A stretch of DNA of 64,000 nt, from assembly GCF_039233145.1 (NCBI RefSeq), contig NZ_CP136419.1, positions 2,454,001-2,518,000 of the forward strand, written 5' to 3'. The number at the start of each line of letters is the position of its first letter. The first letter of the stretch is position 1. Below are positions 1 through 64,000 of the stretch, in pieces. A program made the translations under genes and the position numbers. Source of the stretch: Moorella humiferrea. Lineage in GTDB: Bacteria; Bacillota; DSM-521; Neomoorellales; Neomoorellaceae. The notes under the pieces were generated by a model. That model saw only the letters and a program-made list of their open reading frames with translations, had not been told where the DNA came from and did no database searches.

Positions 1-530
1 AGCCATTTCTTTTGCCAGCGCTCTTCGTTGCCGGCTATTTTTCGCCAGATCTCCTGCAAACCATTCCCCTGCCAGTTATATAAAGCATAAAAGCTGCTCA
101 AAAAGTAACCTCCGAAGCGCTCGTCAAGGAGCTCCCGGATTAAGACGGCATTCTGCCCGGCCTCCAGTTGAACTACCTTTACTTCCTGTAAGGGCAGAGT
201 GTCCAGGCAGGCCAGCATAACCTGCCGGTTCCCCTCCGTGCCGAAAACGCCCAGCAGGCCGCGATCCTTGGAAACGGTCAGGCCGATGACCTTCTCCGTA
301 CCGGCATTGGGGACGATGTCCCCTTCGGCCTGGAGATGATATACTCCGGTTTTCCGGCCCTCGGCAATTTCCTGCAGCAGTTCCCTTCCTTCCCGACTCC
401 CTTCGCCCATGACGGCCAGGGCCCGGGCTTCATAGGCATTGATTTTTCCTGCGCCCGTCCGCTGCCAAAAGATGGTTGCCGCCAGGGCAAGGATTATCAA
501 TGCCCGAAACCATCGCCGGCGATTATCCAT
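1..530 (-). CDS. Membrane-anchored protein of unknown function (C-terminus outside window)
   Basis: The reading frame opens at ATG 530 and runs leftward off the window with no stop, giving about 176 residues. A purine-rich Shine-Dalgarno (GGAGGGAGGGGAC) precedes the ATG. Residues 8-22 are a single hydrophobic segment after basic residues (MDNRRRWFRALIILALAA), so it is a signal anchor. The rest looks like a soluble, mostly extracytoplasmic domain rich in Glu, Gly and Leu. It lies 27 bases after the M20 amidohydrolase stop and is probably cotranscribed with it. I do not recognise the family. Confidence 0.6.
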   Translation of the reverse strand, partial: MDNRRRWFRALIILALAATIFWQRTGAGKINAYEARALAVMGEGSREGRELLQEIAEGRKTGVYHLQAEGDIVPNAGTEKVIGLTVSKDRGLLGVFGTEGNRQVMLACLDTLPLQEVKVVQLEAGQNAVLIRELLDERFGGYFLSSFYALYNWQGNGLQEIWRKIAGNEERWQKKW

Positions 531-557
531 GTCCCCTCCCTCCATCCTTTTAAATTT

Positions 558-1745
558 TTATGCGTCGAAACGCTGTGTATGAATAGCGCCGGCGAATTCT
601 TCTTTCATCTGCCGCAGCAATTTTTTATCGAGGATAACGTCGGCCGCCGTCCAGGCCAGAACCGTGGCCGCCAGGATTACAAGCCTTCGCCCGGCTTCAC
701 CCCGGACGGCCCGGGCAAATTGGGGAGTGTGGGGTGCAAGCCTGCCGACATTCAGGGACAGGTAAGGATGGATGGCCGGCACCACCTGGCTGACGTTGCC
801 CATATCCAGGGAACCACGGCTGTAACAGGGAGAACCGGAATCCGTTACGCCCAGCTTCTTTAAATTTTCGCGCCATGCCGCGGCCAGGGCCCGGTTGGTC
901 ACCATAGGTTCATAAGAAGGTTCGTAATTGTGATACCAGTAGCGACAACCCGTCGCCAGGGCCGCCGCTGCGGCGCAGTTTTCCACCCTCTGGACAACCT
1001 TATTTAATGCGCTCCGGGTACGGGCGCGCACGTAAAAGCGAGCCACGGTCCTTTCAGGAATGACATTGGGAGAAGTCCCTCCTTCGGCGATAATACCCTG
1101 GATGCTGGCCCCATCCTGCAAATATGGACGCAGGCTGTTGATGTTATTAAAGAATTGGATCACCGCCTCCAGGGCGTTAATGCCTTCCTCAGGGCAGGCG
1201 GCGGCATGGGCGGCACGCCCCTCAAAAATAAATTCCAAAGCTTCCAGGGCCAGGGAATAAACCTCGACGGCGTTGGTATCGCCGGGATGAAACATCATAA
1301 CTGCATCCAGATCGTTGAAAACGCCCTGGCGGACCAGGGCCACCTTGGCCCCGCAGGTTTCTTCGGCCGGAGTTCCCAAAAGGACAACGGTACCCCCCAG
1401 CTCTTTAATTGTTTCGGCCAGGGCCAGGGCCGCCCCCAGGCTGGCGGCGGCTATCAAATTATGACCGCAGGCATGGCCCAGCCCCGGCAGGGCGTCGTAT
1501 TCGGCGATGAGGGCCACCCGCGGTCCGATACCGCCTTCCAGCTCGGCCCGGAAGGCCGTGGGCAGCTGGCAGAGGGGGCGGGTAATCTTAAAACCCCGCG
1601 CCGCCAGGATGCCCGCCAAAAGCTCTACGGCAAAGTATTCCTGGTTGCCTGTTTCCGGATGGTCGTATATGGCCTCGGCTACGTCGATAATCTGCTCTTT
1701 TAAAGCTTCAATTGTGTGGGCCATTTTTTCTTTGAGGGCATGCAT
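558..1745 (-). CDS. M20D-family metal-dependent amidohydrolase/peptidase
   Basis: This 395-residue protein has the family's usual length. The M20 metal-site motifs are visible: EYDALPGLGHACGHN near residues 82-96 (Asp and His ligands), GTPAEETCGAK near 125 (catalytic and bridging Glu pair), the dimerisation-domain stretch GRAAHAAACPEEGINALEA near 177, and a late His region (AIHPYLSLNVG). The M20D branch includes N-acyl amino-acid hydrolases, p-aminobenzoyl-glutamate hydrolase subunits and indole-3-acetyl-amino-acid hydrolases. The substrate cannot be fixed from sequence. ATG 1745 has a Shine-Dalgarno (GGGAG) seven bases upstream. No signal peptide is seen, so it is cytosolic. Confidence 0.85.
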   Translation of the reverse strand: MHALKEKMAHTIEALKEQIIDVAEAIYDHPETGNQEYFAVELLAGILAARGFKITRPLCQLPTAFRAELEGGIGPRVALIAEYDALPGLGHACGHNLIAAASLGAALALAETIKELGGTVVLLGTPAEETCGAKVALVRQGVFNDLDAVMMFHPGDTNAVEVYSLALEALEFIFEGRAAHAAACPEEGINALEAVIQFFNNINSLRPYLQDGASIQGIIAEGGTSPNVIPERTVARFYVRARTRSALNKVVQRVENCAAAAALATGCRYWYHNYEPSYEPMVTNRALAAAWRENLKKLGVTDSGSPCYSRGSLDMGNVSQVVPAIHPYLSLNVGRLAPHTPQFARAVRGEAGRRLVILAATVLAWTAADVILDKKLLRQMKEEFAGAIHTQRFDA

Positions 1746-1843
1746 AGCAAAACTCCCTGCATCAACAAATTAGTTGTTTACTGCGGGGAATAATAAGCTT
1801 CAAAAGGGGAAATGAAAAAGGATAAACAAAAGGAGGAACGCGC

Positions 1844-2122
1844 ATGTTCCCCGCAACCTGCAACCATCCCTGCCCGTACTTTTACGGCGAAGGGTGCGAA
1901 TTGGAAGGCATGACGGGGGGGACGGGGGGATATATGGGTCCTTGTCCTTTTCGCATCCGGGGAAAAAACGTTCTTACGGGGGCTACCATTTTACCGGCGG
2001 AGATTTTGCCCCCCAATTTCGCCACCTTCCCCCATCGCCGCTACCAGGGCGACGTGCCCGCCTGCGGCAGGGGCGAACGTTTCAAGGACGGCGGGGGTCC
2101 GTCGGGTCGTACCGCTTATTAA
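1844..2122 (+). CDS. Small Cys/Gly-rich hypothetical protein
   Basis: ATG 1844 follows a very strong Shine-Dalgarno (AAAGGAGGAACGCGC). The 92-residue product begins with a cysteine-rich stretch, Cys at about 6, 10, 18 and 34 (CNHPCPYFYGEGC, then GPCPF), suggesting a small metal-binding or disulfide domain. The C-terminal half is low-complexity and Gly/Arg-rich. Its end overlaps the convergent M29-like gene by four bases. I do not recognise a family. The strong start signal and clustered N-terminal cysteines argue for a real gene, but composition makes a chance frame possible. Confidence 0.5.
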   Translation: MFPATCNHPCPYFYGEGCELEGMTGGTGGYMGPCPFRIRGKNVLTGATILPAEILPPNFATFPHRRYQGDVPACGRGERFKDGGGPSGRTAY

Positions 2123-3051
2123 AGGATATGCCGCCCGTCTATCTCGAGCCGGGGGCGGAGGAGGATGCCGTCCAGGTGACTGGGGGCTTCCACGTTGCCG
2201 CCAAAGGTACTGTTGTCGCCCAGGGCGACGTGTACGGTACCGCGCACCTTTTCATCTTCCAGGACGTTACCGGTCAGGCGGGCCAGGGGGTTAAGGCCGA
2301 TGCCCAGCTCGGCAATGTTGCGGCTGGCCGGACCGTATTTGGCAAAAATCTCCTCGATCAACCGAGCTTCCCGCCCGCCGTCGACAGCGACGGCCCGTCC
2401 CTCTTCTACTTTTATGTGCAGGGGTTTTTCCAAAATACCGATACCGGCCAGAGCACCGTCAATAACGAGGAACCCCCGGGCCGTTCCTTCTACCGGGGCC
2501 ACATACGCCTCCCCTGCCGGCAAATTGCCGAAACTCCCCGGCCGGGTGTACAGACCGGTGTCGGGATGCCCCTTACGACCGGCTATGCTGAAGGTAAGAT
2601 CCGTACCCGCCGCAGTCGTCAGGTGAACCTCCCGGCCATCGGTCAAAAGGGCAGCATATTCTTCGCAAACGGCGGCCAATTCTTTATAGTCTACGGACAG
2701 GGTCCGTTCCAGCATATCGGCCGTAGCGCCGGGCAGGGAGGCAATACGGGCGCCGGCGGCATTGGCCTCCCGGCGGGCCCGGGTATGGGATAAGGAGCGG
2801 GAAGTAGCCAGGACGGCGACCCGGCTTTTCCCCATGGCCGCCGCCACCGCCGACGGCGGCTCCTGGCCGTGGTTGTCACGCGGTATCATGGTGATAAGAG
2901 CCACTTCAGCTTGTAGCTCCCTGGCGGCCGCAAAAAAGGCGTCGCCAATTGGCTGCATTTCGGTATCGGTGACGACGAGAACTGTTTCTCCGGCCCTGAC
3001 CCCCAGGCATTCCATGAGGGCCAGACGGCAGGCTGCAGCTAAATCCGGCAT
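2119..3051 (-). CDS. M29-like metallopeptidase (aminopeptidase T / NicX-type fold)
   Basis: At 310 residues it is shorter than classic M29 aminopeptidases (about 370-410). The C-terminal metal region is present: AELGIGLNP and LEDEK supply Glu, GTVHVALGD supplies His, and SHLDG supplies a further His and Asp. The same fold includes NicX, a 2,5-dihydroxypyridine dioxygenase, so peptidase activity is not certain. It starts 13 bases after the radical SAM gene stop and appears to be the last gene of the AmmeMemoRadiSam operon. Cytosolic, with no signal peptide. Confidence 0.75.
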   Translation of the reverse strand: MPDLAAACRLALMECLGVRAGETVLVVTDTEMQPIGDAFFAAARELQAEVALITMIPRDNHGQEPPSAVAAAMGKSRVAVLATSRSLSHTRARREANAAGARIASLPGATADMLERTLSVDYKELAAVCEEYAALLTDGREVHLTTAAGTDLTFSIAGRKGHPDTGLYTRPGSFGNLPAGEAYVAPVEGTARGFLVIDGALAGIGILEKPLHIKVEEGRAVAVDGGREARLIEEIFAKYGPASRNIAELGIGLNPLARLTGNVLEDEKVRGTVHVALGDNSTFGGNVEAPSHLDGILLRPRLEIDGRHIL

Positions 3052-3064
3052 ATTAACAACTCCT

Positions 3065-4063
3065 TTAATTCACAATAATGGCCAGCTCGCTTCCGCAGCT
3101 ACGGCAACTGCGCCCGGCGAGGCCCGGCAGGGAAACATGATAACCCGTCCGCCGGATAACCAGTTCCCCGCAGACCGGACAGTAGGTGTTGTTGGCCTCC
3201 GGATCGTCCACGTTGCCGAGGTAAACATAATGCAAATACCGCCGGGCCATTTCCCAGGCGCGTCGCAGTATCGTCACGGGAGTGGGCGGCGCCTGCAGGC
3301 GATAGCGGGGGAAATAGCGGGAAAAATGCAGGGGCGTATCTACGCCCAGATTATTCGCTATCCACAGCACCAGCTCTTGCAGTTCCTCCGGGGCGTCGTT
3401 TAACCCCGTCACCAAAAGGGTCGTTATCTCCACGTGGCCGCCGGCTTTAACCGCCGCCGCCGCGGTTTCCAGGACAGGGCGATAATCGCCGTGCACGATT
3501 TTACGATAGAATTCCAGGCTGAAACCCTTGACGTCGATGTTCCAGGCATCGATCCAGGGGAGAAGGCCGGCCAGAGGTTCCGGTCGGATAAAACCGTTGG
3601 TAACCATCACATTTTTTAACCCCGCCTCCCGTGCCAGGCGCGCCGTGTCCAGGACAAATTCATACCAGACCAGGGGTTCGGAGTAGGTATAGGCGATTCC
3701 CAAGCTACCTGTTTCCCTGGCTTTATGCACGAGATCCCCGGGAGTAATGGTTACCGTTTCCGGCTCATCCTGGGCTATCTCCCAGTTCTGGCAGAACTCA
3801 CAGCGAAAATTGCAGCCGACCGTTCCGGCCGAAAGGATAAGGCTGCCGGGATAAAAATGATAGAGGGGCTTTTTTTCAATAGGATCCAGGGCCAGGGAAG
3901 AACAGCGGCCGTAATTGCGGGTATAAAGCCTCCCTTCCCGGTTTTCCCTTACCCGGCAGACACCCCGGCCGCCGGGGTTAATAACGCAGGTGTGGGGGCA
4001 GAGGTGGCATTCGACCTTTCCCCCGGGTAATTTTACATAATACATGGCTTCCTTTGCGGTCAT
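3065..4063 (-). CDS. amrS: AmmeMemoRadiSam system radical SAM enzyme
   Basis: This 332-residue protein carries the radical SAM signature with the CxxxCxxC cluster (GCNFRCEFCQNW, near residue 83). It also has the family's N-terminal cysteine pair (CHLCPHTC) and a C-terminal four-cysteine knot (CPVCGE and CRSCG) that may bind zinc or a second cluster. The family occurs with Memo-like and AMMECR1-like proteins in the AmmeMemoRadiSam triad, whose reaction is not established. Here the partner is one fused gene 29 bases upstream. ATG 4063 has a GAGGAGG Shine-Dalgarno six bases away. Confidence 0.9.
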   Translation of the reverse strand: MTAKEAMYYVKLPGGKVECHLCPHTCVINPGGRGVCRVRENREGRLYTRNYGRCSSLALDPIEKKPLYHFYPGSLILSAGTVGCNFRCEFCQNWEIAQDEPETVTITPGDLVHKARETGSLGIAYTYSEPLVWYEFVLDTARLAREAGLKNVMVTNGFIRPEPLAGLLPWIDAWNIDVKGFSLEFYRKIVHGDYRPVLETAAAAVKAGGHVEITTLLVTGLNDAPEELQELVLWIANNLGVDTPLHFSRYFPRYRLQAPPTPVTILRRAWEMARRYLHYVYLGNVDDPEANNTYCPVCGELVIRRTGYHVSLPGLAGRSCRSCGSELAIIVN

Positions 4064-4092
4064 GGCCGACCTCCTCGCGGGTTTGCCTTTAC

Positions 4093-5469
4093 CTAATGGT
4101 AGCGGGTGACTTTAAACCTTTCCAAACGATACGGTTCATTGGGTTTAATACCTGCCTTCTGGCGGGCAATGGCCACCTGTTCTTGAGCGGTGTCGATGCC
4201 CTCCAGATCCGGAAGGAGCAGCCCCCGGCGCCGACCGCAGCTGACGATGACGCCGTAAACCCTGGGGTCCAAATCGGCCATGGTAGCCGGTTCGGGCTCA
4301 CCCAAAACATCAACGGAATATGTCAATTCCGGCAGTTCTTCAACTGTAACCGGAGGGAAACGCGGGTCTTCCAGGCCGGCGGCCAGGGCATTGTAAATAA
4401 TCTCCTCGGCCAGGTTGGCCCTGGTAGGACCGATGGTGCCGATACATCCCCTTAAATTGCCGTGTTTTTTTATGGAAACAAAGGCACCGGCCCTGCCGGC
4501 CAGCTCCGGAGGCAGGGGAACGGGCACTGGCAAAACTTTCCCGGTCCGCAGGTAATGCTCCAGGCTCTGCCGGGCCAGACGCACCGGCAGGGATTCTTCC
4601 CTCCCTCTCTTCACCCCGGCAATCAGGCTCCGTCCAGGATCTCGTTGCATCGGCTCATAGTGGGCAATAAGATACCCCACACCAAAGGGACCTTCATAGG
4701 ATAAAACCTCGCCGCGCACTTTCCAGCCGTCCAGGGCCCCCAGGCCCATTATAAAGGAACGCAGCCCGCACTCACCGGCCCCTTCCGCCAGCTCCTCGGG
4801 TATGGCCAGAAAGCCCTGCACGTCCAGACCGGCCAAAAGTTCCTGCACCCTGCGATCAAACTCCCGGCCCCGGGGGTCGTAACCCGCGGGAGCGCCCGGT
4901 TGAAGCCGGTGGGATAAATCGCCGCTGGCCACCAGGAGAACCCTATGGGGACCGGCCTCAATGGCCCGGGCCAGACTGGCGCCAAAGGCATAGAGCTGCT
5001 GCCGTTCCAGGAAGGCCATACCCATGGCTACCAGGGGGGTATCAATGCCCGCCCGCCGCAGATAATAAAGGGGCACCATCATGCCGTGGTCCAATTCCGG
5101 GATCAGCCCGTAACGACGACAGGCGTCCCCATCCAGCAGGACGGCGGGCAGCCCCTTTTCCCGGGCCGCCCCGGCTATGGCCCGGCTGAGGTCTAAATCT
5201 AAAGAATACGCGAATTTTACTACTCCGGCTCCGAACGCCCCCAGGTCACCCCGCAGCTCCGGGACGGCCCAGATGCCCACAGCGTCGCGGAAGACAGGTC
5301 CGTGGGGGGAAATAATCACCACTACCTCCGGCCTGTGCTCCGCTACCCTGGTGGCCACCTCCTCCGCCGCTTTGACTGTGGCGGCTATTTTTTCTACTTC
5401 CCGTCCACCCACTTCCGGCACCATAATGGGCGGATGGGGCATAAAGACAACATCCAGCAGGCGTCCCAT
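4093..5469 (-). CDS. Fused AmmeMemoRadiSam B (Memo-like) and A (AMMECR1-like) protein
   Basis: The first 260 or so residues are the Memo/LigB-like B module: MPHPPIMVPEVGG at the start, IISPHGPVFRD, ELDHGMMVPLYYL, and VASGDLSHRLQPG. The metal-site histidines of the class III dioxygenase fold are kept. The last 170 residues are an AMMECR1 domain with the conserved core LRGCIGT and the LEDPRFPPVT stretch. Usually these are two genes. A further in-frame ATG at 5511 has an AGGAGG site only three bases away, so the true start could be 14 codons upstream. I prefer 5469 because MGRLLDV matches the family's usual N-terminus and follows AAGGGGTGA. First gene of a three-gene operon. Confidence 0.88.
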   Translation of the reverse strand: MGRLLDVVFMPHPPIMVPEVGGREVEKIAATVKAAEEVATRVAEHRPEVVVIISPHGPVFRDAVGIWAVPELRGDLGAFGAGVVKFAYSLDLDLSRAIAGAAREKGLPAVLLDGDACRRYGLIPELDHGMMVPLYYLRRAGIDTPLVAMGMAFLERQQLYAFGASLARAIEAGPHRVLLVASGDLSHRLQPGAPAGYDPRGREFDRRVQELLAGLDVQGFLAIPEELAEGAGECGLRSFIMGLGALDGWKVRGEVLSYEGPFGVGYLIAHYEPMQRDPGRSLIAGVKRGREESLPVRLARQSLEHYLRTGKVLPVPVPLPPELAGRAGAFVSIKKHGNLRGCIGTIGPTRANLAEEIIYNALAAGLEDPRFPPVTVEELPELTYSVDVLGEPEPATMADLDPRVYGVIVSCGRRRGLLLPDLEGIDTAQEQVAIARQKAGIKPNEPYRLERFKVTRYH

Positions 5470-5677
5470 AAAATCACCCCTTTTAATATGACCCGCCGGC
5501 CATCCTTTCATGTACCTCCTGGGTTTACTTTACCACATTTGCCATTCTTTTCACAGGGGGGATAATAAAGCCTATAAAGGCTGGTGTCTTCTGCTATTGT
5601 GCCGACCACGTCTTTTAAGTTAGAATAAATATTGATACAGATTTTACTGTCTATTTACGTGCCGGAGTTGATAGAAA

Positions 5678-7390
5678 ATGCCCCTTTTTATATCTCTGGT
5701 AGAACGCATGAGCGTCGTGATAACCCTGGCCTTCGTCCTGACCCGTTCCCGTATTTTCCGGAAATTGCTTCAGGAGCAGGCGACGCCTTATCAAAAAACG
5801 CTCCTCATTATACTCTTCGGCTTACTCGGAATCTTCGGCAGCTACACCGGCATTCCCGTTCAAGACGCCCTGGCCAATTCCCGGGTGATGGCCCCCATGG
5901 TCGGCGGCCTTTTCGGCGGTCCCCTGGTCGGCCTCTTCTCCGGCTTAATAGCAGGCGGCCATCGTTATTTTCTAGGGGGCTTTACCGCCCTTGCCTGCGG
6001 CGTATCCACCACGGTGGAAGGACTGCTAGGAGGCTTGATAGCCCGCATTTACCCCAGGCGCCCCCTGCCCTGGACCGTAGCCTTTACCGCCGGATTTATA
6101 GCCGAAGGGCTGCAGATGCTGATTATCCTGGCCATGGCCCGACCCTTTACCGCCGCCTGGAGCCTGGTAAAGATCATCGCCTGGCCCATGATGCTGGTTA
6201 ATGCCACCGGCATCGCCCTGGCAGTAATTATCATCCAAAACGTCCTGCGGGAGGAGGAACTGGCCGGCGCCGTTCAGGCCCAGAAGGCCTTAAAAATAGC
6301 CAATAAAACCCTTCCTTACCTGCGAGTGGGATTAAATAACGTTTCCGCGCGCCAAACGGCAATGATAATTAGGGAAATCACCGGGTTTGAGGCCGTAGCC
6401 ATCACCGCCGGCGATGAGATCCTCGCCCACATTGGTGCCGGAGACGATCACCACCGTCCGGGACAAAAGGTCCTGACCAACGCCACCCTGCAGGCCCTGG
6501 CCACAGGGAAAATCCAGGTGGCCCAGGCGGCGACCGAAATCGGCTGCCACCATCGGCAATGCCCCCTTAAAGCAGCCGTAGTCGTTCCCCTTCACTCCCG
6601 GGGTAAAGTCATCGGCACCTTAAAGCTTTATCATACCCGGGCCAATGCCGTTGGACCCCTCGACCTCGAGTTGGCGGCCGGCCTGGGACACCTTTTCTCT
6701 ACCCAGCTGGAGCTTGCGGAAATCGATCGCCAGGAACAACTTGTGGCCAGGGCCGAGATCCGTGCCCTGCAGTCTCAAATTAACCCCCACTTCTTGTTTA
6801 ATGCCTTAAACACCATCATGTCCGTCTGCCGCCTTGACCCGGATAAGGCGCGTCAGCTCCTGGGATACCTCGGTGACTTTTTCCGCCGCAACCTGCAGCA
6901 CCCTGACCGACCTATTACTCTGGCTACGGAAATCGAGCATGTACGTTCTTACTTGGCCATTGAAAAAGCCCGCTTCGGCCCCCGCCTGGAGGTAACTATT
7001 GAAGTAGATCCGAATGCGGCCAACTACCTGCTGCCGCCCTTTACCCTCCAGCCCCTGGTGGAAAATGCCGTCAAACACGGCCTTTTACCCCGTCGGGAAG
7101 GCGGACGGATAACCATCACCGCCCGTGAAGTCGGAGGCCAGGCCCATATAACCGTCAGCGACAACGGCGTAGGTATAAATCTCGATAAGGTAAATAGATT
7201 ATTAACCGGTGAGGCAGACAAAGGCAATAATGTCGGTCTTGTAAACGTTAATGAGCGCCTGCGCCTGCTCTACGGTCCGGAAGCGGGTCTAAGGTTAAGT
7301 TCCAACCCTGAGGGCGGTACGCGGGTAGAATTTTTCCTGCCGCGGCCGGGCAGGGTAGACGTTAAGGAGGTTGTCAATTGCGCCGTTTAA
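5678..7390 (+). CDS. LytS/BtsS-type sensor histidine kinase
   Basis: The 570-residue kinase has an N-terminal 5TM-5TMR-LYT membrane domain (residues 1-180, about five to six helices, with the diagnostic GSYTGIPVQDALANSR). A GAF domain follows at about 210-350, then a LytS-type HisK core around INPHFLFNALN near 370, and a C-terminal HATPase with VENAVKHGL, DNGVGI and GLVNVNERL. It overlaps the response regulator by 13 bases and stands directly upstream of cstA. In E. coli the homologous BtsS binds pyruvate and, with BtsR, controls a CstA-family pyruvate importer, so pyruvate sensing is the best inference. Confidence 0.92.
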   Translation: MPLFISLVERMSVVITLAFVLTRSRIFRKLLQEQATPYQKTLLIILFGLLGIFGSYTGIPVQDALANSRVMAPMVGGLFGGPLVGLFSGLIAGGHRYFLGGFTALACGVSTTVEGLLGGLIARIYPRRPLPWTVAFTAGFIAEGLQMLIILAMARPFTAAWSLVKIIAWPMMLVNATGIALAVIIIQNVLREEELAGAVQAQKALKIANKTLPYLRVGLNNVSARQTAMIIREITGFEAVAITAGDEILAHIGAGDDHHRPGQKVLTNATLQALATGKIQVAQAATEIGCHHRQCPLKAAVVVPLHSRGKVIGTLKLYHTRANAVGPLDLELAAGLGHLFSTQLELAEIDRQEQLVARAEIRALQSQINPHFLFNALNTIMSVCRLDPDKARQLLGYLGDFFRRNLQHPDRPITLATEIEHVRSYLAIEKARFGPRLEVTIEVDPNAANYLLPPFTLQPLVENAVKHGLLPRREGGRITITAREVGGQAHITVSDNGVGINLDKVNRLLTGEADKGNNVGLVNVNERLRLLYGPEAGLRLSSNPEGGTRVEFFLPRPGRVDVKEVVNCAV

Positions 7391-8136
7391 TCAAGGCCCT
7401 CATTGTCGACGACGAAGAGCCGGCCCGGCAGGAGCTACGCTATTACCTCGAGCAGGACGCCGATTTCACTGTAATTGGTGAGGCCGCAGGCGGCGGGGAG
7501 GCCCTGGAGCTGACTTCTGCCCTGCGGCCGGACGTCGTCTTCCTGGACATTGAGCTCTGGGATCTGGACGGGGTAGAGGTGGCGCGGCTGCTGTTAAAAC
7601 AGGCGGCCCCTCCCTTAATCATATTTGCCACAGCCTATGACGACTATGCCGTACAGGCCTTTGAACTGAACGCCGTCGATTACCTGTTAAAACCTTTCAA
7701 CGCTGAAAGGATGGCCACCACCCTGGACCGCATACGCCATCTCATCCAGCAGCAGGTCGCGCCGCCCCTGGCCGGACTCCTCGCCCAGCTGGCGGCCCAC
7801 CGTAAAACTGCTAAAATAGCCGCCTGGAGGGAAGAACGGCTGCTCGTGGTCGATCCGGAGGAGATAATTTACGCCGAAGCCCAGGGCCATCACGTCCTAT
7901 TAAAAACCCACCAGGGCATACTGCGTTTTCCCGGCACCCTCCAGGAATTGGAAGATAAGCTGGACAGGAGATTTTTACGGGTCCATCGCAGTTTTATTGT
8001 CAACCTCGACCACGTTCGAGAAGTGGCACCCTATTTTCACGGCACCTACAGACTGCTCTTAAAAGACGAGGAGAAGACCGAAATCCCCATCGGCCGCACA
8101 TATCTTAAAGACGTACGTTCCGTCCTGGGATTTTAA
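7378..8136 (+). CDS. LytTR-family response regulator (LytT/BtsR-type)
   Basis: The start is TTG 7378, inside the kinase gene, preceded by AAGGAGG at a good distance. This implies translational coupling. Residues 5-120 form a receiver domain with the acidic pair VDDEEP, phosphoacceptor Asp in VVFLDIEL near residue 57, and Lys in YLLKPF. Residues 145-250 form the LytTR DNA-binding domain (YAEAQGHHVLLKT, FLRVHRSFIVNLDHV, IPIGRTYLKDV). Such regulators bind two direct repeats about two helical turns apart, and a candidate pair lies just downstream, before cstA. Confidence 0.93.
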   Translation: MRRLIKALIVDDEEPARQELRYYLEQDADFTVIGEAAGGGEALELTSALRPDVVFLDIELWDLDGVEVARLLLKQAAPPLIIFATAYDDYAVQAFELNAVDYLLKPFNAERMATTLDRIRHLIQQQVAPPLAGLLAQLAAHRKTAKIAAWREERLLVVDPEEIIYAEAQGHHVLLKTHQGILRFPGTLQELEDKLDRRFLRVHRSFIVNLDHVREVAPYFHGTYRLLLKDEEKTEIPIGRTYLKDVRSVLGF

Positions 8137-8156
8137 AATCTTAAAGTTTTACCGGC

Positions 8157-8186
8157 GCCGTTCAGGATGAAATAGCGTCGTTGAGG
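8157..8186 (+). promoter_or_regulatory. Candidate LytTR-type direct-repeat binding site
   Basis: Two imperfect direct repeats, GCCGTTCAGG (8157-8166) and GTCGTTGAGG (8177-8186), share GTT-N-AGG with the GTT cores 20 bp apart. The known LytTR site pattern is two roughly 9-bp repeats around a GTT core, 21-22 bp apart, so the fit is good but one base short. It lies between the response regulator stop and cstA, about 80-105 bases before the cstA start, where an activator site is expected. Confidence 0.5.
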
Positions 8187-8208
8187 CAAAATTGCTGGCC
8201 CGGTCACC

Positions 8209-8249
8209 CCTCTGGCCTTAAAATTACAAAAAAGAAAAACAGCCAGAGG
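8209..8249 (+). promoter_or_regulatory. Inverted repeat overlapping the cstA Shine-Dalgarno
   Basis: CCTCTGGC (8209-8216) is the exact reverse complement of GCCAGAGG (8242-8249), leaving a 25-nt A-rich loop. The 3' arm runs into the AGGAGG ribosome site (8247-8252) of cstA. If the transcript starts upstream of 8209, this hairpin could hide part of the site and tune translation. CstA-family genes are known to be under post-transcriptional control in E. coli; whether that holds here is inference. Confidence 0.35.
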
Positions 8250-8263
8250 AGGTATAAGGCTTC

Positions 8264-9703
8264 ATGATTACTTTTTGGGCTTCTATAGTTATACTCCTGG
8301 TGGGTTACGCCCTTTACGGCGCCTTTGTGGAAAAGGTCTTCGCCCCCCAGGCCGACCGGACCACCCCGGCGGTACGGTTAAACGACGGCGTTGATTACGT
8401 TCCCATCGATTGGAAACGCGATTTTCTCATCCAACTTTTAAATATCGCCGGCCTGGGCCCCATTTTCGGTGCCATCCAGGGAGCCCTCTGGGGCCCGGTT
8501 GCCTTTATCTGGATCGTGTTAGGCGGCATCTTTGCCGGGGCCGTTCACGATTACCTCGTCGGCATGCTTTCCGTGCGCCATGACGGCGCCAATTTACCGG
8601 CCATGGTCGGCAGCTATCTCGGCCCAAAAATGAAGCAATTCGTAAATATCTTTACCGTCGTCGTCCTTATTTTGGTCGGTACCGTTTTTATGACCGGGCC
8701 GGCCCAGCTCCTGGCCAATCTGACACCCAAAAGCTTAAATTATTCTTTCTGGCTGGGTGTTATTTTAGCTTATTATTTCCTGGCCACGGTATTGCCTATT
8801 GATAAAATTATCGGCAGGATCTATCCCCTTTTCGGAGCAATCCTCATTATAATGGCCGTAGGTGTTATCGGGGGGATTATGATCGAGGGATATCACATTC
8901 CTGAGCTGACCCTGGTCAACCTCCATCCCCAGGGCGCACCCCTCTGGCCCCTCCTCTTTATCACCATCGCCTGCGGCGCCATTAGCGGCTTCCACGCCAC
9001 CCAGTCCCCCCTCATCGCCCGCTGTTTAGAAAATGAACGCTACGGACGCCGGGTCTTTTATGGAGCCATGATCGCCGAATCGATAATCGCCCTTATCTGG
9101 GCCGCAGCAGCCATGGCCTTTTTCGGCAGTACCGGCGGCCTGGCCGACGGACTTAAAAACCTGGGCGGACCGGCCGGCGTAGTCAACAAGGCCTCCTTTA
9201 CCCTTCTAGGGACCGTCGGCGGCGTTCTGGCCATCCTGGGTGTCGTCGTCTTACCCGTCACTTCCGGCGATACCGCCTTCCGGGCGGCGCGTCTCACCAT
9301 CGCCGAATTTTTAAACTTAAAACAAGGTCCCGTCATAAATCGCTATAAAATCGCCGTACCCATTTTCGCCGTAGGCTTTATTTTAAGTCAAATCGACTTT
9401 ACCATTGTATGGCGCTACTTTGCCTGGTCCAACCAGACCCTGGCCATGATCGCCCTGTGGACCGCCGCCCTGTATTTGGTGCGCCAGGGCAGATTCCACT
9501 GGATTGCCACCCTGCCGGCAACCTTTATGACAGCCGTCAGCATCACCTATATCCTTCAGGCCCCCGAAGGCCTGCGCTTGAGCACCACCATTTCCTATCC
9601 GGTGGGTCTGGCCGCCGCCTTCCTGGCGCTGGCAGCCTTCTTGTGGCGGGCCTACGGACGGCAAGTCGTTTCGGACGCAGTAAACCCAAAAATTATAAAA
9701 TAA
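8264..9703 (+). CDS. cstA: CstA-family pyruvate/peptide transporter
   Basis: The 479-residue membrane protein has the CstA fold, with about 13-15 hydrophobic segments. Diagnostic stretches include NDGVDYVPIDWKRDFLIQL near the N-terminus, IAGLGPIFGAIQGALWGP, and CGAISGFHATQSPLIARC. It is shorter than E. coli CstA (about 700) and resembles the compact clostridial form. CstA and BtsT import pyruvate or peptides in enteric bacteria. It follows LytS/LytT, matching the BtsSR-BtsT logic, and is closed by a strong hairpin. AGGAGG sits 11 bases before ATG 8264. Confidence 0.9.
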   Translation: MITFWASIVILLVGYALYGAFVEKVFAPQADRTTPAVRLNDGVDYVPIDWKRDFLIQLLNIAGLGPIFGAIQGALWGPVAFIWIVLGGIFAGAVHDYLVGMLSVRHDGANLPAMVGSYLGPKMKQFVNIFTVVVLILVGTVFMTGPAQLLANLTPKSLNYSFWLGVILAYYFLATVLPIDKIIGRIYPLFGAILIIMAVGVIGGIMIEGYHIPELTLVNLHPQGAPLWPLLFITIACGAISGFHATQSPLIARCLENERYGRRVFYGAMIAESIIALIWAAAAMAFFGSTGGLADGLKNLGGPAGVVNKASFTLLGTVGGVLAILGVVVLPVTSGDTAFRAARLTIAEFLNLKQGPVINRYKIAVPIFAVGFILSQIDFTIVWRYFAWSNQTLAMIALWTAALYLVRQGRFHWIATLPATFMTAVSITYILQAPEGLRLSTTISYPVGLAAAFLALAAFLWRAYGRQVVSDAVNPKIIK

Positions 9704-9730
9704 TAATGAAGTAGCCCAAAGAAATCGACA

Positions 9731-9753
9731 GCCCGTGCCCGGCCGGCACGGGC
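9731..9753. terminator. Intrinsic terminator between cstA and cwlD
   Basis: A perfect 9-bp GC stem, GCCCGTGCC / GGCACGGGC, with a five-base loop. A CCCCTTTATTTA tail follows on the plus strand. It sits between the convergent cstA and cwlD stops and may serve both. Confidence 0.75.
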
Positions 9754-9757
9754 CCCT

Positions 9758-10465
9758 TTATTTATGGTTGCTGAGAAGGTAATCGATAATACCGGCGTAT
9801 ACGGCAAAGGCCATCTGGCGCTGATAGCGGGGATCCCTTAAGAGCTTTTCCTCCCGGGGATTGGAAATAAAGCCGACTTCCACAATAACGGCCGGTATCT
9901 TCTGGTTACGCAGAACATAGGCGTCAATGCTTAAAGGCACTCGATCGGTATTGGCCAGACGGCGCCTGATTTCCGCCTGGATGGCCTCGGCAAGTTTCTT
10001 GCCCTCCGGCGATTTGGGATCATAAAACAGCTGGGCCCCGCTTTCCCGGCCGTCGAAGGCGTTGCAGTGAATGGAAACAAACAGGTCCGCCCCGACTCTC
10101 CGGGCCAGCTCAACCCTTTCCACCATATCATCGCCGGAATCCCCTTCGTTGACATTTTCATCCTGGCGGGTGAGGTAGACGCGGGCCCCACCCTGGGTTA
10201 AAAATTCGGCCAAATACCGGCTGATGGCCAGATTTACCTGGTCTTCCCGGGTCCCTCCAGGACCCAATGCACCAGAATCGATCCCGCCGTGACCGGGGTC
10301 GACCACCACTACTTGACCGGCCACCGCCCAGGACAGGGCCTGAACGGCCCGCTCGCTTTTTAATTCCCGGTAGCGGCCTAAAACGGAAACCACGACGGCA
10401 ACCGTCAGTAGAATGAATGCCACCGCTAAAACGCGCCGCCATAAATCAGCTTTGCGCCGTACCAT
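9758..10465 (-). CDS. cwlD: N-acetylmuramoyl-L-alanine amidase CwlD
   Basis: The product is 235 residues from ATG 10465, which has GGGAGGG eight bases upstream; a TTG 13 codons earlier lacks a ribosome site. One N-terminal helix (residues 10-30) anchors it. The Amidase_3 domain follows: VVDPGHGGIDSGA (zinc His), the acidic residue in GGTREDQVNLAI, FVSIHCNAF (second His), and AVIVEVGFISNPREE (catalytic Glu). In spore formers CwlD removes peptides from muramic acid during cortex formation, which implies the organism sporulates. Confidence 0.88.
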   Translation of the reverse strand: MVRRKADLWRRVLAVAFILLTVAVVVSVLGRYRELKSERAVQALSWAVAGQVVVVDPGHGGIDSGALGPGGTREDQVNLAISRYLAEFLTQGGARVYLTRQDENVNEGDSGDDMVERVELARRVGADLFVSIHCNAFDGRESGAQLFYDPKSPEGKKLAEAIQAEIRRRLANTDRVPLSIDAYVLRNQKIPAVIVEVGFISNPREEKLLRDPRYQRQMAFAVYAGIIDYLLSNHK

Positions 10466-10603
10466 TCGCCCGCCCTCCCCCGTAAAAAATATGCCCTCGA
10501 TCAATTCGTTAAGCCAGGGAACTATTTCCTCCTTGATACCCCCAATGTTATACTAAGACTAAAAAAGCCCGACGGCTACTTCTATCTGAAGGGAAGATAA
10601 ATT

Positions 10604-11581
10604 ATGGCCGTAATCATAGTCCAGGACCTGGTTAAACGCTTTAATGACATTCCCGCCGTCGATGGAGTGACTTTTGACGTTGAAGAAGGCGAGATTTTTG
10701 GCTTTCTGGGGCCGAATGGCGCCGGAAAATCGACGACCATCAAAATCCTCTGCACCCTTTTAAAGCCTACCTCCGGACGAGTCGTACTGGCCGGTCTGGA
10801 CATCGCCCGTCAGCCCGACGCCGTCCGGCGCGCCATCGGCCTGGTTTTTCAGGACAATACCCTGGACGACCGCCTGACGGCTGAAGAAAACCTGCTCCTC
10901 CACGGTCTTCTCTATGGTCTTTCCCGTGATGCCATAAAAGAACGCATGGAGGAAGTCCTGGCCATGGTGGATCTTGAGGGCCGCCGCCGGGATATCGTCC
11001 GCACCTTTTCCGGCGGCATGCGGAGGCGACTGGAAATCGCCCGCGGCTTCCTCCATCACCCCCGTGTTCTCTTCCTTGATGAACCGACCGTCGGCCTCGA
11101 CCCCCAGACCCGCAACGCCATCTGGCAGCACATCCACCGTCTGCGTCGTGAGAAAAACATTACCATCTTTATGACCACCCATTATATGGACGAGGCGGAA
11201 AACTGCGACCGCATCGCCATTATCGACCACGGCCGCATCCAGGCCCTGGACACGCCGGAGAATTTAAAACGTCTGGTGGGAGGCGATGTAATAACTATGA
11301 AAACCGCCGACGACGCCCGTCTCCAGAAAGAGATCGCCGCCCGCTACAACGTAAATGTTATAAAAGAGGAAGAAGGCCTGCGCCTTCAGGTGGAAGACGG
11401 GGCCGCCTTTATCCCGCAACTAGCCGCCGACTTCAGGGGACAAATCAGCAGCATCAGTTTACGACGGCCCACCCTGGACGACGTTTTTTTAAGCCTTACG
11501 GGACGCGCTATCCGGGAAGACAGAATATCTGCAACAGAACTTATGCGCTTAAACCGCCGCCACGGACGCCGGCGGCACTAA
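10604..11581 (+). CDS. ABC transporter ATP-binding protein (DrrA-type)
   Basis: This 325-residue ATPase has Walker A GPNGAGKSTT near residue 40, Q-loop VFQDNTLDDRLT, signature FSGGMRRRLEIARG, Walker B VLFLDEPTVGLDP and the H-loop in FMTTHYMDEAE. A C-terminal extension of about 90 residues (LRRPTLDDVFLSLTGR) is typical of the DrrA/CcmA export subfamily. It is followed 12 bases later by its permease. Substrate unknown; likely drug or lipid export. Confidence 0.9.
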   Translation: MAVIIVQDLVKRFNDIPAVDGVTFDVEEGEIFGFLGPNGAGKSTTIKILCTLLKPTSGRVVLAGLDIARQPDAVRRAIGLVFQDNTLDDRLTAEENLLLHGLLYGLSRDAIKERMEEVLAMVDLEGRRRDIVRTFSGGMRRRLEIARGFLHHPRVLFLDEPTVGLDPQTRNAIWQHIHRLRREKNITIFMTTHYMDEAENCDRIAIIDHGRIQALDTPENLKRLVGGDVITMKTADDARLQKEIAARYNVNVIKEEEGLRLQVEDGAAFIPQLAADFRGQISSISLRRPTLDDVFLSLTGRAIREDRISATELMRLNRRHGRRRH

Positions 11582-11593
11582 GGAGGAAAAACC

Positions 11594-12388
11594 ATGGAAG
11601 CCGCACTGCGGGCCATATATACCATCTGGTATCGGGAATTTATCCGCTTTATCCGCGAACGCAGCCGTATAATCGGCATGATCGGCCAGCCCCTCCTTTA
11701 CCTCCTCATCGTCGGTCAGGGCATCTCGGCAGCCATGGGCTTCCGGGGCGTTCCCGCCGGCATCCCCGTTAACTACGTCCAGTTTATGTACCCCGGTATA
11801 TTGGCCATGTCCGTCCTCTTCACCTCCATCTTTTCCGGGGTATCCATCATCTGGGACCGGGAATTTGGCTTTTTAAAAGAAGTACTGGTGGCCCCCGTAC
11901 CCCGCTGGGCCACCGCAATAGGTAAGGCCCTGGGAGGCAGCACGGTGGCCATCATTCAGGCCGTCATTATGCTGCTCCTTGCCCCTTTAATAAACGTCTC
12001 CCTCAGCCCGGTTATAATTCTTCAGGTCCTGGGAATTTTATTTTTAATCTCCCTGGGTCTGACCTTCCTGGGCATTGCCATTGCCAGCCGTATGGCCACC
12101 ATGGAAGGCTTCCAGATGTTTATGAATTTCCTGGTCAATCCCATGTTTTTCTTAAGCGGTGCTATGTTCCCCATGACAAATTTGCCCGGCTGGATGAGTT
12201 TTTTAATGAAAATCGATCCCTTAACCTACGGTGTCGATGCTTTAAGGCGCCTGATTTATGCCGGCACCGACCCCCGGGTTCTGGAGTACCTGGTCCACTA
12301 TAGTTTAAGGTTTGATCTGGCCGTAGTAACGGCTTTAACCATTTTCTTGGGTTTTCTGGGCTCCATATCCTTTAGCCGCCAGGAATAA
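11594..12388 (+). CDS. ABC-2 type transporter permease (DrrB-type)
   Basis: A 264-residue protein with six predicted membrane helices and the ABC2_membrane motif region (EVLVAPVPRWATAIGKALGGSTVA). The stretch NPMFFLSGAMFPMTNLPGWM is typical of DrrB-like permeases. AAGGAGGAAAAACC precedes ATG 11594. It pairs with the ATPase just upstream to form a simple two-gene exporter, closed by a terminator at 12393. Confidence 0.9.
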   Translation: MEAALRAIYTIWYREFIRFIRERSRIIGMIGQPLLYLLIVGQGISAAMGFRGVPAGIPVNYVQFMYPGILAMSVLFTSIFSGVSIIWDREFGFLKEVLVAPVPRWATAIGKALGGSTVAIIQAVIMLLLAPLINVSLSPVIILQVLGILFLISLGLTFLGIAIASRMATMEGFQMFMNFLVNPMFFLSGAMFPMTNLPGWMSFLMKIDPLTYGVDALRRLIYAGTDPRVLEYLVHYSLRFDLAVVTALTIFLGFLGSISFSRQE

Positions 12389-12392
12389 AAAA

Positions 12393-12415
12393 GCGTCCGG
12401 AGGTTTTCCGGACGC
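12393..12415. terminator. Intrinsic terminator after the ABC exporter
   Basis: A perfect 9-bp stem, GCGTCCGGA / TCCGGACGC, with a five-base loop. It is flanked by A-rich sequence on the left and CTATTTA on the right, so it can act for both the exporter and the convergent SSS gene. Confidence 0.8.
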
Positions 12416-12442
12416 CTATTTACTAACACGAATCCTTTATGC

Positions 12443-14086
12443 TTATTTGCCCGCAGGTCCCGCCTGGGGAGTGGCTTCTCCTAATACTACGCTTTCCTCT
12501 TTTTCTTTCGTAAAGGCAATCACCGTACAGAAGGCACAGATGAAGATTAGGAATAGAACCATACCGAAGACGCCCTTAGTATAAAGCCAGGTAAACTCCT
12601 TTACGGCCAGGAACGCCAGCAGCACACCTGCAACTACGGCCCCCAGACCCACATTTTTGGCCGTGCCTTTTTCCGGCAGCGCCCAGCGGTAGGTGCCAGC
12701 CCGCTCAATCAAAGTCACCAGGGTTAAAGCGGAAACGTTAAAGATCATTCCGATCCATACCGGGTGAATGTTAAGGTAAAACTTCGTCGGATGCCAGCCG
12801 CCCAGATGATACCAAGTTATCCCGGAAACAAAACCGGCAATAAGGGCGGAGACTGCCGCCCGGCGGGTGGCCAGGGGCCAGAAGAGCACGCCGATAATGG
12901 GGGCAAAGGTGGCTCCGTTCCGGCAGGTCCAAGCCAGGACGTTCCACCATGCGGCCTGTTCCGTACGCAGGAAACCGAAGATAATCATCAAAACGGTCAA
13001 TATAACCAGGGCCCACTTGGTGTAGAGGACCATCTGCTTATCGCTTATATTGGGATTTAAAGAGGAGGCCACATCCCTTCCCAGGCTGGTGGCGCCGGAG
13101 AACTGGCAGGGAGCCCCCCAACCCAGGGCGCAGGCCCAGATACCCATGAAGAAAATACCCACCAGCGGCGCCGGTAAAACCTGAGCCAGGTATTTGGGTA
13201 CGGCCACCAGACCGCGGCCGACTCCGGGAGCCACCACGGCCGCCGCCATACCGAAGAGGACCCCCAGGACGATAAACACGATATTAAACCAAGCCGCCCA
13301 CAGGAGACCCTTCTGCCCTTCTTCCGGGGTGCGGCAGGAAAGGGCCATTTGGAAGGCCGCCTGGGCCAGGAAGACGTTGACCAGGAAGGTGCCGAACCAT
13401 GCCAGTATCGTCTGCAGGCCGACGGTGGTCAGGCCGAACATGGCCGGTTTGTCTGCCGCCAGCTGGGCCAGGCCGGCAAAGCCCGGTTTAATAAAGAAGG
13501 CGATAAGTCCGATGATGAACATCAAGGTAAAGGCTACGGTGTTGGCCGTCTGGGTAAAGACCACCGACCACATGCCTCCAGCCTGAAGATAGATAAGGAG
13601 GAGAATGGCGCTGAAAATTACCCAGGTAGACAGGGACATGCCGGTAAAGGCGCTCATGGCGGCGGCAAAGGCCAGGGCATTGGCCGTAGCGTACATGGGG
13701 AAGGTAAAGGCCGTAACCGCGCCGGCGATGGCTTTGGCCGTTCGCCCATAACGGTCGCCTATCAAACCCGAAACGGTCACCACCAGGCGCTTGCGGAAGG
13801 GGACGACAAAAAATAGGGCGATAATTATCACATGGATTAATTCGGCCACGCCATACCAGCCCGCCGAGATCCCCGTCGTATATGCGAGCTCAAGGATGGC
13901 AATATATGAAGACCCGGAAAAAAGACCGGTGATACAGACGGCCACCATCCAGGGTTTGAATTTACGGCCGCCCACCCAAAAATCTTCGCCACGGGCGGCC
14001 CGGCTCCGGGCCACGTTGCCGGCAATAATAAGAACCAGGGTGTAGATGACCGCCATAAACAGTATCCAAAAGGCATAAGCGTTCAT
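12443..14086 (-). CDS. Sodium:solute symporter (SSS family)
   Basis: The 547-residue protein has about 13-14 hydrophobic helices and the SSS hallmarks: EDFWVGGRKFKPWMVAVC at the end of the first helix region, FSGSSYIA, and WGAPCQFSGATSLGRDV with a late motif near residues 320-340. The solute is not evident. It follows the OsmC gene by 36 bases, and the two appear to form one sigma-54-dependent unit with the promoter at 14635. The neighbouring activator, with CBS and PAS domains, suggests induction by an energy or metabolite signal. Confidence 0.85.
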   Translation of the reverse strand: MNAYAFWILFMAVIYTLVLIIAGNVARSRAARGEDFWVGGRKFKPWMVAVCITGLFSGSSYIAILELAYTTGISAGWYGVAELIHVIIIALFFVVPFRKRLVVTVSGLIGDRYGRTAKAIAGAVTAFTFPMYATANALAFAAAMSAFTGMSLSTWVIFSAILLLIYLQAGGMWSVVFTQTANTVAFTLMFIIGLIAFFIKPGFAGLAQLAADKPAMFGLTTVGLQTILAWFGTFLVNVFLAQAAFQMALSCRTPEEGQKGLLWAAWFNIVFIVLGVLFGMAAAVVAPGVGRGLVAVPKYLAQVLPAPLVGIFFMGIWACALGWGAPCQFSGATSLGRDVASSLNPNISDKQMVLYTKWALVILTVLMIIFGFLRTEQAAWWNVLAWTCRNGATFAPIIGVLFWPLATRRAAVSALIAGFVSGITWYHLGGWHPTKFYLNIHPVWIGMIFNVSALTLVTLIERAGTYRWALPEKGTAKNVGLGAVVAGVLLAFLAVKEFTWLYTKGVFGMVLFLIFICAFCTVIAFTKEKEESVVLGEATPQAGPAGK

Positions 14087-14122
14087 GCCCAGTTCCCTCC
14101 TGCTGCTTTATTATTGTTTTCT

Positions 14123-14581
14123 TTAACTTGCGCTGGCTTCTTTCAAATAAGGATAGGGATACTCTTCCCCGTTAATTTTGAAAGCGTACTCAATAGTTCC
14201 GGCCGTTTTCATCATATTGGCCGCCGAACAATAGACCTCGTCGGCCAGTTTAATGGCGTGGGCTACTTTTTCCGGGGGAATATTATTGCCTACAAATTCA
14301 TAAACAACCCGCATACGGGTGAAAATCTTGGGATGGTCTTCCGCCCTTTCACCTTCTACCGTAATCGTCAGTTGGTCAAAGGCAATACGCATCTTCTGCA
14401 AAATGTGAGTCACCTCAATGCCCGTACACCCTCCCAGGGCAATAAGCATCAGGTCCATGGGGCGGGTGCCTTTGTTTTCTCCGCCGTAAACAGGACTGGC
14501 GTCCATGGCCACCTGGTGGCCGGCACCGTCGTCACCAACAAACTGCATTTTGCCTATCCAGTTAACTGTTACTTTTCCCAT
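14123..14581 (-). CDS. OsmC/YhfA-family protein
   Basis: From ATG 14581 the product is 152 residues; GGAGGAGA lies just upstream. Both reactive cysteines of the OsmC fold are present: GGCTGIEVTHILQKM near residue 59 and VYCSAANMM near 123. The family reduces organic hydroperoxides or acts on acyl thiols; the YhfA-like branch is poorly understood. It is the first gene after the sigma-54 promoter, 54 bases from the -12 element, and is followed by the SSS transporter. A redox or thiol-linked role tied to a transported substrate is inference. Confidence 0.85.
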   Translation of the reverse strand: MGKVTVNWIGKMQFVGDDGAGHQVAMDASPVYGGENKGTRPMDLMLIALGGCTGIEVTHILQKMRIAFDQLTITVEGERAEDHPKIFTRMRVVYEFVGNNIPPEKVAHAIKLADEVYCSAANMMKTAGTIEYAFKINGEEYPYPYLKEASAS

Positions 14582-14634
14582 AAAGGTCTCCTCCCAACAG
14601 TTATTCTTGTAATCGCAAGCACATACTTCGTTTT

Positions 14635-14649
14635 GCAAAAAACATGCCA
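14635..14649 (-). promoter_or_regulatory. Sigma-54 promoter (-24/-12) of osmC-SSS
   Basis: On the minus strand the sequence is TGGCATGTTTTTTGC: GG and GC exactly ten bases apart, as sigma-54 requires, matching TGGCAY-N5-TTGC. Two further promoters in this window share the pattern TGGCAT-N4-TTTGC. It sits 54 bases before the osmC ATG and just after the terminator of the activator gene. Confidence 0.85.
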
Positions 14650-14654
14650 GGATA

Positions 14655-14690
14655 CAAAAATCCCCGCTTCTTCTTTAAAATCGCGGGGAT
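14655..14690 (-). terminator. Terminator of the sigma-54 activator gene
   Basis: On the minus strand ATCCCCGC pairs with GCGGGGAT (14683-14690 and 14660-14667) across a 15-base loop and is followed by TTTTTG. It separates the activator transcript from the osmC promoter. Confidence 0.65.
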
Positions 14691-14715
14691 AAACTGAAGT
14701 TAATTTTCTTTTTTT

Positions 14716-14817
14716 GGTCTATCCATGTACCACAATTATTCCGTTTCCCTATTATTCGACAGGTTTTTTGGGCTTTAGCCGGTTCATTTTCAGACCATAT
14801 CGGTTCATTTTTGCACC
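14716..14817. promoter_or_regulatory. Candidate enhancer array for the CBS-PAS sigma-54 activator
   Basis: Three imperfect inverted repeats of form GGTYNA-N4-TGNACC lie here: GGTCTATCCATGTACC (14716-14731), GGTTCATTTTCAGACC (14781-14796) and GGTTCATTTTTGCACC (14802-14817). The last two are 21 bp apart, two helical turns. They are about 70-180 bp upstream of the sigma-54 promoter at 14635, the usual enhancer distance. A fourth copy precedes the activator gene itself at 16966. The rightmost copy overlaps the activator's stop codon. Confidence 0.55.
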
Positions 14818-16895
14818 AGAAGGCCGTAAGCCTGGGCTTTACGCAAAAGTGTTGAATGGGAAATGCCCAGAGCCCGGGCGGCCCGGCGCAAGGTGCCGTG
14901 CTCTTGAACGGCCAAGTTGATGAGCTCCCGTTCCAGCATTTCCCTCGCCTGCTGCAGGGGCAAAATCTCTTTTATCTGCAGACCCTTCTCAATACCGTCG
15001 TTTCCTTCCCGGCAATCTATCGGCAAATGTTCGGGGAGAATTGCGTCCCCTTCACCCATGATCACCACCCGCTCCATGACGTTCTGAAGCTCCCGCACAT
15101 TGCCAGGCCACGTGTAAGCTTCAAGAACCCGGCAGGCTTTAAAGGACAATTGTTTTGTCGTGCCATACTTTTGGTTAAACCTTTCTAGAAAATACTTCGC
15201 CAGAGGCAAAATGTCTTCCCGCCGTTCCCGCAAAGGAGGAATCCTTATGGGTACCACGTTTAAACGATAATACAAATCTTCACGGAAGGTCTTTTCCTTG
15301 ACCATAGCGGCCAGATCCTTATTAGTCGCGGCAATAACCCGAACGTTTAGCTTCACGGCCTGTCGCCCGCCCAGGCGGTAAATCACCTGCTCCTGGAGAA
15401 AACGCAGCAACTTTACCTGCAGGCCCAGGGGTAAATCCCCTATCTCGTCCAAGAAAATCGTACCATTATTAGCCACCTCCAGGAGGCCTAATTTCCCCTC
15501 GCGGTTGGCCCCGGTAAAGGCGCCCTTCTCATAACCAAATAGCTCGGATTCCAGCAGGTTTTCCGGTATGGCGCCGCAGTTTATCTCGATAAAAGGCCCT
15601 TTGCTACGGTGGCTGTGTTGGTGTATAAACCTGGCAAGGACTTCTTTGCCGACGCCGGATTCACCGGTTATAAGGACGGTAGAATCCACGGCCGCCACCC
15701 TTAAGGCCTGTTCCAGCACCTTTTGCATGTTCGGACTCTCGCATACTAACCCGGAAGCAGCCAGGTTCTGCGCCCTTAAAGCCCGGATTTCCGCCGCGGC
15801 CCGCTGGGCCTCTTCCTTTAGATGGCGCAGTTCCGTCATGTCGCGAACGGTGATGACAACCTGGGAAACGCCCCCCTCCTCATTGAAGACGGGACTGCCG
15901 GTGAGAATGGCCTCCCTGCCGGCAGGCGTTTGATACATGACCGTTACGGCTTTACCTCCGCTATGAACAAGCTTCCAAAGCTGGTACAACTGCCCTTCAG
16001 CCCGGTCGGCTTCCCCACGCAGCTTTTCCCCGACTACAAGGGCCCCTTCCTCCGGCCCCATTATGCGTCCGTACGCTTCATTTACCCCTAAAACCAGTCC
16101 CTGCCCATCGACAATAACCATGCCGTCATAGCAGGCTTCGATGACGCTCTTAAGCTGCCGGTTCAACGATTTGACCGCCTTTAATTCGCTGGAGACGGCC
16201 TCCAGTTCGGAAATGTCCTGGAGAACCAGCACCATCCCCTGTTCCCTACCGTCCCTGGTAATCGGGCTGCGCCTGATGGCCAGGGTTTTGGGGCCCACAC
16301 GCGCCTTATGAAACCGGTCGCCTACGGTTTGGTTAAGAAAGCGGTTCAAACCGGAAGCAGCCAGGACGGTTTCCGCCGGTCGCTTTAGTACCGCTCCCGC
16401 CGGCAGATCCAGCAAGCGGGCCGCCGCAGGGTTGATGTGGCATATCTTCCCCTCCCGGTCGACGGCAATGATGCCGTTCGGCACGGCCTCTAGTACTGCC
16501 GCCAGTTCCCTTTCCGTCTTTTCCAAAGCCCGGTGTACCTTATTAATAAGACCAATCCGGGTGAGGACGCCGCTTAGACGCCGTTCCTTGTTTAAAACAA
16601 TCAGGCGGTCGATAGGTAGATTGGCCACCTGTTCAAAACCCGTTTCTTCATCAATGCAGACGAGTTTGCGCTCCATAACCTCTTCAATGGGCGTAGACAT
16701 GGTGGCCCCTTCCTGCAGGGCTTCCAGGAGGCGGAAAACGGTAATTATCCCCACCACTTCGCCATCGGCGTCCAGCACCGGAGCGCAGTTAACTTCCTGA
16801 CGCCGGTAGAGGTCTACGGCCTCCGATAAAGTCTGCCAGTAATACAACGTTTCCGGATTGTCGAGCATGACCTGTTTGACCTGCATCGAAGGCAC
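14805..16895 (-). CDS. Sigma-54-dependent activator with CBS pair and two PAS domains
   Basis: The 696-residue protein has a CBS pair at about 1-120, PAS domains at about 130-230 and 245-355, and an AAA+ core at about 375-615 with GESGVGKE (Walker A), the sigma-54 contact loop GAFTGA and [10 protein letters not shown] (Walker B). A Fis-type helix-turn-helix closes it ([20 protein letters not shown]). CBS pairs commonly bind adenosine nucleotides and PAS domains bind small ligands or cofactors, so it may integrate energy state and a metabolite. The gene flanks the sigma-54 promoter of osmC-SSS, its likely target, and carries a similar inverted repeat upstream. Confidence 0.92.
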
Positions 16896-16965
16896 CTGCC
16901 CTTAAAAAAATAGGAATAGCCCGGGTACTACTGTACCCCTTGAGGCTACCCCTATTATAGCAGGT

Positions 16966-16981
16966 GGTTCAGAAATGGACC
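16966..16981. promoter_or_regulatory. Candidate autoregulatory site of the sigma-54 activator
   Basis: GGTTCAGAAATGGACC is a near-perfect inverted repeat (five of six bases per arm) and matches the sites at 14781 and 14802. It lies about 70 bases before the activator start, beside a TATAAT (minus strand, near 16953), so binding here could control the activator's own expression. Confidence 0.45.
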
Positions 16982-17018
16982 ATAACCAAACCGGCCACTT
17001 CCCACTCCAGGAACACTG

Positions 17019-17669
17019 TTATATAGTCCAGGCGCACAGTACCACCCGGGCCGGCGCGGCTTCTGCCCCTTTAAGGAGAAGCGGTAGAGCAACCATTTGA
17101 TAAACGCCCGCAGGTATGTCTTTTAAACGCAGTCCCTCTATAATTATAACTCCATTTTCCAACAAAATGCGGTGGGCGGGATGACCCGGCTGATCGCGTT
17201 CTATCCCCAGGGCATCAAGCCCGACGCCGCGCACCCCTTTTTTCACAAGATAGACGGCGGCCCCAGCGTCCAGGTACACAAAACTGGATTCATTGCCGGT
17301 TTCCCAGGAGTTTTTGGTTTTAAAAAGAATAAAGTCGCCCGGACGGATATCTTGACCCTCCAAAGCCGCTGCCGATATTCGCTCCTTAGCCGCCGTCAAA
17401 TCCAGCACCCGGCAGGATCCGATTAAAAGGGACAAATCTAACCCATCGATGGTCATACCCCCGGCGAATACATGGGCAGGAGCGTCGATATGGGTGCCGG
17501 TATGGCTGTCAAGAAGCCACCTGGTTTCCCTAACGCCCTCTTCGTAGTTGCGGGTTACTTCTACCTGCGGCTGTTTTTCCGCCCTATTTTTATATACGGG
17601 CATGCCGTAATATACGGGCATGGATATATCGTAGATGGGCACGTCTTCATCCTTCCTATTGCATCTCAT
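17019..17669 (-). CDS. Cyclase-family (kynurenine formamidase-like) hydrolase
   Basis: About 216 residues. The metal motif HTGTHIDAPAH, typical of the cyclase/KynB family, lies near residue 57, and the later LGIERDQPGHPAHRILLENG and IIEGLRLKDIPAG are also family stretches. Family members hydrolyse formyl-kynurenine, arylformamides or isatin, or close polyketide rings; no kynurenine genes are nearby, so the substrate is open. Its start overlaps the end of zwf, implying coupled translation. An in-frame ATG eight codons earlier (17693) is possible. Confidence 0.8.
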   Translation of the reverse strand: MRCNRKDEDVPIYDISMPVYYGMPVYKNRAEKQPQVEVTRNYEEGVRETRWLLDSHTGTHIDAPAHVFAGGMTIDGLDLSLLIGSCRVLDLTAAKERISAAALEGQDIRPGDFILFKTKNSWETGNESSFVYLDAGAAVYLVKKGVRGVGLDALGIERDQPGHPAHRILLENGVIIIEGLRLKDIPAGVYQMVALPLLLKGAEAAPARVVLCAWTI

Positions 17670-19164
17670 GTTCCTGCCACCAGTAACGTCCATCCCGGAT
17701 TACAAGTTCCTGGGCCGCCGGTGGTCCCCACTGGCCGGCGGCGTAATTGGGAAAAAGTGGGGGTCTCGCAGCCCAGGCGGCGGCGATGGGATCTACAAAG
17801 CGCCATGCCGCCTCTACCTCATCCCAGCGGGTGAAAAGGGTTGGGTCTCCCCGCATTACATCGTAAAGCAGCCGCTCATAGGCCTCGGGGGAATTGACCC
17901 CCACCTCGCAGTTCTGGCAGAAATCCAGCCGGATAGGTATGATGTAATTATTATTCCCCGGGCGTTTCGCATTAAGTTGAACATAAATGCCTTCCAGAGG
18001 CTGAACGCGGATGACCAGAAGATTGGGGCGCAGCTCGCCGTATTCCTTGAAATAAAGGATGTCTGGGAGGGATTTAAATTGGATGATGATCTCCGTCACC
18101 TTGGCCGGTAAGCGCTTGCCCGTGCGCAGGTAAAAGGGAACACCGACCCAGCGAAAGTTTTCAATAAAAAGTTTTAAAGCGACAAAGGTCTCTGTATTGG
18201 AAACGGGAGATACTTTCTTTTCTTTACGGTAAGGAAGCACCTTTTGCCCGTTTATTTCTCCGGCCCCGTACTGACCGCGAACGACGTTTCTGTTGACTGC
18301 CCCTTCATCCATGGGCCTTAAAGAGCGGAGCACCTTTACCTTCTCGTCGTGGATGTCTTCCGTAGCCAGGCTGGCCGGCGGTTCCATAGCCACCAGGGTT
18401 ACCAGTTGCAGGAGGTGGTTCTGCACCATATCCCGCAAGGCTCCCGCTCTGTCGTAATAATCGCCCCGATCTTCTACCCCCACCCTTTCCGCCGACGTAA
18501 TCTGAACGTTGTCGATATATTTATTGTTCCAAACCGGTTCAAAAAAGGTATTGGCGAAGCGGATGACCATTATATTTTGAATCATTTCTTTGCCTAAATA
18601 ATGGTCAATGCGGTAAATTTCTTCCTCCCTGAAGGCCGCCCGCAGATGGCGGTTTAATTCCGCCGCCGAAGGCAGATCATAACCGAAGGGTTTCTCAATA
18701 ACGACCCTTTGCCATCCCGGCGCCGGTATCATTTCCGCATCCTGCAAACCCCGCACTACAGGGCCGAAGTGTTCCGGCGCCACAGCTAAGTAGAAAATAC
18801 GATTCCCTGTGCAACCGGTCGCATCCTCCAGTTCTGTCAGGAACCGTTTAAAGCGTTTATAGCCTTCCTCGTCATAAATATCGGCCTGGAAATAGTATAA
18901 ACGGTCGGCGAAATCCTTAAAAAAAGCATCCAGTTCAGAGGCGCGGCGGGAAAATTTTTTAAGAGAGGGTAAGACTATCTCATCGTGAAAACTCTCCCGC
19001 GTAAACCCGCGCCGCCCCACGGCAATGATCCCCACGGCGTCCGGCAGAAACCCGTCGACATGAAGGTTATATAGGGCCGGATAAAGCTTACGGCGGGCCA
19101 GATCCCCCGTACCCCCGAAAATCACCAGCACGCAATTATCCGGCTTTCCCAGGCCCATGTCCAA
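17656..19164 (-). CDS. zwf: Glucose-6-phosphate 1-dehydrogenase
   Basis: At 502 residues it is full length. The N-terminal NAD(P) site is FGGTGDLARRKLYPALYNL, the substrate-binding active site RIDHYLGKEMIQN is present with its His-Asp pair, and the EKPFGYDLPSA and GVPFYLRTGKRL signatures are clear. It oxidises glucose-6-phosphate to 6-phosphogluconolactone in the cytosol, making NADPH. No 6-phosphogluconolactonase or Gnd gene is adjacent; the following gene is a cyclase-family hydrolase. Zwf is uneven in acetogens, so its presence is informative about the pentose route. Confidence 0.95.
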   Translation of the reverse strand: MDMGLGKPDNCVLVIFGGTGDLARRKLYPALYNLHVDGFLPDAVGIIAVGRRGFTRESFHDEIVLPSLKKFSRRASELDAFFKDFADRLYYFQADIYDEEGYKRFKRFLTELEDATGCTGNRIFYLAVAPEHFGPVVRGLQDAEMIPAPGWQRVVIEKPFGYDLPSAAELNRHLRAAFREEEIYRIDHYLGKEMIQNIMVIRFANTFFEPVWNNKYIDNVQITSAERVGVEDRGDYYDRAGALRDMVQNHLLQLVTLVAMEPPASLATEDIHDEKVKVLRSLRPMDEGAVNRNVVRGQYGAGEINGQKVLPYRKEKKVSPVSNTETFVALKLFIENFRWVGVPFYLRTGKRLPAKVTEIIIQFKSLPDILYFKEYGELRPNLLVIRVQPLEGIYVQLNAKRPGNNNYIIPIRLDFCQNCEVGVNSPEAYERLLYDVMRGDPTLFTRWDEVEAAWRFVDPIAAAWAARPPLFPNYAAGQWGPPAAQELVIRDGRYWWQEHEMQ

Positions 19165-19323
19165 TCGCCTTCCTTAACACAGCTTTCTAACTATTTTGCT
19201 CCATGGGCCCTATTTTTATAGTATTAAGCGCGCTGCGACATGGTTTTAGAAACCCTTGCCCCTCGCCCCCGGACGGCCAGCAGCAGGTAGGCCAGGGAAG
19301 CTTTTTGCCCCCCTAATAACAAT

Positions 19324-19353
19324 GTCGGTCTACCCTTTTCTAGGTAGACCGAC
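19324..19353 (-). terminator. Hairpin downstream of tRNA-Gly
   Basis: A perfect 11-bp stem, GTCGGTCTACC / GGTAGACCGAC, with an eight-base loop. It lies 18 bases past the tRNA-Gly 3' end on the minus strand. The following T-tract is poor (ATTGTTATTA), so efficiency is uncertain. Confidence 0.55.
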
Positions 19354-19371
19354 TGGATAACGTTATTATTG

Positions 19372-19446
19372 TGGAGCGGAAAACGGGATTCGAACCCGCG
19401 ACCCTCGGCTTGGGAAGCCGATGCTCTACCACTGAGCTACTTCCGC
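19372..19446 (-). tRNA. tRNA-Gly (anticodon CCC)
   Basis: The minus strand folds into a complete cloverleaf: acceptor GCGGAAG / TTTCCGC, D-arm GCTC...GAGC, anticodon stem TCGGC/GCCGA with loop TTCCCAA, T-arm GCGGG-TTCGAAT-CCCGT, and an encoded CCA end. The loop gives anticodon CCC, for glycine. A good minus-strand promoter lies just upstream. Confidence 0.95.
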
Positions 19447-19459
19447 ATTTTACATTTAT

Positions 19460-19488
19460 ATTTTACTCCCTTACCTTGAGGGTGTCAA
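19460..19488 (-). promoter_or_regulatory. Sigma-A promoter of tRNA-Gly
   Basis: On the minus strand TTGACA (19483-19488) and TAAAAT (19460-19465) are separated by exactly 17 bases, a few bases upstream of the tRNA 5' end. Confidence 0.8.
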
Positions 19489-19504
19489 GATTAAAGTATA
19501 GTAC

Positions 19505-19533
19505 TTGCTTAACGTTTAAGTCAGTAGTATAAT
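19505..19533 (+). promoter_or_regulatory. Promoter and possible operator of vapBC
   Basis: TTGCTT (19505-19510) and TATAAT (19528-19533) are 17 bases apart. The inverted repeat CTTAA-CGT-TTAAG (19508-19520) overlaps the -35 and spacer, a likely site for autorepression by the AbrB-type antitoxin. Confidence 0.65.
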
Positions 19534-19567
19534 TTCTTTAGTAAGACAAATAAAGGTGGTAAGAACA

Positions 19568-19816
19568 ATGTATAAAATAACCATTTCCCAAAAAGGCCAG
19601 ATTGTTATTCCCCTGGAAATACGTAAAAATTATGGTCTTAAAAAAGGTGACCAGCTGGCGGTGGAAGATAGTAATGGTGTTATAATCCTGCGACCGCTTC
19701 CCAGGCACCCCCTCCTGAAGTTGCGCGGTAAATATAAAAGCAGTAATCCTGCCGACAAGCTTACTACAGCTTTGATAAAAGAAAGAACTGCTGAGCGATC
19801 CCGCGAAAGAAGGTAA
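19568..19816 (+). CDS. AbrB/SpoVT-fold antitoxin (VapB-type)
   Basis: The 82-residue protein starts with the swapped-hairpin AbrB domain (MYKITISQKGQIVIPLEIRK, then GLKKGDQLAVED). Its C-terminal tail is basic and probably unstructured, suited to wrapping the toxin. ATG 19568 is preceded by AAAGGTGG; a GTG four codons earlier overlaps that site and is less likely. It lies eight bases before a PIN-domain toxin gene. Confidence 0.85.
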   Translation: MYKITISQKGQIVIPLEIRKNYGLKKGDQLAVEDSNGVIILRPLPRHPLLKLRGKYKSSNPADKLTTALIKERTAERSRERR

Positions 19817-19824
19817 AGCGGTTT

Positions 19825-20247
19825 ATGGAAATAACAAAATTTGTTCTCGATACGTATGCTATTCTGGCCTTGTTGGAAGATGAACCCGGTGCCCAAGTAG
19901 TAGCGGATATTATAAGCGACGATACAAAGATGAGCTTCTTGAGCCTTATCAATTTAGGTGAGGCCTATTATATAGTCCTGAGGAAAAAAGGTGAAAAAGC
20001 TGCCAGTGAATTAATCGAAACTATTTGCGCCGATGAAAGCATAACCCTAATTGACTGCCCCTGGACAAGGATTAAAGAAGCAGCCCGGGTAAAGGCCCTC
20101 GGGGGATTATCCTATGCCGATTCATTCGCTGTTTCCCTGGCCCAAGAGCTGCAAGCACCGATTATAACCGGTGATCCAGAAATCCGCAAGTTGGCACCAA
20201 AACTTGCTTTCGAGATTATCTGGATAGGTAACGCTACTCCTGTTTAA
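19825..20247 (+). CDS. PIN-domain ribonuclease toxin (VapC-type)
   Basis: The 140-residue PIN domain has its acidic site: Asp in KFVLDTYAILAL near residue 9, Glu in LINLGEAYYIV near 46, Asp in LSYADSFAVSLA and Asp in IITGDPEI. VapC enzymes cut tRNA or rRNA. The gene sits 96 bases before a three-tRNA operon on the same strand and after a tRNA-Gly gene on the other strand. That proximity may be chance, as tRNA loci often attract mobile modules. Confidence 0.88.
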   Translation: MEITKFVLDTYAILALLEDEPGAQVVADIISDDTKMSFLSLINLGEAYYIVLRKKGEKAASELIETICADESITLIDCPWTRIKEAARVKALGGLSYADSFAVSLAQELQAPIITGDPEIRKLAPKLAFEIIWIGNATPV

Positions 20248-20303
20248 GGTACCAGCTTTTAAAATTAGACGGCCACATCTTTTGCCATGCAGCCGATTTC
20301 CTC

Positions 20304-20332
20304 TTGACAGGGATGAAATAAGCATGTAATAT
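20304..20332 (+). promoter_or_regulatory. Sigma-A promoter of the tRNA-Lys-Glu-Asp operon
   Basis: A perfect TTGACA (20304-20309) and TAATAT (20327-20332) with a 17-base spacer, ending 10 bases before tRNA-Lys. Confidence 0.85.
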
Positions 20333-20342
20333 ACTAACCTGT

Positions 20343-20418
20343 GGGCCATTAGCTCAGGCGGTAGAGCACCTGACTTTTAATCAGGGTGTCGGTGGTTCGA
20401 ATCCACCATGGCTCACCA
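20343..20418 (+). tRNA. tRNA-Lys (anticodon TTT)
   Basis: Cloverleaf with acceptor GGGCCAT / ATGGCTC, D-arm GCTC...GAGC, anticodon stem CCTGA/TCAGG with loop CTTTTAA, T-arm GGTGG-TTCGAAT-CCACC and encoded CCA. First gene of a three-tRNA unit. Confidence 0.95.
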
Positions 20419-20425
20419 GATATAT

Positions 20426-20500
20426 GGCCCGTTGGTCAAGAGGTTAAGACACGAGCCTTTCACGCTCGTAACGGGGGTTCGATTCCCCCACGGGTCACCA
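20426..20500 (+). tRNA. tRNA-Glu (anticodon TTC)
   Basis: Cloverleaf with acceptor GGCCCGT / ACGGGTC, anticodon stem CGAGC/GCTCG with loop CTTTCAC, a T-arm of G/C pairs around TTCGATT, and encoded CCA. Seven bases after tRNA-Lys. Confidence 0.95.
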
Positions 20501-20505
20501 AACCA

Positions 20506-20582
20506 GGAGCCGTAGTGTAGCGGTCTAACATGCCGGCCTGTCACGCCGGAGATCGCGGGTTCAATTCCCGTCGGCTCCGCCA
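20506..20582 (+). tRNA. tRNA-Asp (anticodon GTC)
   Basis: Cloverleaf with acceptor GGAGCCG / CGGCTCC, anticodon stem GCCGG-like pairs around loop CTGTCAC, T-arm GCGGG-TTCAATT-CCCGT, and encoded CCA. Last of the three tRNA genes. Confidence 0.95.
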
Positions 20583-20590
20583 GGATATTT

Positions 20591-20615
20591 AAAAGCCCCG
20601 GGAAGGGGCTTTTTT
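20591..20615 (+). terminator. Terminator of the tRNA operon
   Basis: AAAAGCCCC pairs with GGGGCTTTT around a five-base loop and is followed by TT. A classical intrinsic terminator nine bases after tRNA-Asp. Confidence 0.9.
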
Positions 20616-20737
20616 GATACGTATAGCATGGTATAATAAAAGTACAGGCATAAGCAGTTTTTAGGGAATGATGAGACTGTAATAATTTTCGAGAATGTAC
20701 CGGCAGGGTTTGCAGGCAATGCGGGAAGGTGTTTTCT

Positions 20738-20998
20738 ATGGTACAAATTAGCTGGTTCTATGGCATCAAGATTTCAATGTTTTATGACGAACATTTACCA
20801 CCTCATTTCCACGTAGAATACGGAGAATACCATGCCATTGTTGATATTCAAAAGGCGGTAATTATTAAAGGCCAGCTTCCAAAAAAACAGGCGAGTTTGG
20901 TTATAGCCTGGACCTTTCTGCACCAGGATGAATTAATGGATAACTGGCATAATGCTTATCATAAAAAAGAGCTGTTTAAAATCGATCCCCTCAGATAG
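20738..20998 (+). CDS. DUF4160-family protein
   Basis: An 86-residue protein with the DUF4160 signature: GIKISMFYDEHLPPHFHVEYGEYHAIVDI near the N-terminus, an acidic-His pattern that suggests a metal or catalytic site. ATG 20738 follows GGGAAGGTG at a good distance. It is paired with a DUF2442 gene 13 bases downstream, a common partnership. Some have proposed such pairs as toxin-antitoxin-like, but the function is not established. Confidence 0.85.
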   Translation: MVQISWFYGIKISMFYDEHLPPHFHVEYGEYHAIVDIQKAVIIKGQLPKKQASLVIAWTFLHQDELMDNWHNAYHKKELFKIDPLR

Positions 20999-21011
20999 GA
21001 GCGTGATAAAA

Positions 21012-21296
21012 ATGATCCCCCCTGCATTAATCCAAGTATATGCTGATAAAGAAAGGGATTACGCCATTATCTGCCAGTTCGTGGACGGCAAAGTGACCCG
21101 TTACGATATGAAAAAACTTTTATACGGAGTTTTTGAACCCTTAAGAGATAAAGAGGTTTTTAAAAACACTTTAACGATCCTGGATAATACTGCGGCCTGG
21201 GATTTAACCGGAAAAAGGGATGAAACCAACTGCCTGACCATTGATCCCTGGACATTATATAATGCCGAAGACATAACCAGCGATATGATTCATTAG
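21012..21296 (+). CDS. DUF2442-family protein
   Basis: From ATG 21012 (AGGAG 10 bases upstream) the product is 94 residues. It has the DUF2442 pattern of a small beta-rich domain with a late WDLTGKRDETNCLTIDPWTLY, matching the family's C-terminal stretch on the expected genomic Asp/Pro. It pairs with the DUF4160 gene upstream and is closed by a strong hairpin. Function unknown. Confidence 0.8.
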   Translation: MIPPALIQVYADKERDYAIICQFVDGKVTRYDMKKLLYGVFEPLRDKEVFKNTLTILDNTAAWDLTGKRDETNCLTIDPWTLYNAEDITSDMIH

Positions 21297-21327
21297 ACCC
21301 ACCTGGATGTCCCCGGTGGGTCTAATG
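21291..21327. terminator. Bidirectional hairpin between DUF2442 and the GntR gene
   Basis: A 13-bp perfect stem, CATTAGACCCACC / GGTGGGTCTAATG (21291-21303, 21315-21327), with an 11-base loop. It begins inside the last codons of the DUF2442 gene. No long T-run follows, but its position between convergent genes fits termination. Confidence 0.6.
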
Positions 21328-21366
21328 CATATTATCCCGCTAAAGAAGGTCCGGCCGGCAGTTCTC

Positions 21367-22071
21367 CTATTCCTTTTGCAATTCTCGCTCGACAAAGCGC
21401 AGGTGTTGGCAGATGGCCCGCCGGGCTGCCCGGGGCTTTTGATTTTTTATGGCTTCGAAAATTTGTTTATGCTGCTCGAAAAGCAGTTCGGGATTGCCCG
21501 GAGTGGTATAAAGGCGCTGACGGCTGGTACGCAGGGCCTGACGCATGGTGTCGGAAACCGTATGCATGAGTTTGGCGAGAACCGAATTGCGGGCCGCCTC
21601 AGCTATGGCCAGGTGAAAGCGCAGGTCGGCCTCTTCTCCCAAAGTGCCTTTCTTAAGGTCGCCGTCCATTTCTTTTAAGATAGCGGCCATTTTTTCTATA
21701 TCTTCCGGGCCGGCGCGGCAGGCCGCAAGATAGGCGGCCTCGCCTTCCAGGGCCTGGCGCGCTTCCAGGAGCTCCATGGCCGCCTGGCGGTCCATGAGCA
21801 GGGCCATGGCCAGGGGTTCCACGATGGCCTCGCGACGAACGTTCTGCACGAAGGTACCTTCCCCGGGCCGAATGTCGATAACCCCCATGGCCGCCAGGGC
21901 GCTTAAGGCCTCCCGCACAGAGGCGCGGCTGACGCCCAGACGCTCGGACAGTTCCCGTTCTGAAGGCAGACGATCGCCGGGTTTTAAATTGCCTTCGCCG
22001 ATGAGATCTTTTATCTGCCGGACGATCTCTTCGTAGATCTTTTTAGGCCGGATAGGCTTTAACTCCACCAC
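21367..22071 (-). CDS. GntR/FadR-family regulator (LldR/LutR-like)
   Basis: The 234-residue protein has an N-terminal winged helix (residues 8-75: EEIVRQIKDLIGEGNLKPGDRLPSERELSERLGVSRASVREAL) and a C-terminal FCD helical ligand domain with metal-site residues (DLRFHLAIAEAARNSVLAKLMHTV). Relatives LldR and LutR repress lactate use and release DNA with lactate. It is followed upstream by the lut genes on the same strand. A shared site before lutC and lctP fits its operator. Confidence 0.88.
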   Translation of the reverse strand: MVELKPIRPKKIYEEIVRQIKDLIGEGNLKPGDRLPSERELSERLGVSRASVREALSALAAMGVIDIRPGEGTFVQNVRREAIVEPLAMALLMDRQAAMELLEARQALEGEAAYLAACRAGPEDIEKMAAILKEMDGDLKKGTLGEEADLRFHLAIAEAARNSVLAKLMHTVSDTMRQALRTSRQRLYTTPGNPELLFEQHKQIFEAIKNQKPRAARRAICQHLRFVERELQKE

Positions 22072-22126
22072 GTCCCCACCCCAGGCACCCCAAACGTCTT
22101 TTTCTTGAAGCCCATTTTACCGTTTT

Positions 22127-24289
22127 TCAATCTTTATTTGCAAGTATTTCCGCCGTGTGCTTGACCTGAATATCGCTACCCGTCTGATCCAGGCCGCCGC
22201 GGAGCTGGAGAATGCAGCCCGGACAGTCGGTGGCCACTATTTCCGCCCCGCTCGCCATGATATTTTTAAGTTTGCGTTCGAGGATAGGGCGGCTGATTTC
22301 CGGATATTTGACGCTGTAAGAACCGCCGAAACCGCAGCAGCGGTCGCTCTCCCGCATCTCTACCAATTCGATGCCGGGTTGGCTTGTCAAAACCTCTCGC
22401 GCCGCCCTGTCCAGCCCCAGGTGTCGCTTGAAATGGCAGGAATCATGATAGGTGACTTTAACGATGCCCCTGTCTCGTCCTTTGCCTTCGGGGGCAGACC
22501 CTTCGCTCTTCTTGAGCTCATGGACGAGCTGGGTGAAGTCTTTAACCCTGGCCGCCAAGTCTTTTGCCCGCCCTTCCCAGGCCGGGTCCCCGGCCAGAAG
22601 CTCGATAAAGTTTTTCTTCAGGGCCACGGCACAGGTAGGACAGGCGGTAACGATTACGTCGGCCTTGGCTTCTTCCAGGGCGGCAATATTGAGCTTGGCC
22701 AAGCTAACCGCTGTTTCCCGATCGCCGGCATAAATGGCGGGCGCGCCACAGCAGGCCTGCCCCTGGGGAAAGGTCACCTCCACCCCTTCCCGTCCCAGCA
22801 CCTTATAAACGGCTTCCCCGATTTCGGGGTAGACGAAATCAATGACGCAGCCACTGTAAAAGGCCGCCCGCAGGCGGGACTTGCGTAAAGCACCTTCCAG
22901 GTTTTTCACCCTGTCCCGCAGGGGTACCCGGGCAATGGCCGGCAGGCTCCGCCCCTCGGTAAAACTGCTGAAATAAAGGGGGAGGTGCCGGATGAAGGGC
23001 CGGCCGTGGGTCACCGGCCCCTGAAGGCGGGAAGCCGCCCGCAGCATGGTGTGCATAAGCCTCGGTTTGGCCACCACCCCGTGGAGGGCAATACGATACG
23101 CCCTGGAAAGCCCCTGTTTCTCCACCACCCGCTCCCGCAGTTTTAAGACGAGATCCGGAATGTTTATCTTGGCCGGGCAGACTTCGGCGCAGCGTCGACA
23201 GCCGATACAGAGGCTCTGGGGGTCGGCGGCATCCTCCAGGGAGTTGAAGAAGGCCGTTAGAATACTGCCAATGCCGCCGCTGTAAATATAACCGTATACC
23301 TGCCCGCTGACGAGCTGGAAGACGGGACAGACGTTGGTGCAGGAGGCGCAGCGGATGCATTGGAGGGCTTCCTTAAAGACGGGATCAGCCGCCATGCGGG
23401 TACGGCCGTTGTCCAAAAGGACCACGTGCAGTTCCTTTATTCCCTCGCCGTCGCCCTTCCGGGCCGGCACTGGACCGGTTATCATGGTTACGTAGCTGGT
23501 AATGGGCTGGGCCGTACCGCTGCGGGGCAGGGCCTCAAGGATGGGCACGATGTCTTTTAGCTTCGGCACCAGCTTTTCGTAGCCGACGATGGCCACATGG
23601 ACCGGAGGGACGGTGGTGGCCAAGCGGGCATTGCCCTCATTGGTGCAGATGACTATAGTTCCCGTTTCGGCCACAGCAATATTGGCGCCGCTGATACCCA
23701 TACCGGCGGTAAGGAACTTTTTCCTGAGCTCGCGCCGGGCGATGCGCACCATATTTTTAATATCCGGCTCCACCGGCTCTCCCAGGTAACGGCTGAAGAC
23801 CCGGGCCACCTCTTCCTTGGGCAGGTGAATGGCCGGCATGACCATATGGGACGGTCGTTCCCCGGGCATGAGCTGCAAAATCCACTCTGCCAGATCGGTT
23901 TCATGGGGGGTGATACCCCGCTCCTGAAGATACTCGTTGAGGTGGATCTCTTCCGAAGCGAAGGACTTTGATTTTACGACGTCAGTTACCCCGTGTTCCT
24001 TAGCCACCTGGTAAATATACTCCCGCGCGGCCGCAGCATCGTGAGCGCGAAATACCTTTCCTCCCCTGGCCTCCACCGCCCGGGTAAACTGGGCGGCTAG
24101 TTCTTCATAACGTCCGGCGGCGTCGCCCTTGATGGCGGCAATCTTTTCCCGCAGGGCGGCGAAATCCTTGCCCCTATAAACCTCTTCCCGGGAAATGATA
24201 TAGGAATCGGCAAAACGTTCCAGGGCGCCCCGCAGGCTGGCATTATTCAAGGCCTTATGGAGCCGTTCTCTAAATTCTTTAGCGGCCAC
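22127..24289 (-). CDS. Fused LutB-LutA-type lactate dehydrogenase iron-sulfur protein
   Basis: At 720 residues it combines two proteins that are usually separate. Residues about 60-310 are a LUD domain (GANIAVAETGTIVICTNEGNA). Two [4Fe-4S] motifs follow (CIRCASCTNVCPV and CIGCRRCAEVCPAKI). Residues about 470-720 carry two CCG cysteine domains (QACCGAPAIYAGD and DRCCGFGGSYSVKYP) as in LutA/GlcF. With LutC it would form an L-lactate oxidising complex that passes electrons onward. It overlaps lutC by 11 bases, so the two are coupled. Confidence 0.88.
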   Translation of the reverse strand: MAAKEFRERLHKALNNASLRGALERFADSYIISREEVYRGKDFAALREKIAAIKGDAAGRYEELAAQFTRAVEARGGKVFRAHDAAAAREYIYQVAKEHGVTDVVKSKSFASEEIHLNEYLQERGITPHETDLAEWILQLMPGERPSHMVMPAIHLPKEEVARVFSRYLGEPVEPDIKNMVRIARRELRKKFLTAGMGISGANIAVAETGTIVICTNEGNARLATTVPPVHVAIVGYEKLVPKLKDIVPILEALPRSGTAQPITSYVTMITGPVPARKGDGEGIKELHVVLLDNGRTRMAADPVFKEALQCIRCASCTNVCPVFQLVSGQVYGYIYSGGIGSILTAFFNSLEDAADPQSLCIGCRRCAEVCPAKINIPDLVLKLRERVVEKQGLSRAYRIALHGVVAKPRLMHTMLRAASRLQGPVTHGRPFIRHLPLYFSSFTEGRSLPAIARVPLRDRVKNLEGALRKSRLRAAFYSGCVIDFVYPEIGEAVYKVLGREGVEVTFPQGQACCGAPAIYAGDRETAVSLAKLNIAALEEAKADVIVTACPTCAVALKKNFIELLAGDPAWEGRAKDLAARVKDFTQLVHELKKSEGSAPEGKGRDRGIVKVTYHDSCHFKRHLGLDRAAREVLTSQPGIELVEMRESDRCCGFGGSYSVKYPEISRPILERKLKNIMASGAEIVATDCPGCILQLRGGLDQTGSDIQVKHTAEILANKD

Positions 24290-24857
24290 GGTCGTCGCCT
24301 CCCTCGTCTCCCACCAGAACGATCAGTAACCGCTCCGGCCCGTGCACGCCGATCGTCAGGCTGCGTTCAATATCGGCCGTACGGCTGGGGCCTGTAACCA
24401 GGGTGAAATACCCCGGCCAACTGCCCCGTTCCAGATAAGCTTCTATCACTTCGGTCAAATTGGCCCTTATCCGTTTCGTCCGTAGCAGAGCAACGCAGGT
24501 AAGGGGCAACATGGCTGCTAGGCGCGCCTTTAAAGCGGTAGCGTCCATGGCCAGCGTCCCCGTTTCAGCGATACCGTAATCGAATTCTACAATACCGACG
24601 TCCGCCTCGCGGGCGAAATCAGGACCATCCTTTTCCACGGTAAACCCGGCCGCCGTCAAGGCTTCCTCTAAGTTTGTTTCCCTGACGAGGGGCGAAGCAA
24701 ACAACGCCGCGCGTCGGCCGCAGGGCTTTAATGCCTCGGCAAGGGCCTTCCCTAATTCCCGTCTGCCTTCTACCGGCAAAATCTGGGCTCCCATAACTCC
24801 GGCCTGACGGGTAAAGGCGGCAATTAAATCTTCCTGGGCCAAGAAGCAACCCCCCAT
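24279..24857 (-). CDS. lutC: LutC-like LUD-domain protein
   Basis: The 192-residue protein shows the LUD fold, ending in the conserved GPSRTADIERSLTIGVHGP. The middle stretch GIVEFDYGIAETGTLAMDA is also typical. LutC is the third subunit of the LutABC lactate oxidation complex. ATG 24857 has no clear ribosome site; TTG 24842, five codons later, follows GGGGGG and may be the real start. First gene of the lut transcript, downstream of a good promoter. Confidence 0.85.
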   Translation of the reverse strand: MGGCFLAQEDLIAAFTRQAGVMGAQILPVEGRRELGKALAEALKPCGRRAALFASPLVRETNLEEALTAAGFTVEKDGPDFAREADVGIVEFDYGIAETGTLAMDATALKARLAAMLPLTCVALLRTKRIRANLTEVIEAYLERGSWPGYFTLVTGPSRTADIERSLTIGVHGPERLLIVLVGDEGGDDRGR

Positions 24858-24907
24858 TTGTGGATGTCTTCACAATGTCGTAAGGCTCAAAAAGATTTGA
24901 CATTTTC

Positions 24908-24925
24908 GTCCGGCCTGACCACCTG
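24908..24925. promoter_or_regulatory. Candidate operator of the lut operon
   Basis: The minus strand reads CAGGTGGTCAGGCCGGAC, matching the site before lctP (CAGGTGATCAGACCAGA) at 14 of 17 bases. On the other strand the core CGGCCTGACCA differs at two positions from TNGTNNNACNA, the pattern reported for LldR-type repressors. It overlaps the predicted transcription start, nine bases past the -10, an ideal repressor position. Confidence 0.55.
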
Positions 24926-24933
24926 ATGGTTTT

Positions 24934-24961
24934 ATTATAACATTTTTTTGCTACAATTCAA
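24934..24961 (-). promoter_or_regulatory. Sigma-A promoter of the lut operon
   Basis: On the minus strand TTGAAT (24956-24961) and a perfect TATAAT (24934-24939) are 16 bases apart, upstream of lutC. Confidence 0.7.
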
Positions 24962-24993
24962 TATATCTTTTTTGTTTTTCTCCTGCAGAAAGC

Positions 24994-25017
24994 AAAAAAG
25001 CCCCGCCTCAGCGGGGC
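24994..25017 (-). terminator. Terminator of lctP
   Basis: On the minus strand GCCCCGC pairs with GCGGGGC around a four-base loop and is followed by TTTTTT. It separates lctP from the lut promoter. Confidence 0.9.
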
Positions 25018-25030
25018 AAGCTTGATACTT

Positions 25031-26800
25031 TTATTTACCCGGTGTATATACCTCGCGCCGGGTCATATGGCGATTGCTGAAGGCTACGATTAATGCCAAA
25101 AAGACAATCACCACCAGGGTGCCAGCAAGGATCATTATGCCTTCGGATTTGCTGGCCGCGGCAACAACAGCCGCCTGGGGGGACAGCTCGCCGTGGACCG
25201 GGATCATCCACCTAAAGACGTAAGCCTGGAGAAGGGTAATGATGCTGATAAACACTGTCATTAACAAGCTGGGAACTATGGCGAAACGGAAAAGCTCTCC
25301 TTCCCGTCCCACCTGACCCGTAGCCGCTGTAGCCACGGCAATGCTCTGGGGCGAGATCATTTTTCCCGTGACGCCGCCCGAGGAGTTGGCCGCAACTGTA
25401 AGCACCGGATCGACGCCGATGTTTTGGGCGGTAACATACTGCAGTTTTCCAAAAAGGGCATTGGCCGAAGTATCGCTTCCGGTAATGAAGACCCCGAGCC
25501 AGCCCAGGAATGGCGCTACAAAGGGAAACACCTTACCGGTTACCGTAAGTGCCTGTCCCAAAGTGGTGCTCATCCCGGAAAAGTTGGCAATATAAGCAAA
25601 ACCTAACACCAAAAACATGGTCAAGATGGCGTAACGGAGTTCATGCAGCGTTTCGCCGAAAAGGCGCAGCCACTCGCCGAAACGCATGTTGAGAAGCAAC
25701 ATGGTTATAAAGGCGGCAATCAAGATTCCCGTACCCGGGGCGGACAGCCAGTTAAAAGTAAAGATAGCCGCCATGGGCTCACCGCCCGCCTTAACGACGG
25801 CCTGGTGCAGCCCCGGAATGGGGAATTTGAGGGTGACCTGATCCAGCACGGCTTTTACCTGTCCGGTACCCCAGTCGGCCACCATCAAGGTAAGAACGAT
25901 GAAGGGAGCCCACGCCTTAAGAATGGCACCGGGTGAATGGCGAGTGAACTTTTCCGAAGCGCGTTCATTGGTGAAACGCCAGATATTACGGGGCTGCCAG
26001 ACCCGCAGGAGCAAGATGAGGCAGACGAGGGAGAAGAGGGAAGAAATAATGTCGGGCAGCATCGGACTTAAATAGTTAGAAGAAAACCACTGGGCTACGG
26101 CGAAGGAACCGCCACTTACCAGGCAGGCCGGCCATGTTTCTTTAACGCCCTTCCATCCCGACATGATGGCCACCAGCCAGAACGGTACCAGAATGGAGAG
26201 GAAGGGGAGCTGCCTGCCGATCATTTTGCTCAAAAGCATCGGATCTATCCCCGCTACCTGGCCCAGGGTCAGGACGGGTACCCCAATGGCCCCAAAGGCC
26301 ACGGGCGCGGTGTTGGCCAGTAGACAGATGCTGGCGGCATAAACGGGGTTAAAGCCCAAACCGGCCAGCATGGCGGCAGTAATGGCCACCGGCGCGCCGA
26401 AACCGGCCGAGCCCTCAAGGAAGGCGCCGAAGGAAAAGGCGATAAGCAAAGCCTGCAGCCTGCGATCCTCGGTAATTCCGGCAATGGAATCCTTAATAAT
26501 TTCAAACTGTCCGGTTTTTACAGTTATTTGGTATAAAAATACCGCCGTTACCACAATCCAACCAATGGGAAACAAACCGTAAAGCCCGCCGTCAATAAAG
26601 GAAAGGAGGGCGAGGTTCAGAGGCATACGATAACCGACAACGGCGACGACAATGGCTACAATTACCGTCAAGAGGCCGGCAATATGGCCCTTCATTTTTT
26701 GCACCGCCAAAGCGTAAAAGAGGAAAAGAATAGGTAGCGCCGCCAACAGGGCTGAAAGGGCAAGATTATTTACCGGATCATAAACTTGCACCCAGGGCAT
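25031..26800 (-). CDS. lctP: L-lactate permease (LctP/LldP family)
   Basis: The 589-residue protein has about 14 membrane helices and the family's LctP signatures (GFGAPVAITAAMLAGLGF near residue 130, and GVFITGSDTSANALFGKLQ near 430). It imports lactate (and probably glycolate) with a proton. It shares an operator-like site with the lut operon and lies upstream of it on the same strand, with its own terminator between. GGGAGGT precedes ATG 26800 by nine bases. Confidence 0.92.
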   Translation of the reverse strand: MPWVQVYDPVNNLALSALLAALPILFLFYALAVQKMKGHIAGLLTVIVAIVVAVVGYRMPLNLALLSFIDGGLYGLFPIGWIVVTAVFLYQITVKTGQFEIIKDSIAGITEDRRLQALLIAFSFGAFLEGSAGFGAPVAITAAMLAGLGFNPVYAASICLLANTAPVAFGAIGVPVLTLGQVAGIDPMLLSKMIGRQLPFLSILVPFWLVAIMSGWKGVKETWPACLVSGGSFAVAQWFSSNYLSPMLPDIISSLFSLVCLILLLRVWQPRNIWRFTNERASEKFTRHSPGAILKAWAPFIVLTLMVADWGTGQVKAVLDQVTLKFPIPGLHQAVVKAGGEPMAAIFTFNWLSAPGTGILIAAFITMLLLNMRFGEWLRLFGETLHELRYAILTMFLVLGFAYIANFSGMSTTLGQALTVTGKVFPFVAPFLGWLGVFITGSDTSANALFGKLQYVTAQNIGVDPVLTVAANSSGGVTGKMISPQSIAVATAATGQVGREGELFRFAIVPSLLMTVFISIITLLQAYVFRWMIPVHGELSPQAAVVAAASKSEGIMILAGTLVVIVFLALIVAFSNRHMTRREVYTPGK

Positions 26801-26847
26801 TATCGTTAGTACCTCCCGGATATTTCTGAATTTACTGCTAAGATGTC

Positions 26848-26864
26848 CAGGTGATCAGACCAGA
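26848..26864. promoter_or_regulatory. Candidate operator upstream of lctP
   Basis: CAGGTGATCAGACCAGA matches the lut operator at 14 of 17 bases. Read on the other strand, TGGTCTGATCA fits the LldR-type pattern TNGTNNNACNA with a single mismatch. It lies 48 bases before the lctP start. The likely binder is the GntR-family protein encoded at 21367. Confidence 0.55.
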
Positions 26865-26870
26865 AAACTC

Positions 26871-26898
26871 TTAAAAAATGTATCCAGCAAATGGATAC
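26871..26898 (-). terminator. Terminator-like hairpin in the lctP leader
   Basis: On the minus strand GTATCCA pairs with TGGATAC around a five-base loop and is followed by ATTTTTTAA. A TATAAT lies 21 bases upstream of it (26919-26924) without a clear -35. If that is the lctP promoter, this is an attenuator-like stem in its leader; otherwise it may end unrelated read-through from purA. Confidence 0.5.
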
Positions 26899-27035
26899 CC
26901 CTCCTCCAACACCTCCTTATTATAATTTTAGAACAACCTGACTGGATTGTCAGGCAAGTTTTATGTTAAACCTTTTTTAAGGCAATTTCAATACCTGATA
27001 CATTTAATGCTTGTCTTCCTTTTCACATACCTGGA

Positions 27036-27062
27036 AAGAAAAAACCGGCCTCCTCGGGCCGG
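27036..27062 (-). terminator. Terminator of purA
   Basis: On the minus strand CCGGCC and GGCCGG pair around a six-base loop and are followed by TTTTTTCTTTC, 19 bases after the purA stop. Confidence 0.85.
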
Positions 27063-27080
27063 CCATCAAAAACACGGGCT

Positions 27081-28364
<1,284 letters not shown>

Positions 28365-28428
28365 GCAAGCACCGCCTTTCAAAGGTTATTATCTATTATC
28401 GCCATAGAGGTCACCCAACAATCCGCCC

Positions 28429-29817
28429 TCAGTCGCCGGTCATAATAGCCCGGGCGGCAATGACGCCGGCCGCCGAAGCCTGGGCCAGACCCCTGGTAAC
28501 CCCGGCACCGTCGCCGGCCGCATAGAGGCCGCGGATATTTGTTTCCAGTTCCCGGCTCAAACTCAACCGCGAAGAGTAAAATTTGACCTCCACGCCATAA
28601 AGAAGGGTGTGCCGGGAGTAAACGCCGGGAGCTATTTTATCCATAGCCGCCAGCATCTCTACAATGGCCGTAAGGTGCCGGTAGGGAAAGACCAGGGAAA
28701 GGTCCCCCGGAGTGGCTTCCGTCAGGGTCGGTGTTACCAGGCCCTTTTCCAGACGGTCAGCCGTGGTCCGCCTACCCGACAGAAGGTCGCCCAGGCGCTG
28801 GACAAGGACGCCTCCTCCCAGGAGGTTGGCCAGCTGGGCCACATAACGGCCGTAGGCTATGGGTTCCTTAAAGGGTTCGGTGAAGGTTTTGCTCACCAGC
28901 AGGGCAAAATTGGTGTTGTCGGTCTTTTTATCCGCGTAAGAATGGCCGTTTACCGTCACCAGACCCTCATTGTTCTCCAGCACCACTTCGCCGTAAGGAT
29001 TCATACAGAAGGTCCGTACCCGGTCGTCGAATTTCCGGGAATAAAAGATGAACTTGGATTCATAAATAACGCTGGTTAAATGCTCCATAACGGCCGCCGG
29101 CACTTCCACCCGCACACCAATGTCCACCGGGTTTACGGCCAGCTTCAGGTTTAAACTGGCGGCCACCCGGCGCAGCCAGTCGGCACCTTCCCGCCCGGGA
29201 GCCAGGACCACATAGCGAGCGCCTATTTCTTCTCCCTTACGAGTTACCACGCCGCTAACCCGGCCATCCTTTACCAGGATTTCTTCCACCGGTGTATCCG
29301 TGCGCACCTCGACGCCATGCTCCTCTAAATAATCCTTCATGGCCTGAAGGATTTCCTGGGTGCGTCCCGTCCCCAAGTGGCGAATGGGGGCCGGGATGAG
29401 CTTCAAATCGGCCAAAATGGCCTGGCGCTGAATGTCAGCTATCCGCTCATCGTCAGGGCTGCCGTAAACTTTATCCGGCGCCCCGAAATGGCGGTAGACG
29501 CCGTCGACATACTCGATTAAGGCCGTGACTTCCCTTTCCGGTATATATTCCCTCAACCAGCCGCCCACTTCCGGCGACAGGGTTAATTTACCGTCACTGA
29601 AGGCACCGGCTCCTCCCCAGCCGGATACTACCGAGCAGGGGTTGCAGTGCAAACAGCTGGAACGCGTCTCCTTGGACGGGCATACCCGGCGTTTTAAACC
29701 GTGTCCCTTCTCCAGGATAAGCACCTTAAGGCCGCTTTCCTGCCGTACCAGCTCCAGGGCGGTAAAAATCCCCGCCGGGCCGGCGCCGACGATGACCACA
29801 TCATATTTTCCAGCCAT
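28429..29817 (-). CDS. FAD-dependent dehydrogenase of the COG2509 type
   Basis: From ATG 29817 (GAGGAGG upstream) the protein is 462 residues. The N-terminal FAD motif is YDVVIVGAGPAGIFTALEL. A cysteine-rich loop (CPSKETRSSCLHCNPCSVVSGWGGAGAFSDG) and the C-terminal GLYAAGDGAGVTRGLAQASAAG are characteristic of this uncharacterised flavoprotein family. It may oxidise a small molecule or protein. It stands between purA and glcDF with a terminator on its upstream side and looks monocistronic. Confidence 0.85.
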   Translation of the reverse strand: MAGKYDVVIVGAGPAGIFTALELVRQESGLKVLILEKGHGLKRRVCPSKETRSSCLHCNPCSVVSGWGGAGAFSDGKLTLSPEVGGWLREYIPEREVTALIEYVDGVYRHFGAPDKVYGSPDDERIADIQRQAILADLKLIPAPIRHLGTGRTQEILQAMKDYLEEHGVEVRTDTPVEEILVKDGRVSGVVTRKGEEIGARYVVLAPGREGADWLRRVAASLNLKLAVNPVDIGVRVEVPAAVMEHLTSVIYESKFIFYSRKFDDRVRTFCMNPYGEVVLENNEGLVTVNGHSYADKKTDNTNFALLVSKTFTEPFKEPIAYGRYVAQLANLLGGGVLVQRLGDLLSGRRTTADRLEKGLVTPTLTEATPGDLSLVFPYRHLTAIVEMLAAMDKIAPGVYSRHTLLYGVEVKFYSSRLSLSRELETNIRGLYAAGDGAGVTRGLAQASAAGVIAARAIMTGD

Positions 29818-29848
29818 CCGTCTCCCCTCCTCAAACCTGTTTCCGGGC

Positions 29849-29875
29849 AAAAAAATAGCCCCTGCAACGGGATTA
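29849..29875 (-). terminator. Terminator of glcDF
   Basis: On the minus strand TAATCCC pairs with GGGGCTA (one mismatch, one G-T pair) around GTTGCA, followed by TTTTTTT. It lies 59 bases after the glcF stop. Confidence 0.55.
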
Positions 29876-29933
29876 GCCAGAACAACATTATAATTCTACC
29901 AGACCCTTCGCGGGGCGTCAAGGAAAATCCTTT

Positions 29934-31202
29934 CTAATTTTGTCTCTCTTCCGCCCGGTAAGCGGCGGCCAGCACTTCCGCCACATGCATGACTGCAGCC
30001 GCGCTCTGCCGATTGTATAAACCGTCGGCCAGTTGCAGCATGCATCCCGGGCAAGCCGTTACCACCGTATCGGCGCCGGTGTCCATCAATGCCTGAACCT
30101 TGGTAATCCCGATTTCCTGGGACAGGTCGGGAAAGCTCAGGCTGAAGGTTCCGCCAAAACCGCAGCAGCGGTCGGGTTCTTTCACTTCCTGATATTGCAC
30201 GCCTGGTATGCTCTTTAACAGGCGGCGGGGCTGCTCCTTGATTTGCTGGGCTTTGCGCAAGTGGCAGGGGTCGTGGTAGGTGATTTTCCTCTCCACCACC
30301 CCCCTGGGCGGTTGAAAATCGACTTCCCCCAGGAGAAACTCGGTAAAATCGTAAACTTTGCCCTCAATACCCCCGGCGTAATATTCCTTCAAGGTGGAAC
30401 CGCAGCTGGCGCAGGCGGTGATTATCGCCAGTCCGGGATATTTTTTAAAGACTTTGATATTCTCTTCCCGAACCCGCAAAAAACTTTCCCTGTCGCCGGC
30501 GGCAAGCATCGGCAGGCCGCAGCAGACCAGTTCTTTCGGTATTACCACTTCAACGCCATGGCGCCGCAGGACCTCTACCACGGCTCCGGCCACCCGGGGG
30601 TAAGCCATATTCGTCATGCAGCCGGTAAAAAAGACGACCCTCCGCCCGGCAGATGACGCGGAGAAGCTCCCACCCGTTGAAGACGTTAAGAACTCCGGCC
30701 TTTTGCCCCCTACGGACGGCAGCAGACGTTTGCCGACCAAGGGTAAATTCAGGCGCGGCCGGTAATAGCCGCCGCTTACCCGGACGGCAACTATGCCCTC
30801 CAGTAAGGCCGCCGCCGGCATGAAGGCCGCCAGCCGGTTGAGGTTGGGTAGAAGCCACCTGGTAATCACCTTTTTCTTCAGGGGAATACCCTTTTTCTCT
30901 GCCAGCTTTTCCCGGGCGGCAATGATCACGCGGTCTACATGAACCCCGCTGGGGCATTCCATGACGCAGGTCCGGCAGAGCAGACACTGCTGCAGTTTTT
31001 CATTTAAAAGGTCGCTCGGCTTTAATTTCCCTTCCAGCAGGGCCCGGACCAGGGTCATCCGCCCCCGGGGAGAATCGCTTTCTACGCCTTTGGCCAAAAA
31101 CACCGGACAAACCGAGCGGCACTGACCGCAGCGCACGCAGGGCAAAAGCAGCCGCGGCAGATTGTTGAGGTCGTTTTTATCCACCGCCATCACCCCCATC
31201 AT
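29934..31202 (-). CDS. glcF: GlcF-type iron-sulfur subunit of glycolate/lactate oxidase
   Basis: The 422-residue protein has two N-terminal [4Fe-4S] motifs (CVRCGQCRSVCPV and CLLCRTCVMECPSG) and two CCG cysteine domains (LVCCGLPMLAAGD and DRCCGFGGTFSLSFP). GlcF passes electrons from the FAD subunit to an acceptor, here perhaps a quinone or ferredoxin-linked carrier. Its ATG (31200-31202) overlaps the glcD TGA in an ATGA, a sign of tight coupling. An in-frame ATG four codons later also has a site. Confidence 0.88.
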   Translation of the reverse strand: MMGVMAVDKNDLNNLPRLLLPCVRCGQCRSVCPVFLAKGVESDSPRGRMTLVRALLEGKLKPSDLLNEKLQQCLLCRTCVMECPSGVHVDRVIIAAREKLAEKKGIPLKKKVITRWLLPNLNRLAAFMPAAALLEGIVAVRVSGGYYRPRLNLPLVGKRLLPSVGGKRPEFLTSSTGGSFSASSAGRRVVFFTGCMTNMAYPRVAGAVVEVLRRHGVEVVIPKELVCCGLPMLAAGDRESFLRVREENIKVFKKYPGLAIITACASCGSTLKEYYAGGIEGKVYDFTEFLLGEVDFQPPRGVVERKITYHDPCHLRKAQQIKEQPRRLLKSIPGVQYQEVKEPDRCCGFGGTFSLSFPDLSQEIGITKVQALMDTGADTVVTACPGCMLQLADGLYNRQSAAAVMHVAEVLAAAYRAEERQN

Positions 31203-32611
31203 TCCCCCTCCAGGGCCATTTTCCCTGGATTCAGGATGTTGTTGGGGTCGAGGAGCTTCTTGATGCGCCGCATTACGTCAAGGGAAAGGCCCAGCTCTTC
31301 TTCCATATACTGGGCCCGTGTCAGGCCCACGCCGTGTTCTCCCGTCGTCGTCCCCTCCATTGCCAGGGCCATGCGGTGGATTTCATCCCCTAACTTTTTT
31401 ACCTTTTCAATTTCTTCCTGGTCATAGGTGTTAATAACGGGAGCGGCATGGAGGTTACCGTCGCCGATGTGGCCGTAGGTGACGATGGGGATGTTATATT
31501 TTACACTCAGCTCCTGAATTTTCTTTAAAGCCTGCGGTACCATGACAACGGGCACGCAGATGTCCTCACCGATATATACCCGGGTGGCTCCCTCCTTCAC
31601 CCTGCCGGCGGCGGCGCCCACCACCCCGCGGGCGGCCCATAGTTCCCCCAAACGCTTGGGATCGTCGGTCCACTCCACCCTCTGGGTAAACTGCCGGCAT
31701 ATCTCGGCAATTTTTTGGGCCTGGTAGGTTACATCCACCGGCGATCCGTCGACTTCAAAGAGGAGCATGGCCTCGGCGTCGGGCAGGTTTAGATCGGGTT
31801 TATACATGCCTGCCGCCTTCATGGCCGTTCGGTCCATGATCTCAATGGCCGACGGCAGCAGCCTGCCGCGGAAAATCTGGACGACGGCCTTACCTGAAGC
31901 CTCCAGCTCGTCAAAAAAGGCTACCACCAGACCGCGTTTTTCGGGTATGGGCAACACTTTCAGGCGGATCCTCGTCACCACGCCAAGGGTACCCTCGGAC
32001 CCTACAAACAAACCCGTCAAATCATAGCCGGCCACCGACTTCAACGCCCGCGACTTGGCGCCGCCCGTCGTGATAACCTCACCGGTGGGCAAAACTACCT
32101 CCAGCCCAAGGATGTATTGTTTGGTCGTACCGTATTTAACTGAGCGCTGCCCGCTGGAATTAAAGGCCACCATCCCTCCAAGGGTGCACATCTTGGTGCT
32201 CCCGGGATCGGGGGGGAAGAAAAAGCCGTGGGGAGCCAGGGCTTTATTCAACTCGGCATGGACAATGCCCGGCTGGACGACCACCTGCAGGTTTTCCAGA
32301 TCAAAAGATAAAATCTGGTTCATGCCGCTGAGATCTAAAGTTATGCCGCCGCGCCAGGCCACAGAACCGCAACACTGGCCCGTCCCCGCGCCCCTGGGCA
32401 CCACCGGCACCCGGTATTCATTGGCCAGCTTGAGGATGGTGGCCACCTGTTCCGTCGTTTTTACCCTTACAACTAAATCTGGTACCCAGTTGTTGATCTG
32501 GGATAAAAGGGAAGAATCGAAGGCATAGCAAAAACGGTCGGCCTCATCCCTTAAGCAATTTTCGGGGCCGACGACATCTTGGATCTTTTTTAGCAATTCT
32601 TGTGCCAGCAT
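31199..32611 (-). CDS. glcD: GlcD-type FAD-linked glycolate/lactate oxidase subunit
   Basis: The 470-residue protein is a VAO-type flavoprotein: FAD-binding residues 40-215 (VPVVPRGAGTGQCCGSVAW, DPGSTKMCTLGGMVAFNSSGQRSVKYG, GLFVGSEGTLGVVT) and a C-terminal oxidase domain with YGHIGDGNLHAAPVI and GEHGVGLTRAQYM. The substrate may be glycolate or D-lactate. First gene of the unit with glcF, 44 bases after a sigma-54 promoter, so it is probably controlled by an enhancer-binding protein. Confidence 0.9.
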   Translation of the reverse strand: MLAQELLKKIQDVVGPENCLRDEADRFCYAFDSSLLSQINNWVPDLVVRVKTTEQVATILKLANEYRVPVVPRGAGTGQCCGSVAWRGGITLDLSGMNQILSFDLENLQVVVQPGIVHAELNKALAPHGFFFPPDPGSTKMCTLGGMVAFNSSGQRSVKYGTTKQYILGLEVVLPTGEVITTGGAKSRALKSVAGYDLTGLFVGSEGTLGVVTRIRLKVLPIPEKRGLVVAFFDELEASGKAVVQIFRGRLLPSAIEIMDRTAMKAAGMYKPDLNLPDAEAMLLFEVDGSPVDVTYQAQKIAEICRQFTQRVEWTDDPKRLGELWAARGVVGAAAGRVKEGATRVYIGEDICVPVVMVPQALKKIQELSVKYNIPIVTYGHIGDGNLHAAPVINTYDQEEIEKVKKLGDEIHRMALAMEGTTTGEHGVGLTRAQYMEEELGLSLDVMRRIKKLLDPNNILNPGKMALEGE

Positions 32612-32654
32612 CGCATTCCCTCCATCCTAAAAATATTGCCCCTAAGAATAATTT

Positions 32655-32669
32655 GCAAAAATTATGCCA
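32655..32669 (-). promoter_or_regulatory. Sigma-54 promoter (-24/-12) of glcDF
   Basis: The minus strand reads TGGCATAATTTTTGC, with GG and GC ten bases apart. It matches the other two sigma-54 promoters in the window at nearly every fixed position and lies 44 bases before glcD. No enhancer-binding-protein gene is adjacent. Confidence 0.8.
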
Positions 32670-32794
32670 CGTCAAAAACGTCTGTACCCAAAACCTGTAA
32701 ACAGCCTTATGCTTTATTTGTCCTGCTATATACGTCGTCTTCTTTTCCCATCTATGTTTCATTATTGCAATTATAATGTTACGCGCGGGCGTCC

Positions 32795-32830
32795 AAAAAT
32801 AGCAACTGCCCGCCTTGTACGGCAGGCAGT
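32795..32830 (-). terminator. Terminator of the 2-oxoacid oxidoreductase cluster
   Basis: On the minus strand ACTGCC-T-GCC pairs with GGC-G-GGCAGT around a six-base loop, followed by TGCTATTTTTGG. It lies just past the stop of the carrier gene and shields the glcD promoter. Confidence 0.6.
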
Positions 32831-32867
32831 CCCGAGGTATTTAACACTCGATTTATTATCTCTATTT

Positions 32868-34145
32868 TTAGGGAAGGCGCAGGACAGTAAAGGCCAGCCA
32901 GCTGACCACAGCCCCTACCACCGACATGGATATACCCCAGATCAACATATCCCGGAACAGTTTCTGTTTGTTGGTCTTCTCGCCGGCATTGGCGTAGAAG
33001 ATGGCGCCGGTGGTGGAAAGGGGACTCAGGTCCGTCAAGAAACCGCAGACGACAATGGTGGAAAGAAGGGGGATCAAATCCGTCGGCGGCGCACCTACCT
33101 TTTCGATGAGCATGGGAGCCATGGGGATGAAGGCCGGCAGAATAACTCCCAGGGTGCTGGCATAGGCCGAAATTATTGCCGCCAGGAAACCGGTTACCAG
33201 GGTCAGGGTGAAGGGGGTGGAAACCTGGGCGATTATGCTGGCGAAAAGGTCCATGCCGCCGATCTTGCTCATGAGATCCACCAGGACGGTGACGCCGGTG
33301 ACAAACAGGATAGTACCCCAGGGCATCTGCTTGATGGCCTTGCCTTCATCGGCGATTTTAAACAAGGCCAGGATGGTACCGATCAAGAAACCGCCCAAGC
33401 CGACGTCCATTTTGAAGAAGAGGGCGCCGATAATGAACACCAGGATGGCCACGAGGGTAATGAGCTGGTTGCGGTTAAAGGGCTCGACATCCAATTCAAT
33501 GGTACCCTGCTGTTCGCCCGCCCCTTTGTTACGCCACAGCTTGAGGCCGCCGTAAATTATATAGGCAAAAATTGAAACGATGAGGTGACCGAGGAGCTGG
33601 TTCATCCACAGGATGCCGCTGACACCCGTCAGCCCCATCTTCTGGGTCAAACCGGCGGCGACGACGCCAGCCGGGGCGATGGGCGACATGGCCCCCGCCT
33701 GACCGCCGTTACCGACTACGATGGCCATGAGGAGAGGATTGATGCCGGCCCTCTCGGCAAGGAGCATGGCCATAGGCGCCATCAAAGCGGCTATCGTGAT
33801 CTGACCGGGGCCCATGGACGACAGGGCGAAAGCCAGAAAGAAGAAAACTATGGGAAGAATGGCAGCATTTCCTTTAACGCCTTTTAACGTATATTTTACA
33901 ATTTTATCAAGTGTGCCGTTAACCTGGGCCAGGGCAAATAAATAGGTGGTACCGGCCAGCATAATTAAGATATTGGTCGGATAACTCTTCAGAATATCGG
34001 CGACCTTTAAACCGCCGATATAGTGCCCCACCACCAGGGCCAGACCCAGGGACATAGCGCCGATGTTAAGGGGCATAATACAGCTAATTACAATGATGAA
34101 GATTAGTGCCAAAAGAGAAATTACCGGTACGGACATCCGAAACAT
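32868..34145 (-). CDS. MatC-like dicarboxylate/organic-acid carrier
   Basis: The 425-residue protein has about 11-12 helices. Its start (ISCIMPLNIGAMSLGLALVVGHYIGG) matches the N-terminal domain of dicarboxylate carrier MatC, and the repeat GNGGQAGAMSPIAPAGVVAAGL and LTDLSPLSTTGAIFYANA are ion-transporter superfamily hairpins. It should import the acid used by the cluster. ATG 34145 lies very close to GAGGAGG; ATG 34136 is an alternative. Last gene of the sigma-54 unit. Confidence 0.8.
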   Translation of the reverse strand: MFRMSVPVISLLALIFIIVISCIMPLNIGAMSLGLALVVGHYIGGLKVADILKSYPTNILIMLAGTTYLFALAQVNGTLDKIVKYTLKGVKGNAAILPIVFFFLAFALSSMGPGQITIAALMAPMAMLLAERAGINPLLMAIVVGNGGQAGAMSPIAPAGVVAAGLTQKMGLTGVSGILWMNQLLGHLIVSIFAYIIYGGLKLWRNKGAGEQQGTIELDVEPFNRNQLITLVAILVFIIGALFFKMDVGLGGFLIGTILALFKIADEGKAIKQMPWGTILFVTGVTVLVDLMSKIGGMDLFASIIAQVSTPFTLTLVTGFLAAIISAYASTLGVILPAFIPMAPMLIEKVGAPPTDLIPLLSTIVVCGFLTDLSPLSTTGAIFYANAGEKTNKQKLFRDMLIWGISMSVVGAVVSWLAFTVLRLP

Positions 34146-34256
34146 TCCCTCCTCAACTGTTAAAATATTGGGTTCCAGCTTACTTTTCTGCCCTTTTCAT
34201 ATAATTTCGCCTTATGCTACGCCTTACCCTACCACCTCCCGCAGGCCACTTTTTGG

Positions 34257-35441
34257 TCAAAACTCTACGGCCGCCGCTATGGCGCCGGCGGCCGCAGCGG
34301 CCCCTACGGCCCGCGGCGCGGCCAGGTAAATCTCGCTTTCTTCCGCACCCATACGGCCCGGTACGTTGCGCACCGAGGCCGCCAGGACCCGATCCCCCGG
34401 CGCTGCCAGTCCCAGGTGGGTCCCCGGACAGGGACCGCATCCCGGCGGGAGGATGAGGGCTCCCAAACGGCGGAGCTCCCGGGTAAGCCCTTCCTCCTCC
34501 ATAAGATGCAAAACCTGTCGCGAAGCGGGAGTCACCAGCAAAGTCACGCCGGGGTGCACCCGCCTGCCGCCAAGGCCGGACAAAAGGGCACGCATGTCTT
34601 CCAACCTGCCGCTAGAGCAGCCGCCGACTACGGCCTGGGTAATAGGCAGCCCTTCCAATTCCTTTAAGGGTTTGACGTTAAAGGGGGAGGGAGGACAGGC
34701 CGCCATGGGCTCCAGCTCGTCGAGGACCACCTCCAGTTCCGGCCCTCCTTCCGGCGGTGCCTCTTCCGGCGGTAGGATCAAACCCGTCATCGCCCCGGTT
34801 TCACCGACCATATTGCACAGGGCCATGCGTTCGGCGCGGTTTAATTCCGCCAATCCCGCTCCCCAGAAGATCAAGGCTTTCCCCTTTACCTTTTCCTTAT
34901 CAAGGCGTCCGATTACGGCCAGGGCGAGGTCGCGCCCCCCTACTCCCGGCGGCATTTTCCCTATTACCTGGACGCCGTACGTCGCCGGTGCCTTGAGGGT
35001 AAGCCGGGAGGTAAGCATTACGCCCACCAGCTCTTCCGGCTTCAGGGAAAAGGCTACGGCGCCGAAGGCGCCGGCGGTGGCCACATGACCGTCGGCGCCG
35101 GCGATGACCATTCCGGGCCGGGGATTGAAGTTCTCGGCCACCACCTGGTGTAACACCCCTTCCCCTGAAGCAAAGAGATGGACGCCATGGGTACGGGCAA
35201 AGGCCGCCATCTCCCGATGGAGGCTACGCGCGGCGATTGATGGCGCCGGCAGGGCATGGTCCAGGGTAAACACCACCCGTTCCGGAGAAGCCACCCTGGC
35301 CTCCCCAGGCCAGGCGGCCAGTACCTTGCCGGCGGTGCCGTCATGGCCCAGGATGAGGTCGACGTTTACGTTTATCTCCTCGCCCGGCTCTACCCGTCCG
35401 CGCCCGGCGGCGGCCGCCAGGGTCTTATACAAGTAATCCAC
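34257..35441 (-). CDS. Stand-alone aconitase/LeuC-like large subunit
   Basis: The 394-residue protein resembles LeuC/aconitase large subunits: start EEINVNVDLILGHDGTAG, the VFTLDHALPAPSI stretch and three likely cluster cysteines (VGGCSSGR, and GCGPCPG with two). Usual family motifs are altered: GADGHVATAGAFGA where GADSHTxTxGALGA is expected, and GGCSSGR for GSCTNGR. No small subunit (LeuD) is nearby. It probably rearranges or hydrates a hydroxyacid for the oxidoreductase, but the substrate is unknown. It is 28 bases past the gamma subunit. Confidence 0.75.
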   Translation of the reverse strand: MDYLYKTLAAAAGRGRVEPGEEINVNVDLILGHDGTAGKVLAAWPGEARVASPERVVFTLDHALPAPSIAARSLHREMAAFARTHGVHLFASGEGVLHQVVAENFNPRPGMVIAGADGHVATAGAFGAVAFSLKPEELVGVMLTSRLTLKAPATYGVQVIGKMPPGVGGRDLALAVIGRLDKEKVKGKALIFWGAGLAELNRAERMALCNMVGETGAMTGLILPPEEAPPEGGPELEVVLDELEPMAACPPSPFNVKPLKELEGLPITQAVVGGCSSGRLEDMRALLSGLGGRRVHPGVTLLVTPASRQVLHLMEEEGLTRELRRLGALILPPGCGPCPGTHLGLAAPGDRVLAASVRNVPGRMGAEESEIYLAAPRAVGAAAAAGAIAAAVEF

Positions 35442-35469
35442 GGTACGCCCGGCCTCCTAAATTCGTCTT

Positions 35470-35874
35470 TTATTTCCAGAGTTCCTCTAGTGCTGCCAAG
35501 AGGGCCTCTAATTTATCTCCCCCGGCTGCAATGGGGATAAATTTAAAATCGTCGGCTTTTATCCCCAGATCGTCTGGCGAGGCGGCGGCGATTATCGTGC
35601 CGCCCTTCTTCAGGCCCTTCGTAACATCCACGACTGCTGCTACGCTGTTGTCCAGAACCACCGCGACGTCGGGCTGGGTGGCATTAGCCGAGCGCTCCCG
35701 AATGAACTCATCGTCGATGCGTACCACTGCATGCATCGCGGCCCCGGGCCGGTAGGCCCCGAAGTTTTCGAATACCTGAACGTATTTTCCCGCCGCCAGG
35801 GCGGCTTGGGCCAACTTGCCGGCAATGGCGGCCACTGGCTGGCCGTAACGGCCGTGGAAGCGAATCTCGATCAT
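35470..35874 (-). CDS. 2-oxoacid:ferredoxin oxidoreductase, gamma subunit (short)
   Basis: At 134 residues it is about 50 short of the usual gamma subunit; the C-terminal part is absent. The N-terminus keeps the pattern MIEIRFHGRYGQPVAAIAGKLAQAA but with GRYGQP where GRGGQG is usual. DVAVVLDNSVA and VTKGLKKGGTIIAA follow family form. It overlaps the beta gene by four bases (ATGA), so it is a working gene in a coupled set rather than debris. Confidence 0.8.
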   Translation of the reverse strand: MIEIRFHGRYGQPVAAIAGKLAQAALAAGKYVQVFENFGAYRPGAAMHAVVRIDDEFIRERSANATQPDVAVVLDNSVAAVVDVTKGLKKGGTIIAAASPDDLGIKADDFKFIPIAAGGDKLEALLAALEELWK

Positions 35875-36743
35875 GACTGCACCTCCCGGAAGCGGCGGTC
35901 GGCCTCGGCCTGCAGGGCCGCGACGGTAGCTTCGTCTATATTTTTAAAGCGTCCCTGAAGTTTAAGATATTCCCGCACCGGGATGCGCCGCTCAGGGATC
36001 ACCGTTACGCGGCGCCGACCGTCGACTTCTTCATAAAGCTGCCACAGGCCGCACTCCACGGCCATACGGGCCAGCTGCACCGTCTGGTCTTCGCGAATGC
36101 CCCAGCCCCTGAAACAGGGTGCCAGGATGTGGATATAGCGGAACCCCTGGATGGCCTTGGCCTTCTGGAACTTCTGGATCAAATCCAGGGGATAGGCAAC
36201 TGAAGCCGTCGCCAAATAGGCGGGACGATGGGCGGCCATGATGGCCAGCATATCTTTGCGCGGCGTCGGCTTGCCGGTTGGCGTGTCCGGGGTGACGGCC
36301 TGATAGGGGGTGACGCTGCCGGCCTGACCGCCGGTATTCATATAGGTTTCATTGTCGTAACAGACGTGGATAATGTTTTCCTGGCGCTCGGCCGCCCCAG
36401 TCAAAGCTTGAAAACCGATGTCGGCCGTGCCGGCATCGCCAGCCCAGGACACCACGTTTACGTCTTTAATGCCCTGAATGTCCAGGGCCGCCCTGATGCC
36501 GGAAGCGACGGCCGGGGCGCACTCGAAAAGGGAATGATAGAAGGGAACCATCCAGGCGGTGGTCAAACCCGAGCCGCCGATGGTCGCCATACATGAGGCG
36601 GGGATGTTGATGATAGTCCGGGGCCCCAAAGCCTTCATGGCCTGGCGCACGGCCAAGGCCGCCCCACATCCACGGCAGCCGCCGTGGCCCCCGGTAAAAA
36701 GCTCGTCTTGCGGTATTTCGGCCAATGTCTTGTAAACTTCCAT
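35871..36743 (-). CDS. 2-oxoacid:ferredoxin oxidoreductase, beta subunit (TPP-binding)
   Basis: The 290-residue subunit has the TPP-binding core: GHGGCRGCGAALAVRQA near residue 19 (cluster-ligand Cys), SWAGDAGTADIGFQAL (TPP-Mg motif), and YDNETYMNTGGQAGSVTPYQA. A further Cys (APCFRGWGIRED) follows. It binds the thiamine diphosphate that decarboxylates the oxoacid and passes electrons to ferredoxin. The exact oxoacid cannot be read from sequence. Confidence 0.92.
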   Translation of the reverse strand: MEVYKTLAEIPQDELFTGGHGGCRGCGAALAVRQAMKALGPRTIINIPASCMATIGGSGLTTAWMVPFYHSLFECAPAVASGIRAALDIQGIKDVNVVSWAGDAGTADIGFQALTGAAERQENIIHVCYDNETYMNTGGQAGSVTPYQAVTPDTPTGKPTPRKDMLAIMAAHRPAYLATASVAYPLDLIQKFQKAKAIQGFRYIHILAPCFRGWGIREDQTVQLARMAVECGLWQLYEEVDGRRRVTVIPERRIPVREYLKLQGRFKNIDEATVAALQAEADRRFREVQS

Positions 36744-36761
36744 ATCTTCTCACCTCCGGCC

Positions 36762-37922
36762 CTACAGGCCGTACCATTGATAGAGCGCCGGAAACTTTCC
36801 GGCGGCAAGACCTTCGTTTACCTGCCGGTAAATGGCAGTTAAATCTTCCACACCTACATCCCGCCCGCCGAGGCCGAGGATATAGCTGTAAACCGGGACG
36901 TTCGTAAATCCATAGAGAGCGGCCCGCAGTTCCCGGCCCAGGGCACCCCCGGCGCCGTAAACGATATTTTTGTCCAGGGCCACTACCGCCCGGGCGGGTT
37001 TTAACATCTCCCGCACCGCCTCCGCCGGGAAGGGCCGGAAGAGGCGAATTTTCAACAGCCCCGCCTTTTCTCCTGCGGCCCGGAGGGCGTCGACGGCAAT
37101 CCTGGCCGTGCTGACCAGGGAACCCATGGTCACCAGGACGACTTCGGCATCCTCCAGCCGGTAGCCCGTCACGGCACCGCCCCAGTTGCGGCCTGTCACA
37201 GCGCCATAGGCCTCGCTGATTTCTCCAAGCAGCGTTCCCGCCCGCTGCAGAGCGGCATCCTGGTGGTATTTATAGTCCATATAAAGCTCCGGTCCCGTCA
37301 CGGTATTTACCGCCAGGGGATTGTCGACGTCCAATACCGGACGCCGCACCAGGGGCAGGAAGGCGTCGATTTTTTCTTGTTCCGGCATATCTACGGTTTC
37401 CCGGGTGTGGGATTGGATGTAGCCTTCATAGTTAACCATAACAGGAAGGCGTACCTGTTCGTCTTCCCCCAAACGGAAGGCCTGGATGATGCTGTCCAAA
37501 ACCTCCTGGTTGTTTTCGCAGAAGATCTGGATCCAGCCGCTGGTTTCCTGGGCCACAACGTCGCCGTGCTCGGGAAAACGGCTGTGGGGAGCCGCCAGGG
37601 CCCGGTTGACGACGGCCATGACCACCGGCTGCCGTAGGCCAGAGGTATGATAGAGCACCTCGCTCATATAGGCTAGGCCCTGGGAATTGGTGATGAGAAA
37701 CGATCTGGCTCCGGCCATGGTCGCCCCCAGGGCCGCGGCCATAGCGCTGTGGTCGGATTCAACCCGCACAAAATTGCAGCGCATGGTGCCTTCGGCTATG
37801 AACTGGGTTATCTTCTCCATGACCGGCGCCGCCGGGGTAATGGGGTAGGAAGCCAGTACTTCCACCCTGGCCAGGCGGGCGGCATGGGCGGCCGCTTCGT
37901 TGCCGTTCAGTAAAAGGCGCAT
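36762..37922 (-). CDS. 2-oxoacid:ferredoxin oxidoreductase, alpha subunit
   Basis: From ATG 37922 (GGGAGTGAAGAAG upstream) the product is 386 residues. Residues about 1-230 are the pyrimidine-binding domain (VEVLASYPITPAAPVMEKI, FVRVESDHSAMAAALGA, ITNSQGLAYMSEVLYH) and the rest the C-terminal domain with VVLVTMGSLVSTAR. This arrangement matches pyruvate and 2-ketoisovalerate oxidoreductase alpha chains. It is 16 bases past the ferredoxin-type subunit. An in-frame ATG 16 codons earlier (37970) lies within that subunit gene and lacks a good site. Confidence 0.92.
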   Translation of the reverse strand: MRLLLNGNEAAAHAARLARVEVLASYPITPAAPVMEKITQFIAEGTMRCNFVRVESDHSAMAAALGATMAGARSFLITNSQGLAYMSEVLYHTSGLRQPVVMAVVNRALAAPHSRFPEHGDVVAQETSGWIQIFCENNQEVLDSIIQAFRLGEDEQVRLPVMVNYEGYIQSHTRETVDMPEQEKIDAFLPLVRRPVLDVDNPLAVNTVTGPELYMDYKYHQDAALQRAGTLLGEISEAYGAVTGRNWGGAVTGYRLEDAEVVLVTMGSLVSTARIAVDALRAAGEKAGLLKIRLFRPFPAEAVREMLKPARAVVALDKNIVYGAGGALGRELRAALYGFTNVPVYSYILGLGGRDVGVEDLTAIYRQVNEGLAAGKFPALYQWYGL

Positions 37923-37938
37923 CTTCTTCACTCCCTGT

Positions 37939-38229
37939 TTACTTGTCGATAAAACCCCTGTTGCCGGCATACTCTCCCACCATGGTTATGGCCTGGGTGG
38001 GGCACTCCAGGGCGCAGATGCCGCAGCCTTTGCAAAACTGCAAATATACTTTTATTTCATTTTTATCTTCCCTCAGTGCCGCGTCCGGGCAGTACAGCAG
38101 GCACTCGCGGCAGAGGTTGCATTTCCCCATGTCGATCACGGGCCGCTGTTCGCGCAAACGGGACATATCCGCCGCCGCCATGGTCCCCGGCCGGGCCGAT
38201 GGGACAACCGGTAATTCTTTTGCTGCCAC
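37939..38229 (-). CDS. 2-oxoacid:ferredoxin oxidoreductase, delta subunit (2[4Fe-4S])
   Basis: The 96-residue product from GTG 38229 has two cluster motifs, CNLCRECLLYCPDAA and CKGCGICALECPTQA, as in PorD. It takes electrons from the beta subunit. GTG 38229 has AGGAGG nine bases upstream; TTG 38235 is in frame but only three bases from that site. First gene of the unit, 47 bases past the sigma-54 promoter. Confidence 0.9.
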   Translation of the reverse strand: MAAKELPVVPSARPGTMAAADMSRLREQRPVIDMGKCNLCRECLLYCPDAALREDKNEIKVYLQFCKGCGICALECPTQAITMVGEYAGNRGFIDK

Positions 38230-38275
38230 TTCCAATCGCCTCCTCCCTCAGAGCAACAGACATTAATTAAACATT

Positions 38276-38290
38276 GCAAATTTCATGCCA
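38276..38290 (-). promoter_or_regulatory. Sigma-54 promoter (-24/-12) of the oxidoreductase cluster
   Basis: The minus strand reads TGGCATGAAATTTGC, with GG and GC ten bases apart. It stands in the divergent region between the delta subunit and the PrpR-type activator gene and fits the shared pattern TGGCAT-N4-TTTGC. Confidence 0.88.
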
Positions 38291-38429
38291 GACCATACAA
38301 AATTTAAAATAAAATTTTTGCAGAACCCGTAGCCCTTACCGTTACAGGCCTACCGGCAAATAGGCAGGTTCTCGTTAAAGGAAGACCCTTTGTCATGGTG
38401 TTTCATTTATGTTACTTTCTGATATGTTG

Positions 38430-38492
38430 TAAACGTTTAATTGTGTTGCAGATGTTTTTTAACCCATTTCCTTCTATGGGGTAAAACGTTTT
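38430..38492. promoter_or_regulatory. Candidate enhancer palindromes for the PrpR-type activator
   Basis: Two perfect 10-bp palindromes, TAAACGTTTA (38430-38439) and AAAACGTTTT (38483-38492), share AAACGTTT and have centres 53 bp apart, five helical turns. They lie about 140-215 bp upstream of the sigma-54 promoter at 38276, normal for enhancer-binding proteins, and 125-190 bp before the activator start. The rest of the 382-base gap (38236-38617) is A/T-rich with a TATAAT at 38561-38566 and no gene that I can support. Confidence 0.5.
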
Positions 38493-38617
38493 TCTAATAT
38501 ATGCCGTATCCCATATCTTTTTTTAACATATCGACAGGAATATTAAGTTTCATCGTCGAATATAATATGGAACGTCTCTGCGTTGCTTTTTTGTAACATT
38601 ATAGGGAGGGGCTTTCC

Positions 38618-40540
38618 ATGGCCGACATCGCCTTTATCGCACCCTATGAAGATTTGGCCCACATCGCCCGCCAGGTAAGCCATGAACTCGGGCTGGAAGT
38701 AGACGTCTACGTCGCCAGGGTCCAGGATGGGGCCGAACTGGCCCGCACCCTGGCCAAAAAAAACGGCTGTCAGGTCATCGTCAGCCGCGGGGTCACGGCC
38801 TGGCTGATCCAGCAGGCCGTAGATCTGCCGGTGGTGGACGTGCCCATCGGCGGCTATGACATCCTGCGGGCCTACTACCAGGCCAAGCAGTTCGGCGGAC
38901 CCATCGGTATCGCCGACGTTCCCGACGTCATCCAGGGCCTGGAGAGCCTGGAGGCTATTCTGGGGGAAACATTTATCAAATACACTTTAAAAGATCAGCA
39001 GGACGACATCAGACGGGGCATTATGGCCCTTAAAGAAGCCGGTGCCGAGGTCGTCATCGGCAAAATAGCCATGGCCCGCGAGGCCCGCAACTTCGGTTTA
39101 AACAGCGTAATTATCACCTCCGGCAAGGAAGCGGTCATTCAAGCCTTGAAAGAGGCCGAAAGGGTCCTCCAGGTCCGCCGCCAGGAAAAGCGCCGGGCCG
39201 AGCAGCTTAAAGCTATCCTTGATTTTGCCTACGACGGAATAATTGCCCTGGATGAAGAAGGACGCATCACCGTCTTCAATCCCGTAGCGGAAAAACTGTC
39301 CGGCTGGCGGGCTGAAGACGCCATCGGCCGGCCGGTAACCGAGGTCATCCCCGCGGCCCAGTGCCACATCCTTTTAAAAACGGGAAAACCGGAGCTCGGC
39401 GAGCTCCTGGAAATAGGCAGCACGCGGGTCGTGGCCAACCGGGTGCCTATTATCGTCGACGACCGCGTAGTCGGCGTGGTAACCACATTCCAGAATATCT
39501 CAAGCCTGCAGAGCCTGGAACACAAGGTCCGGCGTCGTTTGGCCGGTCGCGGCCATGTGGCAAAGTATTCCTTTAACGACATCCTCGGTGAAAGCCCGGA
39601 ATTAAAGGAAGCCGTACGCCTGGCCCGGGAATACGCCGCCGTGCAGTCGACGGTCCTCATCTACGGTGAAACAGGTTCGGGCAAGGAAATGTTCGCCCAT
39701 GCCATCCACCTGGCCGGTCCCCGCCGCGACGGCCCCTTTGTCGCCGTCAACTGCGCCGCCCTGCCGGAAAACCTCCTGGAAAGCGAGCTCTTCGGTTACG
39801 CCGAAGGGGCCTTTACCGGCGCCCGTAAAGGGGGCAAGCCCGGCCTTTTCGAGCTGGCCCACGAGGGGACGATTTTTCTCGATGAAATCGGCGAAATGTC
39901 TCCCCGCCTCCAGGCCCGTGTCCTCAGAGTTCTGGAAGAGGGCGAGATCATGCGCCTGGGGGACGACCGCATCATCCCCGTCAACGTGAGGGTAATTGCG
40001 GCCACCCACCGCAACCTCGCCCAGATGGTCAAGGAGCAGGCCTTCCGGGAAGACCTCTACTACCGCATCAACGTCTTGAACCTGGAAATTCCACCCTTGC
40101 GCAACCGCGGTTCCGACGTCCTGCTCCTGGCCGAGCATTTCCTGCAGGAATTCTGCCGCCAGTTGCAGCGGCCGGTGGTCAAACTCTCGCCGGAGGCGAC
40201 CAGGGAGCTCCTCCAGTACCGGTGGCCGGGAAATATCCGGGAACTGCGCAACTGCATGGAGCGCCTGGCCCTGCGCTGCCGGGAAAAGACCGTCAGCGCC
40301 ATCGACGTGCGCCGGGCCCTGGGGCTGGAATCCGCCCCGGAAGTTGAAAATTTAAGTTCCGGCGGCGACGGGAAAGGATTGGGCACTGACCTCGCCGGCC
40401 AGGTCAACATCCTGGAGCGCAGCTTGATTTTGCGGGTCCTGGCCGAAACGGGGGGAAATAAAGCTGAAGCCGCCCGCCGCCTGGGCGTCAGTCGCACCAC
40501 CCTCTGGCGGAAGTTGAAGGGAGAAAATAAAGGCGCGTAA
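38618..40540 (+). CDS. PrpR-type sigma-54-dependent activator (PrpR_N-PAS-AAA+-Fis)
   Basis: The 640-residue protein has a PrpR_N sensor domain (about 1-175: VIVSRGVTAWLIQQAVDLPVVDVPIGGYDIL), a PAS domain (about 195-300), an AAA+ core (about 325-560) with GETGSGKEMF, GAFTGARKGGKPGLFELA and FLDEIGEM, and a Fis-type helix-turn-helix (KAEAARRLGVSRTTLWRKL). In PrpR the N-terminal domain senses 2-methylcitrate; the ligand here is unknown but is likely an organic acid. It is divergent from the oxidoreductase cluster and is its probable activator. Confidence 0.92.
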   Translation: MADIAFIAPYEDLAHIARQVSHELGLEVDVYVARVQDGAELARTLAKKNGCQVIVSRGVTAWLIQQAVDLPVVDVPIGGYDILRAYYQAKQFGGPIGIADVPDVIQGLESLEAILGETFIKYTLKDQQDDIRRGIMALKEAGAEVVIGKIAMAREARNFGLNSVIITSGKEAVIQALKEAERVLQVRRQEKRRAEQLKAILDFAYDGIIALDEEGRITVFNPVAEKLSGWRAEDAIGRPVTEVIPAAQCHILLKTGKPELGELLEIGSTRVVANRVPIIVDDRVVGVVTTFQNISSLQSLEHKVRRRLAGRGHVAKYSFNDILGESPELKEAVRLAREYAAVQSTVLIYGETGSGKEMFAHAIHLAGPRRDGPFVAVNCAALPENLLESELFGYAEGAFTGARKGGKPGLFELAHEGTIFLDEIGEMSPRLQARVLRVLEEGEIMRLGDDRIIPVNVRVIAATHRNLAQMVKEQAFREDLYYRINVLNLEIPPLRNRGSDVLLLAEHFLQEFCRQLQRPVVKLSPEATRELLQYRWPGNIRELRNCMERLALRCREKTVSAIDVRRALGLESAPEVENLSSGGDGKGLGTDLAGQVNILERSLILRVLAETGGNKAEAARRLGVSRTTLWRKLKGENKGA

Positions 40541-40653
40541 GCATTGACCGGGTCAAGATAAATAGTTTAGAATATTCATGGGAGAAGTATGAGGAATAAG
40601 GGACCGGATAAACGAAGAGCTTGAGGGAATACATGCAAGGAGGTGCCTCCGAC

Positions 40654-40905
40654 ATGTCGCTGGCCATAGAAAAACTCGCCGACGAATTCATATCTTTAAC
40701 TACGCAAGAAAAAATCGAATTCCTGAAGAAGGTAATAGCCGGCCCGCCCGGGGAGTGGATAGAGCTAGATGGTAAACTTTACTTTATTCCAGAGGGTCCC
40801 CCGGCAACTAAAGAAGAAGAAGAAACATTTAAAAAGTCGCAACTGGAGATAGAAACAGGCCAGGGAGTACCGCTCAATGAACTCAGAAAAAGGCTCGAAA
40901 TTTAA
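40654..40905 (+). CDS. Antitoxin-like small protein of a RelE/ParE-type module
   Basis: From ATG 40654, which has AAGGAGGTG at a good distance, the product is 83 residues. It is acidic with an N-terminal helical part (LAIEKLADEFISLTTQEKIEFLKKVI) and a charged C-terminus that overlaps the toxin gene by 29 bases. No named DNA-binding domain is seen. An in-frame ATG 11 codons earlier sits before that site and is unlikely. Confidence 0.7.
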   Translation: MSLAIEKLADEFISLTTQEKIEFLKKVIAGPPGEWIELDGKLYFIPEGPPATKEEEETFKKSQLEIETGQGVPLNELRKRLEI

Positions 40906-41152
40906 GATAATCCTCGCCAAACAGCCCGCCAGGTACATCGAGAGACTCAACCGGAAATGGCAAGAGAGAATACTTGCAATCCTGGAAGACATGTCTGTTA
41001 ATCCTTTTACCGGTGACATTGAAACTATTAAGGGTAAACCCGGACATTACCGGCGCAGAATCGGAGGTTACAGGCTTAAATTCACAGTTAATATCGAGGA
41101 GCGGGCGGTCCATATACTTGCCTTCGGACCTAAAGGCGATTTTGAATACTAA
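40877..41152 (+). CDS. RelE/ParE-family toxin
   Basis: The 91-residue protein follows the RelE pattern: KIILAKQPARYIERLNRKWQERILAILEDM, then NPFTGDIETIKGKPGHYRRRIGGYRLKFTVN and a late HILAFGPKGDFEY. Basic residues in YRRRIGGYR resemble the RelE mRNA-interferase surface. It overlaps the upstream antitoxin gene, as these pairs often do, and is closed by an 18-bp hairpin. Confidence 0.85.
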   Translation: MNSEKGSKFKIILAKQPARYIERLNRKWQERILAILEDMSVNPFTGDIETIKGKPGHYRRRIGGYRLKFTVNIEERAVHILAFGPKGDFEY

Positions 41153-41189
41153 AATAGGGGGATCATCAGGTTGATGATCCCCCTATTTT
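41151..41189. terminator. Very strong bidirectional terminator
   Basis: An 18-bp perfect stem with a three-base loop (41151-41168, 41172-41189). The stem ends in A/T on both sides (AAAATAGGGGG and CCCCCTATTTT), so it can stop the toxin unit on the plus strand and the formate dehydrogenase operon on the minus strand. Confidence 0.92.
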
Positions 41190-41223
41190 TGTCCGCCTGT
41201 CTCCAACGCCCCTGTCGGCATAA

Positions 41224-43920
41224 TCAGCCGACCGGCTCCAACCGCACCGCCGTCACCTTGTATTCCGCCGTCTTGGCTATAGGATCGAAGGCGGCGTTGG
41301 TCAGGATGTTCACCGGCGATTCTTTGTAATGGTAGGTCATGAACATGATCCCCGGCGGCACCCGGTCCGTTACTTTGACTTTCGTCACTAACCGGCCGCG
41401 ACGAGAAACCACCGTTACCTTATCCCCCGTCTGCACTCCCAGTTTGGCCGCCTGGACTGGGTTGATTTCCGCGTACTCTTCCGGCCGGAAACTTTCTAAA
41501 GAGGGTGAATGGCGGGTGGTAACGCCGTAGTGATAGAGCATCCGGCCAGTGGTCATCAAAATGGGATAATCTTCATCCGTCAATTCCGCCGGCGGCCGAT
41601 ACTCGATGCCCTGGAGAAGACCCTTGCCCCGGGGGAAACTACCGGCGTGGAGGAACTTCGTCCCCGGATGATCGGGAGCAGGGCAGGGCCACTGCAGCCC
41701 GTCCCCTTCCAGCCGGGCGTAGCTCATGCCGGCGTAGCTGGGGGTAAGGCCGGCCATTTCGGCGAAGATCTGCTCCGGGGAATCGTAGTGCATGGGGTAG
41801 CCCATCCGCGTCGCTAGGTCGCAGATGATCTGCCAGTCGGGCCGGGAATCGCCCCTGGGTTTCAGAGCCCGCCGCACCCGTTGCACGCGGCGCTCGGTAC
41901 TGGTAAAGGTGCCGTCCTTCTCCAAAAAACTCGCCCCTGGCAGGACGACGTCGGCGAATTTCGCCGTCTCGGAGATAAAGAGGTCCTGCACCACCAGAAA
42001 TTCCAGGTTGGCCAGGGCTTTACGCACATGGGTGATGTCCGGGTCCGTCAGGGCCGGGTCTTCGCCCATGACGTACATGGCTTTGATATATCCTTCGGCG
42101 GCCAAATCGATCATCTCCGGGATGCGGAGGCCCGGCACGGCGTCCAACTGGCAGTTCCAGGCAGCGGCAAAACGTTCCCGCACCGTCGGGTCGGCCACCT
42201 TTTGATAACCGGGGAAGACGTCGGGCAGGGCGCCCATGTCGCAGGCCCCCTGGACATTGTTTTGGCCGCGCAAGGGGTTGACGCCGCTGAACTCTTTGCC
42301 CACATGCCCGGTGATCATGGCCAGGTTGGCCAGGTTCATGACGTTGTCGGTACCGCTGGTATGCTCGGTTATCCCCAAAGTATAATAGATGCCCGCCCTC
42401 TCTGTTGTGGCGTAGAGGCGTGCCGCAGCGCGGATTTTCTCGGCCGGCACCCCGGTAATCTCCTCCACGCGCTCCGGCGGGTAGTTCTCGACAACGGCGG
42501 CGAGGTTGGCAAATCCTTCCGTCCGCTCTTCGATAAACTTCCTATCCACAAGGCCTTCTTTAATGATAACGTGGATCAGGCCGTTAATCAAAGCCACGTT
42601 GGTCCCCGGCCTGATGGGCAACCAGAGATAAGCGTGCTCCACCAGTTCGATCCGACGTGGATCGACGACGATGAGCTTCGCCCCCCGCCGGGCGGCCTGC
42701 TTCATCTTCTGGCCGATAACGGGGTGGGCTTCCGTGGTGTTGGAGCCGATAATCAGCAGGACGTCGTTATGCTCGATTTCGGCGATGGAGTTCGTCATGG
42801 CGCCGCTACCGAATGCTATGGCCAGACCGGCCACGGTAGGGGCGTGTCAAGTCCGTGCGCAGTGATCGACGTTGTTGCTCCCGATCACCGCCCGCATGAA
42901 CTTCTGCATCAAATAGTTTTCTTCGTTGGTACACCGGGCCGAACTCAAAGCGCCTATAGCCCGGCTGCCGTACTGCTCCTTGATCTCCGTCAACCTCTGG
43001 GCAGTAAACGCCAGGGCCTCGTCCCACGTTGCTTCCCGGAAGCGCCCCTCACCCCGCGCGCCGACGCGTATTAGGGGTCGGGTAATGCGGTCTGGGCTTT
43101 CGACAAAATCGGTGCCGAAGCGGCCCTTGACGCAGAGCCAGCCGTTGTTGACCAAAGGATTATCATAGCCGCGGACGCGCACCACGCGGTCGTCCTTCAC
43201 GGCCACTTCCAGGTTACAACCCACACCGCAGAAGGTACAGGTGGTCCGCACCTTGGTCAGCTCCCACTCTCGCCCCCGCCATAATGAGGCCTTCTCCGTC
43301 AGGGCCCCCACCGGGCACACCTGAACGCAGTTGCCGCAGAAAACGCATTCCTCCGAGGTTTTTAAAGTGGCGTCCATGGCCGGTGTGACCTTCGTATTAA
43401 AGCCGCGATGGGCAAAATCAATGGCGTCGTTGACCTGGATTTCCGTACAGACGCGGACGCACTTGCCACAGAGGACGCATTTGTTGAGATCGCGAACGAT
43501 GAAGGGGTTGTCTTCTTCCAGGGGGTAGTCGTGCTTTTCCCCACGGAATTCGTCTCCCCTTACACCGTAATAATAGGCGTAATCCTGGAGCTTGCAGGCG
43601 CCGCTCTTGCTGCAGGTGAGGCAGTCGGCAGGATGGTTTGCCAGCAACAGTTCCAGCATCATCTTGCGGGCCTCAATCACTGCCGGCGTGTCCGTGCGCA
43701 CCACCATACCCTCGGCGACGGCGGTCACACAGGAAGCCGGCAGGCCGCGCATACCTTCAATTTCCACCACACAGAGGCGGCACCCTCCCCAGGGCGAAAG
43801 CCTCTCATCGTGGCAGAGGGTGGGAATAAAGATGCCGTTGTCCCGGGCGGCCTGGAGGACCGTCGTCCCGGCCGGCACGGTAATCCTCTTACCATCTATG
43901 GTCAGGGTGACGTCAGCCAT
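41224..43920 (-). CDS. fdhA: Formate dehydrogenase alpha subunit, selenoprotein (in-frame UGA)
   Basis: The gene encodes 898 residues when the TGA at 42849-42847 is read as selenocysteine (Sec358) within DHCART[11 protein letters not shown], matching CCARV-Sec-HGPSVAG of E. coli FdhF. Residues 36-64 bind [2Fe-2S]; His96 and Cys100/103/109 bind a cluster; ferredoxin motifs lie at 148-158 and 192-202; Cys228/231/235/263 is the catalytic-side cluster; the molybdopterin domains follow. It interconverts CO2 and formate. A SECIS hairpin lies 13 bases past the UGA. ATG 43920 is preceded by GGGGGGAAAG. Without read-through it would look like two broken genes. Confidence 0.96.
42819..42849 (-). promoter_or_regulatory. 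Selenocysteine UGA codon and SECIS hairpin of fdhA
   Basis: The UGA occupies 42849-42847. Thirteen bases later the minus strand reads TGGCCGGTCTGGCCA (42833-42819), a five-bp stem closing a GGTCT loop. E. coli fdhF has the same layout: a 14-base spacer, then UGCA-GGUC-UGCA, with the G and U of GGUCU bound by SelB. Upstream CACGCCCC also mirrors the E. coli CACGGCCC. Confidence 0.9.
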
Positions 43921-43954
43921 TGCTTTCCCCCCAAAACTAAAAATGTCGACAGGG

Positions 43955-45763
43955 CTACTGCCTGGATATGGCCCCGAATTTGCATTTCTCCAAGCAACTG
44001 CCGCACTTGATGCACAGGGCCGGATCGATATGATGCGGCTGTTTTCTTTCGCCGCTAATGGCCCCCGCCGGGCAGACCCGGGCACAGGCACCGCAGCCGG
44101 TGCATTTTTCGGCATCAATGGTAAAAATAAGCAGAGCCTGGCAGACATGGGCCGGACAGCGTTTCTCTATAATGTGGGCCTCGTACTCATGGCGGAAGTA
44201 CTGGAGGGTGGAGAGGACGGGATTGGGACACGTCTGTCCCAGGCCGCACAGGGCCGTGTTTTTCACCACCCGGGCCAATCTCTCCAAGGTATCCAAATCT
44301 TCTATTTTACCTTCTCCCTCGCAGATGCGGGTAAGGATCTCCAGCATTCTTTTCGTACCCTCACGACAGGGGGTGCACTTGCCGCAGGACTCCGCCTGGG
44401 TAAAATTCAGGAAAAAGCGGGCCACATCCACCATGCAGGTGTTTTCGTCCATGACCACCATGCCGCCGGAACCCATAATGGCCCCCGCTTGGTTGAGGGA
44501 ATCGTAATCCACCGGCAGGTCGAGTTTGTCCTCGGGCAGACAGCCCCCGGAGGGACCGCCGATCTGGACGGCCTTGAAGCGTTTGTCGTCCTGGATGCCG
44601 CCGGCAATATCAAAAATTATCTCCCGTAAAGTTATGCCCATGGGTACCTCGATGAGGCCGGTCTTCTTGACCTTGCCCGTCAGGCAGAAAACCTTGGTGC
44701 CCTTGCTCTTTTCCGTGCCCATGGCGGCAAACCAGGCGCCGCCGTTTTTGATAATAAAAGGCACGTTGGCATAGGTCTCCACATTATTAATGTTGGTTGG
44801 CCTGCCCCAGAGCCCCTGTTGGGCCGGGAAGGGAGGGCGCACCCTGGGCATGCCCCGCCGGCCCTCAATGGAAGCCAGCAAGGCCGTCTCTTCGCCGCAC
44901 ACAAAGGCGCCAGCCCCGGCCTTGATATGCAACTCGAAGTTAAAGCCCGAACCCAGAATGTTGCGGCCGAGGAAGCCCCGGGCCTCGGCCGCGGCAATGG
45001 CCACCTTCAAGCGTTTAAGGGCTAAAGGATACTCGGCGCGACAGTAAATGTAACCTTCATCGGCGCCTATGGCATAAGCGGCTATAGTCATCCCCTCGAT
45101 GACGGAAAAGGGATCGCCTTCCAGGACGCTGCGGTCCATAAAGGCGCCCGGATCGCCTTCGTCGGCGTTGCAAACTACATATTTTTTTTCACCTGCCGCC
45201 TGGCGGGTGAAGCTCCATTTTAGCCCCGTGGGGAAACCAGCGCCGCCCCGGCCGCGCAGCCCCGAAACCTTAATTTCCTCGATAACCTCCTCCGGGGTCA
45301 TGGAGCCTAAAACCTTCCGCAGGGCTTCATATCCTCCCGTAGCAATGTATCCGTCCAGGCTCTCGGGATCGGTCAGGCCAAGGCGAGAAGTGACCACCCG
45401 CACCTGGCGACCGTAGTAAGGGGAGGCGTCCATGACCGGAATGCCGTCATAAGGTGACGCTTCTCCGGGGATCTGGATGAGGGCCCACTCCCTCACTGGT
45501 TCTCCCTGCACCACATGCCCGGAAATCAGGGGCGGCACCCGTTCCGGCGCAACGTCCCCATAAAACACCCGGGGCTTTCCCGGCAGGGTTATTTCTACAA
45601 TGGGCTCAGCGTAACACATGCCGATGCAACTCGTCTGCCCCACATCCACCTGGAGGCCCAGCCTCTTTATTTCCTCCTCCAAGGCCGCCATCACCCTGGC
45701 GCCCCCGGCGGCCTGGCCGCAGGTGCTCATTCCCACGGTAATAACGGGTCTGGCTTCCTGCAA
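43955..45763 (-). CDS. HylB/NuoF-type NAD(P)H- and FMN-binding subunit
   Basis: The 602-residue protein has an N-terminal thioredoxin-like [2Fe-2S] module ([10 protein letters not shown] and [11 protein letters not shown], residues 11-54), a Nuo51 FMN/NADH core ([17 protein letters not shown] near 168, [12 protein letters not shown]), an SLBB region, a [4Fe-4S] site ([15 protein letters not shown]) and two C-terminal clusters ([30 protein letters not shown]). This is the HydB/HylB layout of electron-bifurcating or NAD(P)-linked complexes. It lies between the NuoE-type and FdhA genes in one operon. Confidence 0.9.
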
Positions 45764-45780
45764 TCCTCCTTCACCCCTCC

Positions 45781-46242
45781 CTAATACCTTTCCAGGATGG
45801 CCGGGATCTGCTCCGGCGTCAGCCTCCCGTAGGTTTCCTCATTGATCATCATCACCGGAGCCAGGCCGCAGGACCCCAAGCAGGCCACCGTTTCCAGGGT
45901 AAAGCGGCCGTCGGCAGTAGTTTCATTCTTACCTATTCCCAGGGTTTTAGAAATGGCTTCTAAAAGCTTGGCCCCGCCCCGGACGTGACAGGCCGTCCCC
46001 TGGCAGACGCGGATGATGTTGCGGCCGCGGGGTTTTAAATGAAACTGGGTGTAAAAAGTCGCCACCCCGTAAACCCGGCTGAAGGGTATCTTCAACCTCC
46101 GGGCGATCACCCGCATGGCCTCCTCCGGCAAATAGCCGTAAATCTCCTGGGTCTCCTGGAGAATGGGGATCAGCGCGCCTTCTGTAGCAGCATAGCGCGC
46201 CAGAACCTCCTCCAGAGCCCCGGCCTTGGCGCTCCCATCCAT
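45781..46242 (-). CDS. HylC/NuoE-type [2Fe-2S] subunit
   Basis: About 153 residues with a helical N-terminus and a thioredoxin-like [2Fe-2S] domain; the ligand cysteines are in CQGTACHVRGGAK and ACLGSCGLAPVM. It completes the HylC-HylB-FdhA set. ATG 46242 (GTG 46245 is one codon earlier) has only a weak ribosome site. The plausible native promoter region (46246-46300, TTGGCA-N17-TTAGGT) is bounded upstream by an IS607-type element, so the element may influence its transcription. Confidence 0.88.
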   Translation of the reverse strand: MDGSAKAGALEEVLARYAATEGALIPILQETQEIYGYLPEEAMRVIARRLKIPFSRVYGVATFYTQFHLKPRGRNIIRVCQGTACHVRGGAKLLEAISKTLGIGKNETTADGRFTLETVACLGSCGLAPVMMINEETYGRLTPEQIPAILERY

Positions 46243-46309
46243 CACAACCCGTTTAGACCTGGTTCAAAAAACCTAACAATTACTGACACATTGTGCCAAT
46301 CATTATTAG

Positions 46310-46587
46310 GCGGCCTCCCCATGACCAGGCTTTTCGCTCCTTTCGGATTTGATTTGCCTGCCCCTGGGAGCAGGCTGCGCGACAGGGAGACCTCGGCCCC
46401 GGGAGTCTCACCCGGACGGGAGAACGGCACTTCACGGGCGCAAGGCGCGGCCTTAAGGAGAACCATAAAAGTTCTCGCCTTGCGTTGACCGTCAAGTGGT
46501 CCAGCACTTTATTCTTTCAGGTGCCGGACGCCTCCGCGCGATCTGTTAGATGCGGCCTACCGGTTTGTCCGATACCGGCTAACGGGG
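46310..46587 (-). ncRNA. Candidate TnpB guide RNA (omega RNA) and element right end
   Basis: This 278-base stretch holds no convincing gene. On the minus strand it continues the tnpB transcript and contains several GC-rich hairpins, for example GAGAAC / GTTCTC and GCCTGC / GCAGGC. TnpB guide RNAs come from exactly this place, the 3' end of tnpB and the right end, with the guide read from flanking DNA. Location and structure support the call; the precise ends are unknown. Confidence 0.45.
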
Positions 46588-48297
46588 TCACCTACTTGAT
46601 AAAGCGAGCTGCTTCAAGTCGTGCCAGACAGAATAAAAGGATTCCTGTTTATAGCGGTCTAAGCCGTTATGAACGGAAACCTTTTCGCCCAGCCGCATGA
46701 TTTGCTGCTTCACCTTTCGGGTCATCCCTTTTCCTTCCCCAGGTAAGGAATTCGCCTTTTGGTTCAGCTTTTCTTTAATGGCTTGGATTTTTTGTTTTAA
46801 CTCTTTGGTGATGTGTTCTTTAAAACCTATTGCCCGGCGGGCGATTGCCAATGCGGCGGCATGGTGGATAGTTACCCCGTACCGCTCCATGTATTTCCAA
46901 TAGCCGATGGTGGAAGTGTGAGCTGGCCGGACCGGCTTTACGCCGACGCCTTCTTTGTAGGCTTTACGGATAATAGCTTCGGTTATCTTCCGGTAAGGAA
47001 AATTGGCCGCCATGCGGTTGAACTTTTTATCGGTGTCCAGCCGGTCTTTGCCGAAGCCCAGGTCTTCTATAGCGATAGATTTGCCTAAAACTCTGGCGAT
47101 GTTCACCACTACCTGGGCCAGAACGCCGATGAGGTAAGTACGTCTAAAACTGCGGCTGTAAGCCAGTTCCGGTATCTTGAGGTAAAGGAAACCGTTCGGG
47201 TGTACTATCGTCTGAAACTCTCCGGCAAACTTGTGCAAGGCTTTGGGATAAGGAACAGTAAAGCCTTCCGGCCAGGGCTCGGGCTGGCCAAAATAATTAA
47301 CGTTAGCCAGAGCTACCCCATCTGGGTTGGTGTCTATCCCAAGGTAGCCGCGGTTGGGGTCGGTCACCAATTCAGGCGCCGTCATGGTGAAGACGATATG
47401 AACCCTGTACCGGTCGTCCCGGCATCTAATCAATTCAACGTTATAGGGTGCGCCGGAAAGAAGCAACCCCCACACCTTGAGCCGGTGTTTTTCCGGCAGC
47501 CAGAGCTCTCCTTCCACCCGCGGTGCCCTGGTCATTATGGGCCTTCCTTTGCTGTCAGTACCTTTTTGCTCGGATAAATGGGAAATAGTGACTGCCAGGG
47601 TAAATCTCCCCTCCTGGTAAGCCACCTTCATGTTGGGGTTGCCGCCTTTTGTTTCGTCGCCCCGGGCGTATAACCGGTTCTGCCGGGTGTGGCGCCATTC
47701 TTCCCGGCCGGCCTTGCCCCGGCAGATCTGCCGCCATAAGGCCCGTCCCCCGAATACTACCTTGGGGATAGTGCCGTTGGCTTCATGTTTCTGGAGTTCG
47801 GCCAGTTTGGCGGCAAGCTTTTTGACCCGGGCTTTGCGGCCGTGGAGAATACGTTTGGTTTTCTCGATTTTTGCCGGGTCTTTGGCCTTGATCGCTTTGT
47901 CCAGGACCTTTGCAGCCCAGCGGAGTTTCTTTTTGGCCCGGCTCAGTTTGGTTTCTGTTTCCTCGATTTCTAACGCTAGGAGTTCCTTTTGCGATTCTAT
48001 GACAGCCCTCGCTTTCAGTATGGCGTCGTCACAATAGCGGGAGTTTAAGCCGAATACCCGCTGGCCTTCTTGTTTGAGTTCTTCCCGGGAACGGCCTTCC
48101 ATAAGCCGGTTGAAGGCCCAGCGCTCGCAGGCGCAGAAAAGCCGCATCTCAGTATCCAGCGGGTCTTCATCCCCCCGGCCCCATTTCTTGGACCGGTAAG
48201 CGGGGTAAGCTTCCGGAAACCACTCGCCGCAGATGGTATACTTAAGACCGCCGTTAAGTTCACTCATTCTCTTTTTGTTCTTTCGCTGTTTCTTCAT
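46588..48297 (-). CDS. tnpB: TnpB-type RuvC-fold protein, atypical third motif, no zinc ribbon
   Basis: This 569-residue protein is longer than typical TnpB (about 400). RuvC motif I is GYLGIDTNPDG (Asp322), motif II is IAIEDLGFGK (Glu411). Motif III, normally DxNAA after a four-Cys zinc ribbon, reads YGVTIHHAAALAIARR (around 473-488) with no Asp and no Cys-x2-Cys pairs. A basic coiled-coil-like region lies at 95-175. TnpB is an RNA-guided nuclease. This one belongs to a divergent TnpB-related group and may have a moved catalytic acid or be nuclease-impaired. ATG 48267 is another possible start. Confidence 0.85.
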   Translation of the reverse strand: MKKQRKNKKRMSELNGGLKYTICGEWFPEAYPAYRSKKWGRGDEDPLDTEMRLFCACERWAFNRLMEGRSREELKQEGQRVFGLNSRYCDDAILKARAVIESQKELLALEIEETETKLSRAKKKLRWAAKVLDKAIKAKDPAKIEKTKRILHGRKARVKKLAAKLAELQKHEANGTIPKVVFGGRALWRQICRGKAGREEWRHTRQNRLYARGDETKGGNPNMKVAYQEGRFTLAVTISHLSEQKGTDSKGRPIMTRAPRVEGELWLPEKHRLKVWGLLLSGAPYNVELIRCRDDRYRVHIVFTMTAPELVTDPNRGYLGIDTNPDGVALANVNYFGQPEPWPEGFTVPYPKALHKFAGEFQTIVHPNGFLYLKIPELAYSRSFRRTYLIGVLAQVVVNIARVLGKSIAIEDLGFGKDRLDTDKKFNRMAANFPYRKITEAIIRKAYKEGVGVKPVRPAHTSTIGYWKYMERYGVTIHHAAALAIARRAIGFKEHITKELKQKIQAIKEKLNQKANSLPGEGKGMTRKVKQQIMRLGEKVSVHNGLDRYKQESFYSVWHDLKQLALSSR

Positions 48298-48925
48298 CCA
48301 GCTCCACTCCCGCGATTAGTTCCCGAAACCCCTGCCTCACTTTTTTGCCGCCCCTGGCCCCGTATAACCGGGCAGAAAATGACGTGACTATGGCCAGCAA
48401 ATCTTTCACCAATTCGCTTTGAGCGTCTTCCGGCTCTTTTTCCGCTATGGCGATTATTTCTACGCCGCAATATTTTAAATGACGCTCAATGTACGAATAT
48501 CCGAAACGGGCCAGTCGGTCGGGGTACTCGATAATAAGTTTCTTATACTCACCCTGCTCGGCTAACTTGAGTACGTTGGCCAGGCCACGGCGCTTCTGGT
48601 TCAAGCCGCTAGCCACGTCCGCAAATTCCGCCCTGATGGTAAACCCGTGTTCTCCAGCATACTGGCGCAGCCGTTCCATCTGCCGCTCCAGGTTGCCGGC
48701 GTCGGCCTGCTTTTTGGTGGACACCCGGGCGTACAGCACGACTGCCTCGCGTTCGCCAGTCAATTGGCCGGACTGTAGAAGCTTATTGAGTTCATCCATG
48801 GAGTACCGGCGCTGGCCTCCAGGAAAACGCACGGGCTTGATTAAGCCCCGCTTTTCCCAGTTGCGCAGGCTGTTAGGATGGACGCCCAGTTTCTTTGCCG
48901 CTTTGCTGATGGTTAATAGTTCCAT
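48260..48925 (-). CDS. tnpA: IS607-type serine recombinase TnpA
   Basis: The 221-residue protein has an N-terminal MerR-like helix-turn-helix (LTISKAAKKLGVHPNSLRNWEKRGLIKP) and a resolvase domain whose catalytic Ser sits in VLYARVSTKKQ near residue 69, with the paired Arg region ADRLARFGYSYIERHLK-like (EYPDRLARFG). This N-terminal DNA-binding order is diagnostic of IS607. It cuts and joins the element as a serine-linked intermediate. It overlaps tnpB by 38 bases, implying coupled translation. Confidence 0.93.
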   Translation of the reverse strand: MELLTISKAAKKLGVHPNSLRNWEKRGLIKPVRFPGGQRRYSMDELNKLLQSGQLTGEREAVVLYARVSTKKQADAGNLERQMERLRQYAGEHGFTIRAEFADVASGLNQKRRGLANVLKLAEQGEYKKLIIEYPDRLARFGYSYIERHLKYCGVEIIAIAEKEPEDAQSELVKDLLAIVTSFSARLYGARGGKKVRQGFRELIAGVELDEETAKEQKENE

Positions 48926-48943
48926 AACTTTATGGTAAGCTTT

Positions 48944-49025
48944 TTGTTATGTTTTGTTATTATTTATTAATCTGTTGGTAACTGCTACATACCTCCTTAA
49001 CGTTGTTATCGCAATTTATTGTTAT
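48944..49025. repeat. TTGTTAT repeats at the tnpA end of the IS607-type element
   Basis: Four copies of TTGTTAT at 48944-48950, 48954-48960, 49003-49009 and 49019-49025. The first two are exactly 10 bp apart, one helical turn. They lie in the AT-rich region upstream of tnpA and are plausible TnpA binding sites at the element end. No gene is seen in 48926-49089. Confidence 0.5.
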
Positions 49026-49089
49026 TATAACATTAATTCTGGGTAATAGTGAGTTAATTCTTTGCTCTAAATTTTACTATTTTGTATAT

Positions 49090-50121
49090 TTAATTATGGA
49101 TGGGGCGCAGCAGCCCCTTTGAAACATCATTTAGATCGCCGCAACCGGTGAGGCGCATGGCTACGGCCAAATCGTCGGCCAGGGCTTCAAGCTGCAACCG
49201 CACGCCCACGGCACCGCCGCCAATGGCGGCCACGGCCAGGGGCCGGCCAACCAGGACCGCCCGGGCACCCAGGGCCAGCATTTTCAAAACGTCTACGCCC
49301 GAGCGCACCCCACCGTCGGCGAGGACGATTATTTTATCGCCCACCGCCGCGGCGATCTCCGGCAGCACCGCCGCCGTCCCCGGAGTGTGATCCAGGGCGC
49401 GGCCGCCATGGTTGGAAACGACGATGGCCGTCGCCCCGCCCTCCACCGCGGCCTCGGCATCGGCCACCGTCATGACGCCCTTTAGGATCAGGGGCAGGGA
49501 AGTAGCACCCGCTATCTTAGCAATCTGCTCCACCGTCTTGGGTTCCACCAGCTGGCCGGCGCGGGTCATGTTCACCAGACCGGCGGCGTCAACGTCGATC
49601 CCCACGGCTACGGCACCGGCGTCCTCGGCGCGGCGGATGAGGGCCATTATTTCCATGTCTTCCCACGGTTTGATGACCGGAATCCCCCGCCCCCCGACGG
49701 CCTTGATAGCTTTAAGCCCGGCGTCCATGAGCTCCGGCAGGGGGCCGTCGCCGGTAAATGCCAGGCTTCCGGCTTCAACTGCCCCCAGGACGAAGGCCCG
49801 GGCCAGCTCCTCCTCGCTCACGCGGCCCTGAAAATTGACCCTGGCCCCGGCCACGGCCGCCCCCAGGATGGGAAAGGCAAGCCTCTTGCCGAAGAGCCTT
49901 AAACTCAAGTCCTGATCCTTATGGTCGTGGAGAACGCGCATGTTGACCTGCCAGGCCGCCAGGGCGGCAATGTTGTTGCGAAAAGCCGCTCCGGTGCCGA
50001 TGCCGCCCATGCCCGGCACGCCCGAGGGACAGCGCCACCCGTCGCACACCGGGCAGACGCGGCAGATGCCGTCGAGAAGCACCCTGGCCCGTTCACGAAT
50101 AGACGCAAGACTTGGCTGCAT
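49090..50121 (-). CDS. FMN-dependent alpha-hydroxyacid oxidase family protein
   Basis: From ATG 50121 (AAAGGAG upstream) the protein is 343 residues. The FMN barrel is clear: PLILKGVMTVADAE with the phosphate-site Lys, VVSNHGGRALDHTPGT with the catalytic His, and LADGGVRSGVDVLKMLALGARAVLVGRP. The N-terminus has four cysteines (ICRVCPVCDGWRCPSG) that are seen in clostridial members and may bind a cluster or metal. Relatives oxidise L-lactate, glycolate or other 2-hydroxyacids. In a strict anaerobe oxygen is unlikely to be the acceptor. No operon partner is obvious. Confidence 0.85.
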   Translation of the reverse strand: MQPSLASIRERARVLLDGICRVCPVCDGWRCPSGVPGMGGIGTGAAFRNNIAALAAWQVNMRVLHDHKDQDLSLRLFGKRLAFPILGAAVAGARVNFQGRVSEEELARAFVLGAVEAGSLAFTGDGPLPELMDAGLKAIKAVGGRGIPVIKPWEDMEIMALIRRAEDAGAVAVGIDVDAAGLVNMTRAGQLVEPKTVEQIAKIAGATSLPLILKGVMTVADAEAAVEGGATAIVVSNHGGRALDHTPGTAAVLPEIAAAVGDKIIVLADGGVRSGVDVLKMLALGARAVLVGRPLAVAAIGGGAVGVRLQLEALADDLAVAMRLTGCGDLNDVSKGLLRPIHN

Positions 50122-50238
50122 AAGCCGCTTCTCCTTTCCGGGAAATACCATCATATAGGGCCATCACAGACAGGCCTTTTCAATGCTTGTTGAGGTTGAT
50201 TGTTCGGTAGTGTATACGCTTTTCCTGCTCACTTTGCA

Positions 50239-50267
50239 TTGATCTTTTTCCCAATAACTGTTAATAT
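50239..50267 (+). promoter_or_regulatory. Sigma-A promoter of the first MNT-HEPN pair
   Basis: TTGATC (50239-50244) and TAATAT (50262-50267) are 17 bases apart. The nucleotidyltransferase start is 34 bases downstream, with GAGGAAGGAG as ribosome site. Confidence 0.7.
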
Positions 50268-50300
50268 GATAAACAAATAAATGAGGAAGGAGTATAGATA

Positions 50301-50618
50301 ATGAACGCCAGGGACCTGGCTATTGCCAGAAAAATAAAAAAGCGTCTTGCAGAAAAGATCCCCCTTTACGAAGTACGTTTATTTGGCTCTCGAGCACGTG
50401 GTCAAGCCACTCCCGACTCGGATCTTGATCTTTATTTAGAGACGGGGCCTCTTTCACGGGAAGAAAGACGTTTAATCAGCGATATCGTCTGGGAAGTTGG
50501 ATTTGAAAACGATATCGTTATAGTGCCTCTGGCAGTTGAGCGAAGCGAAGTTCTTAACGGGCCTTTTTCAATTTCAACATTGTATCGATCTATAAAAAAC
50601 GAAGGGATTAAGGTATGA
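50301..50618 (+). CDS. MNT-domain nucleotidyltransferase (antitoxin candidate)
   Basis: The 105-residue minimal nucleotidyltransferase has the active-site pattern VRLFGSRARGQATPDSDLDLYLE (GSxAxG-x-D-x-D-x-D) near residues 29-51. Paired MNT proteins of the MntA type neutralise HEPN toxins by adding AMP units. It overlaps the next HEPN gene by four bases. Good promoter and ribosome site upstream. Confidence 0.88.
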   Translation: MNARDLAIARKIKKRLAEKIPLYEVRLFGSRARGQATPDSDLDLYLETGPLSREERRLISDIVWEVGFENDIVIVPLAVERSEVLNGPFSISTLYRSIKNEGIKV

Positions 50619-51073
50619 AAGAAGATAACCGCAAACGCACTTTGATTAATTACAGGTTAAATGAGGCGTGTGAAGTGCTGGCCGACGCACAAAAATTGCT
50701 GGCAACCCAGGGCAGCCCGCGTAGTATAGTCAATCGTACTTATTATGCCATGTTTTATGCGACCCTCGCTCTTCTAGTCACTATCGACCAAGGCTCAAGC
50801 AAACATAGCGGGGTTATCGCCCTCTTTGATCGCTATTTCGTCAAGACAGGGATATTCCAAAAGGAATTTAGCAAAGCGCTCCATCGCGCTTTTGAAATCC
50901 GGCAACAAGGGGATTATGGTGAAATTACGCCTGTAACAGTTGAAGACGCCCTCGAGCTCCTAAGAGAAGCGGAAAAGTTTATCCAGGCCGTTCAAGACTA
51001 CCTTACTTATCCACCCGGGCGCCAAAGCGGTGTACCAGAATCTCCCGGACGGCCGCCACGTCGGCATCGGTGA
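50615..51073 (+). CDS. HEPN-domain protein (toxin candidate)
   Basis: The 152-residue all-helical HEPN protein has the pattern SIVNRTYYAMFYATLALLV and SKHSGVIALFDRYFVKTG. This is the UPF0332-type HEPN form, which lacks the clear RX4HXY motif of HepT. The last 24 residues are Pro/Arg-rich and overlap the convergent FAD gene by 71 bases, so the original C-terminus may have been altered. Coupled to the MNT gene by an ATGA overlap. Confidence 0.8.
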   Translation: MKEDNRKRTLINYRLNEACEVLADAQKLLATQGSPRSIVNRTYYAMFYATLALLVTIDQGSSKHSGVIALFDRYFVKTGIFQKEFSKALHRAFEIRQQGDYGEITPVTVEDALELLREAEKFIQAVQDYLTYPPGRQSGVPESPGRPPRRHR

Positions 51074-52709
51074 AGGTACCGGGCTCGCGACCTTTCGTCA
51101 CGGCGTAGGCCGCCGCCACGCCGGCGGCATCCCCCAAGACGCACTGATTCGGTAGGACCCGCAGCTCAGCCCAGGCCAGGGAGGAAATGCTGGCCGCATA
51201 GCCGGGGATGAGCAAATTGGGCACCGGGCGGCTAAGGAGGGTGTTAAAGGGGATATAGACCGGGTTCTGCGGCCACCCGCCAGGTCCCGGCGTGGTCCAG
51301 GGATAATCAGGCCGCAAGAAAGGCGTCACCGGCCAGCGGTAGCGGCCGTCCGCACCCTTCAGGTCTTCAAAGCGATAAGCGTTGATATCCTGCCAGTAAA
51401 AGCCCAGGCCGATACGGTTTACATAATTCCCGAGATCATTGCCCTCTGTCGGGCCAGACCCTGCCCCATGAGTGGCCGCCGCGGTCATGGCGTAGTTGCT
51501 GTCCTCCGTCCCCGGTCCCGCTTCCCGGGGATCCACCACCGTATGTACCGTTTCCCGCAGATAGAGCATCCCGCCGGTAACCGGTCCACCCCCGGCATCC
51601 AGCACCAACTCCGCATTTTGGAAACCGTCAAAGCGGCGCAGGGCCCGAATAAAATCAGGATTTAGCAGCATCTCCCGCGCTTTTCTCCAGGCCGTGTCCG
51701 TATCCAGGGCTCCGGGCGCCATATCCCTCGGATAAGCATCGTGCCTCCGGTCGCGGCCATTCGCCCGTCCGTCAACGTTAAAGATGAGGAGGGCATTGAC
51801 CCACCAATCGGAACTGCCCGCCCCGTCCTGAACGGCGTTTAAGGGCTTTAACGCGAAGCCCGCCGGGCCGTAGCGGTCGTTAAAGGCGGTGACTACCGGA
51901 TCATTTATGTAAACTTCTCTGCCGCCGTAGGCCGCCCATACACCTCGCTCCTGGCGAAAAATCATATCCCGGTAACGGTCGGGCTGCACCCTGCGCACCT
52001 TGAACATGAGGGTGGCCGCCTGCTGGCGCGGGCAGAGCTCAATTCTACCCTCAAGGCGAACAAAGTCCCCGACCAGGAATTCAGCCGGCCAGTCCGTCCG
52101 GCCAACCGTCACCCCGGCCCGGCTCAGGCGGCTCAGCCTGCCGTCTTCCGAAGCGTCGACAAAGATGGACGCGGTTAGTATTAGGCTCTCTTCACCCCAG
52201 ATTACCGTCCCGGCGGCATCCCGCTGCAGGCCCCGCAGGGCAATCCCCTTAAGCCGCCCGCGCCTGTCCTTCCGGACGGCAGTAATATCCATCGCCCAGT
52301 ATGTCTCAAGATTTGCCAGCCCGCCCAGGTCGGCGGCTATCCTCGCCGCCAGATCTGCCGGCCGGTAAAAGGGTCCCACGGCATTAAACCAGTGGGCAAA
52401 AGACCCTCCCTGGACCAGCCTCCCGTCCCCAGCCCAGTAGCGTACGTCCCAGAAGTTCTGGCCGCCGATCGTGGCCAGGCCGCCGTACTGGTGCTCGGGG
52501 TAGGGGACCACCAAGGCTACCGACCTGTCCGGCGCCGTGGCTGCCGCCTTCCAGGCCGCCGCGCAGCCGGCCAGGCCGCCGCCGTAAACGACGATATCCG
52601 CCCGCACCAATGGCGCCGCCAGGGGCCAGCCCTCCGGCCGGATCCCGCCGCCCGTTAAAGTTAACATAAAAAATAACGCCGCCAAAAGTAACAACAACCG
52701 TTTAAGCAT
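51003..52709 (-). CDS. Exported FAD-dependent oxidoreductase (FAD_oxidored family)
   Basis: The 568-residue protein opens with a signal peptide (MLKRLLLLLAALFFMLTLTG) and then an FAD motif (DIVVYGGGLAGCAAAWKAA). The family pattern continues with GGLATIGGQNFWDVRYW and, late, LIPGYAASISSLAWAELRVLPNQCVLGDAAGVAAAYA. Family members are FAD-dependent and often secreted or lipid-facing; substrates are unknown. It starts four bases from a truncated MNT-HEPN gene and overlaps a HEPN gene at its 3' end, so it seems inserted into the toxin-antitoxin island. Confidence 0.85.
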   Translation of the reverse strand: MLKRLLLLLAALFFMLTLTGGGIRPEGWPLAAPLVRADIVVYGGGLAGCAAAWKAAATAPDRSVALVVPYPEHQYGGLATIGGQNFWDVRYWAGDGRLVQGGSFAHWFNAVGPFYRPADLAARIAADLGGLANLETYWAMDITAVRKDRRGRLKGIALRGLQRDAAGTVIWGEESLILTASIFVDASEDGRLSRLSRAGVTVGRTDWPAEFLVGDFVRLEGRIELCPRQQAATLMFKVRRVQPDRYRDMIFRQERGVWAAYGGREVYINDPVVTAFNDRYGPAGFALKPLNAVQDGAGSSDWWVNALLIFNVDGRANGRDRRHDAYPRDMAPGALDTDTAWRKAREMLLNPDFIRALRRFDGFQNAELVLDAGGGPVTGGMLYLRETVHTVVDPREAGPGTEDSNYAMTAAATHGAGSGPTEGNDLGNYVNRIGLGFYWQDINAYRFEDLKGADGRYRWPVTPFLRPDYPWTTPGPGGWPQNPVYIPFNTLLSRPVPNLLIPGYAASISSLAWAELRVLPNQCVLGDAAGVAAAYAVTKGREPGTFTDADVAAVREILVHRFGARVDK

Positions 52710-52713
52710 CAGC

Positions 52714-53319
52714 TTATTCCCAGTCGCCTACAGCCAGGTGCAAAGTCCGTTCAATGTAGCGTCGCAGCCGTTTGTCTGCCAGGAACTCTTTTAAGCCGAC
52801 GTCCTTTTCTGCTTCAAGGTCAGCTATATACTCACTTAACAAAGCCAGGCGGTGCCTTATAACTTCCATATCAACCATCATACCACGCTCCAGGACCTTA
52901 GCGATAAATTTTTTATTACGCCTCTCCAGAAGAGGTTGCAGGTCAAAATAAGTGCGCCTGGACCAAACTTCAAATCCCACCCGGTAGCGGGGATCTTTAT
53001 CGACCAGTAAAATCCCGTCCTTTATTATCTGATGCTGCAGCAGTAAAGGCGCCGCCTGAATGTCAATGACGTCCACCTTTTTCCCCGTAACCCTTTCCAG
53101 GTCCATAATTATTTCCAGCCGGCGGTCAAAACGATGCAATTTACCTTCACTACCGGCAAATAAAACGGCCACGTCGATGTCGCTGCGCTCCCTGCCGGTA
53201 CCCCGGGCACAGGAACCAAAAAGGTACGCCGCCACCACATCCCGGCATTGATTTAGATACTCGATGATGGCATTAGCTATTGCTTTATCCAAACGCGCTT
53301 CGGCCGGCAAATATTTCAT
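52714..53319 (-). CDS. MNT nucleotidyltransferase fused to a truncated HEPN (HepT) N-terminus
   Basis: Residues 1-140 are an MNT domain (VAAYLFGSCARGTGRERSDIDVAVLF). Residues about 150-196 look like the start of a HepT-type HEPN domain (MEVIRHRLALLSEYIADLEAEKDV and LADKRLRRYIERTLHLAV), aligned with the first 50 residues of the neighbour at 53324. The frame then ends in GDWE, before the RX4HXY toxin site. The FAD gene begins four bases later. Best read as a module whose toxin half was cut by that gene's arrival and fused to its antitoxin. Confidence 0.75.
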   Translation of the reverse strand: MKYLPAEARLDKAIANAIIEYLNQCRDVVAAYLFGSCARGTGRERSDIDVAVLFAGSEGKLHRFDRRLEIIMDLERVTGKKVDVIDIQAAPLLLQHQIIKDGILLVDKDPRYRVGFEVWSRRTYFDLQPLLERRNKKFIAKVLERGMMVDMEVIRHRLALLSEYIADLEAEKDVGLKEFLADKRLRRYIERTLHLAVGDWE

Positions 53320-53323
53320 CTTT

Positions 53324-53749
53324 CTATAACCCCTGTATCCCTAAAAATTTACCAATGCCATAAATAAATTCCACCAGGTCGTCCAGGCCGGTTTGTAAGT
53401 GTTTATACACCAGGCGGCGGTCAATATCCATATATTCATGGGCCAGGATGTTGCGAAAACGTACCGCTCCGACGAGCTTCCGGGCCAGATCTTTAGGGAT
53501 AATCCCTTCGTTACCAAGGATCAAAGGGATGTCGGCATAGGTCTCCGGTTCCGGTAAATCCATAGCGCTGATAATGTGATTACCTATATCCATGATGCAG
53601 GTAATCGCCAGCTCCATGTCCCTTTCGACCGTGGAATAGATTTGATGGTTACTCAAGAACTCATCAAGGTTCACCTTTTGATATTCCTTTAAGAAATTCA
53701 CGTATTCTTCGAGCTTCTTGAGGCGCCTCAAGACCCGCTCTAAATCCAC
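53324..53749 (-). CDS. HepT-type HEPN toxin
   Basis: From GTG 53749 (AAAGGGG upstream) the protein is 141 residues. It is a HepT-type HEPN ribonuclease with an intact RX4HXY motif, RNILAHEY (near residues 103-110). HepT cuts RNA, including tRNA 3' ends in studied cases, and its Tyr is AMPylated by MntA. The longer frame to 53905 has no start signal. It overlaps the MNT gene by 86 bases. Confidence 0.88.
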   Translation of the reverse strand: MDLERVLRRLKKLEEYVNFLKEYQKVNLDEFLSNHQIYSTVERDMELAITCIMDIGNHIISAMDLPEPETYADIPLILGNEGIIPKDLARKLVGAVRFRNILAHEYMDIDRRLVYKHLQTGLDDLVEFIYGIGKFLGIQGL

Positions 53750-54233
53750 GGCCGGCTTCCCCTTTCTTGATTTTATCGATAAACTGGCGCCGGTAAAAGG
53801 CCCGCAAAGGCTGGGTATCCAGGTATTCACGTCTGGACACGGTTTCAAAATCGATCTTTGTCTGCCGGTCCCTGGCATATAAAAGCATACCTTCACGTAG
53901 AACACGATTTTTTATAACGGGAGAGGAGGTATTAAGAATTGTCAAATCTATATCTTCACGCCCAAAAACCCTGCAAAAAATCTCCATCAGGTTAAGAATC
54001 GTCTCCGATAAATCATCCACTCGTCCTTCATTAGCCAGCAGGACGGCCAAATCGACGTCGCTAAGTTTGCCCTGTCGTCCCGTCATTAAATTTCGGGCTG
54101 CTGAGCCAAAAAGGTAGACCAGTAAAACATGCGTGGAAGCTAAAATTTCCGCTAGTTTATCTTTAATCGCAGCGATTTTCTCCGGTGTCAACCCCTCTGG
54201 CTCTTTTAGGACTTTAATTTTCCGCATCTTCAT
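53664..54233 (-). CDS. MNT-domain antitoxin (MntA-type)
   Basis: The 189-residue protein has the MNT pattern LVYLFGSAARNLMTGRQGKLSDVDLAVLL, with a longer loop between GS and the Asp pair than usual. Its C-terminus overlaps the HepT gene by 86 bases; this part may have changed in origin. MntA proteins AMPylate the paired HepT. Upstream lies a non-coding stretch with a possible structured RNA. Confidence 0.85.
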   Translation of the reverse strand: MKMRKIKVLKEPEGLTPEKIAAIKDKLAEILASTHVLLVYLFGSAARNLMTGRQGKLSDVDLAVLLANEGRVDDLSETILNLMEIFCRVFGREDIDLTILNTSSPVIKNRVLREGMLLYARDRQTKIDFETVSRREYLDTQPLRAFYRRQFIDKIKKGEAGRGFRAGLEAPQEARRIREFLKGISKGEP

Positions 54234-54333
54234 ATCACCTTGCCCTTAATTCTACCGTATATAACCATTTTAAGCAATAAAAGACCGTGCCTGCCGGCGA
54301 ATACCAGAATTCACGTCCCCGTGACGGTTCATG

Positions 54334-54404
54334 TAAGCAAGGCGGTCCGAGCCCTCCCTGCCGGAAGGAAATTCCCGGCGCACCCGGTAAAAAAGCCTTG
54401 CCTT
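54334..54404. other. Possible structured RNA or hairpin element of unknown class
   Basis: GCAAGGC (54337-54343) pairs exactly with GCCTTGC (54395-54401) and encloses a second stem, GCCGG / CCGGC (54360-54364, 54374-54378), with loop AAGGAAATT. Purine-rich single-stranded runs flank it. It stands in the 239-base gap before the DUF815 gene, where no gene is seen. It does not match a riboswitch I can name. The call rests only on pairing. Confidence 0.3.
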
Positions 54405-54472
54405 AAGACAGGAAATGTAGTGTAATTTTTATATATCACGAGGCGTTCAACTGTGAGGTGGTCTTCTCGACA

Positions 54473-55912
54473 ATGCATGCACACGCCACATTTCAAAGCA
54501 TCTACCGCCAGAACAGCGACCTTATCATCTATAACGATCTAAAAGACGATCCCGTCGTCGCCGCTTTTTTAGAAATTTGCCGGCTCCTGGGCGAAAGGGA
54601 TACCCGGGCCGCCTGTATAGCCTATCCCCCCGCCGACAGCAACAGTGCCGAAGCGCTTGCCGCCGCCTGCCGCCGTTTCTTCCGGCTGCTGGCAGATTAC
54701 ACCGAGCTTTATCAGGGCCCTTTTACCGGCGATCCCTGGCAGAACTACCTCCTCGACCGCATCATCCTGGCGGAAAATACCTTCACCCTGAAGGCCGGGC
54801 AGATTAAGTGGGAATTCTTTAGCGATGCTCTTAAAGACGCGGTAGGCCAGGACCTGCGCCATCTTCAAGCCCTGGCCGGAATGGGTTCCGCCGCTTACAA
54901 CGCGGCACTGGCCCGCTTGGCCTCCTCTACAGCGACTACCTATGATGCCAACGGCGCTACGGTCTTCCCCAGCGACCAACTTTCCGTTCCCGACTGGACA
55001 AAGCTTAAGCCCCTCGACCCACTTCAGCCCCTTCAACCACCCCAGGCCGTCCGGAAGGAAATCAAAGAAAAGCTCCTGGCCGCCGCCGACTGGGGGCGGG
55101 AAGGTATCAAGCTCCTGGCCGACTACCACCGCACCTGGGGCACGGGAATCTTGGGCATGTACTGGGCCTTTCGCTGGGAAGGCGGTCCGGCAGGCGGGAG
55201 GCTTGTGGGCATCGACCGGCCCGATCCCATCCAGCTCTCCGACCTGGTGGGCTATGAAGCCGAGCGGGGCGAAATAATCCGCAACACCGAAAAGTTCCTG
55301 AAAGGCCTGCCCGCCGTCAACATCCTCCTCTACGGCGCCCGGGGCACGGGCAAATCCTCGACGGTCAAGGCCCTGCTGCACGCCTACGGCGCCCAGGGGC
55401 TGAGGCTGATAGAACTGCCTAAAAAGTTCTTGGGGGACTACCAGGAAATACTAAAAATCCTCGCCCCCCGGCCGCAGAAGTTCATCATCTTCATCGACGA
55501 CCTTTCCTTTGAGGAGGGCGAGGCGGAATATAAGGAACTTAAGTATTTGCTGGAAGGAAGCCTGCAGGTACGGCCGGCCAACGTCCTGGTCTACGCCACC
55601 TCCAACCGCCGCCACCTGGTGAAGGAATTCCTTTCCGACCGGGCCCCCGCCGCCGACCGCGAGGTGCGCCTCCAGGACACCGTCCAGGAAAAGCTCTCCC
55701 TGGCGGAGCGCTTCGGTATGACTGTCATTTTTTTAAGTCCGGACCAGGAGCAGTACCTGAACATTGTAGAAGAGCTTGCCCGGAAAGAAGGTCTGGAAAT
55801 AGAACCGGCCGAGCTGCGCCGCCGCGCCCTGCAGTGGGCCCTCTACCAAAATGGCACCTCCGGCCGCACCGCCCGGCAGTTCGTCGACTATCTCCGGGGA
55901 GAGCTGGAATAA
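54473..55912 (+). CDS. DUF815-family AAA+ ATPase
   Basis: The 479-residue protein has Walker A LLYGARGTGKSSTV near residue 280, Walker B KFIIFIDDLSF, and sensor-1 VLVYATSNRRHLVKEF, the signature of DUF815. The first 200 residues are helical and specific to this group. The family's job is unknown; it may remodel proteins or nucleoprotein complexes. GTG 54458 is another start. Its setting among MNT-HEPN genes suggests a link but is not evidence of one. Confidence 0.9.
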   Translation: MHAHATFQSIYRQNSDLIIYNDLKDDPVVAAFLEICRLLGERDTRAACIAYPPADSNSAEALAAACRRFFRLLADYTELYQGPFTGDPWQNYLLDRIILAENTFTLKAGQIKWEFFSDALKDAVGQDLRHLQALAGMGSAAYNAALARLASSTATTYDANGATVFPSDQLSVPDWTKLKPLDPLQPLQPPQAVRKEIKEKLLAAADWGREGIKLLADYHRTWGTGILGMYWAFRWEGGPAGGRLVGIDRPDPIQLSDLVGYEAERGEIIRNTEKFLKGLPAVNILLYGARGTGKSSTVKALLHAYGAQGLRLIELPKKFLGDYQEILKILAPRPQKFIIFIDDLSFEEGEAEYKELKYLLEGSLQVRPANVLVYATSNRRHLVKEFLSDRAPAADREVRLQDTVQEKLSLAERFGMTVIFLSPDQEQYLNIVEELARKEGLEIEPAELRRRALQWALYQNGTSGRTARQFVDYLRGELE

Positions 55913-55931
55913 CACCTCTCCGGGCGAATTT

Positions 55932-56342
55932 CTATTTTTTTTCGAGCATGGTTTTTTCTTTGATGAGTGATATCGCCCATCGGTAAACCTTTTCAGCAAG
56001 ATATACGGCCCATTTATATTCAACTTCATCTATGGGATCCCAGTCACCCGGATAGCGAGTTGTAACTGCGTAATCGGTTAGAATAGCGGCTTCCTTGAGA
56101 TTTTCATCAACTCCAATTCGCCCTGAATCTTCTAATAACTTTAAGAGGTACCCAATAGAATGGGTTCTGGGGATATTAATGCCCAAATATGCCATAACAC
56201 CTTTAAGGGCCTTTTCGGCAGCCTGCTGGGCGTCAAAACAAAGATCCTCGTATAGTATATCAGGTGTTTGCCTGCCGAGTTTTGCCCTCGCGAGATTACT
56301 TTTTGCTCTTTTCAACCAAAGCCGCCATAATTCATCGCTCAT
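55932..56342 (-). CDS. HEPN-domain protein (toxin candidate)
   Basis: The 136-residue protein has the classic HEPN pattern LKRAKSNLARAKLGRQ, DLCFDAQQAAEKALKGVMAYLG, PRTHSIGYLLKLLEDSG, and a late YKWAVYLAEKVYRWA. It overlaps its MNT partner by 11 bases. This HEPN subclass binds or is modified by its MNT partner; nuclease activity is not shown by sequence alone. Confidence 0.88.
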   Translation of the reverse strand: MSDELWRLWLKRAKSNLARAKLGRQTPDILYEDLCFDAQQAAEKALKGVMAYLGINIPRTHSIGYLLKLLEDSGRIGVDENLKEAAILTDYAVTTRYPGDWDPIDEVEYKWAVYLAEKVYRWAISLIKEKTMLEKK

Positions 56343-56637
56343 AAACTACCAGCCCTTTGGCAGCCTCAGCATAAACCAACCCGTGTAATGTCTGGTATTT
56401 TTCTATTTTTTCCGGCGTCTCTACAATTATATCTACAGCCGCAGGAACGTTAACCAGGTTTTTATACAGAAGTTGAGCTAAGGCACGGCGATTATTTATT
56501 CCGCGCTTCAGCACCAGGAGATCATAATCACTGTCAAATCCAGCTTTCTCTTTACTCCTTGACCCAAAAAGGATTATCTTATCAGGATTTGCGGTTTTTA
56601 CTATTTTGTCTATTACATCTTTGAGAATTTCTTCCAA
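56332..56637 (-). CDS. MNT-domain nucleotidyltransferase (antitoxin candidate)
   Basis: A 101-residue minimal nucleotidyltransferase with the pattern KIILFGSRSKEKAGFDSDYDLLVLK (GSRS then D-x-D). It forms a pair with the following HEPN gene. Both show high A/T relative to the chromosome. Confidence 0.88.
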   Translation of the reverse strand: MEEILKDVIDKIVKTANPDKIILFGSRSKEKAGFDSDYDLLVLKRGINNRRALAQLLYKNLVNVPAAVDIIVETPEKIEKYQTLHGLVYAEAAKGLVVYER

Positions 56638-56669
56638 AACAATTTCCCCCTTAGTTTAAATTTTCTCCT

Positions 56670-57197
56670 TTACCTTTCGCCACTGTCGTCCAGACCGAGA
56701 AAACGGCGCATTTTCAGGTTGAAAAGGTAAAGGTCCTTTTTAAAACCTGAAGCCAGCTCCGGCAATCCCTCCAGGAGCTGGTGGATTTTATCCGGGTCCA
56801 GGCTAAAACCATAAATGTTACGGAAAACGTGTCTGAAGGCCCGGAGTTCATCCAATTTCCGGGCCGTTTCCTTGTCCAGCAACGCCGGGCGCAGGCCCGG
56901 CACCTCCAGGGTCATTTGATCCAGCAACTCTTTATGCCATTGTTCGCCGGTAGGGACGGAACAGTCGATATCCCGCGCTATAATCCTAAAAATCTTTTCT
57001 ATGGCCGTATAGTAATCGTGCAGGATGGAACCTATAATTCGTAAGGAAGCTTCATCGGCAAGGCCGAAACCCCCTAAGGAATCTGCCTGAATCCTGGGAA
57101 ATAAATTGTACCGCGCCAGCTCCCTTTCCAGCCTTTCCAGGTTGGAAACTTCTTTACGAATACGTACTTCCAGCAAAAGGTATTTTTCAGGGATCAA
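56670..57197 (-). CDS. HepT-like HEPN protein with substituted catalytic His
   Basis: The 175-residue helical protein resembles the HepT-like family. Its final motif reads RHVFRNIYGF, where this family normally has RHFFRHAY; the RX4HXY histidine is therefore replaced by Asn while Arg and Tyr stay. It may be less active or non-catalytic. It overlaps its MNT partner by four bases (57194-57197). Confidence 0.75.
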   Translation of the reverse strand: MIPEKYLLLEVRIRKEVSNLERLERELARYNLFPRIQADSLGGFGLADEASLRIIGSILHDYYTAIEKIFRIIARDIDCSVPTGEQWHKELLDQMTLEVPGLRPALLDKETARKLDELRAFRHVFRNIYGFSLDPDKIHQLLEGLPELASGFKKDLYLFNLKMRRFLGLDDSGER

Positions 57198-57538
57198 AGT
57201 TCCACCCCTTCCCGGGCGACTTCTTCCCGTAAAGACGGCAGGGCGTCTTCTTCGCAGACAATGCTGATTTCAAAGGGCGTGGCAAGACGCTCAGCCCGGG
57301 CCAGCATCTGCCAGTAGGGTCCTGTAAAACCCTTGACATAAAGATCAATGTCGGACCCTTCCCGAAAATCGCCCCGGGCCAGGGAGCCGTAAAGGATGAC
57401 TTCCCGTACCCCGTAAGTCTCCCGTAAAAGGGAAGCCACCTGCCGAGCCTTCTGCCAGGCCAGGGCCCGGCGCTTATCCAGCTCTTCTTCGCGTTTCTTG
57501 TCAAGAAGCCGCTTTAACCGGGTAAAATCTCCTGGCAT
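57194..57538 (-). CDS. MNT-domain nucleotidyltransferase (antitoxin candidate)
   Basis: From ATG 57538 (AAAGGA nine bases upstream) the product is 114 residues. The active-site pattern is VILYGSLARGDFREGSDIDLYVKG. The N-terminal 30 residues are a basic helix (RLKRLLDKKREEELDKRR). It overlaps the HepT-like gene by four bases and is the outermost member of the island. ATG 57547 is a poorer start. Confidence 0.88.
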   Translation of the reverse strand: MPGDFTRLKRLLDKKREEELDKRRALAWQKARQVASLLRETYGVREVILYGSLARGDFREGSDIDLYVKGFTGPYWQMLARAERLATPFEISIVCEEDALPSLREEVAREGVEL

Positions 57539-57604
57539 TGTAAACATTCCTTTATTTTACATCTTATCATCAGCCCATTGTACCGTCAATCCCGACGGGG
57601 AGCG

Positions 57605-58804
57605 TCATTCCACCTTCACGGCCATGCCGTCCTGGAGCACGCCCACGTTGGTGACGGCCACCTGCTCGCCGGCCTCCAGGCCTTTGAGGACCATCACCTG
57701 TTCCTCGTTTTTCAGGCCCAGGGTTACCGGCCGCCGCTCCACCCTGCCGTCCTTCACTACGAAAACATAATCACTGCCGCCTTCCGTCCGCACGGCCGCA
57801 AGCGGGACGACGACGCCCTCCGGCGCCGTCAGCTTAAACACGGCGCGGGCCGTCATGCCGGCCTTCAGTTCGCCCGGATTGGCCAGGCTCACCTCCACCG
57901 GGAAGCGCTGGCCCGTGGCCGCCGCCACTGGCCCCACCTGGGTCACCGTACCGGTAAACTCCCGTCCCGGCAGGGCATCCAGGGTGACCGTCACCTTCTG
58001 CCCGACCGCCAGCAGCGGAACGGCCTCCTGGCCGACGGTACCCTCGAGTTTCAAGGTCGCGGTGTCGGCGATGATCAGCAGGGGCTGGGGGCTGGTGGGA
58101 GCCGCCATTTCCCCGGGATTGATGTTGCGGTTGGTGACCACGCCGGTGATGGGACTTGTAATCACCGCATTGCTCATATTAACTTTAATGGTATTGACCG
58201 CCGCTTCGGCCTGGGCCAGACCGGAACCCGAAGCCGTTTCATACTGCTTTTTGGCCACTTCGTACTGCTTGCCGGCGGCCGCATAGCCGTTTTTGGCCTG
58301 GTCCAGCTTGGTCTGGGCGTCGTCCAGTTGGCTCTGGGATGCCGCACCGGCGTCGACCAGGGCCTTAATGCGGTCGTAGTACTTCTGGGCAGCGTCCAGG
58401 GCCACTTTGGCGTTGGCCACGGCAACTTGCGCCGCTTCCATGCTCAGGCGTGCCTGTTCCGCCTGTTCCCGGACGCTGTCGACGGCGGCCTCGGCCTGCT
58501 GCAACTGGGCCTGGAGCTCTTTAGTGTCGATCTCCACCAGGACCTGACCGGCCTGCACCCGGTCGCCGACGTCGGCCTTCACGGCCAGGACCTGACCGGC
58601 CAGCTTGCTTACCACATTGGCCACCCGCGCCGGCGCCAGGGCGCCGCTTATCGTCTGCGTCGCCTCCAGCTTCCCTTTAGCGGCGGTAGCGGTTTTCACG
58701 CTCACCTGCCCGCCGTCCCCGGGCCCGGCACCGCATCCCGCGGCGCCAACTACCAGGAACAAGACGAGCAAAAGGGCCCACGCCCTCTTCCCCCAAACTC
58801 GCAT
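57605..58804 (-). CDS. Membrane fusion lipoprotein of a RND-type efflux pump
   Basis: The 399-residue protein starts with a lipoprotein signal (LLVLFLVVGAAGCG; lipobox VGAAGC). A biotinyl-lipoyl-like domain precedes an alpha-helical hairpin of long coiled-coil (about 95-225, rich in Ala/Gln) and a beta-barrel and membrane-proximal part as in AcrA/MexA-type adaptors. It is the last gene of a MarR-led efflux operon, 27 bases past the smaller adaptor. The inner-membrane pump here is of the MFS type. Confidence 0.85.
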   Translation of the reverse strand: MRVWGKRAWALLLVLFLVVGAAGCGAGPGDGGQVSVKTATAAKGKLEATQTISGALAPARVANVVSKLAGQVLAVKADVGDRVQAGQVLVEIDTKELQAQLQQAEAAVDSVREQAEQARLSMEAAQVAVANAKVALDAAQKYYDRIKALVDAGAASQSQLDDAQTKLDQAKNGYAAAGKQYEVAKKQYETASGSGLAQAEAAVNTIKVNMSNAVITSPITGVVTNRNINPGEMAAPTSPQPLLIIADTATLKLEGTVGQEAVPLLAVGQKVTVTLDALPGREFTGTVTQVGPVAAATGQRFPVEVSLANPGELKAGMTARAVFKLTAPEGVVVPLAAVRTEGGSDYVFVVKDGRVERRPVTLGLKNEEQVMVLKGLEAGEQVAVTNVGVLQDGMAVKVE

Positions 58805-58831
58805 GGCTCGTTCCCCTCCGCGATAGTTTCT

Positions 58832-59527
58832 TTATCTAATATGAATCCGTACTGAAGCGTTCATCCCCGGCATCAACTGGGCATCGGCGGCGTCGACGAG
58901 CTGGATTTTCACCGGTATGACCTGGGTGACCTTGGTGTAGTTACCGCCGGCGTTCTGGGCCGGCAGCAGGGAAAACACCGACGTCGTCGCCCGGCCCACG
59001 GAGGTCACCCGGCCGCTGAAAACCCGGCCAGGGTAGGCGTCGATGCGCACGTCCACCGCCTGCCCGACCTTGACCTTGGCGATGACCGTTTCCTTTATAT
59101 TGGCGCTGATGTAAAGGTTGCCGGTGTCGGCGATGACGGCCAGGGCCGTGCCCGGCGCCGCCATCTGGCCCACCACCGCTTTGGACTGCAGCACCTGGCC
59201 GTTTATCGGCGCCTGGATTTCCGCCTTGCCGGCCATAACGCCGCCGGTAGCCCCCAGAACCTGGGGATTGACGGCCCCGGAGGTCAGGGCGGCTTCGAGG
59301 TCCAGCCGGCCCAGGACCTGGCCGGCCTTTACTTCATCCCCTTCCTTGACGCGCCATTCCAGGAGCTTCCCCGCTATTTCCGGGGTGACCGTCACCGTGT
59401 CCGCCGCCACCCGGGCGTCGTCGGTGCTGGCATAGTTGACGTTTTCATAGTAGTAGTAAAAGGCGATGGCACCGGCGCCGGCCAGGGCCAGGACCAGCAC
59501 CAGGAGGATTATCAGCTTCCTAGACAA
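58832..59527 (-). CDS. HlyD/EmrA-type membrane fusion protein (short)
   Basis: The 231-residue protein has an N-terminal membrane helix (LIILLVLVLALAGAGAIAFYYY), a lipoyl half-motif (VTPEIAGKLLEWRVKEGDEVKAGQVLGRLD) and a barrel (AYPGRVFSGRVTSVGRAT). It lacks the long coiled hairpin of typical EmrA. It couples the MFS pump to an exit path; in a Gram-positive-type envelope such adaptors may help export or signal. 23 bases past the MFS gene. Confidence 0.85.
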   Translation of the reverse strand: MSRKLIILLVLVLALAGAGAIAFYYYYENVNYASTDDARVAADTVTVTPEIAGKLLEWRVKEGDEVKAGQVLGRLDLEAALTSGAVNPQVLGATGGVMAGKAEIQAPINGQVLQSKAVVGQMAAPGTALAVIADTGNLYISANIKETVIAKVKVGQAVDVRIDAYPGRVFSGRVTSVGRATTSVFSLLPAQNAGGNYTKVTQVIPVKIQLVDAADAQLMPGMNASVRIHIR

Positions 59528-59550
59528 CTGCCGCTCACTCCCCGCTTTCT

Positions 59551-61140
59551 TTACTCGCTAACCCCAATTCCCGGCCGGCCGCCGGACCCTTTGCGCAGGA
59601 AAAAGGCCGGAAGGACGCCGACCAGGGTGAAGGTCGTCATGATGATGAACAGGTCGTCTATACCCCGCACGAAGGCCGCCTGGGACACCTTGGCCGCAAG
59701 GTAGGTGGTGGCCAGGCTTTTAACCTGCTCCGCCGCCCCTCCCCCCAGATAAACGCCGGCGCGCTGGAAAAAGTCCACGACGGCCGGGTTGTCTGCCGTA
59801 ACCTGGCCGGCCAGTTGCATGGAATGCAGGGCCGTGCGGTGGTTCAAAATCGAGGTCAGGATGGCTATCCCAAAGGATCCCGACACCCGGTTGATGATGT
59901 TGGTCATGGCTGAAGCCCGGCCCACCAGCTCCGGCGGTAGACCGGCCAGGGCCGCCGTCTGGGCGGGCATGGAGGCAAAGGATATGCTGATGCTGCGCAG
60001 GACCATCCAGGTGACGAGCACCCGGTCGGGAGTTATGACGTCCAGGTTATGGAACTGGTAGGTCGTCAGGGCCGCCACCAATAGCCCGGCAACGGCCATC
60101 AGGCGGGGGCCGATACGATCGTAGAGGCGGCCGGTCACCGGCATCATCAGCGCCGAGGCCAGGGCGCCGGGCATGGAGAGCATGCCCGTCTCCATGGCCC
60201 CCAGGCCGCGGACGGTCTGGAGAAAAAGGGGAATGTAAAAGATGCCCCCGAACAGGCCGATGGTGGTCGCCACCACCATGAGATTGGCCAGGGTGAAGGC
60301 CGGATAGCGGAACACCCGCAGCTCCAACAAGGGGTTGGGACAGGTAAGCTCCAGGTAGACGAAAAGTCCCAGGGAAACGGCGCTGGTATAAAATAGGAGG
60401 ACGATGGCTTCCGAAGTCCAGCCCCAGTCCGCTCCTTTGCTCAGGGCCAGGAGGAGGGTGAAAAGGCCGACCGCTGCGGTTACGGCGCCGCCGATATCCA
60501 GGCTGCCCGCCCCGGCCGGGGGAAAATCGGGCAGGTACACCAGGGAAAGGAGCACCCCCAGCACGCCGATGGGCAGGTTGATGGTAAAGATCCAGCGCCA
60601 GTCAACGTATTCCACCAGGTAGCCCCCCAGGGTCGGCCCGATGGCCGGGGCCACGAAGAGGGCGATCCCCAGCACGCCCATGGCGCTGCCGATCCTTTCC
60701 TGGGGCACCATGCGGTAAACCATGGCCATGGTGGTGGGCATAATCAAGCCGCCGCCCAGGGCCTGGACCACCCGGGCCGCAATGAGGGAATCGACGTTCC
60801 AGCTTAGCGTGCACAGGAGCGAACCGAAGGTAAAAAGCGCCAGGGCGAGGATGTACAATCTTTTAAAACCCAGCTTGTCACCCAGCCAGCCGCTTAAGGG
60901 GACGACGACCCCCAGGGCCAGCATGTAAATGGTGACCACCCACTCCACCGTGCTGGTATCGGTGTTGAAAACATGCATAATCGTCGGGATGGCCACGTTG
61001 ACGATGCTGGAGTCCAGGATGGACATGAAAGCACCGATGAGGGCCACCAGGACGGGTATGACCCAGGACCCCTGTCTGCCGCCGCCATCCCCCGGGCGGC
61101 TTGCGCCTTTAGCGGCTTCACCTCGCTCACGCCCGGCCAT
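59551..61140 (-). CDS. DHA2-family (EmrB/QacA) multidrug efflux transporter
   Basis: About 529 residues with 14 predicted helices. Motifs: SILDSSIVNVAIPTI (motif D1) in helix 1, GWLGDKLGFKRLYIL (motif A) between helices 2 and 3, and GIALFVAPAIGPTLGGYLVEYVDWRWIFTINLPIG (motif C). It exports drugs or lipophilic ions with protons. It overlaps the MarR gene by 14 bases. ATG 61140 has AAGGTGA; ATG 61149 is also possible. Confidence 0.9.
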   Translation of the reverse strand: MAGRERGEAAKGASRPGDGGGRQGSWVIPVLVALIGAFMSILDSSIVNVAIPTIMHVFNTDTSTVEWVVTIYMLALGVVVPLSGWLGDKLGFKRLYILALALFTFGSLLCTLSWNVDSLIAARVVQALGGGLIMPTTMAMVYRMVPQERIGSAMGVLGIALFVAPAIGPTLGGYLVEYVDWRWIFTINLPIGVLGVLLSLVYLPDFPPAGAGSLDIGGAVTAAVGLFTLLLALSKGADWGWTSEAIVLLFYTSAVSLGLFVYLELTCPNPLLELRVFRYPAFTLANLMVVATTIGLFGGIFYIPLFLQTVRGLGAMETGMLSMPGALASALMMPVTGRLYDRIGPRLMAVAGLLVAALTTYQFHNLDVITPDRVLVTWMVLRSISISFASMPAQTAALAGLPPELVGRASAMTNIINRVSGSFGIAILTSILNHRTALHSMQLAGQVTADNPAVVDFFQRAGVYLGGGAAEQVKSLATTYLAAKVSQAAFVRGIDDLFIIMTTFTLVGVLPAFFLRKGSGGRPGIGVSE

Positions 61141-61573
61141 GGCATTCACCTTCTTCCCTTTCCAGGTATTTGTTGAGGGTTTCCAGATCGGCTACCAGCC
61201 GCCGCCTGATTTCATCCGGCAGGTGATCAAAGATGCGCCTCAACTCGCCTTCCAGGGCCGCCGCCAACCGATCCATCATCCCGGCCAGGGCGGGAGTGCC
61301 CCGCACCAGGGTGCCGCGTCGGTCCCCCGGATCCGGCAGCCGCTCCAAGAGCCCCCTGGCCGCCAAGCGGTCGAGGATGCCGGTGAAGGTGCTGGGCGGG
61401 ATCCCCGTAAGCCCGGCCACCTCCGTCACCCGCAATGAACCCCTTTTCCGCACCTTCCAGAGGACCAGGATTTCCGTCCCGGAAAGCCCTTCCGCCTGGA
61501 AAAGGGGCGCCAGGCGGCGCACCAACCGCCGGTGCACCTGGCTGAAAAGCTCCAGAAGCTGGATTTCCTCCAT
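61127..61573 (-). CDS. MarR-family transcriptional regulator
   Basis: About 148 residues with the winged helix of MarR (LSGTEILVLWKVRKRGSLRVTEVAGLTGIPPSTFTGILDRLAARGLLERLPDPGDRRGTLV). It is the first gene of the efflux operon and probably represses it, being released by pump substrates. A promoter with a matching inverted repeat in its spacer lies upstream. Confidence 0.9.
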   Translation of the reverse strand: MEEIQLLELFSQVHRRLVRRLAPLFQAEGLSGTEILVLWKVRKRGSLRVTEVAGLTGIPPSTFTGILDRLAARGLLERLPDPGDRRGTLVRGTPALAGMMDRLAAALEGELRRIFDHLPDEIRRRLVADLETLNKYLEREEGECHGRA

Positions 61574-61628
61574 TCCCACCACCCGCTTTGAACCCGAATA
61601 TTACGAGATCGAAACAATGACGGTAAAA

Positions 61629-61657
61629 ATAATAGCACCTTCTTGGTGCCCTGTCAA
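61629..61657 (-). promoter_or_regulatory. Sigma-A promoter of the MarR-efflux operon
   Basis: On the minus strand a perfect TTGACA (61652-61657) and TATTAT (61629-61634) are exactly 17 bases apart, 56 bases before the MarR start. Confidence 0.85.
61635..61649. promoter_or_regulatory. Candidate MarR operator
   Basis: GCACC-TTCTT-GGTGC, a perfect 5-bp inverted repeat, fills the spacer between -35 and -10 of the marR promoter. It would block RNA polymerase when bound, the usual MarR autorepression geometry. Confidence 0.6.
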
Positions 61658-61730
61658 CCGTTACAAATTTTGATAAAGGCTTCTTCCCATTTTAGGTTTG
61701 TTGAAGAGACGTTTTTGAACTATACAGCTT

Positions 61731-62732
61731 TTATTGTAGCGCCTTGGAAGATAGGTTTTTCAGGATAATCGCCCTGGCCTCTTCCAGGGTATTAACCGCG
61801 AAAAGTTCTTCCAGGACCCGGTCCAGAACTTCCAGCCTGTTCTCTTCCTGCACTTTTTGTTGCAGGTCGCCTGTTTCGTCGCCGAACCTGCGGGACAAAA
61901 ACTTGCTAATCACTTCCCGGGCCTTTTCAACCCTGCCTTCCATCCTGCCTTCCATCCTGCCTTCCATCCTACCTTCCATCCTGCCTTCCATCCTGCCTTC
62001 CATCCTGCCTTTTTCGTGCCAGCTAGTAGTAATCTGCATGATCTTATCGGCCTCCTCCCTGTCAATCTTATCCAATTCCCGATAAAATTCCTCTTCTTCT
62101 TTCTGATTTAGTTTTAAGTAGCTCTCAAAAAAACCGCCCAGCAATTCCATGCGGGCAGGGTCGATTTGAAGGCGCGTAAGCATCCGCATGAATTCTACCT
62201 TTACTTTTACTCTTTCTTCCGGCTTAAAGCCCATCTTGCTTAACAGGGCAGCCGCTACTGGATTATCACTGTTAATATAATCCCGCCAGTAAAGCTTTTT
62301 TAGTTCCAGCTTGTAGAAACGGAACTTTAGCACTTCCAAAAAAGAAAAATCTACGGTAAAATTATCCGGTTCGTCCCGTATCTGGTCGTAGCTGAATATG
62401 GCTATGGGCAAGATTTTAAGCCGGTACTTTTCATAAAGCCGGCTAAAATAAATAAACATTCTTTCGTTAAAGTCTTGTTGCACGTAGCTTTGCGGTTCTA
62501 TATGGACCAAGATTAAGCCCGGCTCATCTCTAAGTCGTGTTTCCACCAGGAGATCAACGATATGTCTTTCCCCGGCGGTTACGTCGGTAAAGACCTCCTG
62601 TTGCAGAAATTTTACGTGTTCAAAGTCAATAACCCTACTGGCCAGCGGGATAAATAGCTGCATGAACTCGGCGAAGAAGTTTTCTAGCAGTTCTTTAAAT
62701 AACCTGTCGTGGTCGATATGATTATGCAGCAT
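61731..62732 (-). CDS. Rpn-type (PDDEXK) nuclease/transposase-family protein
   Basis: The 333-residue protein matches Rpn/PD-(D/E)XK transposase-family proteins: HDRLFKELLENFFAEFMQLF, then DVTAGERHIVDLLVETRL and LILVHIEPQSYVQ. The acidic pair and the ExQ-like element are consistent with the nuclease core. Residues about 244-270 are six GRME repeats plus GRVE, giving a charged linker or coiled coil. The repeats come from in-frame 12-bp DNA repeats. It is flanked by its own promoter to the right. Confidence 0.85.
   Translation of the reverse strand: MLHNHIDHDRLFKELLENFFAEFMQLFIPLASRVIDFEHVKFLQQEVFTDVTAGERHIVDLLVETRLRDEPGLILVHIEPQSYVQQDFNERMFIYFSRLYEKYRLKILPIAIFSYDQIRDEPDNFTVDFSFLEVLKFRFYKLELKKLYWRDYINSDNPVAAALLSKMGFKPEERVKVKVEFMRMLTRLQIDPARMELLGGFFESYLKLNQKEEEEFYRELDKIDREEADKIMQITTSWHEKGRMEGRMEGRMEGRMEGRMEGRMEGRVEKAREVISKFLSRRFGDETGDLQQKVQEENRLEVLDRVLEELFAVNTLEEARAIILKNLSSKALQ
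61932..62003. repeat. Six tandem 12-bp repeats inside the Rpn-type gene
   Basis: CCTGCCTTCCAT is repeated six times (61932-62003), with one A/G change in the fourth copy, followed by a degenerate seventh. As 12 is a multiple of three, copy-number changes lengthen or shorten the GRME tract of the protein without breaking the frame. Confidence 0.95.
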
Positions 62733-62780
62733 CTGCTTCAGCCGCTCCCGTAACTCCTGTTCCCATTTATCTTTACTTAA

Positions 62781-62809
62781 AGTTTACACCGGAAAAAGCC
62801 GGCTAGCAA
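62781..62809 (-). promoter_or_regulatory. Candidate promoter of the Rpn-type gene
   Basis: On the minus strand TTGCTA (62804-62809) and TAAACT (62781-62786) are 17 bases apart. The spacer holds a CCGG-N6-CCGG hairpin. Start codon 49 bases downstream. Confidence 0.5.
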
Positions 62810-62939
62810 GGGTTTACCTGTGAATGAAGACCTTACCTGCCCGTGATGCTGTAAATTTGTAAAACCCTGCTTCAAGCCTTTAGAGGGAAGGAATTGGTAA
62901 ACAAGGTAGATCGTTGGTCCAGGGCAGTATTTTTCGTGT

Positions 62940-62968
62940 TTGACACCGCATACGTCAGGCTATATAGA
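62940..62968 (+). promoter_or_regulatory. Sigma-A promoter of the HlyD-type gene
   Basis: A perfect TTGACA (62940-62945) and TATAGA (62963-62968) with 17 bases between. In the 322-base gap 62733-63054 this and the following palindrome are the clear elements, with the Rpn promoter on the other strand. Confidence 0.75.
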
Positions 62969-62984
62969 TAATAGTAGATAAGTA

Positions 62985-62998
62985 ACTAACTAGTTAGT
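62985..62998. promoter_or_regulatory. Palindromic operator candidate (TetR-like)
   Basis: ACTAACTAGTTAGT is a perfect 14-bp palindrome placed 17-30 bases past the -10, over the likely start of transcription. TetR-family regulators of efflux genes often use such sites; the regulator is not in this window. Confidence 0.6.
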
Positions 62999-63054
62999 AT
63001 ACAGCCATGTTCCGGCAGTCCCAAGCATTTAAGCAATACAAAGGGGTGACCACT

Positions 63055-64000
63055 GTGGACGTTTTAACCCGCATCAAACTCAAAAAAACGGCAGTAACCT
63101 TCCTGCTGGCAGGCATAGTCGCCGCAGCCGTCTTTATCTTTCACAACTACTTTTATAAGCAGCAGGTAGCAATCGCCGAAGAGCGCGACAGCCTCATCGC
63201 CACCGGGACCATAGAAGCCAGGACCGCCGTGGCGGCCTTTAAAATACCCGGCAGGATCGAAACCATTCTCGTCGACGAGGGCGCCAGGGTGGAGCAGGGC
63301 CAGGAGCTGGCCCGCCTGGACAGCAGCGAGCTCAATGCCAAGCTGGCCCAGGCCGAAGGGGCCTATGCCGCCGCCCAGGGGCAGGTTAACCAGGCCAGCC
63401 ATAACGTGACCTTACAGAGCCAGCAAATTGAAGCCAAGATCAAGCAGGCCGAGGCAGGCGTCGCCGCAGCCGAGGTGGGCGTTAAGGACGCTCAAGATCA
63501 GGTAAACGCAGCCGAGGTAGGCGTTAAAGATGCAAAAGATCAGCTAAACAATGCCCAAGACCTCTACGAACGCCTCCGTCTCCTGCATGACCAGGGGGCC
63601 ATAGATGACCGCAAACTGGAAGAAGCCAGAATCGGCTACGAGCGGGCCCAGAACGCCTACAACGCAGCCCAGATCAGCTATGAGCGAGCCCGGAACGCCT
63701 ACGAGGCAGCGCAAAAGAAGCTGCAGGAGGCCCGCGCCCTTCTCGACCAGGCTATTTCGGCCCGGACAGGCGTGGCGGTGGCCCAGGCCCAGCAAGAAGC
63801 CGCCACCGGCCAGGCCAAGCAGGCCGGCGGTGCGCTAGAGGAAGCAAAGGCCTACCTGGCCGACGCCGTTTTAAAAGCCCCCATAACCGGCTTCATCACC
63901 CAGAAATACCTCGAGCAGGGCGAAATGGTCAACGCCGGGACGCCCGTCTTTGAAATCACCGATTTGCTCCATACCTACGTCAAAGTTTACATAAGCGAAA
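63055..64000 (+). CDS. HlyD-family membrane fusion protein (C-terminus outside window)
   Basis: GTG 63055 follows AAGGGGTGA; the frame runs to the right edge with no stop (315 codons seen). Residues 13-27 form a membrane helix (VTFLLAGIVAAAVFIF). A biotinyl-lipoyl half (TGTIEARTAVAAFKIPGRIETILVDEG) leads into a coiled-coil hairpin of about 90-260 with Ala/Gln-rich heptads, then the second half-motif begins (LKAPITGFITQKYLEQGEMVNAG). It probably begins an ABC- or RND-type export operon. Confidence 0.85.
   Translation, partial: MDVLTRIKLKKTAVTFLLAGIVAAAVFIFHNYFYKQQVAIAEERDSLIATGTIEARTAVAAFKIPGRIETILVDEGARVEQGQELARLDSSELNAKLAQAEGAYAAAQGQVNQASHNVTLQSQQIEAKIKQAEAGVAAAEVGVKDAQDQVNAAEVGVKDAKDQLNNAQDLYERLRLLHDQGAIDDRKLEEARIGYERAQNAYNAAQISYERARNAYEAAQKKLQEARALLDQAISARTGVAVAQAQQEAATGQAKQAGGALEEAKAYLADAVLKAPITGFITQKYLEQGEMVNAGTPVFEITDLLHTYVKVYISE

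What the first reader, a model, noticed from the sequence alone, without database searches (positions are those of the whole stretch)
46310..48925. IS607-type element whose TnpB lacks the RuvC-III Asp and zinc ribbon
Motifs I (Asp322) and II (Glu411) are intact, but motif III reads YGVTIHHAAALAIARR with no Asp, and no CxxC pairs exist between 415 and 490. The protein is also about 160 residues longer than usual. TnpB lineages with moved catalytic residues are known, and some have lost cutting. A GC-rich, hairpin-rich region after tnpB is the likely guide RNA.
Basis: partly seen in the sequence, partly recalled or inferred. Interest (0 to 1): 0.6.

Follow-up and report, generated by a model that had tools for sequence, protein, structure and literature searches.

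The report
Transposon that sits on ribosome-binding sites
A family of bacterial jumping genes inserts almost exclusively between a gene's ribosome-binding sequence and its start codon, and carries an RNA-guided TnpB enzyme in which one of the three catalytic aspartates has become an invariant histidine.

Summary
The element (about 46258-48991, minus strand) is an IS607 transposon with a serine-recombinase tnpA and a 569-aa TnpB. The TnpB has no zinc ribbon and no Asp in RuvC-III. The Asp is neither moved nor randomly lost. It is replaced in place by His478, invariant in this subfamily and in more diverged ones, while Asp322 and Glu411 are kept. A sister clade keeps Asp at the same position. 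Purifying selection and invariance argue for a working enzyme; I favour an active D-E-H site, as in DEDH Argonautes. A covarying structured RNA runs from the tnpB stop to the right end. Its last helix closes exactly at the boundary, so the guide is flanking DNA. The unexpected result concerns insertion sites. The left flank is GGAGG (Shine-Dalgarno) in 38 of 40 copies, and a start codon follows the right end by 5-13 nt in 48 of 55, ahead of intact genes such as aspS, era, pth and ddl. The Asp-bearing sister clade does the same. Guides therefore read gene starts and the inferred TAM is GGAGG. IS607 TnpBs with measured TAMs AGGAG/GAGGG are published, but I found no paper linking them to ribosome-binding sites. 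Cleavage by the His form is untested.

The parts
46258..48991 (-). Whole IS607-type element (ends uncertain by the shared AGG/GG core)
   Evidence: Alignment of the four genomic copies; flanks diverge outside. Exactly four right ends in the genome.
48992..48996 (-). GGAGG: host Shine-Dalgarno sequence left of the element; inferred TAM
   Evidence: GGAGG in 38 of 40 distinct left flanks (the L044 row is a false left end).
48260..48925 (-). tnpA, IS607 serine recombinase, 221 aa
   Evidence: NF033518 E=5.6e-59; PF00239 and MerR HTH.
46588..48297 (-). tnpB, 569 aa, zinc-ribbon-less TnpB with D-E-H RuvC triad
   Evidence: NF040570 E=8.8e-20, TIGR01766 E=6.5e-11; Foldseek hits Cas12f, Cas12m, TnpB.
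47332..47334 (-). Codon of RuvC-I Asp322
   Evidence: Invariant in A1, A2, A3, A6.
47065..47067 (-). Codon of RuvC-II Glu411
   Evidence: Invariant in A1-A3; one phage relative has Asp.
46864..46866 (-). Codon of His478 at the RuvC-III Asp position
   Evidence: Invariant in the H clade, Asp in the sister clade; N-terminus of helix 477-490 in the model.
46258..46590 (-). Structured RNA scaffold (omegaRNA) up to the right end
   Evidence: 139 double-change cells against 48.5 (sd 6.6) shuffled, at most 42 when slid.
46324..46329 (-). 5' arm (CCTGGT) of the guide-adjacent stem
   Evidence: Pairs with 46258-46263; compensatory U-A to A-U in L053 and L059.
46258..46263 (-). 3' arm (ACCAGG) of the stem = right end of the element
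   Evidence: Same.
46238..46257 (-). Predicted guide: host leader plus gene start (TCTAAACGGGTTGTGATGGA)
   Evidence: Inferred from TnpB architecture; position.
45781..46245 (-). Host gene directly downstream, whose SD was separated from its start codon
   Evidence: Six congeneric genomes (L143-L148) carry this junction without the element; GGAGG before the gene start is visible in L143 and L144.

Best explanation
This is a mobile IS607 element specialised for Shine-Dalgarno sites. Shown: it inserts at GGAGG just upstream of start codons, in one orientation relative to the gene, and leaves the downstream reading frame intact. Shown: a conserved RNA fold ends exactly at the right boundary, and TnpB keeps Asp322, Glu411 and His478. 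Inferred: TnpA recombines at the AGG/GG core shared by the target (GGAGG) and the right end (CCAGG). Inferred: TnpB loads the RNA, whose guide is the leader and first codons of the flanking gene, and uses GGAGG as its TAM. When the element is lost, GGAGG and the gene start are rejoined. TnpB then cuts that empty site, and repair from a copy that still holds the element restores it. Inferred: His478 takes the place of the third Asp as metal ligand, giving an active D-E-H nuclease.
For: SD targeting: GGAGG in 38 of 40 left flanks; start codon with an ORF of at least 40 codons in 48 of 55 right flanks, against 29% at other GGAGG sites and 20% at random positions, p about 5e-19. Empty sites in congeners. 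Downstream genes intact, several usually essential. The sister Asp clade does the same: 24 of 26 right ends, 12 of 13 left ends. RNA covariation. Asp/His homology. Helix placement in a pLDDT 82 model. Purifying selection. Measured IS607 TAMs AGGAG and GAGGG (PMC11061315). Catalytic Argonautes use a DEDH/D tetrad (PMC10772731).
Against: No cleavage, RNA or transposition data. Cas12m2, which carries His at the first triad position (H-D-D), does not cleave (PMC10442227). No coordinates were available to measure metal-site geometry. The closing stem sequesters the AGG at the right end, so how downstream genes are translated is unexplained.
Confidence: 0.6

Rival explanations
1. The D-E-H TnpB has lost double-strand cutting and works as an RNA-guided binder, like TldR or Cas12m. 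It would occupy vacated gene starts, or help TnpA re-insert there.
For: The triad is non-canonical; Cas12m2 with a His in its triad binds without cutting (PMC10442227). The guides cover gene starts, where binding would repress.
Against: Asp322 and Glu411 stay invariant in diverged relatives, unlike TldR, which arose by RuvC inactivation (PMC13418256). His is invariant rather than drifting. The sister clade with the same lifestyle is D-E-D.
Confidence: 0.22
2. His478 leaves a one-metal or altered-metal site, so TnpB only nicks DNA or only processes its own RNA.
For: His offers fewer ligand atoms (own knowledge; the same argument is made for Cas12m2 in PMC10442227). TnpB processes its own mRNA into omegaRNA (title and abstract of PMC10278001).
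Against: No direct data; catalytic Argonautes carry DEDH (PMC10772731).
Confidence: 0.13
3. The Shine-Dalgarno pattern is not targeting. Insertions occur anywhere with a GG core and only those ahead of genes survive selection.
For: IS607 recombinases prefer GG cores (own knowledge); insertions inside genes would be lost.
Against: GGAGG, not just GG, in 38 of 40 sites. Other GGAGG sites are start-adjacent only 29% of the time. The L006-type sister subfamily has other ends and no such flank. Selection may still sharpen the pattern.
Confidence: 0.05

Closest known systems
IS607 TnpB with RAGATH-18 RNA (ISFba1; PMC11061315)
   Same: IS607 element, TnpB with 3' reRNA, measured SD-like TAM (AGGAG or GAGGG), RuvC-dependent cleavage
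   Different: About 390 aa; its RNA family is not found here; the paper does not mention ribosome-binding sites
TIGR01765 (tspaseT_teng_N) TnpB group
   Same: N-terminal match (E=2.6e-10), no zinc ribbon, TSxIGxxKY motif; its Asp clade also sits on SD sites
   Different: The strongest matches to this model that I read have Asp, not His, at the RuvC-III position
ISDra2 TnpB
   Same: Fold (8exa and 8h1j matched), RuvC order, RNA ending at the right end
   Different: Zinc ribbon and D-E-D triad (own knowledge); shorter
Cas12m2
   Same: Non-canonical triad with a His; fold match (8hhl)
   Different: His at the first position and Asp at the second; zinc finger; CRISPR-associated
Argonaute PIWI (DEDH/D)
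   Same: RNase H fold in which Asp and His alternate at the last catalytic position and both forms cut
   Different: Unrelated family; an analogy only

Membership tests
IS607 transposon | Serine-recombinase TnpA with MerR-like HTH | tested here: met
   NF033518 above cut-off
IS607 transposon | GG core at both junctions, no target duplication | tested here: met
   GGAGG on the left, CCAGG on the right; no other repeat at the junctions; empty sites
TnpB (OMEGA) family | TnpB sequence and Cas12/TnpB fold | tested here: met
   TIGR01766 above cut-off; NF040570 71 bits, below its cut-off of 100; Foldseek 35 hits at E<=0.001, nearly all Cas12-type
TnpB (OMEGA) family | D-E-D RuvC triad | tested here: not met
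   D-E-H; His478
TnpB (OMEGA) family | Zinc ribbon between RuvC-II and RuvC-III (present in many, not all, TnpBs) | tested here: not met
   Replaced by TSTIGYWKYMERYG; also absent in the sister clade
TnpB (OMEGA) family | Structured RNA ending at the right end | tested here: met
   Covariation
TnpB (OMEGA) family | RNA-guided DNA cleavage | not testable with these tools
   Needs biochemistry
Fanzor / Ealt TnpB | RuvC-II Glu moved next to the zinc finger, DPG motif | tested here: not met
   Glu411 at the canonical place; motif is DTNPDG (definition)
TldR repressors | RuvC catalytic residues mutated, not mobile | tested here: not met
   Asp322 and Glu411 invariant; mobile with tnpA
RAGATH-18 IS607 TnpB | RAGATH-18 RNA | tested here: not met
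   No such Rfam match in 45800-49400

The most novel reading that the evidence does not exclude
A widespread TnpB clade uses an active D-E-H RuvC site, the DNA-cutting counterpart of DEDH Argonautes. Its transposons home to translation-initiation sites genome-wide, with the Shine-Dalgarno sequence as TAM and gene starts as guides.
Probability: 0.5. Interest if true: 0.8.

Novelty: new variant of a known kind. Interest (0 to 1): 0.66.

Why it matters
It links the transposon's target choice, the TnpB TAM and the ribosome's own recognition sequence, and so suggests why IS607 TnpBs have purine-rich TAMs such as AGGAG. An in-place Asp-to-His change, with an Asp-bearing sister clade of the same lifestyle, is a clean natural experiment on what the third RuvC ligand must be. 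It also offers a compact nuclease, from thermophiles among others, whose inferred TAM occurs ahead of many bacterial genes.

Tried and rejected
First structure prediction from 24 close relatives was unusable at the active site (pLDDT below 50 at 458-497); a second with phage relatives added was good, but no coordinates were available to measure distances. Rfam gave no RNA family. HMMER against PDB sequences gave only a weak Cas12f1 hit. The first viral scan found no relatives; the second, seeded on a diverged member, found 43. A relocated acid was considered: Glu494 lies past the end of the helix (477-490) and is also Glu in most of the Asp clade; Asp421 is not conserved in the Asp clade or L077; both rejected. 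Whether Asp or His is ancestral in the zinc-ribbon-less group is unresolved (H rows one clade at 59/56).

Full report
Observation. TnpA is an IS607 serine recombinase. TnpB matches TnpB models (NF040570, TIGR01766, and TIGR01765 at its N-terminus), and its predicted fold matches Cas12f, Cas12m and TnpB structures. The genome holds four copies of tnpB at 96-100% identity and one diverged relative; four right ends exist. In two of the copies tnpA is damaged or shortened. Fifty-five loci in other genomes encode relatives.

The missing aspartate. In every member of this subfamily whose RuvC-III region I read, the position is His478. His is also there in diverged relatives: the 495-aa element of the same genome (L006), its kin in three other genomes (L071, L072, L136), and L122, L138, L128, L075 and L077. 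A sister clade (L097, L099, L124, L125, L126) shares the zinc-ribbon-less TSxIGxxKYxxxYxxS motif but has Asp in exactly this column, with no gap. Canonical zinc-ribbon TnpBs fit the same register: DRVGALNIAAK in L090 against HHAAALAIARR here (read). Phage relatives mostly keep Asp, in one group one residue earlier; two have His. Across eight H-type rows, most of them widely diverged, His478, Asp322 and Glu411 are among only 45 invariant columns. The tree does not settle whether His arose once.

Structure. A first model was useless at the active site. A second, from 49 sequences, has mean pLDDT 82.5 and 91-95 around residues 461-490. His478 lies at the start of the helix 477-490; Asp322 and Glu411 lie near the ends of strands 318-324 and 407-411. 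This is the expected placement of an RNase H-type triad. Distances could not be measured.

Does it still work? dN/dS between the four genomic copies is 0.15-0.59, the highest value resting on the fewest changes. Among ten Carboxydocella copies it is 0.15-0.39, although that genome has no tnpA of the same type: the best tnpA there is 37% identical. Selection therefore keeps the TnpB protein. Argonautes, which have an RNase H fold, use a DEDH/D tetrad (PMC10772731). Cas12m2, with His at the first position, does not cut (PMC10442227). I put an active D-E-H nuclease at about 0.6.

The RNA. The 34 distinct regions before the right end share a fold: 96.8% of cells pair, and 139 cells show double changes against 48.5 (sd 6.6) in shuffles and at most 42 in slid controls. 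The last helix pairs CCTGGT with the terminal ACCAGG. Two sequences carry CCAGGT with ACCTGG instead, a compensatory change that may be a single event. The helix ends exactly at the element boundary, so whatever follows in the transcript, the guide, is host sequence. No Rfam family matches.

The insertion sites. Left flanks read GGAGG in 38 of 40 distinct cases (one further row is a false left end). After the right end, a start codon with an ORF of at least 40 codons begins 5-13 nt downstream in 48 of 55 cases, most often at 8 nt. The same test gives 29% at other GGAGG sites in the flanks and 20% at random positions; p is about 5e-19. A scan of whole genomes for right ends gives 27 of 34, which overlaps the first set; most misses there are in draft genomes. 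Ten downstream genes were checked by Pfam and carry their expected domains from the N-terminus on, among them aspartyl-tRNA synthetase, peptidyl-tRNA hydrolase, Era and D-Ala-D-Ala ligase. Six congeneric genomes have the window's junction without the element. The Asp clade shows the same pattern: 12 of 13 left ends, and 24 of 26 right ends once two unrelated pattern matches are removed. The 495-aa sister subfamily has different ends and no such flank. SD targeting is thus shared by two TnpB clades and does not depend on Asp or His.

Mechanism. Element and target share an AGG/GG core, so TnpA-mediated exchange would leave GGAGG on the left and CCAGG on the right. The guide then reads the leader and first codons of the gene. 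Loss of the element rejoins GGAGG with that sequence, which TnpB could cut if GGAGG is its TAM. That TAM is plausible: IS607 TnpBs from 22 strains have measured TAMs AGGAG or GAGGG (PMC11061315). That paper's text does not mention ribosomes, Shine-Dalgarno or start codons, and my literature searches found no paper making the link; the library held is incomplete. How genes behind the element are translated is open, since the AGG at the right end lies in the RNA stem.

Verdict. A real, mobile, widespread IS607 family; a TnpB with an in-place Asp-to-His change; a guide RNA well supported by covariation; and a strong, apparently unreported insertion preference for Shine-Dalgarno sites. Cleavage activity is the main open question.

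Noticed in passing
L020-L058; right ends in G071: A complete Carboxydocella-type genome carries 19 right ends of this element but no closely related tnpA (best 37% identity), while tnpB copies stay under purifying selection.
   Followed up: partly
L094-L101, L124-L126, L154-L173: The Asp-bearing sister clade also inserts at GGAGG ahead of start codons; in G169 all tnpA copies found are broken.
   Followed up: yes
L178:2935-4356: A viral-contig TnpB relative with a D-D-H triad (Asp in place of the RuvC-II Glu, His in RuvC-III).
   Followed up: no
L005/L006 (G000:C1:1878566-1880624): Second, diverged IS607 element in the same genome (495-aa TnpB, also D-E-H) with different ends and no Shine-Dalgarno preference.
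   Followed up: partly
L004 right flank: One genomic copy has GGAGG on the left but no gene start on the right; a tRNA-like sequence follows nearby.
   Followed up: no
window 46258-46263: The right end supplies an AGG at Shine-Dalgarno distance from the host start codon, but it lies in a predicted stem; whether it serves translation is unknown.
   Followed up: no
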